Made by a program: the position numbers and the translations under genes
Shown: positions 1 to 64,000 of the stretch, piece after piece
Position numbering within the stretch: position 1 is the first letter of the stretch
Layout of the letters: each line of letters begins with the position of its first letter
The notes under the pieces: generated by a model
The model's input: only the letters and a program-made list of their open reading frames with translations
Database searches by the model: none
What the model was told of the DNA's origin: nothing
NCBI GenBank assembly: GCA_029247205.1
Contig: JAQWLT010000022.1
Span: forward strand, 1-64,000
DNA from: Phycisphaerales bacterium
Lineage (GTDB): Bacteria > Planctomycetota > Phycisphaerae > Phycisphaerales > SM1A02
Reading direction: 5' to 3'
Length of the DNA: 64,000 bases

Positions 1-124
1 GGCGGCATCATGTTCTGGGAGATCACTGCTGATCGTGATGAGACGCTCCTTGATGTGATTCATGATGGACTCACTGGGCCATGATTCCTTCGCGAAATGT
101 GGGGGGAGGCTAAACTCCCCCTTC

Positions 125-955
125 ATGGCACAGCCTATTCCCGTCACTGTTGTAGTCCCAGTGAAGAACGAGGCCAAAAACCTCCCCCGCTGCCTTGAGC
201 GGCTCACTCGGTTTACCAAAGTCATCGTCGTCGATTCTGGAAGCGAAGATGGCACGGCCGATGTTGCCGCCTCACTCGGCGCCGAGGTTGTGCAGTTTCG
301 ATGGAACGGTCACTTCCCAAAGAAACGAAACTGGTTCTTAGACAACCACGAACTGGAAACAGAGTGGGTGTTGTTTCTCGATGCAGATGAGTTCATCTCA
401 GAAAAATTTTGCAATGAAGTCGAACGGGCTGTCGCCACACAGTCGCATGTTGGCTACTGGCTGACCTTCCATAATTGGTTTCTTGGCCGATTCCTTCGCT
501 ATGGAGACCCCTTCGCCAAACTCGCTCTCTTCCGACCGGATGCTGGAAGATATGAACGAATTGACGAGGACCGGTGGAGCCATCTCGACATGGAAATTCA
601 CGAGCATCCTGTGCTCGATGGCAGTATCGGCACGATCAACTCGCCAATCGACCACGACGATCGGCGTGGGCTTGATTCCTATCTTGGTAAACACAACGAG
701 TACTCGTCATGGGAAGCGAAGCGTTACCTAGCGCTCGGTGAGCAAGGTAGTGACGCGTGGAACGCGCTCACGGATCGGCAACGATCGAAGTACCGCCGAA
801 TTGAAAAGTGGTGGTTCCCACTTGCATACTTCACGTTGTCGTGGATTGTAAAGCGAGGCTTCCTTGACGGCCGCGCTGGGTTTGTCCTTGCCAAGTTAAA
901 GGCGCAGTATTACTACCACATCCAGCTCAAAGTCCGTGAGGCGAGAAAGAACTAG
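125..955 (+). CDS. Family 2 glycosyltransferase (WaaE/KdtX-like)
   Basis: PVTVVVPVKNEAKNLPRCLERL, VDSGSEDGT and FLDADEFIS motifs of GT-A GT2 enzymes; internal ATG at 125 preferred over ORF start 62. Confidence 0.85.
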   Translation: MAQPIPVTVVVPVKNEAKNLPRCLERLTRFTKVIVVDSGSEDGTADVAASLGAEVVQFRWNGHFPKKRNWFLDNHELETEWVLFLDADEFISEKFCNEVERAVATQSHVGYWLTFHNWFLGRFLRYGDPFAKLALFRPDAGRYERIDEDRWSHLDMEIHEHPVLDGSIGTINSPIDHDDRRGLDSYLGKHNEYSSWEAKRYLALGEQGSDAWNALTDRQRSKYRRIEKWWFPLAYFTLSWIVKRGFLDGRAGFVLAKLKAQYYYHIQLKVREARKN

Positions 956-1039
956 CAATTCCTTGTACTTGTTGGCGGCACCACCATAAAACCGTAGATC
1001 AGCAGAGGGGCGCTTCATCGCTGAGCCTACGTATCACCA

Positions 1040-2806
1040 CTATTCTCGGTGATCCAAAGATTTCTGGTTGTCGACCCGAATGCCGGCAGACTGAGGCCAG
1101 ACAGCCAGCACCACGTTACGGTCGATCGAAATCGCAGGCTGCTTGATCGCTCCAGCCAAAACCAACTTGTTAATCCGCTTGACATAAATCTCTGGATGGG
1201 TTGCCACGAGCATGACGGGCCGATCATCCGTGGCCTGCTGCACGACATCTGTGAACTCATCTCGCGTGACATGAGTGGCTGCGTGCTCTTCAAAGTTCTC
1301 GACCCCCCACCGCATTTCACCGGGTTCTCCAAAGAGGCGAATCTCAGCATCGGGCCAAGTCCAACCAGCGACGTGTATGAAGTCGCGGCCGGCAAGCACA
1401 GTCGATCGTTCAGCGAGCGGCCGCCATGGTGTAAGCCACGAAACGGGACTTTTGGCAATCGTCATCCAACCGGTCGGCATCAGCATTGGCACCATCACAA
1501 AGAATGCTGCTACCGCTAAGCCGCCGATCAAAACACGACTTCGTCCGTCATGCGTGCGATTCGACTTCCAATCGGCCAGGCCCCACAGCACAAGTGCCGC
1601 GCCAAGCAATGGCAGCCGCCACGTGCCACCATCCTGCCATGGGCCCCCATCGACCTGCTCGGTTGGAACAAATGGCCAACAAGCGACCGCCACAAGGCCG
1701 ATCGCAATCAGAATGCCTCCGGGAACAAGTTCTGACAACCGTCCGCGAGGCTTGATGACATCAAAGTAGCCAACCAGTCCGATCGCCAACAGCGCGGCTG
1801 CAGGTGGGAAGCAAGGCAAAATATAGGTGGGTAACTTTCCAGACGACACCGAGAAGAACAAAAGCGGGATGAAGAGCCAGCACAGCAGCAGCCGGCTCTC
1901 AGCTGAACCAAAGCCTCGCCAGAGCAGTCCGCGTATTGCCAAGGGAGCAGCGAATACCCACGGGATCAATCCCAAGAGCAGGATCGGCATAAAGAACCAC
2001 CACGACTCGGGGTGCTGCGCTTCGTCTCCTGCCGTAAATCGATGTACATGCTCAACCCAGAAAAAGTAATGCCAGAATTCAGGGGCCCGGCCATGCACCG
2101 CCCAAGACCATGGAAGCACGGTCAAGACTGCTACGGCAGCAGGAATCCAAGGCAATGTCAGGAGGTCTCGCCACCTACCCGACCATGCGAGCCATGGCGC
2201 GAGAATCATTCCAGGGAGCGCAACGGCAAGAAATCCCTTCACCAGAAAGGCTGCGCCGCATGCCACACCTGCCGCCACAAGTAGCCCATATCTCGCAGGC
2301 CCGCTCGCCTTCCACGCCAAGTAAAAACACGCAATGGTCAGCGTAATGAGCGCCGAAAATGGCGCATCCAAAACAGCAGTTGTCCCCAGTATCACTGGTT
2401 CAAGACAAGTCGCAAGCACGACACCAGCAAGCGCAGCAATATCCCAGCGGTTTGTCCATCTCCGCACAACCAACACAATGGCCGCAATAGCGAACCCAGT
2501 CATCAAAGCGGCAGGCAACCGAAGCGCAAAGGCGTTCTCGCCAAACGCAAGGAATGAAACCGCTGTCATCCAGTAGCCGAGTACAGGCTTCTCAAAATAT
2601 CGAATACCAGAAAGATGTGGAACAACCCACTCTCCGGTATCAACCATTTCAGAGGGAATCACTCCGTATCTCGCTTCGTCGGGCACAACCAATGGACGCG
2701 CGCCAAGGGGCAGGAGATAGATAGACACAAACACAATCGCAAGAAGTAGTAATGCCCACTTGGCAAAGTGCCGCTGCGACAGCAGGCTTGGTTGTGCGCC
2801 AATCAT
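1040..2806 (-). CDS. arnT: ArnT-like lipid A 4-amino-4-deoxy-L-arabinose transferase (GT39/GT83-type multi-TM)
   Basis: Multi-TM protein with RPLVVPDEARYGVIPSEMVDTGEWVVPHLSGIRYFEKPVLGYW N-terminal signature; last gene of the arn operon; ATGA overlap with arnD. Confidence 0.85.
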   Translation of the reverse strand: MIGAQPSLLSQRHFAKWALLLLAIVFVSIYLLPLGARPLVVPDEARYGVIPSEMVDTGEWVVPHLSGIRYFEKPVLGYWMTAVSFLAFGENAFALRLPAALMTGFAIAAIVLVVRRWTNRWDIAALAGVVLATCLEPVILGTTAVLDAPFSALITLTIACFYLAWKASGPARYGLLVAAGVACGAAFLVKGFLAVALPGMILAPWLAWSGRWRDLLTLPWIPAAVAVLTVLPWSWAVHGRAPEFWHYFFWVEHVHRFTAGDEAQHPESWWFFMPILLLGLIPWVFAAPLAIRGLLWRGFGSAESRLLLCWLFIPLLFFSVSSGKLPTYILPCFPPAAALLAIGLVGYFDVIKPRGRLSELVPGGILIAIGLVAVACWPFVPTEQVDGGPWQDGGTWRLPLLGAALVLWGLADWKSNRTHDGRSRVLIGGLAVAAFFVMVPMLMPTGWMTIAKSPVSWLTPWRPLAERSTVLAGRDFIHVAGWTWPDAEIRLFGEPGEMRWGVENFEEHAATHVTRDEFTDVVQQATDDRPVMLVATHPEIYVKRINKLVLAGAIKQPAISIDRNVVLAVWPQSAGIRVDNQKSLDHRE

Positions 2807-3675
2807 TCTGTAGACCCTCCACGCACTGCTACCCAACCCTCACGACCTTGAATCGTGTCACATTCAAGCACGCCCACTGGAATATCAGCAGGTAGCAACT
2901 CACTCATCGGAACTACTTCGATTCCCTCAGCAAGTACGCCATCAAGGAATTGCTCAAACATCGTGGCGTTGATGCCGCCTTCTGACTCGGCGTGAATAGT
3001 CAAGACATCAAAACCGTCACACTGCATAGCGGCCCGTACATGCGCATTAAATGTGTCGTTCGTCACGCCATCCCGGCCAACTGCTTCATCCCATGTTGGA
3101 AGCCCAACACAAATCTGTGGTGGGCCACTGGATGGCTGAAACACACCGTGACCTCTACAGTCACTCGCAAATGTATAGCCCAGACCTTCTCGCTGTGACA
3201 AAATTTCAGTCGTGCAACGCCATCCTGGGGCGGCTGTACAGGTTGGTGGACGTCCGACTGCTTCTGCAATAGCTTCGTGGGCCCGAACAATCTCACTTCG
3301 CACGCGCTGTAGCGTAGCGCGGTGCGATGCCGCCTGCCACCAGTGGTGATCCCATGCGTGCATGCCTATCTCATGTCCGTCATCAGCTACAGCACGAACT
3401 TGTGGCTGCAGCCGCTTGTGAATGACCGGACCAGGAAGAACGGTTCCTCGGAGCACGATATCCCAGCCATAGATGCTTGCAGCGCGTGAACGGAGCATCT
3501 TGGAAAAGAAGTTGGGCTTCAACAAACGCCACAAATGCCGACCCATATTGTCCGGCCCAACGGTCAGAAAGATGGACGCGCATATACCTCTAGCGGAAAG
3601 TATTTTCCGAATCGTCGGAAGGCCGTCACGGGTGCCCCGAAACGTATCAACATCGACACGCAAGCCAAGTTTCAT
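2803..3675 (-). CDS. arnD: ArnD-like polysaccharide deacetylase (4-deoxy-4-formamido-L-arabinose-phosphoundecaprenol deformylase)
   Basis: [32 protein letters not shown] NodB-type motifs; ATG at 3675 overlaps arnA stop. Confidence 0.88.
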
Positions 3676-5681
3676 GCGCCAGTCGGCGCCTCCGAGCCAG
3701 CCGGTGATGCAGCGAGCGTACGAACATGGTCCTCGATGAACCAATCAACGGTGCGGGCCACCGAGTCTTCAGTGGAAATGGACGGCACCCACTCGAGAAT
3801 ACGCGTGGCGTTGCGAATGGAGGGCCTGCGATGTTGTACGTCTTGATAGCCCTTGCCGTAATAGCGGCCGCTCTCAACCACTCTGTATCCGGCAAAGGAA
3901 GGGAATCGATGTCGCAGTGGGTGCTGATCAAACCTCGCAACAATCATCTCGGCGAGTTCCTTGATGCTTGCTTCGTTGTCTGGGTTACCGATGTTAATGA
4001 TCTTGCCAGTGCTTCGGCCCACTGTGTCGTCGATCATTCTGAACAAGCAATCCACGCCTTCAGTCACGTCGGTAAAGCACCGCTTCTGCTCACCGCCGTC
4101 AACGAGTTGAATCGGCGTGCCTTCTACGAGATTGAGTATGAGCTGCGTGATCGCACGAGAAGATCCCACCCGTGCTGCATCGAGCGAATCCAGTCGGGGA
4201 CCGATCCAGTTAAACGGGCGGAAGAGTGTGAAGTTGAGGTTGTTGTGTACTCCGTACGCCCAAATCACACGGTCCAACAGTTGCTTGGAACATGAGTAGA
4301 TCCATCTCTGCTTGTTAATTGGACCAGTAATGAGAGTTGAGTTGTCTTCGTCGAAGAATTCATCGGTGCACATGCCGTACACCTCACTCGTCGATGGGAA
4401 GATGATGCGTCGGTTGTACTTCACGCAGTCTCGGACGATCTGTAAGTTCTGCTCGAAATCGAGTTCAAATACACGAATCGGATTGCGGACATACTCAATA
4501 GGCGTAGCGATGGCAACGAGCGGAAGAACGACATCACACTTGCGAACGTGGTACTCAACCCACTCGCGATTGATTGAAATGTCGCCTTCCACATAGTTGA
4601 ATCCCGGTCGATCGACCAGGTGCGTGATATTGGTTGACCGAAGATCCATGCCAAATACTTCATAGTCATTGGCAAGCAGTTGCTCAGACAAGTGGCTGCC
4701 GATGAAGCCGTTTACGCCCAAGATGAGTACTGACCGCTTCTGTGGCGACGAAATAGATGCAGAGCGGCCGAGTCGCATGCCCTCGACAAGATTCAACTCG
4801 CTCGCCAGGTTGGCGCCTGTTGACCACACGCCATCATCAGTCTGGCCAGCGCCAATTCCAATAGCGCCGTCGCTGCAGGCGATCGTTAATGGTTCAACCG
4901 ACAAGACAGTGCCAGGTTCAACACCTGGAGCCCCTGGCATCACAGTTGCTTCCCACACGCACAACTTGCGGTCGCCTGCATGAGTAAATGCTCCGGGCCA
5001 CGGGTGAGCAACTGCTCGCACCAGATTGTAAATTGTTGTTGCTGATGTAGACCAATCGATCAGCCCGTCCTCGGCACATCGGCCGGGGAAGGTCGTGGCC
5101 ATTGATCCATCTTGTGGGGTCGAAGGAGCCGTGTTGCACACAATCGAATCAAGTACCGCATCAAGCATCGTGCCGGTAGCCAACACGAGCGTAGCGGTCA
5201 AGGTCACCGCTGTGTCATCGTCTGCAATAGAAGCCGATTGCTGCGCGATGATGTCGCCACCGTCTGCGTCGGCAGTCATGTGGTGCAGTGTCACGCCAGT
5301 CTCGGTTTCCCCATTGACCAGAACCCAGTTGATTGGGCACCGGCCCCGGTATTTCGGAAGCATGGAGGCATGAATGTTGTAGCAGTGACCCGGGCATATA
5401 TCGAGTATTGGAGAACCGATCATTTTGCGGTAGTGCGCCGAGAAGATCGCATCCGGAGACAGGTCTCGAATCTGGTCGGTCCAGAGTGGATGATTTGGAT
5501 CGTCGGGAGCATAGACCGGAATATCGTGGTCGGCTGCAAGTCGCGCAACCGATCGAAACCAGCCACCCTCTGCGGGGTCATCGCGATGTGTGAATACTGC
5601 AACAACATCGATGTTGTTGCGAAGCATTGATTCAAGTGCTGCTGCACCAATCTCGTGATACGCGAAGAGGATGGCCTTCAT
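3672..5681 (-). CDS. arnA: Bifunctional UDP-glucuronate decarboxylase / UDP-Ara4N formyltransferase ArnA
   Basis: N-terminal formyltransferase ([34 protein letters not shown]) fused to SDR decarboxylase ([19 protein letters not shown]); both domains intact. Confidence 0.95.
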
Positions 5682-6682
5682 ACCTGTACCTGCCTTTCAA
5701 GAAGGGCCGCTCGGGCCGTTTCCTTTGCCTCGACACCGTCGAGGACCGAATGACCGGCAACCCGGTCAATGAAGTAACGAGGTCGGCCTCGCACGTCGTG
5801 GTAGACGCGACCAAGATACTCCCCAAGAAGTCCCATACCGATGAATTGAGCCCCGGTAAAGATGAAGAGAATTGCAAAGAGCGTAAATACACCCTCGGCC
5901 GCCCAATCAGCCCCCAAGAATAGCCGGCCCGCGAGCAGCAATAGTCCAAACCCGACACCGCCTGCCGCAATCGCAACGCCAAACCATGACAACAGGCGTA
6001 GTGGGGTCGTGGTCATGCTTGTCAACAGATCGAATTGCAAGTTGACGAGTTTCCAAAGGCTGTACTTAGACTCGCCTGCAGCTCGTTCGAAATGCTTGAC
6101 TTCAATCTCTGCCGCGCGCTTCGCAAAGCTATTGGCAAGCACGGGAATAAACGTGCTTCGCTCGCGACATTGCAACATCGCATCAACAACAGGTCTACGG
6201 TAGGCACGGAGCATGCAGCCGTAGTCGCTCATGCCCACGCCAGTCGACTTTTTGACCATCCAGTTGATCCGCGCAGAGGCAAAGCGGCGAAAGAATGAAT
6301 CCTGCCGATTCATACGAATCGTTCCAACGACATCATTGCCGTTCTCAATTGTCTGAACAAGCCGTGAAATCTCTTCTGGAGGATTCTGCAAATCTGCGTC
6401 GAGCGTGATCACAATCTCGCCGCGAGTATGCCTGAAGCCACACATAATTGCAGCATGCTGGCCATAGTTTCGATTGAGAATAATCGACCTCACACGGCCC
6501 TCATATTGGTCCGCTGCCATCTCGAGTTTTTCAGTCGATCCGTCGCGACTTCCATCATCAACGAGTACGATTTCCCATTCATTCTCCAACTGGCCGCATG
6601 CCGCAGCCACCCGCTGTACCAGCGTGTCGACGTTCTCAACTTCATTGAACACCGGAATGACGATTGAGACAGATAAACTCAT
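5678..6682 (-). CDS. arnC: ArnC-like undecaprenyl-phosphate 4-deoxy-4-formamido-L-arabinose transferase
   Basis: GT2 domain ([31 protein letters not shown]) plus two C-terminal TM segments; operon position. Confidence 0.92.
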
Positions 6683-7893
6683 GCTCGCACCTCCGTCGCA
6701 GCTGGTACGACATGCATCACCGCGTTAACAACGTCGTCAACATCAGACTCGCTCATCGCAGGAAACAGTGGCAGCGAGCAAATTCTGTCGCTATTCCACT
6801 CTGTATTCAGAAGGTCGTTGCCTCGCCATGCGGCTGGATGATCTCGGAACCAAGCGTGTGTATGCACAGCACGAAAATGGATGCCGCTACCAATATTCTG
6901 GGCCTTGAGCGCCGACATGAAGTCGGTCCGGTTAATGCCAGCGGTGTCTTGATCAACGCGGACAATAAACAGATGCCATGAGTGACGATTCGTTGCATTT
7001 GCATCACCGAGCGGCACAATTCCAGGAATACCAGCGAGCCGCTCGCGGTATTGAGCGACCAACTTCGTTCGTTTTTCAATCAACTCATCGAGTCGGCTGA
7101 ATTGCGACCGACCAAGAACAGCATTCATGTCAGGAAGGTTGTACTTAAAACCTGGCTCAAGCACTTCGGCTTGCGGCGAACGGCCCTGTTGGCCGCGCTG
7201 CCACGCGTCGACACCAAGACCATGAAAGCGAAGCCGGCGGATCGTAGCGCCAAACTCGACGTCATCAGTCACAAGAACGCCGCCCTCGCCGCTAGTAATC
7301 GTTTTGATCGGATGCAAACTGAATATAGCCGTTCCAACGCTTCCGACTTCTTCGCCGCCAGTACGTATGGTTCCGATGGCATGCGCTGCATCCTCGATGA
7401 TGGTGATGCCGTGCTGGGCACCCATCTTGCGAAGTGGAGCAATGTCAATCGCAGCACCGGCGAAGTCAACCGGAATGATGGCCTTCGTTCGTTTGGTGAT
7501 GGCCGCCGACACCGCCTCGGGTGTCATCATCAGTGTGTCTTTGTCAACATCAACAAATACGGGCGTCGCGCCACGCATCACAATGAGATTGACTGTCGAC
7601 ACCCAGGTCATTGAGGGCGTGATGACCTCATCTCCATGACCGATCTTGAGGGCATGAAGTGCGAGATGCATCGCCGCAGTGCCGCTGGTGACTGCTACGG
7701 CCTCTTCACACCCCAGACGCTCGCAAAAAGCTTCTTCGAATTCGGCGCAACCTGCCCCCGTTGTAATCCAGCCGCTACGAAGCGTGTCCGCAACGGCTGC
7801 CACGTCTTCCTCGCTGATCGAGGGCCGGGCAAAGGGCAAGAATTCGTCTCTCAAGAAGGGCTCTCCAAGGGGCCCATGATATCGTCGGAGCAC
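6679..7893 (-). CDS. arnB: ArnB-like UDP-4-amino-4-deoxy-L-arabinose-oxoglutarate aminotransferase (DegT/DnrJ/EryC1 family)
   Basis: [55 protein letters not shown] (PLP Lys); start uncertain (GTG 7893, TTG 7854 or ORF start 7962). Confidence 0.9.
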
Positions 7894-7894
7894 C

Positions 7895-9025
7895 TCAGAG
7901 AGCGGCTTTTTGCCGCGGAGGATGCAGTTCAATGCCGCCACCGAGCATAAGCAAGGCGCCAACGCCTCCCCAGGTGAATTCCAGTGCGCGGTAGATCAGT
8001 AGTAGCCCAACCACCTGATTGACGCTCGCCGCGCCGCTCCCAGCCAGCAGAGCAATGCCGGCCAACTCCATAACGCCCGCGCCCTGCCAAATGAGCGGTA
8101 CTGCCGCAACCAGAAACAGGATGGGCATGACCGCAAGAATGATGGTGAGATCGTGGGTCACCCCCAGCGACCAAGCCGCGCAGCCTGCGGCGGAGGCAAG
8201 CAATACCTGCACCAACACTGACACGCCTGTCGCGCTGAGTACAGCCGTGGGATGCGATGCATACGCCGTCACAGCGTCAATGATTCGAGCTGGAAGCCCG
8301 CCGCCAAATGTCCGGACAACTTCGGGCAGACGCAGCCAGTCTCGAGTTGCAAGCACAAACGCAATGATCGCAACAAGGCCGATGCCACCCATTGCCCAGC
8401 CCACCCACCAGCCAATTTGCTGCGCCTGTTCTGAATCGGCCACGAAGATTCCCACAATGGCGGCCAAGATCACCAGTCCTGCGAGACCGGTGATGCGATC
8501 GAATACAACGCTGATCACTGCCTCGACGCGGCGATCAGTGCCTTTGGCAGCGCCCCATGCCTTGACGACATCTCCACCCTCCGTTCCAGGAAGAAAGAAG
8601 TTGCAGAACGCGCCGACCAAGACCAAACGAAGTGTCCGCCGCCAAGTTGCACTCAGACCACGGCAACGCATGAGAATCCACCAGCGTGTTGCTTGCAGTG
8701 GATAGACACATCCAACAAGTGCGAGACCGAGCAGCAGCCATCGCCACTCAGCGGTACCAAAGACATCAAACAATCCAGGCTGAATCATGGACCGAGAGAA
8801 CTCGCCCGTAAGCCCGGAGTCGGTCGTCACAAGCACCACATCCGGCCCAGCCGATGTCAGCGTGTCGATGCCGAATGTCTGACTGACATCGCTCATCGCT
8901 CCACCTGGCCCTAGCGTCCCAGCTGGCACCACAAGCACGGTCTGCCAATTGACGGCCAGTGCAATGACTGACACGCCAATAGCGACGAGCAGCACACGGA
9001 TAACAGTAAAGAGATGCCGCGGCAT
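7895..9025 (-). CDS. UPF0104/LPG-synthase-TM-family (YbhN-like) membrane protein, putative flippase
   Basis: Multi-TM protein with RWWILMRCRGL and FFLPGTEGGDVVKAW signature; first gene of the arn operon. Confidence 0.8.
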   Translation of the reverse strand: MPRHLFTVIRVLLVAIGVSVIALAVNWQTVLVVPAGTLGPGGAMSDVSQTFGIDTLTSAGPDVVLVTTDSGLTGEFSRSMIQPGLFDVFGTAEWRWLLLGLALVGCVYPLQATRWWILMRCRGLSATWRRTLRLVLVGAFCNFFLPGTEGGDVVKAWGAAKGTDRRVEAVISVVFDRITGLAGLVILAAIVGIFVADSEQAQQIGWWVGWAMGGIGLVAIIAFVLATRDWLRLPEVVRTFGGGLPARIIDAVTAYASHPTAVLSATGVSVLVQVLLASAAGCAAWSLGVTHDLTIILAVMPILFLVAAVPLIWQGAGVMELAGIALLAGSGAASVNQVVGLLLIYRALEFTWGGVGALLMLGGGIELHPPRQKAAL

Positions 9026-9043
9026 GTCTGGTAAGGATACGAC

Positions 9044-9079
9044 AGAGCGCCCCGCGCGGTGGTCCGCGCGGGGCGCTCT
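9044..9079 (-). terminator. Perfect 16-bp stem hairpin (AGAGCGCCCCGCGCGG / CCGCGCGGGGCGCTCT), putative terminator of the S9 peptidase gene
   Basis: Exact inverted repeat with 4-nt loop between the S9 peptidase stop (9103) and the YbhN-like start (9025); no U-tract. Confidence 0.7.
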
Positions 9080-9102
9080 TGAAGATACGACTTACAAGCC
9101 GA

Positions 9103-11331
9103 TCAGGCTGGGCTGCCCGACTCGGCCTCCTTGGTCGACTGCTCAATACGCTCATCCAATTGCTGAATGAGATAGTCGACGAGTTTGACTGCTTCCGGAG
9201 GTGCCATGCCACGCTGCTGCTGCATCTGATCGCGGACCATGGGCAACTGCTCCACTGGCATCTGAGAGAGTTGGGTGAGCACCATTTGCACTTGCTGCTG
9301 CTCTTCTGGCGAAAGGTCGTCGAGTGTGACAATCTGCATCGGTGCCGCTTCGCCCTCGCCCTCAACCGGCACATATGTATCGACATTGAGTACCAAACCA
9401 CCCTTGCTGCGAACTTGAGCGGTTGATTCCGTGATATCGTCGTGGACCGGTTCTGCCTTTCCACCAAGATGCTTGGCTAGGAACGCTTCGGTCACGGCAT
9501 TGAAGGCCATATTGTTCTGGGGGTTATGGAAGCCGTGGCCTTCATCTGGGAACACGACATAAGTCACGGGCAAATTGCGTGACTCCATTGCTTCCACAAT
9601 CTGATCACTCTCGGCGATCTTGACACGAGGGTCATTGGCACCCTGCCCGATGAGCAAAGGCTTGTTGATGTACTTCACGTGCATGAGTGGTGAAATCGCA
9701 TCGAGGTAGGCGGGTTCCTCAAGGCTGCCAACGCGTTCATCGAACATCTTCATCATCGGCTTCCAGTACGGAGGGACCGACTTAATGAGTGTGCCCACGT
9801 GCGATGGACCGACGATGTCGACACCACATGCAAACAGTTCTGGATCACGTGTCAAGCCAGCAAGCGTTGCATACCCACCGTATGAACCACCCATGATGGC
9901 AATCCGCTTCGGGTCTGCAATACCTTGTTCGACAGCCCAAGCAACCGAGTCATTCAAGTCATCTTGCATCTTGCCGTACCACTCGCGGTTTCCGGCATTG
10001 ACAAAGTCCTTTCCAAAACCGGTTGATCCGCGGAAGTTTGGACTAAGTACTGCATAGCCACGGTTGGCAAGCCACTGGTGGTACGGGTTATAGCCCCATG
10101 AGTCGCGAGCCCATGGGCCACCGTGTACAAAGAGCACCATTGGAAGATTTTTGCCGGCTGATCCAACGGGGACCGTCAAGTATGAAGGCATCTTCAAGCC
10201 ATCGCGTGTTGGCACTTCAACTGCTCGCATTGACGCCAGCGCCGCACCCTCAAGTTTGGGCCACGTCGTAAAGAGGAATCGACCCTTCTGGGTATCCCGA
10301 TCCCACAGCCAATATCTCGGCGGACCGTTGTCACGGTTATACGCAACGATCCACGTGCGATTGTCTTTGGTGCGACTACTAATATTGAAGTCGCCCTGAT
10401 CGAGTTTTTGCAGCGCTTCGATGTCAGCAGCGAGCGCACTATCAAGTACGTGCCATTCGGGGCGAAGATAGTCCACCACGACCGCTTCCGGCTCATAGGT
10501 ATCGGGGTTCCCGATGCCACCAGAAACATCAGCCTTGTCGGACTCAAAGACAACGGTCGGCGACTCGCCGCCGCCCTTCTTGGGATCCCACCACACCAAG
10601 GCTGCCTTGTCACGACCGAGTGAGGACGCGCCGTAGAGCCGCGTGCCGGCCTTGTTAAAGCCAGACAGGCTCGTGTTCATCATCTCGTCAGATGGGATCG
10701 TCAGAAATTCATACCACTCGTCTGAACCAACATCGCGCAACTCATTGACGAGCCCGCCATCTTCATTCATCGCAGCACGACCGCGGACATTCCAATCATC
10801 ATCAAGGATGTAGCCGAGATAGCCCTCATTCTCTTCAATCAATGTCTGCTCGCCCGTGCGAGTGTTGATGCGATACATGCTCATGAACTGGGGATTCGTC
10901 TTGTTCATGCTGACCACGATTTCATCGGGACGTTCTCGAGATGTGTCTGTGATGCCAGCGCGAACGCCATCATGCGGCGTTAGGTCGCGTGGCTCGCCCC
11001 CGTCAATGTCTACGACATAGACATGGAAGTTCTCGTCGCCGCCGGCGTCCTTGCTAAAGAGCAATTGCTCGCCATTCCAAGACCAACTGAGGCCACCAAT
11101 CGGCCGATCGGAAAAGTTCGTCAGGGCTTTGGCTTCTCCACCTTCCACAGGCTGTACCCAAGCGTTCATCACGCCATCGACAGGACCACGGAATGCGAGC
11201 ATCGTTCCGTCGGGGCTGATCGAGACGCTCGACCGCTCCGGGTTCCCGAAGAGCACTTCACGAGGAATCAGATCACCCACTGCAACACCTTGGGCGGCGG
11301 CAGTAGCCAAACAAATTACTTCGAAAAACAT
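9103..11331 (-). CDS. S9 family prolyl oligopeptidase/acylaminoacyl-peptidase with C-terminal extension
   Basis: WD40-like N-terminal propeller, GGSYGGYATLAGLTRDPELFACGVDIVGPS catalytic Ser and DEGHGFHNPQN catalytic His motifs. Confidence 0.92.
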   Translation of the reverse strand: MFFEVICLATAAAQGVAVGDLIPREVLFGNPERSSVSISPDGTMLAFRGPVDGVMNAWVQPVEGGEAKALTNFSDRPIGGLSWSWNGEQLLFSKDAGGDENFHVYVVDIDGGEPRDLTPHDGVRAGITDTSRERPDEIVVSMNKTNPQFMSMYRINTRTGEQTLIEENEGYLGYILDDDWNVRGRAAMNEDGGLVNELRDVGSDEWYEFLTIPSDEMMNTSLSGFNKAGTRLYGASSLGRDKAALVWWDPKKGGGESPTVVFESDKADVSGGIGNPDTYEPEAVVVDYLRPEWHVLDSALAADIEALQKLDQGDFNISSRTKDNRTWIVAYNRDNGPPRYWLWDRDTQKGRFLFTTWPKLEGAALASMRAVEVPTRDGLKMPSYLTVPVGSAGKNLPMVLFVHGGPWARDSWGYNPYHQWLANRGYAVLSPNFRGSTGFGKDFVNAGNREWYGKMQDDLNDSVAWAVEQGIADPKRIAIMGGSYGGYATLAGLTRDPELFACGVDIVGPSHVGTLIKSVPPYWKPMMKMFDERVGSLEEPAYLDAISPLMHVKYINKPLLIGQGANDPRVKIAESDQIVEAMESRNLPVTYVVFPDEGHGFHNPQNNMAFNAVTEAFLAKHLGGKAEPVHDDITESTAQVRSKGGLVLNVDTYVPVEGEGEAAPMQIVTLDDLSPEEQQQVQMVLTQLSQMPVEQLPMVRDQMQQQRGMAPPEAVKLVDYLIQQLDERIEQSTKEAESGSPA

Positions 11332-11400
11332 GGTTCATTTTCCTTTTCCATAGTCTGAAATAAACAGAGGATGTTGTGTTGGGTGAACGAAACAAAATCA

Positions 11401-12537
11401 TTAGTGTGCCACCGGACACTTGCCATCGGCAGTGGTAGTCGTTGAAACATCAAAGGGGGCAATCCACAATTGGCTGCCATCCCCACCCTGTTGACTTGTC
11501 CAAATCATCAGGGTTCCATCAGGATTGAATGCGGGTAATCCGTCAAAGCCTCCAACGTTGGTGATTCGCCGTTTACCGGTTCCATACCGAGCGGGCTTGC
11601 CAACGCCGCCGCCCTTTGCGGCCTGCACTTCAAACACTTCGTAATTGTCGTGCCCAGCCTCGCTGGTGGCGTACACAAGACGGGCGTTGTCTGGGTGCCA
11701 GAATGGCGCCCAGTTGACGTGTTCGTTATTGGTGAGTTGAATCTCTTCATCAAGACCAGTAATCGTGCCCTGCTCATCGAAAGCCAACTCGCCAACAAAG
11801 ATTTGCAGCAGATTGTCATTGTTGCGGTCACTGCGATACGTAATTCGCTTTCCGTCTGGTGAGAAGAACGGACCGCCGTCATAGCCAGGCGCACCGACAA
11901 CAAGGTGCCGCACGCCAGTTTGAAGGTCGCGGATGTAGATGTCACCATCGCCGGTTTCATGTGATGTGTAAAGCAAGTGTCGTCCATCTGGACTGATTGA
12001 ACACTCGGCTTGGTACGACTTCTCATCCCCCTCCATTGGGGTGAGCGTGGGCGGGAAATCGCCATCGATTCTCGCTTCGACAATTCGCATGCGTGGCGGG
12101 TACGCCCACTTGTACCGACCACTTCCGCGTTGGTATCCCGGTGTGTCCCCGCCAAGTGGCGAACCCACGGTGCTCGCGAAGATCACTTTCCCTGGATCGA
12201 TGGGATGGAACCAGCCACAAGTATTGGCCGAGCCTGCGGGCGTGATCTGACGGATATTGTCCAGTCGCCACGAGCCATTTTGGTGATGCAAGTCACCGAC
12301 GTACATGGCGTAGTGCTCGTCCGCCTCTTCGCCCGCAAGCGGCGTAGCGACAGCTTGAAAGATCACCTTGGAACCATCTGGCGAGATGTACGACTCGCCG
12401 GCTTTGGCAAACTGCGTCCCAAACGTCAGTTGTATATGGCGGCCGAGCGGACCCGTTGCTTGTATAGGCGTACCTACAGGCTCTGCTACTGGTTCCACGA
12501 ACATGGTCGTGGCTGCAATGAGAAGAACACCAAGCAT
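11401..12537 (-). CDS. TolB-like PD40/WD40-like beta-propeller protein
   Basis: Repeated SPDG motifs (YISPDGSKVIF, SISPDGRHLLYTSH, FFSPDGKRITYRSDRN) after a signal peptide. Confidence 0.85.
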   Translation of the reverse strand: MLGVLLIAATTMFVEPVAEPVGTPIQATGPLGRHIQLTFGTQFAKAGESYISPDGSKVIFQAVATPLAGEEADEHYAMYVGDLHHQNGSWRLDNIRQITPAGSANTCGWFHPIDPGKVIFASTVGSPLGGDTPGYQRGSGRYKWAYPPRMRIVEARIDGDFPPTLTPMEGDEKSYQAECSISPDGRHLLYTSHETGDGDIYIRDLQTGVRHLVVGAPGYDGGPFFSPDGKRITYRSDRNNDNLLQIFVGELAFDEQGTITGLDEEIQLTNNEHVNWAPFWHPDNARLVYATSEAGHDNYEVFEVQAAKGGGVGKPARYGTGKRRITNVGGFDGLPAFNPDGTLMIWTSQQGGDGSQLWIAPFDVSTTTTADGKCPVAH

Positions 12538-12611
12538 GACGCCGCTCCAGGAGGGACTTTGGAAAGCGACGCATGGTAGGCAATATGACTACCTATAGAC
12601 AGCGGCAAAGC

Positions 12612-14966
12612 TCACTCGGACCGAATGGGCCATCCGGGGTACTGGCTTGCCGGTTCGGCAACACCCCGCTGCGGCCGACGCCAGCATTCGAGGGTTGCTT
12701 CACCGCTCGAGCGGTTCAGGCGGATGATGCCATAGCCCGGCATGCGATCGTGCAAATTCGATGGGTGGCGACCCGACTCCTGTGGATTCGCCACCGCCGA
12801 TACGCGGATGCGATTCCCGAAACCGTCAATAAACTCCCCTGTGTACTTGGGGGCGCCCGGCTTGCGGTTCTTGCCGCCCTCGGGCGGGAACCACCGCCGA
12901 GGCCATGTGTTCGAAATCGCGGGCACCGAGAATGCCCAGACTCCATCGTCAAACGTATCGATGCCATATTCCACCACAGCACCAAGATGCTGATCGCCAC
13001 AAATGTGAATCGCATCGGCTGCCGCCATTGACCGTACGGCACGATCACGCGGCGTCTGCGGCCAGCCATTCGAGTCGCCGTCCGATGCCAGTGTGTAGCC
13101 GTCTGGATATCCACCCGCCGGCGGCAACACTGTTCGCGGAAGCACCCCACCATCACTTGCCTTTGGCGGAAGTGTTGCGAGATTACAAAATGGCGTTTGG
13201 CTCAGTACCAAACTTGCAAAGCGATCATCCTCCCGAGTTGCCCACGCCTGCAAGAAACGCTCTTGGCGCGGTCCGAGTAACTCGGCTCCAGGAACATCCG
13301 CTTCGGTCCGCGCATCGAAGCCCTCGGCCTGTGGCCAGCCATTTCGAAACTCCCCCTGCGGGACGGCCACCGAAGGCGATGACTTGAACATGCGATCACC
13401 AAGAATCGCGCTCGACACACCGCCCCAATCGAGATCCGTGAAGTACACACTGATGCCCTGCTCGATCGGCGCTGGATCAGGCGAGTCTGGCAAGTGGGAT
13501 GTCTGTGTGCGGTGCACCACGTTGACAAACTCGGCGGGGTAGCGGTAGCCGCCTGAGTCCTGCGCCGACAGGCCATCGGCTTTGACCGCTCGTTTGCCTC
13601 CTGCGCCCCAGATATTTCCGTGGTACACATCGTGATCATCGGGAATAACGACCGTCGGCTTGTCCTGCGTCAGTTCGCCAAAGGCCCAGCACCATCGATA
13701 CCACTTATAGAGGTAGTCCAAGTTGAGATTCTGAGCATCGACTGGCGTAAGATCGCCCTCGTAAATCTGGTCACCTGCGAAGAAAATCATGTCGGGCTTG
13801 TGAGTTGCAACGGCCGCGACAGTCTCGTCGTGAGGAAGCCAAAGACCATCATGATTCCACTGCAAATTGCCTGTGTAAACCTTCTGGCAGTTCAGTGCAG
13901 CCAGCACAAAGTCGCCCTCGGTCGGTTCGGCTGGAATGCGTCCGATTGGACCAAAGACTGATTGAGCGGGCCCGTTGCGAGTCGCTTCGTTGAGACGAAC
14001 ACGATATGTGGCCGGGGAAGTCGAGTCCCATCTTGGTACCCGGAATGTCGCCGTCCATGAGTCGCGGTTGATTGGTGCAACCGATGCCATGTGCCAATCG
14101 CCCGCGCGGTTGACTTCAAGTGTGGCCTGGCCTGGTCTTCGATGGTCCAATGGCGGAAATTGCGCTGTGAGTTTCAGCACACCCTCATCGACTGTGTACA
14201 TCTGATTCAAGACAGGCCCCCACGCCCGCTCCTGGTGATCAATCACACCCGTACCGTCCACAATGAGGTTGTCGAATCCAAATCGACCGCGATGCGAGAC
14301 TAAAGCAACACCTCCAGACCGCATTGATACTGGAATGTCGCTCTCTGATACCCAGCGTGTGCGACCATTGTGTGTTGTCGCCTCGGCCGTAAGACTGCCG
14401 CCTTGCATACGAATGACCAGATGCACCGGACCCGCCATGGTGGCAAAGCCTTGCTCTGGTTCACCGCTTGCTTGACCGACAAGTTCGGGCACGTCACTGG
14501 TGGTGACGGGCTTCTGAATCGACCACTGGCCGCCGACATTCAGCGGCTGCTCAAATGACCGCGCTCGTACAGTGCCTTGAGCGTCAAGCACAATCAACAT
14601 CCCGCCGTCGACCGCCGGAACATGGTGGGTTTGGGCGGTCAGACGATGATCGATTTCAACACCACCACCACCAAGCAGCATGCCAGCAAGCGCGTCGTCT
14701 GGCCAGCCGCCTGTAGGCGGCAGGATGTCCACTTCAATAACAACTTCGCCAAGTTCAGCATCGATGGTGCGCGTCAGTAAGTGCGCTGTCCGCATGGCCA
14801 TGCGAGGTCGCGTCTCGATGCATCGCACGCTGCCATCTTCAACCTGCCAATCCTGCAATCGATTGGCCCACCAGTTGCTGCCAATCCAGACTCGATCGGG
14901 CACGGTGTTCCATGTTTGGAGATAAGGGGACGTGGTGACCGCTGCAAGAAGGAGTGTGGCAAGCAT
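12612..14966 (-). CDS. PhoD-like alkaline phosphatase D family metallophosphatase (secreted)
   Basis: FFAGDQIYEGD, VVIPDDHDVYHGNIWG, HICGDQHLGAVVEYG metal-binding motifs; start at 14966 (MLATLLLAAVTT signal peptide), because the longer ORF runs antisense through rmuC. Confidence 0.85.
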   Translation of the reverse strand: MLATLLLAAVTTSPYLQTWNTVPDRVWIGSNWWANRLQDWQVEDGSVRCIETRPRMAMRTAHLLTRTIDAELGEVVIEVDILPPTGGWPDDALAGMLLGGGGVEIDHRLTAQTHHVPAVDGGMLIVLDAQGTVRARSFEQPLNVGGQWSIQKPVTTSDVPELVGQASGEPEQGFATMAGPVHLVIRMQGGSLTAEATTHNGRTRWVSESDIPVSMRSGGVALVSHRGRFGFDNLIVDGTGVIDHQERAWGPVLNQMYTVDEGVLKLTAQFPPLDHRRPGQATLEVNRAGDWHMASVAPINRDSWTATFRVPRWDSTSPATYRVRLNEATRNGPAQSVFGPIGRIPAEPTEGDFVLAALNCQKVYTGNLQWNHDGLWLPHDETVAAVATHKPDMIFFAGDQIYEGDLTPVDAQNLNLDYLYKWYRWCWAFGELTQDKPTVVIPDDHDVYHGNIWGAGGKRAVKADGLSAQDSGGYRYPAEFVNVVHRTQTSHLPDSPDPAPIEQGISVYFTDLDWGGVSSAILGDRMFKSSPSVAVPQGEFRNGWPQAEGFDARTEADVPGAELLGPRQERFLQAWATREDDRFASLVLSQTPFCNLATLPPKASDGGVLPRTVLPPAGGYPDGYTLASDGDSNGWPQTPRDRAVRSMAAADAIHICGDQHLGAVVEYGIDTFDDGVWAFSVPAISNTWPRRWFPPEGGKNRKPGAPKYTGEFIDGFGNRIRVSAVANPQESGRHPSNLHDRMPGYGIIRLNRSSGEATLECWRRPQRGVAEPASQYPGWPIRSE

Positions 14967-15003
14967 GTCTGCCACGATACGGGGAGCAGGTAGAATGTGC
15001 GGC

Positions 15004-16266
15004 ATGGATGCAGTCAGCATCATTATTGGGGTCGTCATTGGCACTGTGCTCGGGGCGGTGGTCATGGCGATCGCCAAGCGAGGGGCGGGGCCTGACTCCT
15101 CTATTCGTGAGGACCGAGACCTCCTCCGAGGCGAGCGTGACGCTGAGCGGACTGGCCGAGAGACCGCCGAGCGTGAACTCGCGACGCTTACCGAGCGGGA
15201 GTCGCAGTTGCAGGCCCGCTTCGAACAGCAACGCGAAGCTATTGAAACCATGCGTACGCAGTTGCTCGAGACATTCGAGTCGTCCAGTCGCAAGGCCCTC
15301 CAAGACAATAGCGAGCGATTCCTCCAGCAAGCAGCGGAACGAATGAAGCCGCTTCGAGAGCAACTCGAGAAACAAGAAACGTGGGTCAAGGAACTCGAGA
15401 AGTCTCGTGCCAACGCCTATGGAGAAATGGGAGAAACGCTGAAACAGGTATTGGACTCACACCAACAACTTCGAGCTGAAACCGGTCGGCTCACGACTGC
15501 GCTGCGTCGGCCTGACCAACGCGGACGATGGGGCGAAGTGCAGTTGCGACGAGTTGTAGAACTTGCCGGCATGTCCGAACACTGCGACTTCACCGAACAA
15601 ACAACAATTCGCGACGAGGGTTCTCTCCAGCGTCCTGACCTTGTGATCATGCTGCCAGGCGGCGGGCGGATCGCAGTCGATTCGAAGGTTCCACTCGATG
15701 CCTATCTCGATGCTGTTGAGGACAGCGGTGCCCGAGAAGCAAGGCGTATAGATCATGCCAATGCTGTTGAGCAACGCTGGAAGGAACTGGCGAAGAAGAG
15801 TTATTGGGATAACCTTGAAGGCTCGCCTGAGCTCGTTGTGATGTTCATTCCAATCGAGTCCGCCTTGATGGCCGCGCTCGAACAGAAGCCCACCATGCAC
15901 GCCGATGCAATGGCTGAAAAAGTCTTAATCGCCACCCCCACGCTGCTCGTCGGCCTACTTCGATCGGTCGCCTTTGGATGGCGGCATGAGACACTTGCGA
16001 AGGACGCGAGAAAAATCGCCGATGTCGGTCGCGAGTTATATAAACGCCTACAGAAGTTCTCTGAGCTGCACGGCAAGGTTGGGCAGCGGCTTGAGTCTGC
16101 GGTGCGTGCCTATAACGAGTCGGTTGGCTCGCTCGAGAGCCGGCTGCTCAAGTCGGGCGAGCGATTGCATGAACTCGGCATTGCAGGAGATCCGATTGAA
16201 GCGGTGCCTCCCATCACAACGGCGCCGCGCCTGCCAACTGCAACACCCGCCAGCGAGGATGCGTGA
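15004..16266 (+). CDS. rmuC: DNA recombination protein RmuC
   Basis: N-terminal TM, coiled coil, RGRWGEVQLRRVVELAGMSEHCDFTEQ and PDLVIMLPGGGRIAVDSKVPLDAYLDA signatures. Confidence 0.95.
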   Translation: MDAVSIIIGVVIGTVLGAVVMAIAKRGAGPDSSIREDRDLLRGERDAERTGRETAERELATLTERESQLQARFEQQREAIETMRTQLLETFESSSRKALQDNSERFLQQAAERMKPLREQLEKQETWVKELEKSRANAYGEMGETLKQVLDSHQQLRAETGRLTTALRRPDQRGRWGEVQLRRVVELAGMSEHCDFTEQTTIRDEGSLQRPDLVIMLPGGGRIAVDSKVPLDAYLDAVEDSGAREARRIDHANAVEQRWKELAKKSYWDNLEGSPELVVMFIPIESALMAALEQKPTMHADAMAEKVLIATPTLLVGLLRSVAFGWRHETLAKDARKIADVGRELYKRLQKFSELHGKVGQRLESAVRAYNESVGSLESRLLKSGERLHELGIAGDPIEAVPPITTAPRLPTATPASEDA

Positions 16267-16324
16267 CCAAGAAGGCGATCCCTACGGTGTGGTCGTACTC
16301 GATATTTGTGGGGGCCCGGCCCTG

Positions 16325-16852
16325 CTAGTCGAGCAGCATCTGTTCCAGCCGCGCTCGAAGTGCGACGATCACTGGCTCATTGTCTTGATTTGAAATCTGC
16401 AGTGCCCACTCAGCTTTTTCGCGACGCTTCTCGATCGTAGCTGTATCAGTCAGCCCGTCTTGCCAGTTGTCAATCTGATCTGCAATCTTCACCGCGCGCC
16501 CCTGCCAAGCGCCGTCCGAAAGTTGCTTGATATATGCCGGCTCACGTATGTCCTCCCGAAGGCGCATATCTTTGGTCATCAACGCAACCCAATCAGCAAC
16601 ATCTTCGCCGCACTCTTCAAGAACTTCGTCATAGTCGACCGGGCCGTCCTCGATCGCGTCATGCAAGAATCCAGCTGCGATAAGCGATTCGTCTCCGCCA
16701 GCCCAGGCCAGCAAAGTTGCGACGCGCGATGGGTGCTGTACATATGGCGTACCGTTCTTGCGATTCTGTCCCTTATGCGCGGTCGCTGCGAGCGCCGCCG
16801 CGCGGCAAACAATATTCCAATCTCCTGCTACTGCATGATGTGTGGTGGTCAT
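16325..16852 (-). CDS. Small single-domain HD-type (SpoT/MESH1-like) hydrolase
   Basis: AHKGQNRKNGTPYVQHPSRVATLL..AAGFLHDAIEDGPVDYDEV. Confidence 0.8.
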   Translation of the reverse strand: MTTTHHAVAGDWNIVCRAAALAATAHKGQNRKNGTPYVQHPSRVATLLAWAGGDESLIAAGFLHDAIEDGPVDYDEVLEECGEDVADWVALMTKDMRLREDIREPAYIKQLSDGAWQGRAVKIADQIDNWQDGLTDTATIEKRREKAEWALQISNQDNEPVIVALRARLEQMLLD

Positions 16853-17248
16853 CTGTGCAGTATCTCACATCGCGGTGTTGTGGAAGAGATCGCTGCACTC
16901 GCTATCGCCATAATCGTCTGGTTCAGACTGATCACACAGCCCTTGGCCGTTGTGCTGCTCGACTTCCCGCACACGCCCATGTTGTGGGTGCAGAAGTTCA
17001 CGTGAGGTCTGGTGATGATCTACGTGGGACCGGCCGGGCTCTTTGTGTCACCGTTTGTGTAAGAAAAATCGGTCAACGAAAAAACTGGCTCTCCGGCGAT
17101 ACCGCCAGCATCGACAGCGCAACCGTCATGCTCAAAAAGTTGTTTGAAAATCTGAGATTCCCTCGCCCAGAATCCTCTTTTTTTATGCCTATATGGATTG
17201 GATGCTTGATATAAAACAAGTGTTGGGGGCCATGAGGTTCATCACTCG

Positions 17249-18128
17249 ATGAGACGTGGCTTAACAAACGAAATGGTGAACGTTGTCCTGTGCTGCAGCA
17301 CGCCCGCTGTATTGGCTGTGTCCACCCTCGGATCCACGACAGAGCGAATAGCCAGCGACTTCCTTGATGCACTCCCTGTTCAGAACGACTTCGAGGCCGC
17401 GGCACTCACAGGATCACTGACTGATATCCAGAAATTCGAACTCAATGCCGTCATCGTAGAGTTCGAACACGCACGATCGGCGCTTCTCAAGAAAACCGCA
17501 ACCCGACTTGAGCCTGCGTGCGAGCTGATCCTGACAATCCCCAAGAACGATGAGCAACACGAGCATCTCGACACGCTTGAGGAGTTTGGAGTTGCACTTG
17601 AGCTTGCAAAGATCAGCGTTTCTAGAGACGTTCTTGCTCTGCGCCGCGATCTACATAACCAAGCAACGCCTTATCTTGGTCCAACTCAAACCAATCTCTG
17701 GCGCGACGCTCTTGACTCGGCGGTTCGCAATCGTGTTCTGGATCCAAAGAATCGATCCGCGGAGGGTGTCGACCTCTCCGCCGCCTGCGACCTCGAAACA
17801 ATCCCTGATCTCCAACTGATTGCATCGTGGGCAATCAGGTCAAGTGAACCAAATCTGGTGGACCCAAAACTTATTGAGCAAGTCACCGATCGCCTATCCG
17901 AAGGCGCAAGGGACATTCAAGCGGCATTCGATCGGTCGCATCATCAACACCATTCGTATGCAACTAGCAGCCATCCGTGGCGATCATCACAAGTCACAGG
18001 CACTCACGAAGAAGAACCAGCGGCGGTGGGCGGACATTCTCGACTACCGCCAGAAACAAGTGCATGCCGAGGCCCTGAAACAATTCTCAAACAGATGTGA
18101 TGCAACCGGAGATCAATTGATCTGGTAG
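17249..18128 (+). pseudogene. Hypothetical helical exported protein, apparently frameshifted near 17930-17945
   Basis: Frame-2 ORF 17249-18100 looks natural up to DIQAAFDR, then becomes low-quality; frame 3 resumes a plausible protein (IINTIRMQLAAIRGDHHKSQALTKKNQRRWADILDYRQKQ) to a stop at 18128. Confidence 0.5.
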
Positions 18129-18171
18129 CAGCACATCGCACTCATCCATTCTTTTAGAGGAGATCCTTGAT

Positions 18172-18579
18172 ATGAAACCCGGAACAGTTCTACTCTTTGT
18201 CGCGTCAATCTTGTGCGCGACCGCACTGACACCCACGGTCCTCCAGGCAGCCCAACTGACCACTGTCAAGAAACCGGCGATCCTAGTCGACCTAGATTGG
18301 TTTAGTGAATGCGTTGCTGCATCCGCCTGCCCATCCAGCACTGCGGCCTGTGCTTCTCCGACGCTTAGATGCTCCTATTGCTCCACAGCGAGAACGTCTG
18401 GTGAATGCAATCGCGGCGCTTGGTCGTCCTGCGCTGAGAGCAGCGGGCCCGCCGGTTTTTGTGGATCAGCCGTATCTGGAACCTGCCTTAATGCAAACTG
18501 CACTCCACTAGGCGGCACGGTGCCCAGTATTAGTTGCATGATCACGAGTTGCAATGACACAACCGGCGTGTCTTGGTGA
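18172..18579 (+). CDS. Secreted cysteine-rich mini-protein (about 110 aa mature, 12 Cys)
   Basis: AGGAG Shine-Dalgarno upstream; signal peptide MKPGTVLLFVASILCATALTPTVLQA; 12 cysteines in the mature region. Confidence 0.75.
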   Translation: MKPGTVLLFVASILCATALTPTVLQAAQLTTVKKPAILVDLDWFSECVAASACPSSTAACASPTLRCSYCSTARTSGECNRGAWSSCAESSGPAGFCGSAVSGTCLNANCTPLGGTVPSISCMITSCNDTTGVSW

Positions 18580-19895
18580 AGATACGTACACCCATCCGCA
18601 AAGGGGCCTTCATGCTGTTGGCAACCACAGCGTGCACACTCGGCAGCAATGCTGCCGAGAGTTCTGGTCGCGAGTGGACAAAACAGCATGTCTTGCAGTT
18701 GATTGACGAAGCCACAAGGCAACCCCCATCGTCGTTTATTCTTCACCGAACACTCGAGAAGAGTTGCTCAATTGCTGCAACAAGCGAGCAACACGACTCT
18801 GCGCATCATGTGTTTGACCTTGACCCGCTCAGAGGCATACCAACCTCTGAGCGGGGCGAGGAAACGATCGTGTCGGATGGACTGAGCATCAGCATTGAGG
18901 GTGCTCACGATGAAATCTCACAACAACACCTCGTCGATGGACAACTCCGGGCCGATGTGTACCGGAATCCCAAAGATCGATACCACGAAGTTCTGACCGA
19001 TGTCGGATGGTATGTGTGGTACACAGGCGATACCAAGCTTGGTATCAAGTCTGCCCCGACCGTCGCATTCACAATGCCGTTCTATGGCCGCAGTAGTTTC
19101 TCTCGCTTGTGGTGTGGTTCATCTGGGGCCGCCGGTATGTTGACGCCAGGCCAACTCGAACTCCTTAATCTGGAGTCTGCTCATGTACAAGACGGTGTTC
19201 TTGTAGCGCAACTCGGTCACGACCAACACCCCTCTGCCCCAGCTGAAGACCAATACCGCGTTGTTTCCAAGGTTCAGATTGAACTGGATGCAGGTGGTGG
19301 CCCCAGATTGTTGTCATTCACGAACATCTCCTCCTATATGTACGACGGCGTTCGCACATTTCATGCACACATCGCCTACAGCGTCACCGAGTGGATGAAG
19401 GTTGGTGATATCGACATTCCACGAACAGCCACGATTGACCAGTTCTTGTTTGCACCCTTCATGGCCACAGATCCGGGATTGAGCTGGTGCCCCAGAGGCC
19501 AGATGCACCGCATCACCATGACTCATGAGGACTATCGACCGGTCACACAGAACGAAGCAACGAAGAAGTTGGCCCGAATACCGGAGCAAGAGGGCGTCAG
19601 TGTGTTCGCCGAAGATCTTGGCCTCTCCTACAAACTTGGCCTCGACACGGTCTGGATGGATGGCGAACCCTACGCACTACCGGAGCCAATCTTCGAGCAT
19701 CCTGTGAATGGGTTTGAGCGCATCCTTGAGTCTTCTACATTGCTTCCGATCTCAGAAATACAAAGGATTGAAGATATGGAGTCCAAAGCAGCAATCTCGC
19801 CTTGGGCAAGCAGCAAAGTGTTGATTGGTCTGATGGTAGTGGCGTTCTCACTTCTAGTGGCGGGCCTATGGCGGCGTTGGAAGGCCGCTGTATGA
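18576..19895 (+). CDS. Hypothetical exported protein with C-terminal TM and basic tail
   Basis: GTGA overlap with the Cys-rich gene; Sec signal; C-terminus KVLIGLMVVAFSLLVAGLWRRWKAAV. Confidence 0.8.
   Translation: MKIRTPIRKGAFMLLATTACTLGSNAAESSGREWTKQHVLQLIDEATRQPPSSFILHRTLEKSCSIAATSEQHDSAHHVFDLDPLRGIPTSERGEETIVSDGLSISIEGAHDEISQQHLVDGQLRADVYRNPKDRYHEVLTDVGWYVWYTGDTKLGIKSAPTVAFTMPFYGRSSFSRLWCGSSGAAGMLTPGQLELLNLESAHVQDGVLVAQLGHDQHPSAPAEDQYRVVSKVQIELDAGGGPRLLSFTNISSYMYDGVRTFHAHIAYSVTEWMKVGDIDIPRTATIDQFLFAPFMATDPGLSWCPRGQMHRITMTHEDYRPVTQNEATKKLARIPEQEGVSVFAEDLGLSYKLGLDTVWMDGEPYALPEPIFEHPVNGFERILESSTLLPISEIQRIEDMESKAAISPWASSKVLIGLMVVAFSLLVAGLWRRWKAAV
18639..18659. repeat. Perfect 9-bp inverted repeat CTCGGCAGC-AAT-GCTGCCGAG inside a CDS
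   Basis: Read directly in the sequence. Confidence 0.8.
18824..18855. repeat. Perfect 12-bp inverted repeat CCCGCTCAGAGG-(8 nt)-CCTCTGAGCGGG inside a CDS
   Basis: Read directly in the sequence. Confidence 0.85.
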
Positions 19896-20599
19896 AAACG
19901 CTCATACTGATATCTATCGTGATGGTGTGTGCGATTGGTGGATGTGCTCAGTCTGAGGATCCGCAAGCAACTGCCGCATCTGTCGTCGGTGATTTCACGC
20001 ATGACTTTGGACGCATCGATCTTGATCGCGATCCCGTCACCAGAACACACACCTTCGAACTCACGAACACAACACATGCGCCAATCATCGTGACGGACGT
20101 CAAGAGTACGTGCGGCTGCACCAAGGCCGAACTCTCTGCGCGGACTATCCCAGCTGGAAAATCTGTTGCCGTCACAGTCGGTATGCAGTTCACCTCCTCG
20201 GGGACTAAAACTGCGCAGGTGCATTTGATCACGCAGCGGGATACCACCAGATCGATCATGCTCACCGTGGCAGGGCAGGGCCGTTCGCTTCGGCAAATTC
20301 GCGTGGCTGAAACCGTGCGAATGAAGCCCGGTGAAACTCGCTCGGTCCCCATCATTGCGAGTAGCTATATGCCACAAGCGGCGCCGCCTATATTCGCCGT
20401 CGACGCCCCAGCATTCATCCACACGGAGTTACACCCGTGGTCGATGATGCAAACGCTTGATTCAGATCGCGGCGCTGCGGCCAAGTGGCGTGGACTCATG
20501 GAAGTCTCTGTGAGCCACGATGCGAAGGCGGGCCTCCATAAGATTGCCTTGAACTCCGAGTTCGGGGCACCGAAAGTCGTATCGGTTCGTGTTCGCTAG
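19892..20599 (+). CDS. DUF1573 domain lipoprotein
   Basis: Lipobox VCAIGGC; HDFGRIDLDRDPVTRTHTFELTN and VKSTCGCTKAEL motif of DUF1573; ATGA overlap with upstream gene. Confidence 0.88.
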   Translation: MKTLILISIVMVCAIGGCAQSEDPQATAASVVGDFTHDFGRIDLDRDPVTRTHTFELTNTTHAPIIVTDVKSTCGCTKAELSARTIPAGKSVAVTVGMQFTSSGTKTAQVHLITQRDTTRSIMLTVAGQGRSLRQIRVAETVRMKPGETRSVPIIASSYMPQAAPPIFAVDAPAFIHTELHPWSMMQTLDSDRGAAAKWRGLMEVSVSHDAKAGLHKIALNSEFGAPKVVSVRVR

Positions 20600-21273
20600 G
20601 GCCCGACTTTCCAACTCACTCCTGGCTCCAATATTCGCACAGCCGCCGACTGCGGCGCAAAGCGCGATACGTCAACTTCAATCGGCGGCCACGTGTCGTA
20701 GTGACAGGGAATCACGACTGGCGCCCCGATGAAATCTGCTGCGCGAGAGGCAAGTTCGGGTCCCATCGTGAAACGATCTCCAATTGGGATGATCGCAACG
20801 TCGGGCTTGTAGATCTCGCCAATCAACTTCATGTCGCCAAAGAGGCCGGTATCGCCACAGTGATAAATCGTCTTTCCGCCAACATGCAAGATGAGCCCGC
20901 ATGGCATGCCCATGTACCGACCTTCATAGGACGAGGAATGAAATGCGTGGGTAAAGGCCACCGAACATCCGCAACCCAGATCAATCTGTCCGCCCGGGTT
21001 CCCTGGCTCTACAAGTTCGTGGCCCTGCTCTTGCACCCACACGGTGAGTTCAAACGCTGCAATCACTGGCGCCGCATTGGCCTTGGCGATCTCGATCGTG
21101 TCGCCGACGTGGTCTTCATGCCCGTGCGTCAAAGCGATGTGCGTGCAGCGCACATCAGCAGCCGACATCGGCGCAGTTGGATTGCTACTAAGAAATGGAT
21201 CAACTACAACGCGGCAGTCGCCGCCATCGAGAATGAATCCACTGTGTCCAAGCCAAGTAATTTCAAGTGTCAT
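20596..21273 (-). CDS. UPF0173-type metal-dependent hydrolase (beta-lactamase fold)
   Basis: ITWLGHSGFILDGGDCRVVVDPFL, ALTHGHEDHVGD, YHCGDTGLFGDMKLI. Confidence 0.93.
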   Translation of the reverse strand: MTLEITWLGHSGFILDGGDCRVVVDPFLSSNPTAPMSAADVRCTHIALTHGHEDHVGDTIEIAKANAAPVIAAFELTVWVQEQGHELVEPGNPGGQIDLGCGCSVAFTHAFHSSSYEGRYMGMPCGLILHVGGKTIYHCGDTGLFGDMKLIGEIYKPDVAIIPIGDRFTMGPELASRAADFIGAPVVIPCHYDTWPPIEVDVSRFAPQSAAVRILEPGVSWKVGP

Positions 21274-21311
21274 AATTCTGCTCTCTTAAGTTCAATGATG
21301 CACGCACTTGC

Positions 21312-22058
21312 TCATGAGACCGTCCCGAAACGCATGCCGACCGGCCACTGCACCCGTCTCTCCACATCCTCCCACGCCTTCCGCAGGTCTGATGCCACGC
21401 ACTCGACGGCATCGCCTCTGCCTCGCTGGGCAAATGTATCGACCGCCGACCATGTTGACAGGTACCCGATCATCTGATCTGCCGTCCAACTCATCTCGTA
21501 GTTAGGCACGTTGATTGACCGCTCATTGAATGGAAAAACGAGGTCGGCGTAGCGAGTGTCAATGTGCGCCCGCCCCGCATCCCAGCACCCAGCTAGCACA
21601 TCGAAGTACAGGTGATCAACGACCGCATCGACCGTGGGACTCGTTCGCGGCCGGTCATAGCACCACAGGGCCACAACACAGGACGGAGCCGCCACGCGAT
21701 GCACTTCCGCGGCAAAGGCATTCATGTCGAACCAGTGGGCCGCTTGCGAAACGGCGACACAGTTGACGACGCCGCGTTCGAGCGAGCATGATTCCGACCG
21801 TCCAACTTCATAGCGAACACCCCTGATTGGGATCGCGGACGCAACTGCCGAGGCAGCTGGATCTGTCGCCAGTACGTCGTCAAATCGCGCCGCCAGGTGC
21901 GGCGTCGCCTGGCCGCTGCCACAGCCCGGCTCCCAGGCAAGTCTGTGGCTGGAACACTCGTCAGCGACGCGATCAACCAATTCCGCCGGGCACGTCGGTC
22001 GGAATCGCGCATAGCCCTCGGCCAGTCGATTGAATCGGCGGTCAATGGATTCGCTCAT
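21312..22058 (-). CDS. Class I SAM-dependent methyltransferase
   Basis: FNRLAEGYARFRPTCPAELVD..WEPGCGSGQATPHLA; ATGA overlap with gph. Confidence 0.85.
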   Translation of the reverse strand: MSESIDRRFNRLAEGYARFRPTCPAELVDRVADECSSHRLAWEPGCGSGQATPHLAARFDDVLATDPAASAVASAIPIRGVRYEVGRSESCSLERGVVNCVAVSQAAHWFDMNAFAAEVHRVAAPSCVVALWCYDRPRTSPTVDAVVDHLYFDVLAGCWDAGRAHIDTRYADLVFPFNERSINVPNYEMSWTADQMIGYLSTWSAVDTFAQRGRGDAVECVASDLRKAWEDVERRVQWPVGMRFGTVS

Positions 22059-22732
22059 GCCTGCACCTCATCCCGAAGCCACGCATGAAGATCCCGCAGC
22101 GACTCGAAGACCGGCTCGTCATCGGCAGTGATCTCCGCAATATTGCGGCCTTGATCGCCCTCTAATTGCACGCCAATGAATTGCATGCCCGCGGCGTGTG
22201 CGGCATCGCGATCGAAGCTCGTGTCCCCCACCATCCACGCGGTGCCGCCACCGAGCAACTCGACCGCTTCATGCAGACTTGCTGGATCTGGCTTCAGTGG
22301 CCGCCCGGGGTCTGCTCCGACAAGCACATTGGTCACAAGACCGATTGCTTCGACAATCTGCACTGCAAATGAGCTTGGCTTATTGGTCACTACAGCTGTG
22401 CGTACACCGACCGATGGGAGCCAATCCAACAACTCGCTCGCGCCATCGAATGCAACCGTATTCCGTGTACAACAACTGCTGTAATGGTGACGAAAAATCT
22501 GTACGGCTTCGGCATGGTCGCTTGGTGTGGCAACTTCGTTTCCTCCACCAGCCAGTGCGCGGTGGACCAAAATCGACAAGCCTCTTCCCACCCAGCCTCG
22601 AATAACATCCGCATCATGGCATGGCAGTCCGCGATCGGCGAGCATCTTGTTGGTCGCGGCCGCAATATCAGGCACCGAGTCAATGAGCGTCCCGTCGAGA
22701 TCAAACAGCATGTTGTGGGGAAGACTCTTCAC
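22055..22732 (-). CDS. gph: HAD hydrolase, phosphoglycolate phosphatase-like
   Basis: MLFDLDGTLIDSVPDIAAATNKML, VVTNKPSSFA, MVGDTSFDRDAAHAAGM; GTG start at 22732 overlaps MFS stop. Confidence 0.85.
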   Translation of the reverse strand: MKSLPHNMLFDLDGTLIDSVPDIAAATNKMLADRGLPCHDADVIRGWVGRGLSILVHRALAGGGNEVATPSDHAEAVQIFRHHYSSCCTRNTVAFDGASELLDWLPSVGVRTAVVTNKPSSFAVQIVEAIGLVTNVLVGADPGRPLKPDPASLHEAVELLGGGTAWMVGDTSFDRDAAHAAGMQFIGVQLEGDQGRNIAEITADDEPVFESLRDLHAWLRDEVQA

Positions 22733-23997
22733 TTGCTTGGTCCTGCCACAGAAGAAAATGAGGACGATGAAGCACCCATAGCAAGTTCTTTGCGATGCCT
22801 CCACGACCATCCAGCGACGATTGTCATCATGCCTCCACAAACAAGGAACCAAATGGTCACATGGGCGCCAAAGAACGAGGCCGCGACGGCAAACAGAATG
22901 GCAGACACCGACATCGCCACGTACGTCATGAAATTTGCCGTTCCAACAGCACGCGCTCGAAAATCTGCTTCTGGTATGTGTTGCAGCATGGCCAGCACCG
23001 GCACGAGGTAGCACCCGGCGAACACACCTGTGGTGACCAACAGCACGATTGTCGTTATCAACGAAAGCGGCAGCAGCCCCAGAAGAACCAGCGATATGGC
23101 CATGCCAATTGCGCCTGCCGGCACCAGGCCTGATCGGATGAAATCGCCTGAAGCGAGTCCGGCCACGAGCCCGCCAAGGCCAATGCCAATGCCAGGCGCC
23201 GCCAAAAGGCCGCTCCCGGTCAGCTGCAATGGTTCGTTGAACCAAGGAATGATCGCGAGCAACAAAGATCCGACTGCATAAAACCAACACCAAGCGATCG
23301 TCGTCGGAATTAACGCCGTTCCTCGCATACAAACAAGCACCTGCCAATGTGCTTTGATTGTTCCTTTCGTGACCACGTTGGGTCGCGGTCGTGCTGGCTG
23401 TCGTGTGATCATCAGCGAGGTCACCAGCCCAACGATTGAGATGCCCACCATGACCATCCCCAGCACCGCTGGAGCCACCTGCAATAGAGCCCCGCCAACC
23501 CCCACGCCCACAATGATGGCCAAGTTCGTAAGTAGGCTGAGAAGGCCGTTGGCGCGACTGAGATTCGTTTCACGAACCAATTCCGGCACCGACCCATACT
23601 TCGCTGGACTGAAGTAGGCACTCTGCGCCGCTAATAAAAAGAATATGACACATACCCAGATCAAACTTTGGTGCCAGAGTGCCCACGTCAACAGCAACGT
23701 CAGCACAACCTCAACAATACGAGTAACGATGATGATGGTGCGTTTGGGGTATGTATCTGCAAGTGGTCCACTAAACCCCAAGAGCAGAATAAACGGCAGA
23801 TACAACATCGTCGTAACCCACCCAGTGCCGCCAGCGCCCAACGCATCAGCCCATAAGCCCCCAGACACTACTCCCATCAGCAGTGCGCCACGCAACAAGT
23901 TGTCATTGAGCGCCCCGCAGACCATGGTGGCTAACAATGCGATGAAACCCCTCTTGGAAGGAGGACTACCGCCGTCATACTTTTCTGAGTATGTCAT
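22729..23997 (-). CDS. MFS transporter (LplT-like)
   Basis: 12-TM pattern; FIALLATMVCGALNDNLLRGALLMGV, AQSAYFSPAKYGSVPELV. Confidence 0.88.
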   Translation of the reverse strand: MTYSEKYDGGSPPSKRGFIALLATMVCGALNDNLLRGALLMGVVSGGLWADALGAGGTGWVTTMLYLPFILLLGFSGPLADTYPKRTIIIVTRIVEVVLTLLLTWALWHQSLIWVCVIFFLLAAQSAYFSPAKYGSVPELVRETNLSRANGLLSLLTNLAIIVGVGVGGALLQVAPAVLGMVMVGISIVGLVTSLMITRQPARPRPNVVTKGTIKAHWQVLVCMRGTALIPTTIAWCWFYAVGSLLLAIIPWFNEPLQLTGSGLLAAPGIGIGLGGLVAGLASGDFIRSGLVPAGAIGMAISLVLLGLLPLSLITTIVLLVTTGVFAGCYLVPVLAMLQHIPEADFRARAVGTANFMTYVAMSVSAILFAVAASFFGAHVTIWFLVCGGMMTIVAGWSWRHRKELAMGASSSSFSSVAGPSK

Positions 23998-24112
23998 AGA
24001 GAAGGTGTAGCAAAGGATAGGGCCTCATAACCCGGACCACATTGTGCCCCTTCCGCAAACTACTCCTTGCTTACATAGCTCCCCCATGTGACCATCTTCA
24101 CATCGCCTGCCC

Positions 24113-24589
24113 ATGAATTGTCGGGCGTGTAACCCAAAGGAGATGTCCATGATTGACATCGCATCAGCGTCAAACTGCGCCATTCCACAAATCTATGTCG
24201 CAGCTTTCAATCGAAAGACTGCCTCACTCAGCAACACACTACGAGCCCGACTGCAACACAGTCGGGCCATATTGGTTCGATCCCATCCAACTATTTCAAT
24301 CAATGGGGGATCGATTCCAGCTTCGGTCGAAACAATCTTTGAGCAAGTCCGGCCATCAATCTGGAAGTTCCGTTCGCAGATTATTGATATCGATGGCCCC
24401 GCCTCGAAAGCCGAACAACAAATCATTCATTCATGGGCTGTTGAGCGTCGACAGCACTATGTGTCTCCAGATGGCCCACGGCTTGAACCCGTCTTTGACA
24501 CTCTGGCAAGCGTGCTCGAATCCGGCCGGGAGGGGCGGGATTTCATGCTGCTCAGCAGAGTGCCTGCTGTCATGCAACGCAATGCATAG
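24113..24589 (+). CDS. Hypothetical protein
   Basis: Open frame of 158 codons in an otherwise empty gap; no recognisable domain; contains a 9-bp hairpin. Confidence 0.35.
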   Translation: MNCRACNPKEMSMIDIASASNCAIPQIYVAAFNRKTASLSNTLRARLQHSRAILVRSHPTISINGGSIPASVETIFEQVRPSIWKFRSQIIDIDGPASKAEQQIIHSWAVERRQHYVSPDGPRLEPVFDTLASVLESGREGRDFMLLSRVPAVMQRNA

Positions 24590-24600
24590 GCAATAAATAG

Positions 24601-24685
24601 TGGGCCCGGTGGGACTCGAACCCACACGCTCCTATGGAGCTGCGGCTTTTAAGGCCGCTGCGTCTGCCAATTCCGCCACGGGCCC
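24601..24685 (-). tRNA. tRNA-Leu (anticodon UAA)
   Basis: Reverse complement GGGCCCGTGGCGGAATTGGCAGACGC..CCTTAAAAGCC..GTGGGTTCGAGTCCCACCGGGCCCA; long variable arm; acceptor stem pairs. Confidence 0.95.
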
Positions 24686-24738
24686 ACAACAGTGTACGGG
24701 GCCCGCTATGCTCCCTCGACTCAAAAGGGAGCCCATTC

Positions 24739-26010
24739 ATGCAACTTGCTGCCATTCTCACCGCTGCCGTCACATCTTCGTGCCTCGCAGGTATCACACC
24801 CGAGGCCGCGCCAGTCTTGGACAACATGCTTCGTTGGTACTCCGGAGTACCCGGCGTATCCACGGTCCTGGTGCAGAAGATGGAATTTCCCGGCATGCCT
24901 GCGGTCGAGACAAAGACCTCGGTCGCTGCGCTCAGGCCAAATATGTTCTCGATCAAGTCTATGGACGATGCCAGTGGCCCAATGAGCATGCCGTCTCCGA
25001 CGCTTGTCAGCGATGGCACCAACTTCTACGCTGCAATGGACATCCCGGGCATGGCCATGTGGTCTAAATCCGCTGCGCCCAAATCCTTTGATGTTGACAA
25101 CCTTGAAATCATGCAGATGGCCGGCCCTGCGGGCTTTGTGCTTGACCTCGTCGGCTCTGGTGGACGCGAAGCGATCATGGAAGAGTTTGAACATATTGAG
25201 TACGCAGGCAAGGACGGCGATAACGATGTCTTGCTCCTCAAAATGGATACTGGCAACATGGGCCCTGAGATGGCTGTGAAGCTGACAATCGGTCCAAAAA
25301 AATCGCCGTGGATCTTGAGAATGGCGATGCAGATGCCTGAAGGTGGGGCAATGCAAGGCATGCCTTCAGAGATGGGCATGGACTTCACTGACTGGAAGAC
25401 ACTCGCCAACACGCCAGAAGCAAAGGCGATATTCACATACACGCCTAATCCGGAAGCGAAGGAAGTAAAAGATCTGATGGCCAGCCTGATGGAGGGCATG
25501 GGCAGTCAACCAGAATCTGGCGGTGGCCCTGAGGGCCTTGGCGGCGAACAAGCTGAACACCCCATGGTTGGAAAGCCTGCGCCCAACTTCACCCTTCCAA
25601 GCCTCGATGGCAAGGACATTTCACTCACAAGTCTGAAGGGCAAGACTGTCATCCTCGATTTCTGGGCAACATGGTGTGGTCCATGCCGAAAGGGCCTACC
25701 TGTACTCATGGAGATCGTCGAGAGCCGCAAGGCAGATGATGTTGTGTTGTGGGCGGTCGACCTAAGCGAAACCAAGTCCACCGTCGAAGATTTCCTGAAG
25801 AAGAAGGGCTGGAAGCTCTCCGTATTGCTCGACGGCAAGGGCAAGATTGCCTCGCAGTACAAGGTCGGCGGCATACCCCACACGGTGATCATCGATCCTG
25901 CAGGTATTGTTCGCTCGGTAGAAGTTGGCTTTGGCAGCAAAGAAGCTACGACGAAAACCGTCAACGACGTCATTGATGCGATCAAGTCTGATTCAACAGT
26001 CGGAAGCTGA
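24739..26010 (+). CDS. DUF2092/LolA-like domain fused to TlpA-type thioredoxin domain
   Basis: C-terminal GKTVILDFWATWCGPCRKGLP thioredoxin motif; N-terminal exported domain; ATG at 24739 avoids overlap with tRNA-Leu. Confidence 0.88.
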   Translation: MQLAAILTAAVTSSCLAGITPEAAPVLDNMLRWYSGVPGVSTVLVQKMEFPGMPAVETKTSVAALRPNMFSIKSMDDASGPMSMPSPTLVSDGTNFYAAMDIPGMAMWSKSAAPKSFDVDNLEIMQMAGPAGFVLDLVGSGGREAIMEEFEHIEYAGKDGDNDVLLLKMDTGNMGPEMAVKLTIGPKKSPWILRMAMQMPEGGAMQGMPSEMGMDFTDWKTLANTPEAKAIFTYTPNPEAKEVKDLMASLMEGMGSQPESGGGPEGLGGEQAEHPMVGKPAPNFTLPSLDGKDISLTSLKGKTVILDFWATWCGPCRKGLPVLMEIVESRKADDVVLWAVDLSETKSTVEDFLKKKGWKLSVLLDGKGKIASQYKVGGIPHTVIIDPAGIVRSVEVGFGSKEATTKTVNDVIDAIKSDSTVGS

Positions 26011-26011
26011 G

Positions 26012-27499
26012 TCAATCACTTGTAGTGCGGTCGATACTTGGGAGTGGAAACACTTCGGATGGCTCGTGCGCGGCAGCCATGAGCGATGATAAGTGCGTGA
26101 CGATGTCTGGTCTTGCTTTGGCAAGATCGGTTGTCTCGCCCGGATCCTCTTGCAAGTCAAAGACCAACATGGTCATGTCGCCCTGCTTGAGTTTGCGACG
26201 AACACCCTTCCATCGCCCATCCCGAATAGCCTGTTGTCCACCGAGTTCACGATACATCTGCGATGTGCGTGCAAGCTGGCTTCTGCCGAGCAGGGTTGGC
26301 ATGAGGGACACCCCATCAATCTCCAATGGCATCGGTACACGAGCAGCTTCACAGATCGTCGGAAGGTGATCTTCGAATCCGCTCATGAAACTCGAACTTG
26401 AACCCGCTTGCACGTGGCCGGGCCACCGCACAATCATCGGTACGCGGAGCCCTCCCTCGAAGACCGAACCCTTGAGCCCACGAAAGGGCCCGCTGCTCTC
26501 AAAGAAATCGTAGTCAACGCCCCCAGCCCACGTTGTTCCATTGTCGCTGGTAACGATGACGATTGTGTTGTCGCTGAAGCCTTTGTCTTTGAGCGCCTCC
26601 ACGATAGCCCCAACCTCTGCATCGAAGCCTGCAATCATGGCTGCATACGCGGCGCGAGGACGTGGGTGCGGGACGTATCCCTTTTGGCCGAGATAGGGCT
26701 GCTCATCCCATGCCCGGGGGAAGGCCTCCAAGCGGTCCGGGGGGACCTGCAACGCCACATGAGGAACCGGGCTGCCGTAATACAAGAAGAATGGCTTGTC
26801 GGCGGACTGCGAATTGATGAATTCAACTGCCTCGTCCCGCATCAAGTCAGGCGCAAATGTCTGTCGCTGAAAGCGGTCGAAATATGCTTGCTCGTTTTCA
26901 AGCGGCGTGTCGATCTTTTGGTGGGCGCTGAACCAGTCATTTCCGGGCAGTTGCACCTTGGTCTCATTCCGCCACAAGTGCGGCGGATAGTAGTTGTGCG
27001 CATGTCGCTGACAAAGGTAGCCAAACCAGTGGTCAAATCCTTGGCGATTGGGGTGGCCTTCGCTATCAGGTCCACCAAGCCCCCACTTCCCAATCGCGCA
27101 CGTGGCATAGCCATGCTCCCCTAGCACTTCGGCAAGCGTGACTTCAGAATCCGGCAGCGGGTACTGGCCCTCGGGATCGTGCTGTTTCCAGCCTCCGACT
27201 TCCTTGTTATTTCGCACAACTGCATGCCCGGGGTGCTTGCCGGTCAGCAACACGCACCGAGACGGTGCGCACACCGGGCTTCCCGACCAGTGGCTCGTCA
27301 GCCGCATGCCCTCGGCGGCAATAGCGTCAATGTGTGGCGTCGGGATCTTTGTTTGGCCCTGACAGCCAATCTCGCCCCATCCAAGATCATCGGCCAGAAT
27401 CAGCACGATATTCGGTGGTTTCACCGCGGAGAAATCCGCAGGCAAAGGAGCGACCAGGGGTGCAAGCAACAGCGTGGGAATCATCATGGCGACATCCAC
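26012..27499 (-). CDS. Sulfatase (arylsulfatase)
   Basis: NIVLILADDLGWGEIGCQG and SPVCAPSRCVLLTGKHPGH (C-x-P-S-R formylglycine motif). Confidence 0.95.
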   Translation of the reverse strand: MDVAMMIPTLLLAPLVAPLPADFSAVKPPNIVLILADDLGWGEIGCQGQTKIPTPHIDAIAAEGMRLTSHWSGSPVCAPSRCVLLTGKHPGHAVVRNNKEVGGWKQHDPEGQYPLPDSEVTLAEVLGEHGYATCAIGKWGLGGPDSEGHPNRQGFDHWFGYLCQRHAHNYYPPHLWRNETKVQLPGNDWFSAHQKIDTPLENEQAYFDRFQRQTFAPDLMRDEAVEFINSQSADKPFFLYYGSPVPHVALQVPPDRLEAFPRAWDEQPYLGQKGYVPHPRPRAAYAAMIAGFDAEVGAIVEALKDKGFSDNTIVIVTSDNGTTWAGGVDYDFFESSGPFRGLKGSVFEGGLRVPMIVRWPGHVQAGSSSSFMSGFEDHLPTICEAARVPMPLEIDGVSLMPTLLGRSQLARTSQMYRELGGQQAIRDGRWKGVRRKLKQGDMTMLVFDLQEDPGETTDLAKARPDIVTHLSSLMAAAHEPSEVFPLPSIDRTTSD

Positions 27500-27715
27500 A
27501 GTAACGCTCAGCCTTCAATCTGATCCGATTTATTCCCTTGCGATACACCCATAGGCCATACGAGCCGAACAACTCCCCTGAAGAGCCCTGGAACATACCG
27601 AAGAACCTCTTGCCAAGAGGCTTCCATTGCCTATCTTGAGGTGCTGAGCATTGAATCGTGGTCGCTGCCTGGGGAAAGGTGCGATCCCAACAAGAGTGAG
27701 TAAGAGGAGCCCCCC

Positions 27716-29728
27716 GTGATTACCCATCGAATCCGAATCGTCGCTTTGGCCGCGGCAGCTGTAGTTACCGGCATGGCTTGGGCAACTGGCCCAGATATTG
27801 TGGCTTGGTATGTCGCAAATGATGTTGCCTACCACGGCTCCTCTGGGGGAATCGGTGGCTATGCCATCAGCACAACCTCATGCAACTTCGGTGATGAGGA
27901 GGCCGCCTGGTATGGCGGCACGAATGAAACCCCGCTGATCGGCCAGAACGCGTACCGCATGAAAGATGGTCGCTTCGAACAGATCGGCATGTCGTGGCTG
28001 AAGCATTCATTCTGTGCTCTGAGCGAACCCGGCTGCGGGACTTGTCAGGCAACCGACTGCAACACACTTGGTATTGGATGCGCCGACACCTACGGATCTG
28101 GTCTCAACACCAACCCGAACGCGCCTCGTTCAGACGTCGACGCTTTCATGGGCTCCTACCCCTATCCGTTCTCAATTTCAAATAGCGGTCCGGCGGTGCT
28201 TCGCGCAAACCTGCAGATTCATAACAATGATGTTGAGCCGTCAATGAATGCTGGAGCGAAGTACTACCTCGAGGCGTACTACATCAGCACGGACGATGCC
28301 CCTGCTGGGAATCATGCCAATAACGCCTCATGGCGTGAAGTTGTCTTTAGTAGCATCAGTAATGTCAGTTCAATTGGCGACACTGAAGTTGAAGAGCAGG
28401 CCATTCGAAAATGGGCTGTCGAAGACTCTAGTGTTGATATGAACGAAGCACATGTGGCAAATGAAGGCTTCTTCATCGTCGGTGCGAAAGCTACGGATCT
28501 TGGTGGTGGCATGTGGCACTACGAGTACGCCGTATACAACCACAACTCTGACTTAAGTGGCGGCTCGTTCCAGGTTCCGCTGCCGAGTAGCGCGACGGCT
28601 ACAAATATCGGCTTCCATGATGTGGACTATCACAGCGGCGAGGTCTACGACGGCACCGATTGGTCTGCCGTAGTCGCCCCCGGCTCTATTACATGGAGCA
28701 CAGAATCGTACGCTCAGAACCAGAACGCCAATGCCTTGCGTTGGTCAACGATGTACAACTTCCGATTTGACGCCAATGTAGCGCCAACAACTGCGACGGT
28801 CACCATCGGTATGTTCAAGCCCGGCGGAGCTTCGTCCACGAGCGTCGAGACAATCGCTCCACCTGCGGCTCCGATCGACCCATGTACTCTCCCACTTGGG
28901 TTCTGCCCAGAAGATATTGACAGCAATTACATCGTGGACGTCGATGACATGCTCGCAGCCCTCAGTTCCTTTGGTGAATGTGGCGATGGCACGTTCAGAC
29001 CTCAGGGTGATGTCAATGGCGACTGCTGCGCAGACGTCGACGACCTCTTGCAGCTCATTGGCGTTTGGGGCATGGAATGCACACCTGTTGGCGCATGCTG
29101 CCTACCTGCTGGTGGATGCGACATGATTTCGCAGGCCGACTGCGACGAGGTCTCTGGTGAGTGGGCGGGAGAAGGCAATTCTTGTGCCGCAGCCAATTGC
29201 CCATCGCCTGGAGCATGCTGCGCTACGGACGGCTCATGCATCTATGTGATGGCCGATGCGTGCACCGATGGCACATGGCAAGGCAATGGCGTTTCATGTG
29301 AAGACGTCAACTGCCCGATCGCAGGCGCTGGTGACGAATGCGAGGTCGCCTTGATTGCCTCCGTTGGAGAGAACTCATTCGAAACCAACACAGCCACGCC
29401 CAGTTCGCCCCAACCTGATGACTCGATGTGTCCGGGCACGTATCTTGACTGGGGAAATAGCAATGACATTTGGTTCCTGTTTGTTCCCGAGGCGAGTGGA
29501 GACCTGCTCTTTACGACCTGTGACGCAAGCAGCTACGACACCTCAATGGCGATATACGAGGATTCATGCGACAACCAAGTGGCATGCAATGGTGATTCGT
29601 CTGACGGCAGTGGTTGCCAGTCGTTCTTCTCAGCGGTCAATCTGACCGTGACCGCCGGCGAGACCTACTACATCCGCATCGGTGGATGGCAAGGCTCAGC
29701 CGGATCAGGCACACTGACGATCGAGTAG
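27716..29728 (+). CDS. Secreted multi-domain protein with dockerin-like EF-hand pair, two GACC Cys-rich repeats and PPC-like C-terminal domain
   Basis: DIDSNYIVDVDDMLAAL / DVNGDCCADVDDLLQLI; GACCLPAGGC.. and GACCATDGSC..; GTG start. Confidence 0.82.
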   Translation: MITHRIRIVALAAAAVVTGMAWATGPDIVAWYVANDVAYHGSSGGIGGYAISTTSCNFGDEEAAWYGGTNETPLIGQNAYRMKDGRFEQIGMSWLKHSFCALSEPGCGTCQATDCNTLGIGCADTYGSGLNTNPNAPRSDVDAFMGSYPYPFSISNSGPAVLRANLQIHNNDVEPSMNAGAKYYLEAYYISTDDAPAGNHANNASWREVVFSSISNVSSIGDTEVEEQAIRKWAVEDSSVDMNEAHVANEGFFIVGAKATDLGGGMWHYEYAVYNHNSDLSGGSFQVPLPSSATATNIGFHDVDYHSGEVYDGTDWSAVVAPGSITWSTESYAQNQNANALRWSTMYNFRFDANVAPTTATVTIGMFKPGGASSTSVETIAPPAAPIDPCTLPLGFCPEDIDSNYIVDVDDMLAALSSFGECGDGTFRPQGDVNGDCCADVDDLLQLIGVWGMECTPVGACCLPAGGCDMISQADCDEVSGEWAGEGNSCAAANCPSPGACCATDGSCIYVMADACTDGTWQGNGVSCEDVNCPIAGAGDECEVALIASVGENSFETNTATPSSPQPDDSMCPGTYLDWGNSNDIWFLFVPEASGDLLFTTCDASSYDTSMAIYEDSCDNQVACNGDSSDGSGCQSFFSAVNLTVTAGETYYIRIGGWQGSAGSGTLTIE

Positions 29729-29756
29729 CCGCCGACATTTCGTTGTTTATGAAATC

Positions 29757-29786
29757 AGGCCCCTCGGACCCACGTCCGAGGGGCCT
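29757..29786 (+). terminator. 13-bp perfect hairpin AGGCCCCTCGGAC-CCAC-GTCCGAGGGGCCT
   Basis: Exact inverted repeat 28 nt after the stop of the 27716-29728 CDS; no U-tract. Confidence 0.7.
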
Positions 29787-29894
29787 GTTAGTTCACCAAG
29801 CGTGTTGTTTGTAGGTGCCCACTATTCAAACACCACTCAACTCGTGTCGGTCGTACCCTGTCGCCTCAGCCCCTACCTAAAGAGGACTCTGCTT

Positions 29895-32321
29895 GTGATT
29901 GTCTCCACCATTGTGGCACTGACCTGTCTCGAACCTGCCCCCTTAGCCCCCACCCACTTCCTCACCACTGAGGATGTCCGATCGGCTTGGCGGCGACCCG
30001 TCCATACCGATGAGGTCGAGGCATGGGTTGTCGCCGACAAACCGCTGACGTCCAAGATGATGGGCGCACCTGCGTGGACCACTGTGGAACCCGATGACGG
30101 CGGCGCCGTTGCCATACCGCGGGGCGGATGGGGACTCTTTGTCTTCCACTCCGACACCGACACCCCTGCAGTCCTCGATGCCGCCGCATTTGGCGAAGCC
30201 TGGATTAATGGACTGCCCCGTGGCGGTGACACCTATGGAGATGGCCACACACGACTGCCATTTCTCATGCGAGCAGGACGCAACGAAGTTCTACTCCGCT
30301 CTGGTCGCGGCAACCCTGCCCCAAAGGTGTGGACCCGTGACATGCTGGCACAACACGAAGCGTCTCCTGGAGCGCCGCGTGTAGCACTGCTTGGTGATCG
30401 AGATCGAACACTGCCCGACGCCATCGCTGGTCGCCCATTTGACGAGTGGGCTGCGATCCTTATTTACAACGTCGATGCTACGCCGCTTACAGGGACGCAC
30501 CTCTCTGTGACCATGGGCGATCTTTCGACCGTGACTGCTGTTCCCACCATCCAGCCGCTCTCGTTTCTGAAGGTTCCGGTTCAACTACGCGGACCAGCAA
30601 GCGATGCTGGATCGACTGAGTGCACGATTCAATTACAAGACGCTCGTGGCGTCAACCTCGACATCGACACGGTTTCCATTCGCGTCCGCACCCCCGAACA
30701 GTGGCGGAAGCAGACCTTCATCAGCAGCATTGACAACAGCGTGCAGTACTACGGCTTTGTCCCCCCAGAGCCTGGTGGCGACATGCTTCCCGGAACCGTA
30801 CTCTCACTGCATGGTGCCTCGGTCAAGGGTGGGCGACAAGCGTCGTGTTACCGAAGTCGACCTTGGTGTATGGTCGTCGCGCCGACCAATCGCAGGCCGT
30901 TTGGCTTTGACTGGGAAGAGTGGGGACGACTCGACGCGCTTGAAGCCATGGACAATGCGCAAAGCCGCTTTCCAAACAATCCTGGCCTCGCTTGGCTGAC
31001 CGGGCACTCTATGGGCGGGCACGGCACTTGGAATATTGGACTGACGGTGCCCGAGCGCTTTGCCGCCATCGCCCCAAGCGCCGGCTGGCAGAGTTTTTGG
31101 ACATACGGCGGGCCTGAACGGTACCCAGCCGATGGCGGGGTGCGTGAACTGCTTCGACGCGCCGCAAACCCAAGCGACACCGAACTCTTGATTCCCAATG
31201 CCGATCGATTTGGCATCTATGTTCTGCACGGTGATCAAGATGAGACCGTTCCAGTTTCAGAAGCGCGGGCGATGCGTGAGAAACTCGGCAGCACCCACGC
31301 CGACTTCGCCTATTACGAACGCCCAGGCGCCGGACACTGGTGGGGCGACGAGTGCATGGACTGGCCCCCCCTCTTTGAGTTTCTCAAGCGACACACACTG
31401 GGCGAAGGTGGTCGCCGTGACCGACTCGTCTTTGTCACTGTTGACCCATCCGCGTCCTCTACCTGTGACTGGGTAAGCATCAATCAGCAACGCATCTGTC
31501 TTGAGCCGAGCACAGTTAACTTGGCGATTGAACAATCGGATCAGGGCACAACGATCACTGGAAATACCGACAACATCCGTCGCCTGTCAATCGACCCCAT
31601 GCATCCGGATGTTGACGGTGTTACCGAAGTCACGCTTGATGGCGGATCGCCTATTCAGATCAATGGCACGACAATGGTTCATCTGCTTCGCAGCGAAAGT
31701 GACCTGTGGACACTCGACAAAGCTGCACCAACCGACGAGAAGAATGCGACTCGCAATGGGCGGCTCCGTAGCGCCTGGAACAACAACGTGCTCCTCATTG
31801 TCGGCACGACCGGAACAACGGATGAGACGACGTGGAATCGGGCCCGCGCACGCCAAGATGCTGAACGTTGGTGGTACCGCGGAAATGGTCTTGTCGAGAT
31901 TATCGACGACACCAACTTCTCCCCAACGGAAAATCCAGATCGTGGAATCATGTTGTATGGAAATGCCGACTCAAATGGCGCCTGGAAGACGCTACTCGGC
32001 AAGTCTCCAGTCCAAGTCACAAGGGACAGCGTTCGGGTTGGGGATCGGGTGCTTCCAGGCCCACTCGCCGTCACAATTGTGCGGCCACGTCCAGGTAGCG
32101 ACATCGCAAGTGTTGCCGCCGTCATTGGCACCAGCGGCGAAGGGCAGCGACTTGCCGCAACGCTCCCTCTCTTCTTCTCAGGTGTGGGTTGGCCCGATTG
32201 GATGGTCATGGAACCGTCTGTACTGAGCAAGGGCGAAGATGGAATCGTCGGGCTTGGCTTCTTTGGCCATGACTGGGAAATTCAAAACAATCAATCGGCG
32301 TGGCGGGGTGTGGTCGACTGA
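29895..32321 (+). CDS. Exported alpha/beta hydrolase (prolyl-oligopeptidase/esterase type)
   Basis: LTGHSMGGHGTWNIGLTVPERFAAIAPSAGW nucleophile elbow; YVLHGDQDETVPVSEAR; GAGHWWGDECMDW; start uncertain (29802 or GTG 29895). Confidence 0.8.
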   Translation: MIVSTIVALTCLEPAPLAPTHFLTTEDVRSAWRRPVHTDEVEAWVVADKPLTSKMMGAPAWTTVEPDDGGAVAIPRGGWGLFVFHSDTDTPAVLDAAAFGEAWINGLPRGGDTYGDGHTRLPFLMRAGRNEVLLRSGRGNPAPKVWTRDMLAQHEASPGAPRVALLGDRDRTLPDAIAGRPFDEWAAILIYNVDATPLTGTHLSVTMGDLSTVTAVPTIQPLSFLKVPVQLRGPASDAGSTECTIQLQDARGVNLDIDTVSIRVRTPEQWRKQTFISSIDNSVQYYGFVPPEPGGDMLPGTVLSLHGASVKGGRQASCYRSRPWCMVVAPTNRRPFGFDWEEWGRLDALEAMDNAQSRFPNNPGLAWLTGHSMGGHGTWNIGLTVPERFAAIAPSAGWQSFWTYGGPERYPADGGVRELLRRAANPSDTELLIPNADRFGIYVLHGDQDETVPVSEARAMREKLGSTHADFAYYERPGAGHWWGDECMDWPPLFEFLKRHTLGEGGRRDRLVFVTVDPSASSTCDWVSINQQRICLEPSTVNLAIEQSDQGTTITGNTDNIRRLSIDPMHPDVDGVTEVTLDGGSPIQINGTTMVHLLRSESDLWTLDKAAPTDEKNATRNGRLRSAWNNNVLLIVGTTGTTDETTWNRARARQDAERWWYRGNGLVEIIDDTNFSPTENPDRGIMLYGNADSNGAWKTLLGKSPVQVTRDSVRVGDRVLPGPLAVTIVRPRPGSDIASVAAVIGTSGEGQRLAATLPLFFSGVGWPDWMVMEPSVLSKGEDGIVGLGFFGHDWEIQNNQSAWRGVVD

Positions 32322-32451
32322 ACTGCATGTAAATCGCCCGCGAAGTGAAGTTTTTACGCCCATCAAATAAGTCGTTCCCACCTCGAATGCTGTAGTGTCG
32401 CGGGATACTGGTGATCACTACTCGCTGTCTCGCTCCCATTAGAGGTATCTC

Positions 32452-34050
32452 ATGCGACTACTTAGTTTGGCCATCGTGTTCGCTGCAGCCGTTTTTGCCG
32501 CTGCCTTTATTGTGCTTGGCCTGTTGGTCAGTGGGCTGTGGTACATCGGCCTGATCTGGGCTGTTCCAACCGCAATGGTTGGTATCTGGGACTTGCTGCA
32601 AACGAAGCACAGCATCCTTCGCAACTATCCGATACTTGGACATCTCCGATACTTCTTCGAGAGCATCCGCCCGGAGATGATGCAATACTTCGTCGAGACC
32701 GACGAGTCGGGCAAGCCATACAACCGTGTTCAACGCACGGCCATTTATGAACGAGCGAAGAATGTCGAGGGCACGAAGCCATTCGGCACTGAACTCGACG
32801 TCTATAGCACCGAATACGAATACATCACACACTCAGTCGCACCGAAGCCGAAGCAGGACCATATGTTTACGGTCAAGGTTGGCAATGAGCAGTGCAGTCG
32901 CCCCTATGACGCTTCAATTCTGAATGTGTCCGCCATGTCCTTTGGTGCCCTCAGTCCAAATGCACTCGAGGCACTCAATAAGGGCGCAAAAATGGGTGGG
33001 TTCTTTCACGACACGGGGGAAGGCGGCTGCAGCCCGTATCACACCAAACACGGAGGCGATCTCGTGTGGGAAGTTGGCACTGGCTACTTCGGTTGCCGCA
33101 ATGAACAGGGCCAGTTCGACCCGGGCCTCTTTCATGAGACCGCCTCAATAGATCAGATCAAGATGGTTGAGATAAAGGTTTCGCAGGGTGCAAAGGCTGG
33201 CCACGGCGGCGTGCTCCCTGGGGCGAAGGTCGATGCTGAGATTGCGCGGGTTCGTGGTGTTCCTGAAGGAAAGGACTGCATATCTCCCGCCTTTCACACA
33301 GCGTTTTCTACGCCAACGGAACTGCTGGAATTTACCGCAAAGATTCGAGACCTCAGTGGCGGCAAGCCTGCTGGCTTCAAACTCTGCATTGGCCGCCCAC
33401 ACGAGTTTCTCGCAATCTGCAAGGCGATGACCACGACAGGCATCTACCCAGACTTCATTGTTATTGACGGCGCAGAAGGTGGAACCGGCGCTGGCCCAGT
33501 TGAGTTCCTTGATCACATGGGGGTCCCCTTGACTGAAGGTCTCCTCTTTGCCCACAACGCCCTCGTGGGAATGGGCTTGCGAACGCATATGCGGATTGCT
33601 GCAAGTGCAAAAGTTGCAACTGCATTCAATATTGCCTCGCGACTCGCCATCGGCGCCGACTGGTGCAACGCAGCGAGAGCCTTCATGTTCGCGGTTGGCT
33701 GTATTCAGGCTGAACGCTGCCACACCAATACGTGCCCGGTCGGTGTTGCAACACAGGATCCCAATCTATTCCGTGGACTGGTCGTTGATGACAAAGCAAA
33801 CAGAGCCATGCACTACCACTGCAATACGCTTGAAGCATTGGCTGAAGTCACAGCCGCTGCGGGTCTCATGCATCCGTCTGAGTTCAAGCCGTGCCATCTC
33901 GTTCGCCGCACAACACCAACCCAAGTGTTGCCATACTCCGAGATCTATGACTTCCTTGAGCCAGAGGAGTTGCTGAACTCCGCACCTGGCCCAAGATGGA
34001 AGGAGTGGCTCAACCACGCAAGCCCAGACACCTTTGACCGAGTAGCTTGA
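32452..34050 (+). CDS. FMN-binding glutamate synthase family protein with N-terminal TM segments
   Basis: AMSFGALSPNALEALNKGAKMGGFFHDTGEGG, IDGAEGGTGAGPVEFLDHMGVPL, CHTNTCPVGVATQDP. Confidence 0.93.
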   Translation: MRLLSLAIVFAAAVFAAAFIVLGLLVSGLWYIGLIWAVPTAMVGIWDLLQTKHSILRNYPILGHLRYFFESIRPEMMQYFVETDESGKPYNRVQRTAIYERAKNVEGTKPFGTELDVYSTEYEYITHSVAPKPKQDHMFTVKVGNEQCSRPYDASILNVSAMSFGALSPNALEALNKGAKMGGFFHDTGEGGCSPYHTKHGGDLVWEVGTGYFGCRNEQGQFDPGLFHETASIDQIKMVEIKVSQGAKAGHGGVLPGAKVDAEIARVRGVPEGKDCISPAFHTAFSTPTELLEFTAKIRDLSGGKPAGFKLCIGRPHEFLAICKAMTTTGIYPDFIVIDGAEGGTGAGPVEFLDHMGVPLTEGLLFAHNALVGMGLRTHMRIAASAKVATAFNIASRLAIGADWCNAARAFMFAVGCIQAERCHTNTCPVGVATQDPNLFRGLVVDDKANRAMHYHCNTLEALAEVTAAAGLMHPSEFKPCHLVRRTTPTQVLPYSEIYDFLEPEELLNSAPGPRWKEWLNHASPDTFDRVA

Positions 34051-34070
34051 AACTCAGGAGCTCAAACCCA

Positions 34071-34532
34071 ATGATTCGAACATCTCTTGCCGTGTCCTTC
34101 GCTCTCCTAATCGGCCTCTTCGCCCTGCTCGCCAATACATCAGCCGATGCGCATTGCCAGATTCCTTGCGGAATCTACGATGACGGCGCCCGCATTTCAG
34201 AAATGCGAGAAAACGCTACGTCCATTCGCAAAGCGATATCTGAGATTTCCTCAACCATGGGCGATGGCACTGTTGTGGCATTCAATCAAGCAACACGGTG
34301 GGTCATCGAAAAAGACCGATCGGCCACGGCTATTCAAGAGATTGCCGCTGACTACTTTCTCACACAAAGAGTCAAGGCTGCTGAGGGTGAGGCGCGCACC
34401 GCATACGTCGAACAACTTGAGGGATTTCATGCTGTCATGGTTACGGCGATGAAGTGTAAACAACAAGTCGACACCAAGGCGGTCGATTCCCTTGATGCGG
34501 CCATCAATACTGTTGCCAAATGGTATGAGTAG
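34071..34532 (+). CDS. sodN: Nickel superoxide dismutase with Sec signal peptide
   Basis: AGGAG at 34056-34060, ATG at 34071; NTSADA-HCQIPCGIYDDGARI contains the Ni-hook HCxxPCGxY. Confidence 0.93.
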   Translation: MIRTSLAVSFALLIGLFALLANTSADAHCQIPCGIYDDGARISEMRENATSIRKAISEISSTMGDGTVVAFNQATRWVIEKDRSATAIQEIAADYFLTQRVKAAEGEARTAYVEQLEGFHAVMVTAMKCKQQVDTKAVDSLDAAINTVAKWYE

Positions 34533-34539
34533 CAAGACG

Positions 34540-35253
34540 CTACTGACTTGCGGTCTTGTCAGTCACCGGATCTGGCTTCTCTTTCTTGGGCTTTCGGAAG
34601 TCAAGATCCTCGATCTTTCCAAAGACCGCTGTAGAAATATTGGCAAGGTGTGATGCAATACGCTTGTAGTGACGAGATCGAAGTGAATAGGCCACCGCGG
34701 AATGGGTGGCAACCGTGCGACGATCGTGCAAGAGCGATGCTTCTACTGCGTCGCACTCCCCACGAATTCGATCAGCAGCTTTGATAGCCTTCTTCGCCTT
34801 CTTGGTGCTCGACTCCACAAATGCCTCAATCACCAAAGGGAAGAGCCCTCCAACATTCTGGCAAATCTCTTCGAGCGGCTCGTGGTATCGATCTATCTTG
34901 TAGTCGCTGGTGTAGTACTGAGCAACCTCGAATAGATTCTTGCAATAGTCGCCAATCCGCTCGGCGTCCTTCGCAACACTCATCAGTGCCAAGCATCCAG
35001 CAATATCAGCGATCTTATTAACACTCAAGTGTGTCAAGATGTTTGCCCGCACTGTGCGAAGGAGCGTGTTGATCTCCTGATCTTTGCTGTACAACGGCAC
35101 CTCTACATCTACATCAAGTTTGTCGCCTCGCAACACCCCATTAGCCTCATGAAACATCCACTCGGCGGCGTGTAGCATCTCTGCAAACTGAGCAAAGGCC
35201 TCATCGAGCTTGTTGTCGCCAGATTTTAATGCTGCGATCAATTGACCAAGCAT
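34540..35253 (-). CDS. PhoU-like/DUF47 phosphate transport regulator
   Basis: All-helical protein with DAERIGDYCKNLFEVAQYY; AAAGGAG upstream of ATG 35253; adjacent to Na/Pi symporter. Confidence 0.82.
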   Translation of the reverse strand: MLGQLIAALKSGDNKLDEAFAQFAEMLHAAEWMFHEANGVLRGDKLDVDVEVPLYSKDQEINTLLRTVRANILTHLSVNKIADIAGCLALMSVAKDAERIGDYCKNLFEVAQYYTSDYKIDRYHEPLEEICQNVGGLFPLVIEAFVESSTKKAKKAIKAADRIRGECDAVEASLLHDRRTVATHSAVAYSLRSRHYKRIASHLANISTAVFGKIEDLDFRKPKKEKPDPVTDKTASQ

Positions 35254-35300
35254 GTGTGCACTCCTTTGATTCACCGTATTCGATGCGGATGAATCTTGCG

Positions 35301-36467
35301 TCACTCAGAGAAGAATAAGATCTCGGTGATTGTCAATCCAACGACTGGAATGACTACAAAGACACCGATGAGAAAGAAGAACGCGTACTTTCGATTGCGT
35401 ACCGCAAGGCCGCTATACCACTTCGAGAGCCTGATTGGAAATTTCCTCGCGGGATACCAGAGGGCATTATCAAACAAGTTGAAGAGGACGTGTGAGACTG
35501 CCACCGTCACCGCTCCTGCTGTCGGATTGGCTGTGGCCGCCAACACACCAGTCACGGTGGTGCCAATATTGCACCCCAGCATGAAAGGAAAAACTCGCCG
35601 CAACTTTACAATGCCTGCTCCAGCAATTGGCACCATCAAACTTGTTGTGACCGAACTCGATTGCACTGCAACAGTCGAGCCAATGCCAGAGAGCCACGCA
35701 AAAAAGTCATTGCGAAATACGACCTTACTAAAGAGGCCTTCAAGACGCTGCAACAATGCACCCTTGAGGCTCTTAACCAGGCCAATCAGTGCGGTAAAGA
35801 GCACCAATAAACCAACCACAGCAACAATGATGCCAAGAGTGGCCGCGTTATCAGTCAACCATCCAGCCGCGCTTTGCACGACTTCAACCAAGGGCTTGGT
35901 GATCAATTTGATCGGGCTGGTGGACTTACTGCCTGGCTCGAGACCCATCAGCTCAGTCATCCACATCGATAGGCGTGTGAGCACGCCGTTTCCGCCGCTA
36001 CTAGGAAGTGCTCGTGTCGCCCACTCGATTGGAAAAAGTATGAGCACGGTCATTACGTTTGGAATGGCGTGCATCAGGGCGGTTGTGTACGAGCGACGGA
36101 ACTGTCGCTTGATGCGCATCGAACCAAGCGACACAATCAAGCCTGTGATGCTCGTGCCAATATTGGCGCCCATGACAGCAAAGACGGCGGTGCCCATCTT
36201 GAGGTCACCAACTGCAACGAGGGTAATAATGAGAGCCGTCGTGAAAGAAGAACTCTGCACGATCGATGTCACAAGTACTGAAGCAAGCAACGCAACAAGC
36301 GGGTTGTCGCCCTGTGCCATTGCCGTCTGAATCCAGTCGGTAGACTTGCCCAGCGACTTGAGCCCGGCCCCCATGATGTTGATGGCCGACAAAAAGAAAT
36401 ACAGCGACGCCATCGCCATCAAGGCGTAGACCCAAAACGGCCGTTGTTTTTCGCTGTTGAGGTTCAA
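35301..36467 (-). CDS. Na+/phosphate cotransporter (NptA/PNaS family)
   Basis: Inverted repeats GANIGTSITGLIVSLG and GCNIGTTVTGVLAA with QSSSFTTALI / QSSSVTTSLMVP. Confidence 0.92.
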   Translation of the reverse strand: MNLNSEKQRPFWVYALMAMASLYFFLSAINIMGAGLKSLGKSTDWIQTAMAQGDNPLVALLASVLVTSIVQSSSFTTALIITLVAVGDLKMGTAVFAVMGANIGTSITGLIVSLGSMRIKRQFRRSYTTALMHAIPNVMTVLILFPIEWATRALPSSGGNGVLTRLSMWMTELMGLEPGSKSTSPIKLITKPLVEVVQSAAGWLTDNAATLGIIVAVVGLLVLFTALIGLVKSLKGALLQRLEGLFSKVVFRNDFFAWLSGIGSTVAVQSSSVTTSLMVPIAGAGIVKLRRVFPFMLGCNIGTTVTGVLAATANPTAGAVTVAVSHVLFNLFDNALWYPARKFPIRLSKWYSGLAVRNRKYAFFFLIGVFVVIPVVGLTITEILFFSE

Positions 36468-36525
36468 GCCACATCTCCTCCTGCCATCGGTGTGATGGCT
36501 CGTGCAGCAGAAGACCAGATAGGGC

Positions 36526-37974
36526 TCAAGTTTGAGTAAGCAATGCGCTTAGATTCTGTTCAGAGGCCTCCCCATCCGAGCCAGCCAAGGGCAGAATGAT
36601 GCTGAAAACAGCCCCTTCTGTAGGGGCTTGATCAACTTCAACCCGACCACCGTGGGCGATCGCAATATGTTTGACAATTGAGAGCCCCAGCCCCGTGCCG
36701 CCAACCTCTCGGCTTCGGCCCCCATCAACTCTGTAGAACCGCTCGAAAATACGGTTCCGATGCTCAGCGGCAATGCCCGGGCCATCATCAGTCACGCTGA
36801 TGTGCACCTCGCCATCACTGCCGGCCTGTGCAGCCAATACAACCACACCGGACTTTGGCCCATATCGAATGGCATTGACGACAAGATTCCCGAGGGCCTG
36901 CTCTAAAAGTCGCTGGATGCCAAAACACTCAAGATGTTCGCCGCAGTCAACCTGGAGCGTCACATCACGACTTGCGGCCTCGTCCGCGCAAGCACGGACC
37001 ACCTCATCAAGCAATTCATGAATCAAGAACGCCACTCGATCAGTTGATGATTCGGCGGTCGAACCTTCGAGTTTTGAAAGCGACAGCAAGTCCTCAATGA
37101 TCGCTGAGAGCCTTGAGGCATTCCGCTCAATGATCGTCGCATACTTCGCTCGCTCAGCTGATTGCGGCTCGCCAGCAAGCAATTCTGCATAGCCTTGAAT
37201 TGATGTGATTGGCGTGCGCAATTCGTGCGATACGTTGGCTGCAAAGTCGGCCCGCATATGTTCAAGCCGACGCAGACGAGTCACGTCGTCCAACATCAGA
37301 ACGATGCCCACAATATTTCCTGTGTCATCGTGTGTTGGCTCCGCGTGTACCACGATGCGTTGGCCGTTCGTTGAGTCCAGGACGAGTTCGGCCGCCTCGA
37401 CCGATCGCTCCACCATCGCGTTCGTGGCCAATGAATCGAGTTGGGGATCAACGCCAATCTCGAGGAGCGTGCGGCCGCGAACATCAAACTCATCCAACTC
37501 AAGTAAGGTCGTCGCAGCGGGATTCATATGAAGCACGTGGCCTGAGGTGCCCAGGGCGATCACGCCAGTCCGCATCGCTTGAAGAATGCCCTGGAGTTCG
37601 CCCTGCTGATGCCCAATTTGTAGAACCCGATCGCCCTGATCCATCGCGATTCGTTCAAGCGAAGCAGCAAGGGAGGCCATCGCCGATGGTAGGCCGCCAC
37701 CTCTCCTCCACTCAAAGTCGCCCTCGGATAACTGCTTCGCGCCCGCTGAGAGGTACTCGATGCTTTGCGTCCAACGACTCCCCACAATGTGGGTTGACAG
37801 GATTGTTGTGGCCAGAAGAAGCAGGAGCGAACCAAGAACAATTCCTAGTACGAGGGGCTGCGTAACAAAGATGGCAGCCACGCCACCAAGCACAATCGTT
37901 CCACAGACCTGCGTGCGCACAATGAGCTTGAATGCTGCGTTTGTACTTGGTCGTGGCTGCTGACTCGTGCTCAT
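36526..37974 (-). CDS. phoR: PhoR-like sensor histidine kinase
   Basis: PAS domain, FAANVSHELRTPITSIQGYAELL H-box, DDGPGIAAEHRNRIFERFYRVDGGRSREVGGTGLGLSIVKHI. Confidence 0.9.
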   Translation of the reverse strand: MSTSQQPRPSTNAAFKLIVRTQVCGTIVLGGVAAIFVTQPLVLGIVLGSLLLLLATTILSTHIVGSRWTQSIEYLSAGAKQLSEGDFEWRRGGGLPSAMASLAASLERIAMDQGDRVLQIGHQQGELQGILQAMRTGVIALGTSGHVLHMNPAATTLLELDEFDVRGRTLLEIGVDPQLDSLATNAMVERSVEAAELVLDSTNGQRIVVHAEPTHDDTGNIVGIVLMLDDVTRLRRLEHMRADFAANVSHELRTPITSIQGYAELLAGEPQSAERAKYATIIERNASRLSAIIEDLLSLSKLEGSTAESSTDRVAFLIHELLDEVVRACADEAASRDVTLQVDCGEHLECFGIQRLLEQALGNLVVNAIRYGPKSGVVVLAAQAGSDGEVHISVTDDGPGIAAEHRNRIFERFYRVDGGRSREVGGTGLGLSIVKHIAIAHGGRVEVDQAPTEGAVFSIILPLAGSDGEASEQNLSALLTQT

Positions 37975-38678
37975 GTTGACTCTGCTCGGAAGTCTTCCTC
38001 AAGTCGGTACCCAACGCCACGAATGGTCTCAATCAGAACGCCAGCCTTGCCAAGTTTTCTACGCAGCGCCGTAATATGCACATCGATCGTTCGGCTCGAC
38101 ATGACAACATATTTCCCATGAGTCGCCTCAATAATCTGCTGTCGTGTGCGGACAAATCCTGGTCTCGATGCCAAGTACTTCAAAATTTGATACTCGCCTG
38201 CGGTTACTTTAATCGGCGAGCCTTCAACACGAACCTCAAAACGGTCGGCATCGATCTGAATCATCCCACCATTTGGCGAGGTTGCTCGTGCCTGAAAATC
38301 TGCTCCTCTCCGAAGAACGCTACGAACGCGGGCAACCAGAACGCCCGCCGAAAATGGCTTGACAATGTAATCGTCTGCGCCAAGTTCAAGTCCGCAGACG
38401 ATGTCGGTCTCCTCACCACATGCCGTCAGCATGATGATTGGAATCTGCCGGGTGCGAGGCTCCCACTTCATGCGCCGGCACACTTCAAAACCATCTATGC
38501 CAGGCAACATGAGGTCCAAGAGCACAAGATCTACATCACATTTTTCGAGATGCCCAATCGCCGCCTCGCCAGTACTCACAAGTGTGCTTGAAAAACCAGC
38601 ACGCTCAAGATGCAAAAGAATGAGTTCAGCGATCTCCTGCTCGTCTTCTACAACGAGAATAGATTTGTCAGTCGCCAT
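37971..38678 (-). CDS. phoB: PhoB-like OmpR-family response regulator
   Basis: Receiver domain (VVEDEQEIAELI, LLDLMLPGIDGFEVCR) and winged helix; adjacent to phoR. Confidence 0.9.
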   Translation of the reverse strand: MATDKSILVVEDEQEIAELILLHLERAGFSSTLVSTGEAAIGHLEKCDVDLVLLDLMLPGIDGFEVCRRMKWEPRTRQIPIIMLTACGEETDIVCGLELGADDYIVKPFSAGVLVARVRSVLRRGADFQARATSPNGGMIQIDADRFEVRVEGSPIKVTAGEYQILKYLASRPGFVRTRQQIIEATHGKYVVMSSRTIDVHITALRRKLGKAGVLIETIRGVGYRLEEDFRAEST

Positions 38679-38763
38679 TGCAATCTCCTCGCTCTCGCCT
38701 ATACGAGAGGGCTCCGCTTGCCTGCATCGCCCCTTTCGGCGGGGTCGCCGTGGTCAAACCGGA

Positions 38764-38837
38764 AGGCCGAGGTGGGATTCGAACCCACGAATGCCGGATT
38801 TGCAATCCGGTCCCTTAGTCCACTTGGGCACTCGGCC
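38764..38837 (-). tRNA. tRNA-Cys (anticodon GCA)
   Basis: Reverse complement GGCCGAGTGCCCAAGTGGACTAAGGGACCGGATTGCAAATCCGG..GGTTCGAATCCCACCTCGGCCT; U73 discriminator. Confidence 0.96.
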
Positions 38838-38920
38838 GAGCGAGTGAGGCAGGATACATCCAGCCTGCGATCGAGGCAAAGGAAAGGCGTGAACTTGTCA
38901 GGGCGGATACGCTCAAGGGC

Positions 38921-39706
38921 ATGTTGACCGCCATTCTGATCTCCAGCACCGTACTGCTCGCCTCGGAACCAGCCCCAGTGGTACCAGGTGGGTCCATACT
39001 GACCAAGGTGGAGGGCGTCATGGTGCGTCCCCGGCCCACAGATCCGTGGCACTTCCGCATCACGGGCAAAGCAGCCGATCCGCAAGGACGCCACCGGGAC
39101 TTCGTGCTCATGCCAAACCGTGTACTCGAAGACATGGAGCGGGCCCAGGCAGACACAATTCAACAAGTCACATTCACTCTCTCTGGCAATGTGACTCTCT
39201 TTGAGGATCGTAATTGGATCATGCCGCGGCACGCCGAGGTTCACACGGGCCATGCACCCCGCGAAGAGCCTACGCACATACCGGCTGATCCGAGTGAGGA
39301 CATGCGAGATGGCGCATCAGATGGCGACAGCATCGCCGACATCGTGGCTGACTTGCAGTCGTCCATCAAAACACTTCCACGCACGCTTGACGCCGGCGCA
39401 GCTGAGGCGAGCGATATCACCGAGGAACCCGATGGAATGCTCATCCTCTCTCGTCGTGGACGACTCCTTCGCGGTCGCCATGGAGCATGGGTGTTCATCT
39501 TCGATGCCGACGCTTGGGGAGGGAACGATGCACCAGCAGTACTACTGCCGTCGGCCACGCTGCAGACACTTATCCAAACAGGCCGGAAGGGCGACTACCG
39601 AGACCCTGTTCATCTCAGTGGTTCAATGACAACGTATCGTGGAAGACGTTTCCTCCTGCCGACAGCTATGACGGAACTTCGCGAGCGGGCGAATCTGAGT
39701 CGATGA
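38921..39706 (+). CDS. Hypothetical exported protein
   Basis: Signal-like N-terminus MLTAILISSTVLLASEPAP; uninterrupted ORF between tRNA-Cys and the cyclase gene. Confidence 0.65.
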   Translation: MLTAILISSTVLLASEPAPVVPGGSILTKVEGVMVRPRPTDPWHFRITGKAADPQGRHRDFVLMPNRVLEDMERAQADTIQQVTFTLSGNVTLFEDRNWIMPRHAEVHTGHAPREEPTHIPADPSEDMRDGASDGDSIADIVADLQSSIKTLPRTLDAGAAEASDITEEPDGMLILSRRGRLLRGRHGAWVFIFDADAWGGNDAPAVLLPSATLQTLIQTGRKGDYRDPVHLSGSMTTYRGRRFLLPTAMTELRERANLSR

Positions 39707-39746
39707 GCCAAGCCAGCCACCCCGCCAACCAAACGGAACAAAGGTA

Positions 39747-40616
39747 ATGCCAGACCCCGCGATGGCAGCCATTTTGCTCGTCGAGGCTGCCGCCGGCATT
39801 GCTCGATCTATCGGTGCACGGTCCATCGTCATTTCGGTTGATGCCCTGCCAGAAGGATGTGAAGCACCGGAAGGAACACTACTGGTCACGCGACGGCCCC
39901 ATGACGACCGAAGAGCTGAGTCTCTCGGTCTTACCAAAGACTGCTTGTTGGACGTTCCTGAAGTTGAGCTTGACCGAATGGGTCAGGTGAAACTTGCCGC
40001 ACTTGTTGGTGTGTCGAGACGGAAGCTTGATCTTGCTGACACAGTTGTATTCTTGACTGGACCGTATCGTGGCCTAGTCGACAGCATGGTGATCTTGCAT
40101 CTCGGCGGTGAGTATGAACTCCTGCATGCCACCGGCCAACCAACAATTGCTGAGCATATCAAACGAACAGTTTTTCAACGAGCGCTTGATCTCGCGCTCT
40201 CACTTGGCGCACATGGGCGTGAGGGACGGCGCATTGGCGTTCTCATGGTGGTCGGCGACACCAGCGAAGTACTCACGCGATCTGAGCAAATGATTCTCAA
40301 TCCATTCCAGGGCTATCCGGAAAAGAGTCGCAATATTCTCGACCAGCGAATGACAGAAACAATTCGTGAATACGCCCAACTCGACGGCGCAATTTTAGTT
40401 CGGGGTAATGGCGTCATCGAGTCGGCCGGAACACGACTCATCGCCTCATCACGGCACAGCGTTGAAGCTGGATTGGGGGCCCGCCATGCAGCAGCTGCGG
40501 GTATCACCGACGCCACCCGATCCGTCGCCTTGACGGTCAGTGAGAGTGATGGCACCGTTCGCATCTGGCGTGCTGGAAAAATGGTGGCTTCACTTGAACC
40601 AGGAAGTCGCAGTTGA
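39747..40616 (+). CDS. Diadenylate cyclase (DacZ-like: N-terminal pyruvate-kinase-C-like domain + DAC/DisA_N domain)
   Basis: C-terminal LDGAILVRGNGVIESAGTRL..HSVEAGLGARHAAAAGIT DAC motif. Confidence 0.82.
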   Translation: MPDPAMAAILLVEAAAGIARSIGARSIVISVDALPEGCEAPEGTLLVTRRPHDDRRAESLGLTKDCLLDVPEVELDRMGQVKLAALVGVSRRKLDLADTVVFLTGPYRGLVDSMVILHLGGEYELLHATGQPTIAEHIKRTVFQRALDLALSLGAHGREGRRIGVLMVVGDTSEVLTRSEQMILNPFQGYPEKSRNILDQRMTETIREYAQLDGAILVRGNGVIESAGTRLIASSRHSVEAGLGARHAAAAGITDATRSVALTVSESDGTVRIWRAGKMVASLEPGSRS

Positions 40617-40643
40617 ACGGTTCACTGGTGTAGAATACTCAGC

Positions 40644-41108
40644 ATGAGTTACCCCACCGCAACGATTGAAACGACTGCTGGAACATTGACCCTTGAACTC
40701 TGGGATGATGTTGCGCCAAAGCATGTTGAGAACTTCCAAAAACTAGCCCGCGACGGCTTCTATGACGGCGTGAGTTTCCACCGAATCATCAAGAACTTCA
40801 TGATCCAGGGTGGCTGCCCGGATGGCACTGGCTCAGGAGGGCCTGGCTGGACGATCGACGCAGAATTCAATGACCGCGAGCATCACGAAGGTGTGTTGTC
40901 AATGGCTCGCACCGCCGACCCGAACTCAGCCGGCAGCCAGTTTTTCATCTGCCTTGGACGCGATCACTGCCAACACCTCGATGGCTCATATACCGCCTTT
41001 GGCAAAATCACAGATGGCATCGATGTCGTCCGCACAATCGGCTCCGTTGAAACAGATCATGCCGATGCCCCCGAAGAACCGGTCGGCATGCTGACTGTCA
41101 CTGTTTGA
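40644..41108 (+). CDS. Cyclophilin-type peptidyl-prolyl isomerase
   Basis: FHRIIKNFMIQGGCPDGTGSGGPGW, SMARTADPNSAGSQFFICL. Confidence 0.96.
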   Translation: MSYPTATIETTAGTLTLELWDDVAPKHVENFQKLARDGFYDGVSFHRIIKNFMIQGGCPDGTGSGGPGWTIDAEFNDREHHEGVLSMARTADPNSAGSQFFICLGRDHCQHLDGSYTAFGKITDGIDVVRTIGSVETDHADAPEEPVGMLTVTV

Positions 41109-41147
41109 TCGGTGCGTCCAGGCCAGGCCTGAGGTCTTATACAGAAC

Positions 41148-42668
41148 CTATCTCAGTCGCTCGACGAGTCTCGCACGCACGCCTGCGGCATCAGCTGCTC
41201 CGCCGCTGGCTTTCATCACATGACCAATGATGCGACCCGCAGCAGCATCCTTGCCCGCGGCAAAGTCTTCACCCGCCTGCGGCTGAGCGGACAGTGCTTC
41301 ATCAATCCAGCCATCTAGTGCACCTGTGTCGCTGACCTGCAACAGGTTATTCGCCTCGGCAAGTTCACAGGCTGACTGATCTGACGTGCACATCGCCTCG
41401 AAAATAGTGGTGGCAGCCGATGAACCAACATCACCCGATGCACGCAACTCAATCAATCCACCCAGTTGCTCTGGGCTCACGCCGCAAGCATGAGCCTCAT
41501 CGCCGTTCGCTCCCGCAATTCGAGCAGCCGCATTGAGTGTCCACTTTGCTGCTTCCTGCGCCGCGGCCGCCTCATCTATTTTGCTGCCCGCTGCAGCCGC
41601 ACAAGCGCAGGCATCGAACCAGATCGCAGTTTCAGGACTCTCGGTTAGTGCGGCGGCGTCCTTGGACGACAAGCCCCATGCATCTTCGTAGCGTGCTCGC
41701 CGCTGCATTGGCAACTCTGGAAGCTTCGCCCGCACGCGATCTCGCCACGCGTCATCAACCTGAAGCGGAACGAGATCCGGCTCGGGGAAGTAGCGATAGT
41801 CGTGCGCGTCTTCCTTGCTTCGCTGCAAGATGGTCACACACTTTTCGTCATCCCATCCTCGTGTCGACTTGGCTCCAGGGCCCATCTCGATGCCATCTTC
41901 GAGCCACTGTTTGACCTGCCGATCAGCCTCGTGCTCAATAGCACCGTGCACTGCACGGAAAGAATTCAGGTTCTTAATTTCAGCAATTGGCGTGCGGGCC
42001 TCACTGCCATCTTCGAACGTGAGCACCATGTTGATGTTTGGCTCAAACCGCATATGTCCACGCTGCATAATGCCCTCGGTCACACCAAGCGCCCGGCAAA
42101 TAGAACGCAACTCGCGGCCAAATGTCACAGCGTCATCAGCACATGTAATGTCGGGCTCGGTCACAATTTCCAAAAGCGGTGTTCCAGATCGGTTGTAGTC
42201 GATGATCGATCCGTCGCAACGCTGTCCACCCGGCAAGTCGTGGCTTGACTTACCGGTGTCCTCTTCAAGATGCGCTCGTGTAATACGGATTGGCCCGGTT
42301 CCGCCAGCGGCGAGTGGTATTTCCATACAACCCTCGGCGCACAGCGGGTGTTCATACTGACTAATTTGATAGCCCTTGGGTAAGTCTGGATAGAAGTAAT
42401 TCTTACGATCCCAACTGCATTGATCTGGAATCCTGCACCCGATTGCCATGCCAACAAGCATGGACATCTCGATGGCATCGTGATTCATGGTCGGCAACGC
42501 GCCTGGTAAACCGAGCGAAACAGGATCGCAAAGCGAATTTGGCGGCGAGTCGTAGAAGTCGGGGTGAGCAACATTGGGTGCCCGCGAGAACATCTTGGTC
42601 CGCGTCGCAAGTTCAACATGAACTTCCATTCCAACAATCAATCGTGTATGTGAGATCGCACTTTTCAT
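41148..42668 (-). CDS. gatB: Asp-tRNA(Asn)/Glu-tRNA(Gln) amidotransferase subunit B
   Basis: GMEVHVELATRTKMFSRAPN, LGLPGALPTMN, FYPDLPKGYQISQYEHPL, DYNRSGTPLLEIVTEPDI. Confidence 0.97.
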   Translation of the reverse strand: MKSAISHTRLIVGMEVHVELATRTKMFSRAPNVAHPDFYDSPPNSLCDPVSLGLPGALPTMNHDAIEMSMLVGMAIGCRIPDQCSWDRKNYFYPDLPKGYQISQYEHPLCAEGCMEIPLAAGGTGPIRITRAHLEEDTGKSSHDLPGGQRCDGSIIDYNRSGTPLLEIVTEPDITCADDAVTFGRELRSICRALGVTEGIMQRGHMRFEPNINMVLTFEDGSEARTPIAEIKNLNSFRAVHGAIEHEADRQVKQWLEDGIEMGPGAKSTRGWDDEKCVTILQRSKEDAHDYRYFPEPDLVPLQVDDAWRDRVRAKLPELPMQRRARYEDAWGLSSKDAAALTESPETAIWFDACACAAAAGSKIDEAAAAQEAAKWTLNAAARIAGANGDEAHACGVSPEQLGGLIELRASGDVGSSAATTIFEAMCTSDQSACELAEANNLLQVSDTGALDGWIDEALSAQPQAGEDFAAGKDAAAGRIIGHVMKASGGAADAAGVRARLVERLR

Positions 42669-42671
42669 CAA

Positions 42672-43883
42672 TCAAGCTCCGCTTCGAACTCGTAGATTAT
42701 CAAGCACATTCATGAAGTTAATATAGGCATCGTAAGGGCTGTCATATGGACTGAAGTACTTGTGCACATCACCATCGGCCCAGTACTTGGTGCACATGTA
42801 ATAGAGATGGTCTGACGTCGTTAACTTTCGCCAGTCTTCAAGAATATATTCGTCGCCTGCTACATGAGCTTCGCGGACCGGACCCTCTAGACGGTACAAC
42901 TCAGCTGCCGCGTTGTCTTGCATGGCGTTGCCAAGCCATGCGCTGAGATCCCGCTCTGAGTCTGCCCAAGACACTGGATCTGGCGCTTTGTATACACCAA
43001 CTGGGTCGTATCGCTCAATTGCTTCTCGTACAGTCACAAAGTCATTTTGGCCCGGATTGACTTCAAATAAAGCTGCTGGCAAAGCGTCGAGAAAGTCAAA
43101 GATGCCACTGTCCGCCCATTGGTGCTCACCAAATGTTTCATAGTCCATAAAGAGGTTGCAAAGATGGCCGTCGCCATTGATCTGGTCGACCCATTTGGCA
43201 AAGCGACTAGCATCAAGCGGCCATTCAGACCAGTTGCGATCAGAAAAACGGAACGCAATGTCGTCGCTTAATCGATAGTTCTTGAGCAACAGACGAAGCG
43301 GCGCTGAGGGTAGGTATTCACCACATCCTGAAGGCACATAGGGGTACGCAGGCGATCGATCGCCAAGTAGTCTGTCAACACCCTCCGTCAGCATGCCCTT
43401 AAACCGCTTGGTGCCGACGACCAACTCGCTAATGCGATCAGAATAAATGAGTTCGGTATTACGGAACACAACTGGTTCAATACCAAAGAGATCACGCATG
43501 AGCGAGACATGGTTCTCTACCTGCGATGCGAATTCAGCGGGAGCGTACAACGCCGTCAGCGAATGATGACTGGTTTCGGCAAGAAAATCAGCGCACCCGG
43601 TCGCAGCACACTGCTGGAGCAAATCAAGCACATCTGGCGCCCAACTCTTCATTTGCTCGATGGCGGTACCAGAGATAGAAAAACTGACTTTGAATCGACC
43701 TTCATGCCGCTTCATCAGATCGAGCATCAATGCGGTCGCTGGCCGGTAACACTTGCCAGCCACCTTTTCCATGATCGCCTGATTTGACTCACTATCAAAA
43801 TAAAACGGATCGCTTTGGAAAACGGAATAACGGCGAAGACGAAAGGGTTGGTGGATTTGAAAGTAAAAACAGACAGATGCCAT
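42672..43883 (-). CDS. Glycoside hydrolase family 57 protein
   Basis: VCFYFQIHQPFRLRRYSVF; FLAETSHHSLTALY; FRNTELIYSDRI; FMDYETFGEHQW. Confidence 0.92.
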   Translation of the reverse strand: MASVCFYFQIHQPFRLRRYSVFQSDPFYFDSESNQAIMEKVAGKCYRPATALMLDLMKRHEGRFKVSFSISGTAIEQMKSWAPDVLDLLQQCAATGCADFLAETSHHSLTALYAPAEFASQVENHVSLMRDLFGIEPVVFRNTELIYSDRISELVVGTKRFKGMLTEGVDRLLGDRSPAYPYVPSGCGEYLPSAPLRLLLKNYRLSDDIAFRFSDRNWSEWPLDASRFAKWVDQINGDGHLCNLFMDYETFGEHQWADSGIFDFLDALPAALFEVNPGQNDFVTVREAIERYDPVGVYKAPDPVSWADSERDLSAWLGNAMQDNAAAELYRLEGPVREAHVAGDEYILEDWRKLTTSDHLYYMCTKYWADGDVHKYFSPYDSPYDAYINFMNVLDNLRVRSGA

Positions 43884-43940
43884 GAGGCGAGCAGATTAGC
43901 AGGACTGCGTGCATTGGCTGGACTGAGTAGGCTTCACATC

Positions 43941-44474
43941 ATGGACAAACTTGAACTTGCCGCACGGATTGCTGAGACCGCTGTGCTTCGGGGCCAATTT
44001 ACCCTTCGAAGCGGCCGCACAAGCACTTGGTACATCGATAAATATCGTTTCTCAACCAAGCCTGATATTCTTCGATCGCTTGGTGGCATGATCGCCGCGA
44101 GCATTCCAGAAGGCACCACTTTGCTGGCCGGCGCAGAACTTGGTGGCATTCCACTGGTGACCACGGCCGCGATGGCCGCTGACCTTCCCTGCCTCTTTGT
44201 GAGAAATCAAAAGAAAGACTATGGAACGGCGCAACGATTTGAGGGTGCTGTAGAAGCAAGCGATCACGTTGTTTTGGTTGAGGATGTTGCAACAACGGGT
44301 GGACAAGTACTGGAGGCGGCAGTCGACATCGCCGAGACGGGCGCCACAGTCAGTACGATCGTTGCTGTAGTCGATCGCATGCAGGGTGCGCGTGAACGGA
44401 TCGAAGAGGCCGGCTACGCATTCCTTCCGCTCTTTACGGTTAAGGACTTGGGGATCGATCCTTCGCAGCCATAA
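43941..44474 (+). CDS. pyrE: Orotate phosphoribosyltransferase
   Basis: GQFTLRSGRTSTWYIDKYRF, LAGAELGGIPLVTTAAM, VVLVEDVATTGGQVLEA PRPP motif; ATG at 43941. Confidence 0.93.
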   Translation: MDKLELAARIAETAVLRGQFTLRSGRTSTWYIDKYRFSTKPDILRSLGGMIAASIPEGTTLLAGAELGGIPLVTTAAMAADLPCLFVRNQKKDYGTAQRFEGAVEASDHVVLVEDVATTGGQVLEAAVDIAETGATVSTIVAVVDRMQGARERIEEAGYAFLPLFTVKDLGIDPSQP

Positions 44475-45372
44475 CTACTGCCGCCGCTCGTAAGCGTCTT
44501 CCCAGTCCTCGGCCAGTGACGAGGGTAAGTGGGAGCATCACGACAAAGGTGGCAGCGCGAACCAGTAAGTCTGCGAGCACACCAAGCACCAGGGCGTCGG
44601 GAATAAACTGCAACTGAGCGTTCATCCAACCGACGGCCCACTCGCGCAAGCCTGGCGCTCCGCCGACAAATGGGACACTCGAAGCAATCGATGCGGTGCC
44701 GGAAATCGCCGCGGACATACCTCCATCAAGCGTTGCGCCCAATAAGTGAAAGGCCGCCACATAACGAATGGCGGACACGCCCAGATCAATCCAACACGAC
44801 GCTGCCGCAAGTGCCGGCAATCTCGCCGCAGTTGGTAGCGACAAAAGAAGAAATCCCACCAGCACACTGAGCCACGCTGCGATGATCAATCCGGTGCCGC
44901 CACCACCAAGTATCCACGCCAATGCCAGCAACACGACTCCCGCAAACAGTCCGAGCAATCGAACCGATACAATTGCCACACCTGCCCGCATAGGCTGAAT
45001 TCCGTGCACTACTCTGTGGTATCCAATCCTGCCAATAGCACCAGGCCAAAGCGGCAACATGTTAAGCAGCGTCGAAAATACGACAAGCGTAGACATCTCA
45101 CCAAGCCGCACTCGCACGCCAGAAGTGCGAGCAAGCATTAACACTTGTGAAACCGCCGAAACTGGAACAGACGCGAGTACCCCCGCAAACAACAACAAGA
45201 GCCACCATGGATTTGGGTGTGTGAGCGCTGCCCAAGCATGGGCGACCTCGCCTGACTTAGAAACGATCAACCAGATGGCTCCAGCGAGGAGCAACATGGC
45301 AATGACCGAGCCTACAATTTTCCAGCGATGCCACTTCCTCCCCGAAAGTGATGTGTCAAGGCTTCGATTCAC
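44440..45372 (-). CDS. UPF0104/LPG-synthase-TM-like membrane protein
   Basis: Multi-TM; LNMLPLWPGAIGRIGYHRVVHGI and PFVGGAPGLREWAVGWM; GTG 45372 likely start. Confidence 0.65.
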   Translation of the reverse strand: MNRSLDTSLSGRKWHRWKIVGSVIAMLLLAGAIWLIVSKSGEVAHAWAALTHPNPWWLLLLFAGVLASVPVSAVSQVLMLARTSGVRVRLGEMSTLVVFSTLLNMLPLWPGAIGRIGYHRVVHGIQPMRAGVAIVSVRLLGLFAGVVLLALAWILGGGGTGLIIAAWLSVLVGFLLLSLPTAARLPALAAASCWIDLGVSAIRYVAAFHLLGATLDGGMSAAISGTASIASSVPFVGGAPGLREWAVGWMNAQLQFIPDALVLGVLADLLVRAATFVVMLPLTLVTGRGLGRRLRAAAVVMAAKDRSPSP

Positions 45373-47863
45373 TGGCCGTTCCGAAATCTTTCTCGGCAGC
45401 GAATTGGGACCTCGCCTCAAACCACTCTGCCAGTTGACGCACCGTACTGGCATCTGATGCGAGTCCAGCTGCTACAGCTGGTTCAGCAATCGCCTGAGCT
45501 GGATCGGGAAATCGTTCAGCAACTCGCATCAAAGCCACACGCTTCACCATGGGATCAGTACTTCGCTCTGCAATATTCCAGAGTGAACGAAGACGATCGC
45601 TGTATGGAATCGTTGACAAGAGCCACGACTGCGATATCTGCCCAAGTCGCGGCCACGCCTCAACAAGCGCGGCTGTTATTTCATTGGTTCGGTCTGCCAA
45701 CAACGGAAAGCTGCCCTCGGGGGAATCTTGTTCAAACACGACATTTGCCAGAAGAGCCATCGAAAGTGCGTCGTCGGACGAATGGCCAGACCGAATACGT
45801 CCGAGCATCTCGTTAATCCATATATCAGATACACGTTGTCCATCAATCCGAATCTCTTTGGTCTCATACTCTCCGCCAAAGGCTCCTGGAATCACCGCCG
45901 CTTTCTTTGAAACCGCGCCAGTGTAAAATTGGGGATTCAACACGGCATCAACGTTGATCGTCGATCCAAGAAGAGGCCGTGTGTTGAGCTCTGCACCAAC
46001 CCATGTATTGCGAAGGTCGATCATGATCGTGTGCTCACCGTGTGGTGGAAGCTGCAGCAATTGACCAATGTCCACAAAGATTGGTGGTCCCGGCTGGGGG
46101 TTGTCGTGGGGCCTGTCCAAATCTGCCTGCAGAATCATGAGATCAAGAATGGGTCCCCGGGCTGAAATCGAGAGCGGTTCTGCCAAGTGATTGAGAACTG
46201 TGATCTCAATAATCACTGGTCCAAATACAGGAACCGACTCTTCGGGGCTGTTTAGCTTTAGTGTCACTGCAAGCGATGGGCTCTCGGGCAATCGATTGAA
46301 TACCTCTGGTAGCGAGTCAATGACCGCGGTCACTGCGATGGCCGTGGAGCCCATTGGAAGTGCTACGCCGAGCAGTTTAGAAAGCCGGTGTCCCGCCAAG
46401 ATGCCCATGACCGTTCCTGGTGAACGCTGCCACGCCTCCAAAAGCACCGTCGCCGACTCGCGGCGAAGCCCTCGCTCTTGCAGCAACGCTGCAAGCACAA
46501 GAGACGCAACCGTAGACTCCTTGGTAAGTGGTTTCAATGCTGTTTCGGCCGCACTTGTATCTGTCCAACTCAATTTCACGGCGTCATAGATGGCTTGCGA
46601 TGCAGTGTCGAGCGGTTGAATTTGCTCGATGCGGTTCGCCATATCTTCAATAGATCCCTGTGATCCATTCATCGTAATCAGCAGCCAGAGTGCTCGGCGT
46701 AGGGTCCCAACACGAATCGACGGCTTTGCATCTGCCGCGGCGCGAAGACCATCAACATGATTGGCCGTTCGAATCATCTCGCCAATCGCATCAGTGAGTT
46801 CCATTGGATCTGTCGCATCTCCCGCCATCAAGACCGTGATCGCAGCAAGTTTGGGCGGTGCTGGAGCAACCAGGCTCGCAACCTCTAGTGGTGACAAGCG
46901 CTCCTCTTCGTCTGAACTAGCGGTTGCATTCTGAAAAAACCGGTTCATTTGAAGTTGGCGGGCCTTGAGCACCTGCTTGGCGTCATCGGTTCTCTGAGAG
47001 GCCCATAGTGCAATGGCGAGGTCAGCGTCTAAATCGCCACCCGGGTCGACTTGGTTGGCTGCCGCCAAATTGCGGGCTAATTCGAGCATCCGAGATGCAG
47101 CCGAATACGCGCCCATATCGAGTAAGTACAAGCCCAGTTCAACCGCTGTGACGCTATCGGCTGGGTTTGATCTATACAACTGGAGAAGCAACTCCGTCCA
47201 TCCAACTGGGTCGGTGAACTCCAACTCATACTGCACGCCTGCCAGCAAGGCCATCGCCTCATAGTTTGCTGAATTCAGTTCCACCGCCCGATCCAGCCAG
47301 TAAAGAAAGCGCTCTTTATCGCCGGCTCGACGTTCAAGCATCGCCAGTCGAACACATAGCGCAGATGCGACGGTTGGACCGACGACGCCGAGATTCGGTT
47401 CTGAAACAAGTGTCTCAATCATTGCCGCCTTGGCGTCAACGGTTGGAGATCGTTCAAGGGAGAGCCAGAGTCGCTCGAATCGAATCGCTGTGTCGTCTGG
47501 CGCCAATCGAACCAGAGCTGGAAGTACTTGTTCAATGAGATCGTCGCGTTCGGTCAAAATGGCCGCATCAAGCAGCATCGACCATGCCATGATGGAATCG
47601 GGATTCAGAGTGGTGGCATCAATGAGAAACTCGGTGCCCGAGGCCAAACCTTCAATCGACAGCGGGTCAGATCCAAACAAAACTCGTGCGTACCGCGTCA
47701 TCGTGGCAGCAAGACGATTCCGCATGGCTTGGCTCTCGCCTTGCAACTGAATTTCTTTCGATGCGGCTACAGAGACATCACCAGCGGCCTCATCGGTGGT
47801 GAGACACCAGACAGGGCACAAGTAAAGTGCCAGCGAAATGAGGGTGGGGGCGAGTCGGGGCAT
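45356..47863 (-). CDS. Large exported TPR-like hypothetical protein
   Basis: Signal peptide MPRLAPTLISLALYLCPVWCL; helical repeats; later Ig-like FGPVIIEITVLNHLAEPLSISARGP segment. Confidence 0.75.
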   Translation of the reverse strand: MPRLAPTLISLALYLCPVWCLTTDEAAGDVSVAASKEIQLQGESQAMRNRLAATMTRYARVLFGSDPLSIEGLASGTEFLIDATTLNPDSIMAWSMLLDAAILTERDDLIEQVLPALVRLAPDDTAIRFERLWLSLERSPTVDAKAAMIETLVSEPNLGVVGPTVASALCVRLAMLERRAGDKERFLYWLDRAVELNSANYEAMALLAGVQYELEFTDPVGWTELLLQLYRSNPADSVTAVELGLYLLDMGAYSAASRMLELARNLAAANQVDPGGDLDADLAIALWASQRTDDAKQVLKARQLQMNRFFQNATASSDEEERLSPLEVASLVAPAPPKLAAITVLMAGDATDPMELTDAIGEMIRTANHVDGLRAAADAKPSIRVGTLRRALWLLITMNGSQGSIEDMANRIEQIQPLDTASQAIYDAVKLSWTDTSAAETALKPLTKESTVASLVLAALLQERGLRRESATVLLEAWQRSPGTVMGILAGHRLSKLLGVALPMGSTAIAVTAVIDSLPEVFNRLPESPSLAVTLKLNSPEESVPVFGPVIIEITVLNHLAEPLSISARGPILDLMILQADLDRPHDNPQPGPPIFVDIGQLLQLPPHGEHTIMIDLRNTWVGAELNTRPLLGSTINVDAVLNPQFYTGAVSKKAAVIPGAFGGEYETKEIRIDGQRVSDIWINEMLGRIRSGHSSDDALSMALLANVVFEQDSPEGSFPLLADRTNEITAALVEAWPRLGQISQSWLLSTIPYSDRLRSLWNIAERSTDPMVKRVALMRVAERFPDPAQAIAEPAVAAGLASDASTVRQLAEWFEARSQFAAEKDFGTASESKP

Positions 47864-48132
47864 TGGCAATCGGGGAAACAAACCGCGGTACCGAGCCTCG
47901 GAACCGCTAAGCGTGGCACCTCCTGATGGGGGTGGCTGTAACGCAGATGTGATGGTATGCGGGCTCAGAAGGGGACGCCACCTCATGTAGAGGTATTGGT
48001 ACGGCTGTCTGCTCGATAGATGGGTGGTACCATCGGTCACTTTCATCCAGTATGTCGATCGAGCCTGCACTCGCTGGGCCACGGGGCATACAGCCGGCGA
48101 CCTCGTTTGGGGGTCAGGAATGTCTATACATC

Positions 48133-49218
48133 ATGCACACGCTCCCCTCTCTGATCCTTCGGCTCTCCATCATTGCCCTACTCTCAATGGCATGGTTTCC
48201 ATCCGCCACGATGGCCCAGACCGCGCCCTCCAGTTTGAGTGATGTGGCTAAGAAAGGTGTGTTGTCGACGAGGGACGAAGGCTCCATCAAGGCCTTTGCA
48301 GCGTATCACGGGCAAGGTCTCACCAGCGACGATGCAGGCGTCCGCTCAAAGGCTCGCCAGAAACTCATGGCTGACCTGCAAGGGCTCAGTGGGCAGCAAG
48401 CCACACCCTCGTTCCGTGAGACCTACGCCTCTGAACTCATGCCAACGCTTCGTTCGGTGATTTCTGACGGCACCATTCCGCAAGCGATTGCCGCAACTCA
48501 AGTCGCGGGTGTTCTTGGAACAGATTCGGCAGCCACAACGCTGTCGCGACACCTCTCCCAATCTCAAGAGCCACGCGAAGCTATTCGCCTCTGGGCTGCA
48601 GCCAGCCTCCGGCCGCTTGTGGTCGAGCCAAATGTCACCGCGTCCCGATTGACACGGGCGCTCGGTGATCTTGGCCGTGCAGCTGCCGCCGAACCCAGTT
48701 GGCCAACACTACGCCAACAACTCGAAACAATTGCCGCAGCAGTCCATAACGCTCGGTCTCAAGAAGAGGGCCGCGACGAAATCATGCGGGTCGCCCGAAC
48801 CGAACAAGCACGCGTACTGTCTATCGCGATCAAACGACTCGGTGATGGTGAACTTAACATGCTGATGGTCATTGGCCCGCACCTACAGCACGTGCAACAG
48901 CAATTCCTCGATCAAGACAATGCCGCCGCGCTTAATGAACTTGCCAAGTCCATGGTGCCCGTACTCACGCCCATGTATGGCTCGATCTTGAACCAGTGGG
49001 ATGCCATCCGAGCCGATGATCAAGCCACCACCCTGGGTGGCCAAAGTTTGGAAAAGGCCGAGGTGCTGGTCGTGCTGATGAATAACTACCTCACTGATGG
49101 CAATGCAGCAGCATCGCCGAAGTATCAGCAGGCACTCACTCAAAACCAGAAGGCCAATGTGGAAGCTGGGCAGGCTCGCTGGGGTTCGTTGGGATCAGGC
49201 CCCCCATATACGAACTAG
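48133..49218 (+). CDS. Exported helical-repeat (HEAT-like) hypothetical protein
   Basis: Signal peptide MHTLPSLILRLSIIALLSMAWFPSATMAQ; repeated helical segments. Confidence 0.7.
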   Translation: MHTLPSLILRLSIIALLSMAWFPSATMAQTAPSSLSDVAKKGVLSTRDEGSIKAFAAYHGQGLTSDDAGVRSKARQKLMADLQGLSGQQATPSFRETYASELMPTLRSVISDGTIPQAIAATQVAGVLGTDSAATTLSRHLSQSQEPREAIRLWAAASLRPLVVEPNVTASRLTRALGDLGRAAAAEPSWPTLRQQLETIAAAVHNARSQEEGRDEIMRVARTEQARVLSIAIKRLGDGELNMLMVIGPHLQHVQQQFLDQDNAAALNELAKSMVPVLTPMYGSILNQWDAIRADDQATTLGGQSLEKAEVLVVLMNNYLTDGNAAASPKYQQALTQNQKANVEAGQARWGSLGSGPPYTN

Positions 49219-49273
49219 GGTTACGACCATAGGCCCGATCGATTCGATGCCCCGCTTTGGGACAAATGTCTGA

Positions 49274-51142
49274 ATGACACGGCTGCTTCTTCTTCCCCTG
49301 ATCCTACTCATCGGTCTCCTTGTCCTCGTGACAGTGGACCAGGGTGACCGTGACGCCGAACTCGTCTTTGCTGCCGACAACGAGGTCTTCACACTTGACC
49401 CCCAACGCATGAGTTGGTTGGGTGATATGCGAATGGCCTATGCCTTGTACGAAGGCCTTGTTCGTTGGAACCCTGATGACTTCTCTACTCAAGCTGCCAT
49501 TGCTCGCAGCTGGACCGTCTCAGACGACGGCCTCACCTGGACATTTGAGATGGATCCAGAAGCGCAGTGGTCCGATGGCAGCCCAGTCACAGCGCACGAC
49601 TTTGTGTGGTCATGGCAGCGGCTTCTGATGCCGGACACCGCGGCGGACTACTCGAACCTCTTGTTTGCAATTGATGGCGCCCCAGAGTTCTTGCGGTGGC
49701 GGGCTGATGCATTAGCGAACTTCACGCCAAGTGACGGCGGCGCCGAGACATTGCTCGCAGCCACAGATCGCCAATTTCAAAAAACCGTTGGTATACAGGC
49801 TGTTGGCGAGCACACTCTGGAACTGCGGCTCACCCATCCACTGCCCTACTTGCTCGACCTTTTGGCATTCGCGCCGCTGATGCCCGTCTTTCGACCGGCG
49901 GTTGAGGGCTGGCAACTGAGCGATGACGACTGGCAGCAAGTCCACGAGTACGGCTGGCATGCAATTGAACCGCCTGCTTGGAAGTCGCGAACATTTGCAT
50001 CGCTCTCCCAGACAACTGGCCGTGTGCAGCCCGACCATCGCTGGGCCAGGCCTGGCACACTTATTGGCAATGGTCCATACCTGCTTGACACGTGGCGATA
50101 CCGACGCGATCTTCGGTTGGCCCGCAACCCACTTGGCCGCACGGTTGACCCTGCGATGCCCGAGCGAATATTGCTGCGTTCCTTCCCCGACCCCAATACA
50201 GCGCTCCTTGCCTTTCGCAGCGGCGAAGTTGATTGGCTCACGGGTGTGTCGGCTGATGTACGGCGCGACCTATTAGACGCAGCAGCGACTGGCGAGCAAG
50301 ACGATGATGTGCTCGTACGGTCGATCCATGCCGTGCCTGCATTTGGCACCGACTTCTTCAGTTTCAACTGCCGCGAGTCGCTTGCAGATGGCAAGCCCAA
50401 CCCATTCCACGATGCAGGTGTACGACGCGCGTTCGCACTGGCAACCGACAAGGAGTCGATCGTCGAGCATGTCACTGGTTTGCACGAACCGATTACTGGA
50501 TCGCTGACGCCACGCGGATCGATACCCGGCTATCAGCCGCCACAAGGTTTGGGCTATGACCCAGATCGTGCACGAGAGGAACTTGCGACGGCCGGGTGGC
50601 ACCGTACGCCTACTGGAGCATTGGTTGATGGCGAGGGTGATCGCTTTCCGCCTGTCGAATTGTTGTACACAACTTCATCAGCAAGACATCGCCGCATTGC
50701 GGCTGCCCTGCGGGCGCAATGGAATGAGCAACTTGGTGTAGATGTGGTGCTCGTTGCCAAGGACTCAAAGGCCTTCGGTTCGGATCTTCGCGCTGGCGAC
50801 TTCATGATTGCGCGGGGTCGTTGGTACGGGGACTGGGGAGACCCTACAACCTTCCTCGAACTCTTCCGCACGACCGATGGCAATAACGACCGTGGATTTT
50901 CTCATGCTGGCATTGACGCGGCGCTCACTGCAGCAGCTGCAGAGACAAACCCTGCAGCGAGGATGGCGATGCTTGCTGCCATCGAGCGTGATGTCTTTGA
51001 GACACACCTGCCACTTCTACCCATCTGCCAAATTGTCGAGGTGACAATGCATGATCCGAAGCGATTGCATGGCATGACCAAGCACCCGCGGCTCGTGCAG
51101 TACCTCGGCGACATCCGCTTGGCACAGGAGCCCGCTCCATGA
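49274..51142 (+). CDS. Peptide ABC transporter substrate-binding protein (OppA/SBP family 5)
   Basis: DNEVFTLDPQRMSWLGDMRMAYALYEGLVRWNPDDFSTQAAIARSWTVSDDGLTWTFEM. Confidence 0.93.
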   Translation: MTRLLLLPLILLIGLLVLVTVDQGDRDAELVFAADNEVFTLDPQRMSWLGDMRMAYALYEGLVRWNPDDFSTQAAIARSWTVSDDGLTWTFEMDPEAQWSDGSPVTAHDFVWSWQRLLMPDTAADYSNLLFAIDGAPEFLRWRADALANFTPSDGGAETLLAATDRQFQKTVGIQAVGEHTLELRLTHPLPYLLDLLAFAPLMPVFRPAVEGWQLSDDDWQQVHEYGWHAIEPPAWKSRTFASLSQTTGRVQPDHRWARPGTLIGNGPYLLDTWRYRRDLRLARNPLGRTVDPAMPERILLRSFPDPNTALLAFRSGEVDWLTGVSADVRRDLLDAAATGEQDDDVLVRSIHAVPAFGTDFFSFNCRESLADGKPNPFHDAGVRRAFALATDKESIVEHVTGLHEPITGSLTPRGSIPGYQPPQGLGYDPDRAREELATAGWHRTPTGALVDGEGDRFPPVELLYTTSSARHRRIAAALRAQWNEQLGVDVVLVAKDSKAFGSDLRAGDFMIARGRWYGDWGDPTTFLELFRTTDGNNDRGFSHAGIDAALTAAAAETNPAARMAMLAAIERDVFETHLPLLPICQIVEVTMHDPKRLHGMTKHPRLVQYLGDIRLAQEPAP

Positions 51143-52110
51143 CACCCATGCGACGGCTCGTTATTTCTCGGCTCATGCAAGTCCCGCTCATTCTGCTCGC
51201 GGTCTACACGCTCACGTTCGCGTTGGCGTGGCTTATTCCGGGCAACCCGTTAGAGCGTGACGAGGGACGCAGGCCCCCCGCCGCCATCGCAGACGCCATG
51301 GCAGCGCAGTGGAATCTCGATGACCCGTGGACGTTCTACTGGTCGTATCTCGGCGATATCTCGGGCGTGAATTGGCTACTGGGGAACAGCACAGCCGTCA
51401 TCGACTTTGGCCCAAGCATGCGGCACGAGAACTGGACGGTTGGCGAAATTGTGTCAGGACAGTTACCGGTATCGATGACGGTGGGCCTTGCGGCCATTCT
51501 CTTGGCGTTGGTGATCGGCGTCACGATGGGAACGCTCGGAGGACTGCGGCCGGGCACATGGGTTGACCGCCTCACTGGATCGGTCAGTGTGATTGGTGTG
51601 AGTATTCCTGCCTTTGTGATCGGCACGGCTATGTTGCTGGTCGGGGGCGTATGGCTCGACTGGTTCCCAATCGGGGGGTGGGGATCATGGAGTCACATCG
51701 TGTTGCCCGCGGTGGCGCTCAGCCTTCCCTTTGCCGCGTGGATTGCGCGGCTCACGCGGCAGGGTGTGATTGAGGAGTTACATGCCGACTACATTCGCAC
51801 TGTTCGCGCCAAGGGTGTATCAGAGCGAGTGGTCGTCATGCGTCATGTGCTGCCCAATGCATTACTGCCGGTGCTGTCCTATCTCGGCCCGGCAACGGCT
51901 GGCGCGCTGACTGGGTCATTCGTCATCGAAAAAGTCTTCGCCATTCCAGGTCTCGGCATGCACTTTGTCGACGCTGTGCTCGGAAAAGACCTCACGATGA
52001 TCATGGGCATCGTGCTGGTGTACTCATTTCTACTGGTGCTGCTGAACCTCACCGTCGATGTTTTGTACGCATGGGTCGACCCTCGAATCACACTCCGACA
52101 CGACGGGTAA
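51139..52110 (+). CDS. Peptide ABC transporter permease (OppB/DppB-like)
   Basis: RLMQVPLILLAVYTLTFALAWLIPGNP; RTVRAKGVSERVVVMRHVLPNALLPVLSYLG EAA loop. Confidence 0.94.
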   Translation: MTPMRRLVISRLMQVPLILLAVYTLTFALAWLIPGNPLERDEGRRPPAAIADAMAAQWNLDDPWTFYWSYLGDISGVNWLLGNSTAVIDFGPSMRHENWTVGEIVSGQLPVSMTVGLAAILLALVIGVTMGTLGGLRPGTWVDRLTGSVSVIGVSIPAFVIGTAMLLVGGVWLDWFPIGGWGSWSHIVLPAVALSLPFAAWIARLTRQGVIEELHADYIRTVRAKGVSERVVVMRHVLPNALLPVLSYLGPATAGALTGSFVIEKVFAIPGLGMHFVDAVLGKDLTMIMGIVLVYSFLLVLLNLTVDVLYAWVDPRITLRHDG

Positions 52111-52196
52111 TTTGACTTCGTGACAACGTAACGACTGACAACTTCTATTTTTGTAAGCTGCGTTATGAGAAATAGATAAAGCTACCGTTGGTCGGG

Positions 52197-53537
<1,341 letters not shown>

Positions 53538-53562
53538 TCAATCTGAGGTTGTGCACCGATGG

Positions 53563-54078
53563 TCAGGGCAGCGACGTATCTACAATTGGATACCTGCTGA
53601 GTGTCGAAGGTGAGTCAAGCAGCCATAAAGACCGCCAGTCATCCTGCAACTCCCGAGCCTGTATGTCATAGATCACTTGATCGCTCCACCATAAGTCTGC
53701 CTCGGTCTCTGAGACTGACTTCAACTCAGGCGTGAGATCAGTCGCTATCACAGTATCGCTCACGAAGTAGGCCTCCGTGCACGCATGGTTCATGGCATCA
53801 ATACGAGCCTGGGTCTCGGGCGTGTACTTGCCATAGAACGCGAAGTACTGACCCTGCTGCTCGCGCACGAGATCGGCTCGCAAGTCGGCAAGGTGATTCT
53901 GAAGACCTTTGGGCAGTGCTGATATTTTGCTCGAGCGACCAGACACATAGACCCAAGACTCTGGCAGCGAAGCCCGCTTAGCAGCGATTGTATCCGTTGT
54001 TCGGACAGGTGCGTGACACCCAATAGATGCAAGCATCATTGCAGCAGCGGCAGTCAGTACGATCCAGGCTTGGATCAT
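53563..54078 (-). CDS. Hypothetical envelope lipoprotein
   Basis: Lipobox-like AAMMLASIGC; ATGA overlap with upstream FlgO-like gene. Confidence 0.7.
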   Translation of the reverse strand: MIQAWIVLTAAAAMMLASIGCHAPVRTTDTIAAKRASLPESWVYVSGRSSKISALPKGLQNHLADLRADLVREQQGQYFAFYGKYTPETQARIDAMNHACTEAYFVSDTVIATDLTPELKSVSETEADLWWSDQVIYDIQARELQDDWRSLWLLDSPSTLSRYPIVDTSLP

Positions 54079-54848
54079 TGGTCACCCTTCAAGTAGGTGG
54101 CTAATGCATTGGGATACTCAATATCCCGCAGAAGGGCCACTGTGCGAGGCCCAAGTGGAATGTCGAACATCACCGCGGCCACCACTGCGTTGTGATGAAC
54201 ATTGACCAGCTCTACGTTTATATAGACTTTGTCAACAGCAATGGTGTACGTGCTCAATAGCACGGCACCGGCGTTGAAATCGGTTGCCAGCTCACTGATA
54301 TCACGTGTCAACAGGAACTCGCCCTGACGGGGGATGATTGGAACGCTCCCCTGTCGCAGATTCATGTTGATGACCTTGTTCTCCCAGTGCTGGGTGAGCC
54401 CGGTCGCGAGTGCCTCGGCCATCAGTCGACCAAAGTTGGTCGTCTTATCGTAATCATTGAGATTGACGGTGGTGGAGTACAAAACAGGACGGGTCGAATC
54501 GAACGCGTCGCCAGCGACCATGCCCTTGTCAGGCATTAAGCCCTGCGTATTTTCTACATGATTACCCTGAGCTGGACGTGCCGTTGCAAGCAGGTGACTA
54601 ATCGCGTTGTAAGCCGTTTGTGTGTAGTCAGCATCGGTCGTCGCGGCAGTGGTCCTCCCGCCGATGACGGTAATCTGATCCTGAGACTTGCGGCCCCCTC
54701 GCGCAACCCAACCGGCAGCACCAGGCTTTCCGTTTTCCCAGTGAGACGATTGCTTCTGGGCTTCCCAGTTATTGCAACCGGCAGTCGCCAAGGGAATGAT
54801 CGCCGCAAGAAGAATATGTTTCATCTGCATCATGATCCCTACTTTCAC
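54075..54848 (-). CDS. FlgO-like lipoprotein
   Basis: Lipobox IIPLATAGC; GEFLLTRDISELATDFNAGAVLLSTYTIAVDKVYINVELVNVHHNAVVAAVMFDI resembles the FlgO domain. Confidence 0.7.
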   Translation of the reverse strand: MKVGIMMQMKHILLAAIIPLATAGCNNWEAQKQSSHWENGKPGAAGWVARGGRKSQDQITVIGGRTTAATTDADYTQTAYNAISHLLATARPAQGNHVENTQGLMPDKGMVAGDAFDSTRPVLYSTTVNLNDYDKTTNFGRLMAEALATGLTQHWENKVINMNLRQGSVPIIPRQGEFLLTRDISELATDFNAGAVLLSTYTIAVDKVYINVELVNVHHNAVVAAVMFDIPLGPRTVALLRDIEYPNALATYLKGDQ

Positions 54849-55951
54849 TGAGACCCAACGACGCCGAAGCGCCGCCCGGGCATTGGATGACGATCTTTGT
54901 CGAGTGTGATGGTGTGATCGCGGGCGATAATTTCATCCTCGCGATTCCATGCTCGCTCTTCGGCTTGCCGATCAAGTTCAACTCGTCGGGAAGCTGTTTC
55001 TAAGTCGATTCGTCGACTGCGGTCCTCGATGGTCCACTCCAGAGTCATACGATAGAGATCCTCATACCGCGATCGGAAGTCGGTAGCGATTGAGAGAAAC
55101 TCCTCCCGAGGAATCGAGCAGAGAAGCCACGCCTTGTAGCCATTCACACCAGTTACAGCCCCCCACTCTGGAGTGGAGCGGCTATTCCGCTTGGCTGCCG
55201 CAGTTGTCCGCACTTCTTCAAAGTACGCCGTTTCTTCTTGGAGTTGTGAGAGCAAGGCAGGCATCACCGAATCGAGCCCCACATTGAATACATTGAGGTC
55301 CCGGTCCATGCGATCATCATAGGAGGGATAGTCAGCAACCCGATGGTCGGCATTGACTGCATGAACAAGAGTTGGGCACGAAGCACAGTCGGCACGACGA
55401 CGTGCCGAAAAGGCGTGCGCGCCATCGCAGGAGCCACAATTTGAAACCACTTCAACCGATTTCCCGCTATTCAGTGCGGATGGAGTGCAGGGTCCACAGT
55501 GAGTGCGACTGACACAATCACCAGGTCCGGCAACACTCGCATGCAGGCAAGGAGCGTTGCAAGGAGCCTGAATGGCCGTGCGAATGAGTGGCATCGGCGT
55601 ACTGCAATCTACACACGTGCCACTGTCCGTCGACATATGGGCAATTTGCCCAACTGTGCCGACATTTCGTGGAGCGAGCCGTTGACGAACTTGGTCGTGA
55701 ATGTCATTCCGGGCGCTTTGAATAGCATCCCGCTCGGACAAACAAGTGATGCCATCATCACTACGGCCGACAAAGTAGATCCGGCTGTCGGACTTCGGGG
55801 TCAGCCCCCTCACCCAGTCGGGGGCTTCGGGGCGATCCAGCACAGGCGTGGTATTTGCCATCACCCAATCCGTCGATTTCTTCGCACAGCCAACAGTCAG
55901 CATCGTTCCGGCCGCGAGTGCAGCCATTGCAATATAAAGTCTCTTCTTCAC
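54845..55951 (-). CDS. LPP20/FlgP-like lipoprotein with Cys-rich (CxxC) insert, paralog 2
   Basis: Lipobox TMLTVGC; APDWVRGLTPKSDSRIYFVGRS..RDAIQSARNDIHDQVRQRLAPR; CVDC, CNAPC, CGPC, CGSC, CASC. Confidence 0.78.
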   Translation of the reverse strand: MKKRLYIAMAALAAGTMLTVGCAKKSTDWVMANTTPVLDRPEAPDWVRGLTPKSDSRIYFVGRSDDGITCLSERDAIQSARNDIHDQVRQRLAPRNVGTVGQIAHMSTDSGTCVDCSTPMPLIRTAIQAPCNAPCLHASVAGPGDCVSRTHCGPCTPSALNSGKSVEVVSNCGSCDGAHAFSARRRADCASCPTLVHAVNADHRVADYPSYDDRMDRDLNVFNVGLDSVMPALLSQLQEETAYFEEVRTTAAAKRNSRSTPEWGAVTGVNGYKAWLLCSIPREEFLSIATDFRSRYEDLYRMTLEWTIEDRSRRIDLETASRRVELDRQAEERAWNREDEIIARDHTITLDKDRHPMPGRRFGVVGSQ

Positions 55952-55997
55952 GGGTAGTTGTCTCCGGTTCTCGCTCAGTGTTTATGTGGGGTGTTGG

Positions 55998-57254
55998 CTA
56001 GCGGCGTGGGATGTCGTAATAGTCATACAGAACTTCGCCCGATGACTCACGATTGCGACGTCGCATTTCGGTGTCCTGCATACGAGTCTCCCAGTCAACT
56101 CGTCGGGCGCGATCGTCCTGATTCCGCGACATACCCTGGGCCAACATCGTGCGGTACGTTGAGCGGAACTCGTTCACAATGAGTTCGTACTCTGCTCTTG
56201 GAATCGAGCACAACATCCAACACTTGTAGGACTGCCACTCGTCTCGACCCTCCGCAAATGGGCGATTGCCAGAGTCGCCGCCCTCGTGCACGTGCCACTT
56301 CTCGAAGTGGAGTTCTTCTTCCATGACGTTCGCCAACATGGCGGGCATAACCGAATCCACGCCGATATTGACCGTCGATAAGTCGCGGCCCTGAATATTG
56401 CTGTAGTGGGGCCAATATGACTGGTTCCATGGATAGCTGGAACTTGAAATCTCTGTAGGGCATGAACTGCAACCTGATTTTGCCTGTGACTGGAATGCGT
56501 GCCTGTTGTCGCATGTACCACAGTTATCAGCGAACACCACAGGTACACCGCCCTGAACGGCCGTGGACGTACACGACCCGCAGCGATTATTCGATGCTGA
56601 ATTCGGCCAAGTAGTGTTCGAATGTCGCAAGCACGGCTCGTTGCACGACGGCTGCACCGGCATTCTGGCCAGCTCGGGCAAGGGATCTCCGCAATCCATG
56701 CAATTGCCCACGTCAACCGTCATCGTCAGTGTCTGGCCGGTTGTACCGAAGCTTCGCGGTGAGAGTCGCTGGCGGATTTGGTCATAGACATCATTGCGAG
56801 CACTTTGAACAAGGTCTCGCTCATCCAAGACGGTATAACCAACTCGTTTATTGGGCGTGCGTCTATGTTGCGACGTTCCCCACTCGCCGTCAGTAAGATG
56901 GCCCCGGTGGTCATCCGGCGTATGGCTGCGACCGATGAAGAATATGCGGTCTTCGGTCAGCGGCAATTTGCCTTGCACCCAAGCCGGCGCCTCCTGCGCC
57001 GCAGGCTTCGCTGCGGATATGACTTGAGATTCGTGCATACGCCAATTCGAGCCACAACTCACCATAGAAGCCATGCCACAAAATGCCGAAGCAACTGTGA
57101 CAACGCCAATCAAACTACGTATAGATGTCTGTCTCACGTTGCCTACTCTCCTGTTTGGGGTCTCCCCCAGGGTCATCATCATCGCGTCAATTCTGTGACG
57201 CAAACCTCCGCAACAATGCGGCCGACTTGCGTCTCCTTGTGAATCCGGCAGCAT
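55998..57254 (-). CDS. LPP20/FlgP-like exported protein with Cys-rich (CxxC) insert, paralog 1
   Basis: APAWVQGKLPLTEDRIFFIGRS..RDLVQSARNDVYDQIRQRLSPR; CMDC, CNEPC, CGSC, CGTC, CSSC; colinear with the 54845-55951 product. Confidence 0.78.
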   Translation of the reverse strand: MLPDSQGDASRPHCCGGLRHRIDAMMMTLGETPNRRVGNVRQTSIRSLIGVVTVASAFCGMASMVSCGSNWRMHESQVISAAKPAAQEAPAWVQGKLPLTEDRIFFIGRSHTPDDHRGHLTDGEWGTSQHRRTPNKRVGYTVLDERDLVQSARNDVYDQIRQRLSPRSFGTTGQTLTMTVDVGNCMDCGDPLPELARMPVQPSCNEPCLRHSNTTWPNSASNNRCGSCTSTAVQGGVPVVFADNCGTCDNRHAFQSQAKSGCSSCPTEISSSSYPWNQSYWPHYSNIQGRDLSTVNIGVDSVMPAMLANVMEEELHFEKWHVHEGGDSGNRPFAEGRDEWQSYKCWMLCSIPRAEYELIVNEFRSTYRTMLAQGMSRNQDDRARRVDWETRMQDTEMRRRNRESSGEVLYDYYDIPRR

Positions 57255-57329
57255 ATCAGAAGAATCACCTCTGATGCGATGGCCTCCGAAGCCATCCTAT
57301 AGACCCGTTTTTTGGCATTACAACGCGGC

Positions 57330-58262
57330 CTAGCCCACTCCCTGGACCGCTTTCCACACCCCCTGGACGACCCAGGACATCGCCCGCTGAGCGGTTGCTG
57401 TGCGAGAGGCGGCATGCGGAAGCAGGATGACATTGGGCAGGTGGAGCAGCGGGTCATCGGCCGAGATCGGCTCCTGCTCATGCACATCCAATACCGCCGA
57501 GCGATCCGGATTGGCTACAAGCATTGCCGCCAATGCAACGCCATCGATGACGAAGCCGCGAGAGGTGTTGAGGAGCAGGGAGTTGGGCTGCAATTGGTTC
57601 AACTGATGCGTACTCAAACAATGTTTATTGCTGGCCCGCCCATCTACATGAACTGTCAACACATCGCTGGTGCGAAGCAGTGTCTCGAGATCAACGGGCG
57701 TAGCGCCAAACCGATGCTCAGCTGTGATCTCTTTGATGTCGCAATACTGGACCTGAAATCCGATCGCCGCAGCGACTTCAGCGACCCGCCTGCCGATCGC
57801 GCCGAGTCCGAGGATGCCGACGCGGCACTCACTCATTTGCCGCGACGCCATTGCGTCTCGACGGGCAGTTGCCCACTCCGCGGTGGTGTAGCCTCGGTGA
57901 ATGCGTGGCGGCAATGGCCGCAGACTTGTCGCCAAAATCGACACAACGTATTCGACGACTGCTTGCCGGTTGGCGTCGGGTGTGTTGACCACTTCGATGT
58001 TCCGCTCGCGGCAAGCATCAAGATCGATATTGTCCAGACCGGTTCCCGCACGGCCGATGACCCGCAACGCAGGCGCACGATCGAGCAGGTCTTGATCGAC
58101 TGTGGTGTAGGTGCGGACAATGAGCGCGGTGGCCTTCACAATCGCCTCATCGAAACCGGCCTCATCGACCGCGATCTGCTGCACGATCGCCCGCTCTGAA
58201 AGCCACTCGATCGCCTCCTGTGTGAGAGGCTCGGTCACGATGATTCGCTGTTCAGGGGCCAT
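57330..58262 (-). CDS. D-isomer 2-hydroxyacid dehydrogenase (3-phosphoglycerate dehydrogenase-like)
   Basis: VGRAGTGLDNIDLDACRERNIEVVNTPDANRQAVVEYV, VGILGLGAIGRRVAEVAAAIGFQV, LPHAASRT. Confidence 0.93.
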   Translation of the reverse strand: MAPEQRIIVTEPLTQEAIEWLSERAIVQQIAVDEAGFDEAIVKATALIVRTYTTVDQDLLDRAPALRVIGRAGTGLDNIDLDACRERNIEVVNTPDANRQAVVEYVVSILATSLRPLPPRIHRGYTTAEWATARRDAMASRQMSECRVGILGLGAIGRRVAEVAAAIGFQVQYCDIKEITAEHRFGATPVDLETLLRTSDVLTVHVDGRASNKHCLSTHQLNQLQPNSLLLNTSRGFVIDGVALAAMLVANPDRSAVLDVHEQEPISADDPLLHLPNVILLPHAASRTATAQRAMSWVVQGVWKAVQGVG

Positions 58263-58295
58263 GAACGCCGATTCTATCAGAGGCCGCATTTGCCC

Positions 58296-61200
58296 CTACT
58301 GGACGAATAACAGTTCAGATTCGATCGCTTCCAGGGGCAATTGGTAGATGGCTGCAACCCCTTCGGCATAGCGATCAAGTTGGGGCTGGTACCACTCGGT
58401 AGCAGCTTGACGCTCGGACTTGCTGTCGGCATGGCCGGTCTTGAAATCGATGATCGCCGCATTGGTGACCGCTCCACTACCGTCTCGGCCGAGCACGAGC
58501 CGATCAATACGGCCACGGAGCATGCCATCATCGAGCCGCACAAGCATCGGGTGCTCGGGCAATACGTCAAGACTTGAAGCATTCCACGCGGCATGCGTGT
58601 CGCGGCGAAGCGCTGTGCTGACATTGCCAGTAAGTGCCTTCTCGAATCGCTTGCGAAGCGTCTGGCGAAGATCGTCGGAGACCGGCTGTGCGAGCTGGAT
58701 TGCTGCCTCATCAAAGGCATGATCAATGGCTGCGTCCCCGGGAACACCATCTTCGATCCAGCCGACCACACGGAACAGTTCGTGCAGAATCACACCGTCG
58801 CGGCGAGCATCGCTTGACACCATGCGACATTGGTCTCGAAGGGGCATTACATCGTGCGAAGATGGGGTGAGCAGGCCCCCGACCGCTGATGGTCGTAGCC
58901 TGACTGGATTGGCAACTGGCCGTTTTGGAATCACCTCTATCAATGCAGCCTCGTCGTCACTCGAGTCAGCGGATTTCCAAATGTGCACAGGAAGTGTTGC
59001 GTCCTTGCCCTCGAGGCTGGTCTCAATCTCTGGAATCGCCGCTCGTAGGAAAGTGGCAGGCGAGAGTGAGTCCCCCACACCTGGGTTCGTCTTCATGAAT
59101 GGGCGAAACAGCAAGTGCAGCCCACTTCGCGCACGTGTGATGGCGACGTACAAAAGAGAGAGCCGGTCGGCGAGATCTCCCGCAAAGGCTTGTTCGTGGA
59201 ATGCCCGCATAATGGGCGTGTGTAGGCGTTCCTCCTTGGTGACCATTGGTGCAATCGCGCGTATGGCGCCAAGGGGATCGACCGACCAGCCTCGACATGC
59301 CGGTGAAACTTCCTTGACCATTTTGGCATCGAGCCACGGAAGAATAACCTCATCAAACTCCAATCCCTTTGAAGCGTGCATCGTCATCACCCGGACGCTT
59401 GCCGCACTTGCTTCACCGAGACCCGTTTGCTCAACATGGGCAACAAAGTCGGTCAGTCGGCGCGGGTGCGCAGAATTCCAAGCCGCGGCAATCGTGACAA
59501 TTCTTCGCAGAGCGGCGTACTCACGAGCATCTACCTGAGAAGCAATAGCGTCAACAAGTTCAGCAAGCATCTCAGGGAGACCACGGTCAACAATCAAACG
59601 TCTCACTGTGGCCGACACAGAAGCCATCGTCGCTAACCGATCTGGCAGCGTTTCAAGTGGTGCAAGATCAATCGCCTTGCCAAACGGTGAGTGGGAAACA
59701 CGAAATGCAGCGGCCGTGTGTCCTGGGTGCTCTCCCAAACGTAGTACATCAAGCAACCGTGCAGCAGCCACAATATCGTCGACCTTGCCGCTGCCCTCTT
59801 GGCTCACGGAAATGCCGGCTGCCCGCAACGCATCAGCTACCGCCGCAACATTGGCATTGCTTGGACACAGCACACCAATGGTGGATGCGAAGCGAAGTCG
59901 GCGGCCAACAATTGTCGCAGCCAACTCTGCAGCCTCATTTTCCACCGCGACATAGGCGCAAACTCGTCCGGGCATCGAAGCAAGTGGCGGGGCCGACACA
60001 TGGGGCGTGAACTCCCACCGCTCAATTGCGGCGTCGACTGCGTTAGGAGGCCCAGTCTCCACTAATCCGCATGCTGCGGCGAGTGCCGGGGGTATCTGCG
60101 AGCGACGATCGCGTTCGCCGGCAAGTGCTGTATTGGTTTCAAGTCCCTCAAAGCACGCATTGACGAAATTCATGATGACTGGTGATGATCGCCAACTCTG
60201 GGCAATCGTCTCGCTCACGAGTTCGTCGCCACCCTCCTGCTTGAGCCAGTCAATGAGCATGGGCGTGCCGCCTCGCCAGCCATAAATTGACTGTTTGCGA
60301 TCTGCCACAACCAACATGTGCCGCGGCGTTTCATAAGAACCGTCGCCGGCAAACATTTCATTCAGTAATGGCCAGAGCACACGGGCTTGCTCAACCGACG
60401 TGTCCTGGAACTCATCGAGCGCAAGATCGCGAATGCGTGCATCAAGCCGCCACGCCAACGACTCCATGCCATCGGGCGACAGTACGTCGGCCCGTGCAAG
60501 CCGATCAGCGATGTCGCCAAAGGAATACTGTCCTGCGGAACGTTGTTGCTCGTCATAGGCCTCTGCAAGAGACGCCAACAAGGAACGCCAAACATGAATA
60601 CGTGTTCGCAAGCGATCAACCAGTTGTTGGCACGCATGACTGATCAATGGCGCCATGGCGGCGCTCATGTCATCAGGCACCGCCACTCGAGAGAATTCCT
60701 TCCCTTCAACAGCAGCCGCAACGAGCGTATCAGTCAAGATGTCGCTCCATCTGCCGTCTCTCGCAGCCAGCAGCACCCGGTCATGCGCCTTCATCCAGGT
60801 TTTGTTGGGGGTACCGGATTGGGTCAGCGGCACGGGTGTGTCTGCAAGTATGCCAACAGCCGTTTCTATTCCATCTTGGTCAAGCCGCTTGCTCGTCGGA
60901 CTGATCTGCTGGTCAGAGAGACCATCGAACCACTCCCACGGATCCATGTCGCCTGACACCAGCTTGCTTCGTCGCCACAACTCCAAGAGGCCACCGCCAC
61001 GACCGTCGCCCCAGATTGTTTTAGTGATCGCTTCATGCATTGATCCCTTCAGCACTTCACTCTCGGCGGCACTGGCGAGTTCGCGAACTTCAGCTGGCGC
61101 ACACGACTGCAGCCACGTATCGATGGCCGCTCGTTGCAGTGCCTTCATGGCGGGCTGATCAGCAATCGTCCATCCTTGTGGAAGTCCCACTTGCTCAGGA

Positions 61201-61571
61201 AGCGCATGCGCCAATTGGTGGAAGATCCCGTCAAGCGTATTTATTTGCAAACGGTCGATGTGTCGCGCTACATCTTCAAGCACTGCTAGTAATTCCGCAG
61301 CGGTTGGTGGCGGATCAAGTGCGATAGCGTTCTGGTAACTAGCGAGTCGTTCTGGTTCGATCGCCCCACGCGAGAGATGACGAAGCACACGCTGCTGAAT
61401 CTCACCGGCAGCCTTGCGGGTAAAAGTTGCAGCCATCACATCGGCTACGCCAGATGAGCGATCTTCGCTCAACCGGTGGTGCTCGACCAGCCATCCAAGA
61501 ACGCGATTAGCAAGCGTGAAGGTTTTGCCGCATCCGGCATTTGCCGTAATAAGTGTGCCTACCTCTGTCAT
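58296..61571 (-). CDS. addA: AddA-like UvrD-family helicase-exonuclease
   Basis: Walker A TANAGCGKTFTLANRVL; DEFQDTSVEQARVLWPL; DRKQSIYGWRGG; VMTMHASKGLEFDEVILPWLD; C-terminal AAIIDFKTGHAD nuclease motif; ATGA overlap with upstream gene. Confidence 0.88.
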   Translation of the reverse strand: MTEVGTLITANAGCGKTFTLANRVLGWLVEHHRLSEDRSSGVADVMAATFTRKAAGEIQQRVLRHLSRGAIEPERLASYQNAIALDPPPTAAELLAVLEDVARHIDRLQINTLDGIFHQLAHALPEQVGLPQGWTIADQPAMKALQRAAIDTWLQSCAPAEVRELASAAESEVLKGSMHEAITKTIWGDGRGGGLLELWRRSKLVSGDMDPWEWFDGLSDQQISPTSKRLDQDGIETAVGILADTPVPLTQSGTPNKTWMKAHDRVLLAARDGRWSDILTDTLVAAAVEGKEFSRVAVPDDMSAAMAPLISHACQQLVDRLRTRIHVWRSLLASLAEAYDEQQRSAGQYSFGDIADRLARADVLSPDGMESLAWRLDARIRDLALDEFQDTSVEQARVLWPLLNEMFAGDGSYETPRHMLVVADRKQSIYGWRGGTPMLIDWLKQEGGDELVSETIAQSWRSSPVIMNFVNACFEGLETNTALAGERDRRSQIPPALAAACGLVETGPPNAVDAAIERWEFTPHVSAPPLASMPGRVCAYVAVENEAAELAATIVGRRLRFASTIGVLCPSNANVAAVADALRAAGISVSQEGSGKVDDIVAAARLLDVLRLGEHPGHTAAAFRVSHSPFGKAIDLAPLETLPDRLATMASVSATVRRLIVDRGLPEMLAELVDAIASQVDAREYAALRRIVTIAAAWNSAHPRRLTDFVAHVEQTGLGEASAASVRVMTMHASKGLEFDEVILPWLDAKMVKEVSPACRGWSVDPLGAIRAIAPMVTKEERLHTPIMRAFHEQAFAGDLADRLSLLYVAITRARSGLHLLFRPFMKTNPGVGDSLSPATFLRAAIPEIETSLEGKDATLPVHIWKSADSSDDEAALIEVIPKRPVANPVRLRPSAVGGLLTPSSHDVMPLRDQCRMVSSDARRDGVILHELFRVVGWIEDGVPGDAAIDHAFDEAAIQLAQPVSDDLRQTLRKRFEKALTGNVSTALRRDTHAAWNASSLDVLPEHPMLVRLDDGMLRGRIDRLVLGRDGSGAVTNAAIIDFKTGHADSKSERQAATEWYQPQLDRYAEGVAAIYQLPLEAIESELLFVQ

Positions 61572-64000
61572 TTGCACGAATCCGCAGCGCGTTCGAGCAA
61601 GCGACCACTGGTAATGACTTCGATAACCTCGGCCGCGGTTGCTTCTGCTTCTGCCATGTCTGTGTCGGTCCACTTAGAGGCAATATCAAATCCACACTGA
61701 GCGTCGGTCGGCGGAAGCAAGATGTACCCGAGTCCGCTCGGCGGCACATCAATGCCGATCGATCCAAGTAGGACGCGGTACAAGGGAAGTTGGAGATTAA
61801 ACCAACCATTTTTTGTGCGGTGCGACTTCGTGGCACCGTCGGCCTTTCGCCCCGTCTTGTAATCGAGTGCTTGGTATCCATACTCATCATGCAGATCAAC
61901 GCGGTCGATCTTTCCGGTGAGGAAGAGGCCGTTGTCATCCGGGAAGCGTGGAGATGGGTGATCGGCATATTGGTGCATCCCAAAATTCCACTCAATACTG
62001 TGTACGCGCCATCCGGCTGCTGCGCGAGCGGCTTGGTGGCGGGCAAAGACGCTCAGTCGATGACGCACCATTTCAGCCTGGAGCCGAACAACGGGCAGGG
62101 GGTGTGGTCCAAACCGACTCTCCACAAATCCATCAAGCGCAGTATGAAGGTCTTGCTCGATCATTTTTGGATCGGTTGTGGGCGTGCTTGCTTCTCGCTC
62201 GGCCCGACCCCACGACTCGACCGCGTCATGGGCAAGCGTTCCGAACTGCATGGCATCAAGTTCGAAGTGCGTTTCAACATTTGTGGACTTGATACGGCCG
62301 TCACGTTCGAGCAAGAACGCGTATGGATCTTTCAGAAATGATTGGAAACTCGTTACAGAGATAGACTGAATCTTCGGCGTACCAGTGGGAAGCGGCCACG
62401 CATCGAATTCACTGACGTCACTACAAACTGTCCGCCTCGCAGCAAGCGTGGGCAGATGCTCACCCCCATCTTCGCCAACGAATCGAAGCATACGGACAGC
62501 GAGCGGCGCCCCCGACACACGCACAAGCAGTCCGCTCGGCGCCAGTGGCTCGCCGGTATTTGTTGTCTGGGCCGATGTCAGCCACACGTTGCGGCCACTG
62601 TCGATGGTGGCGGAGAGCAGGAAAGCATCGCGAGCTACGCGTCGCTTTCGAGAATCGAGTTGGAGTGCTTCGCGGTGTTGTTCGGGGAGCCAAGGATCGA
62701 TTCCTGGAGAGGACGGCACAACGCCCTCATTCATGCCCATAACGATGATGTTGTCAGCGTCGTCGAGGTGCGTGTCAAGCCAACCGATCACTTCAACGCC
62801 TCCTGTTGGATCACTGTTCTGTATCGATAGCGAGGACAAACGCCCAAGAAGAAGATGAATTGCGGAAAATGCCGTCAGTGAACGGGCATCCGATGAGAGT
62901 TCGTGTAAATCTATCAAGCAGGCGTGGACAAGCTCGATCGTGGATCCGCTCGCCGGGTCGAGATCTACGGCGTCGAGCAAGTCGAGAAGAAGATCCATCA
63001 ATCGCGTTGCCCACTGATCTGCAGGAGCTTCGCCTGCCAACCGTTGTGTCAACACCACCAGTTTCGCGAGCATGTCTTGCTCGCAAGTCTTCTCGGCCAC
63101 ATTGGCCATCGCCTCTACGTCGTGCGGGGCGTGTCGCGCCCAGCATGTGTCCCACAAATCGATTGGGTTTTGTGTGCCGGATCGTACGAGCCATGACTCG
63201 ATGATTGGATGGCGAATAAGTTCGCCCACCGCTGCTGCCGTTTGTTGGTTGGCGACAGAAGCAATCAGTGCAAGAAGTGTTCCAATCGATCCTGTGCTCG
63301 CGGACTCTCCCTCGAAACAGTCCGCTGGTACGCCTTCGCTGCCCGCTGCGGCCAAGAAGACGCGGCGAAGATTATCATCGGGCGCCACAACCCGAGCCTT
63401 GTTGGCGTCGATGTCGCCGAGCCCTGCCAATAAATCAAGCGCGGCCCCAACCTGATCGTCAATGGCGGGACACGACACAATGTGATCATCTTGAATCGGC
63501 AATGGGCATGTGCTCCAGTGCTCGATATCTACGACACCACGTTCAGAGCATGTGTCGGCCCACGATTCCTCATCGCCATGCACAAAGGCTGTGACCTCAA
63601 TACCAGATTCGGCCAGAAGTTCAAGACAGCGTTCTGGGCGCGGCTGCAGGTCAGCTGCTACAACGGTGATGTGCCGAATTCCACTTGCGTGTAGCCGACC
63701 ATCTTTGAGCGCGCGGCCATGTGCAGCGTCTCGATCAGCCAGGCCCATTCGATCAAGTTCTGCGAGCATGGTGGTATGCGTTGTAATGATGGCCGCCCAG
63801 GCCTCCGTGTCAAGCGGCAGATCTAGTTGTTCACACCGGTCAAGAATGTCTCGCGGTAGTAAGTTAGCGGCGGCCAGTTCGCGGGCAAGACGAGAGAGAC
63901 GAGTAGCAAGTTCATCCTGCTCACTCGCGACGATCTCGTCGCCATGGCCAAGGAGTGAAAACCGTTCGTCTTCGTCGAGGGTGCTCGCAGCATGCAACCA
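61568..64000 (-). CDS. AddB/RexB-like PD-(D/E)XK nuclease protein, truncated by the window edge
   Basis: C-terminal LTGKIDRVDLHDEYGYQALDYKTGRKADG nuclease motif; helicase-like N-terminus; upstream of addA. Confidence 0.82.
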   Translation of the reverse strand, partial: WLHAASTLDEDERFSLLGHGDEIVASEQDELATRLSRLARELAAANLLPRDILDRCEQLDLPLDTEAWAAIITTHTTMLAELDRMGLADRDAAHGRALKDGRLHASGIRHITVVAADLQPRPERCLELLAESGIEVTAFVHGDEESWADTCSERGVVDIEHWSTCPLPIQDDHIVSCPAIDDQVGAALDLLAGLGDIDANKARVVAPDDNLRRVFLAAAGSEGVPADCFEGESASTGSIGTLLALIASVANQQTAAAVGELIRHPIIESWLVRSGTQNPIDLWDTCWARHAPHDVEAMANVAEKTCEQDMLAKLVVLTQRLAGEAPADQWATRLMDLLLDLLDAVDLDPASGSTIELVHACLIDLHELSSDARSLTAFSAIHLLLGRLSSLSIQNSDPTGGVEVIGWLDTHLDDADNIIVMGMNEGVVPSSPGIDPWLPEQHREALQLDSRKRRVARDAFLLSATIDSGRNVWLTSAQTTNTGEPLAPSGLLVRVSGAPLAVRMLRFVGEDGGEHLPTLAARRTVCSDVSEFDAWPLPTGTPKIQSISVTSFQSFLKDPYAFLLERDGRIKSTNVETHFELDAMQFGTLAHDAVESWGRAEREASTPTTDPKMIEQDLHTALDGFVESRFGPHPLPVVRLQAEMVRHRLSVFARHQAARAAAGWRVHSIEWNFGMHQYADHPSPRFPDDNGLFLTGKIDRVDLHDEYGYQALDYKTGRKADGATKSHRTKNGWFNLQLPLYRVLLGSIGIDVPPSGLGYILLPPTDAQCGFDIASKWTDTDMAEAEATAAEVIEVITSGRLLERAADSCK

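Follow-up and report, generated by a model that had tools for sequence, protein, structure and literature searches.

An exported gene set joining a twelve-cysteine protein, a probably LolA-like protein and a DUF1573 protein in some aquatic Planctomycetota

The window, the whole 64-kb stretch of DNA that was analysed, carried four co-directional genes that we call A, B, C and D (Table 1). The initial annotation had described B as a short exported ORF with a clear Shine-Dalgarno sequence, a signal peptide and 12 mature cysteines, and a second reading of the sequence agreed with it on every point, coordinates included. B started with ATG, had a hydrophobic signal peptide at its N-terminus and contained 13 cysteines in total, of which the 12 mature ones were C47, C53, C60, C67, C70, C79, C87, C97, C105, C110, C122 and C127. 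The stop/start overlaps reported earlier were also found where they had been placed: the B stop (TGA, 18577-18579) overlapped an in-frame GTG of C at 18576 (GTGA), whereas the automatic ORF call put the start of C at a TTG (18573), and the C stop (TGA) overlapped the ATG of D at 19892 (ATGA). C had a single C-terminal transmembrane segment (TM, approximately residues 407-435) followed by the tail WRRWKAAV, again as annotated. A scan for promoters and terminators gave no signal above chance level.

Table 1. Features of the gene set in the window.
Feature	Position	Strand	Basis
Component A ORF (283 aa), exported helical protein	17249..18100	+	tblastn with own-genome homologue; homologues 5' of B in most loci
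Out-of-frame ORF, C-terminal part IRMQLAAIRGDHHKSQ... resembling continuation of A	17820..18128	+	Sequence reading beside homologues
Shine-Dalgarno-like AGAGGAG, 9 nt 5' of B start	18156..18162	+	Sequence
Component B, exported, 135 aa, 12 mature Cys	18172..18579	+	Framework common to 33 sequences
Component C, exported, probably LolA-like domain, C-terminal TM, basic tail WRRWKAAV	18576..19895	+	AlphaFold2 model, PDB fold search, homologues
TM segment and basic tail of C	19797..19892	+	Hydropathy
Component D, DUF1573 protein, lipoprotein/N-anchored	19892..20599	+	PF07610 match; homologues near or fused to C
CGC motif of D (C74-G75-C76)	20111..20119	+	C-x-C in 29/30 D proteins; selenocysteine homologues UGC

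Single-sequence searches in relatives, together with profile searches in the order, class, phylum and family, placed B at 34 loci in 20 genomes. Nineteen of these genomes belonged to the same family as the window, and one (L060, with two B-C pairs in tandem) belonged to another family of the class. Thus, cysteine-rich homologues did stand next to the C and DUF1573 genes in related genomes, as the initial annotation had proposed that they should, and the recurring set included fused and permuted forms. Three loci (L025, L026 and L052) were excluded as false B matches, while two weak matches, L049 (genome G019) and L051 (G213), were counted on the strength of the C and D homologues next to them. 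Six C-like loci without B (L130, L132, L138, L139, L142 and L143) and one A-C-D locus without B (L126) were kept outside the count. At the family level (181 genomes in 45 genera), the B profile matched 15 genomes from 12 genera and the C profile 21 from 17; a divergent B adjoined many of the C-profile matches beyond those of the B profile. Neither profile matched in any of eight further genomes from the genus of the window. Additionally, a search with the fused C-D alignment found the module in three metagenome-assembled Planctomycetota genomes, and B was not found in a search of plasmids. The carriers of the module were some aquatic Planctomycetota.

Up to four divergent copies of B were present per genome, with four each in G017 (a single contig, 99% complete) and G024. 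Contig C15 (L013) of the window's own genome held another A-B-C set, with no D behind it, and the two copies were 43% identical in B and 37% identical in C. Since 33 sequences shared the 12-cysteine framework and the own genome held this second set, the cysteine-rich ORF can be taken, on sequence comparison, as a real gene family rather than a chance reading frame. The genes surrounding the set, as read by eye, varied among loci (ATP synthase genes, fabF-like pairs, recR/rpoN-like genes). Because the surroundings differed, the sites of the module were non-syntenic and its recurrence did not reflect conserved synteny of one chromosome region. One could regard B as wall material, a unit of the planctomycete cell surface that is rich in disulfides, as it was exported, rich in cysteine and present in several copies; that the searches did not find it in most relatives, including all eight congeners tested, speaks against a general wall part and makes this reading quite unlikely.

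The second own-genome copy lay on a contig with an unusual repeat. Namely, C15 contained six copies of a 45-52-nt repeat (starts in L013 at 507, 1875, 2361, 3746, 7418 and 8080) with the core CACCTCCGTATTCACGGGGGTG, a near-perfect hairpin, followed in several copies by TTGTTGTTGAG, and one copy was located 3' of each plus-strand gene or gene group. Approximately six further copies were on contig C44 (L185), next to plus- and minus-strand genes alike. C20, C29 and C37 had one or two, and the 64-kb window had none. The repeat is a candidate for a repeated terminator, a REP-like element or an attC-like site. An integron origin of the second module copy is one idea that the position of the repeat behind genes on C15 would fit, but the C44 copies beside genes of either strand fit it less well, and a crude pattern search of 1.1 Mb brought up no clear tyrosine recombinase. 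A copy of the repeat on C29 adjoined a gene for another exported protein with 27 cysteines in 252 aa (L172, 5805-6563).

B was located immediately 5' of C wherever both were visible (33 loci), and 28 of the 32 loci that could be assessed had D, either as a separate gene or joined to C. A was recognisable in 19 loci; profile E-values of sequences used to build the profiles are not independent evidence, and A was found in loci outside its profile-building set (L046, L049, L095, L127, L128, L131 and L140). The gene order was permuted in four loci, namely B-C-D-A in L046, D-A-B-C in L049 and D-B-C in L092 and L093. In eight others (L022, L024, L044, L045, L047, L048, L135 and L136), C and D formed a single protein. 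Because of these fusions and permutations, the linkage of A, B, C and D was more than neighbourhood. Most of the C-D fusions had a TM-loop-TM hairpin with a basic loop between the LolA-like and DUF1573 parts, and hydropathy suggested that the TM and basic tail of the window C correspond to the first TM of this hairpin. Since the tail of C is basic and short, the simplest predicted topology places both domains of the fusions outside the inner membrane, on the same side.

An adjacent D was lacking in the own-genome C15 copy and in L060, L061 and L134, and several C homologues had no TM. As some copies thus lacked D or the TM tail, B and C are, judged by gene content, the constant core of the module. 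Taken together, these comparisons showed a predicted exported module of four components that was kept through duplication, changes of gene order and C-D fusion. The exported cassette of cysteine-rich, TM-tailed and DUF1573 proteins put forward in the initial annotation was therefore upheld by its recurrence, its fusions and its permuted order. The role that the annotation gave to B, a substrate in a surface assembly or secreted-peptide system, is putative, and the overlapping start and stop codons make the three genes candidates for cotranscription. In two loci from different genera (L020, 6012-6721, and L095, 7743-8385), a frameshift immediately past the CxC region divided the D gene into two frames that overlapped by approximately 85 bases; a sequencing error, decay or a programmed shift are all possible. 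Moreover, the own genome encoded an orphan DUF1573 protein resembling the D of the cassette (L070 on contig C25, 5779-6552) with no B or C nearby, which might serve the C15 copy that has no D.

The cysteine framework of B, C-C-C-C-x2-C-C-C-CG-C-C-C-C, was common to 33 comparable sequences. Among these, Cys 3 and Cys 9 were both absent in L049, L061, L092, L093 and L140, and Cys 4 and Cys 10 were both absent in L022, L050 and L131; no other pair was jointly lost. In L134, Cys 3 was lost and a displaced cysteine left Cys 9 ambiguous. The Fisher values for the two co-losses were 2.5e-5 and 1.8e-4, both ignoring descent, and each co-loss may reflect as few as one event, which the weak tree does not rule out. 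The number of cysteines was even in nearly all B proteins. The script returned an odd parity for three of them (L128, L134 and L131), which in L128 and L134 can be explained by a signal-peptide cysteine counted in and an N-terminal one counted out; the B of L131 was truly odd with 11 cysteines. Since Cys 3/9 and Cys 4/10 were lost in pairs and the cysteine number was mostly even, B is probably held by disulfides, about six of them. The disulfide topology, which the initial annotation had left for prediction, can be partly drawn from these paired losses, with C60-C105 and C67-C110 as predicted bonds. A metal or redox carrier, with metal bound or electrons passed on by the cysteines of B and by the CxC of D, would agree with the cysteine density, with the CxxC at c4-c5 of B and with the CxC of D. 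However, the mostly even cysteine number and the pairwise co-loss fit disulfides better, and the B alignments contained no conserved His/Asp ligands, so we consider such a carrier distinctly improbable.

In most comparisons between related cassettes, B was at least as conserved as A, C and D. This made a fast-evolving toxin a less fitting description of B. We considered the possibility that B is a released, disulfide-stabilised antibacterial, that C and D hold it or protect the producer, and that genomes collect divergent copies, as might be expected from a small, secreted, cysteine-rich product with several divergent copies per genome and a patchy occurrence (15-21 of 181 family genomes and none of eight congeners). 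This role in competition appeared unlikely, given that B was not hypervariable, that typical immunity proteins are smaller and simpler than C and D and that no toxin, bacteriocin or defence family was matched. Specifically, Pfam and NCBIfam profiles gave no convincing match to 16 B proteins (best value 0.0053, in one member), with known disulfide-rich and bacteriocin families among those not matched, and PADLOC anti-phage defence profiles matched none of five proteins. A PDB sequence profile search with B also gave no match, and the AlphaFold2 model of B from four sequences (pLDDT 33) was too low in confidence to use. In Bacteroidota, NVEALA-type cysteine-rich peptides occur near DUF1573 genes, and B is likewise small, exported, cysteine-rich and near a DUF1573 protein; in contrast, none of the tested B proteins matched any such family in Pfam. 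On these profile comparisons, B is to be regarded as a new family of cysteine-rich proteins.

For C, an AlphaFold2 model from four sequences had a mean pLDDT of 49, with core blocks at 70-87. The first four ranks of a Foldseek comparison of this model with the PDB all belonged to the LolA superfamily (3buu A and B, 9tp6 and 3bk5), with probabilities of 0.90-1.00 and E-values of 0.004-0.012, at low TM-scores and at the model's low mean pLDDT. No sequence profile of Pfam or NCBIfam, those of LolA families included, matched C or eight homologues, and a PDB sequence profile search with C gave no match. The model thus suggests that C is likely LolA-like. It differs from the known superfamily (LolA, LolB, RseB/MucB) in its length of approximately 440 aa, its C-terminal TM and tail, and its 12-cysteine partner. 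The TM and basic tail at the extreme C-terminus also recall the substrates of PEP-CTERM/exosortase systems, and the genome encoded an exosortase. Nevertheless, C had no PEP-like motif, the alignments showed no conserved motif before its TM, and the fusions ran on past the tail, placing the basic stretch internally and following it with a second TM and D. A sorting signal for a surface protein at this position is therefore very unlikely, and exosortase sorting of C was rejected as contradicted by the C-D fusions.

The initial annotation was right that an exported, co-directional ORF precedes B. It called this ORF hypothetical and counted three coupled genes, but homologues stood beside B elsewhere and the ORF represents component A. 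These homologues were approximately 440-520 aa long, compared with 283 aa in the window. By tblastn, the window A matched residues 41-210 of the 444-aa own-genome homologue in frame (E=3e-25). Read by eye, the overlapping ORF at 17820-18128 resembled a continuation of A (compare IQLQLAQIQGRED in L013), and tblastn gave no significant segment for it. An apparent frameshift lay near 17935-17960, and the C-terminal third was missing relative to the homologues. The window A, in frame for its N-terminal half only, looks frameshifted and shortened, or else affected by an assembly error. As it is degraded here, A may be dispensable.

A resembled Spy/CpxP proteins (LTXXQ, PF07813) in being exported and helical, in having two LxxxQ motifs in several homologues and in one weak match (E=0.0021) among 12 members; on the other hand, it was two to three times longer, and the LTXXQ profile did not match the other 11. 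An envelope sensor could be imagined with C in an RseB-like (LolA-fold) role and A in a CpxP/Spy-like one, the two sensing the state of the envelope via B and signalling across the membrane through the C tail. The modelled fold of C, the weak LTXXQ match of one A homologue and the paired LxxxQ motifs of several would suit such a role, and in L023 (6025-8480) sensor-kinase-like and response-regulator-like genes were located directly upstream of B-C-D. Yet the cytoplasmic tail of C was short (~8-15 residues) and not conserved, several C proteins had no TM and no regulator was present at the other loci read, which together make a sensor improbable.

The assignment of the third gene to DUF1573 was confirmed by a PF07610 match of 66.2 bits (gathering score 26.1; E=2.7e-18), and the match to NF041425 (OS_HP2) fell below the curated cut-off. 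Among the D proteins of the module loci, the lone one without C-x-C was the second C-D protein in L136, which had no B on the same strand. The motif was also found in the own genome's three other DUF1573 proteins outside the cassette; being general in DUF1573, it is non-specific evidence. Homologues of PF07610 include selenoproteins with UGC (PMC9312934, PMC13188914), and the same DUF1573 family has selenoprotein members with UxC (PMC2398784). By analogy, selenocysteine at the position of the D motif is a strong hint of thiol chemistry. D shared the domain and the C-G-C motif with DUF1573/OS_HP2 proteins and differed from them in an extra region at the C-terminus, where a PARW motif recurred, in its N-terminal anchor and in its constant partnership with B and C. 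The periplasm can be expected to be oxidising, since the genome encoded a disulfide-forming enzyme of the VKOR type that was joined to thioredoxin-like domains.

We infer that D and C act on B and that A assists. Our main explanation, which we hold tentatively and at somewhat less than even confidence, is that C and D serve to fold or display B, a disulfide-rich protein, and that A helps them in soluble form. B would be secreted by Sec, and oxidation in the periplasm would then turn it into a compact six-disulfide protein. C would be tethered in the inner membrane, its LolA-type half barrel holding or presenting B or a hydrophobic ligand, and D would be anchored beside it, as the fusion of the two in many copies suggests. 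Thiol-disulfide exchange at the CxC of D would form or proof-read the bonds of B, and A would act as a soluble periplasmic helper. In such a scheme, B, the best conserved part, would be the working product, and C, D and A its dedicated folding and holding apparatus. Antagonism, sensing, metal carriage, wall material and exosortase sorting were each placed below this explanation as less likely.

No publication describing the module was found in the open-access literature. The module itself is well supported. Within that literature it is undescribed, and no known system matches it, although the domain type of D is known and the fold of C probably is too. A broader and more doubtful proposal is that the module represents a lineage-specific export system for a family of six-disulfide secreted proteins that has diversified within genomes to as many as four copies, every one made with its own membrane-tethered LolA-fold carrier and DUF1573 thiol partner. 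If true, it would give DUF1573 a first function, namely disulfide handling for a dedicated client. DUF1573 is widespread yet unexplained, and here it was tied to LolA-like and disulfide-rich partners by fusion and by repeated co-location. This link yields a testable hypothesis, the CxC-dependent folding of B.
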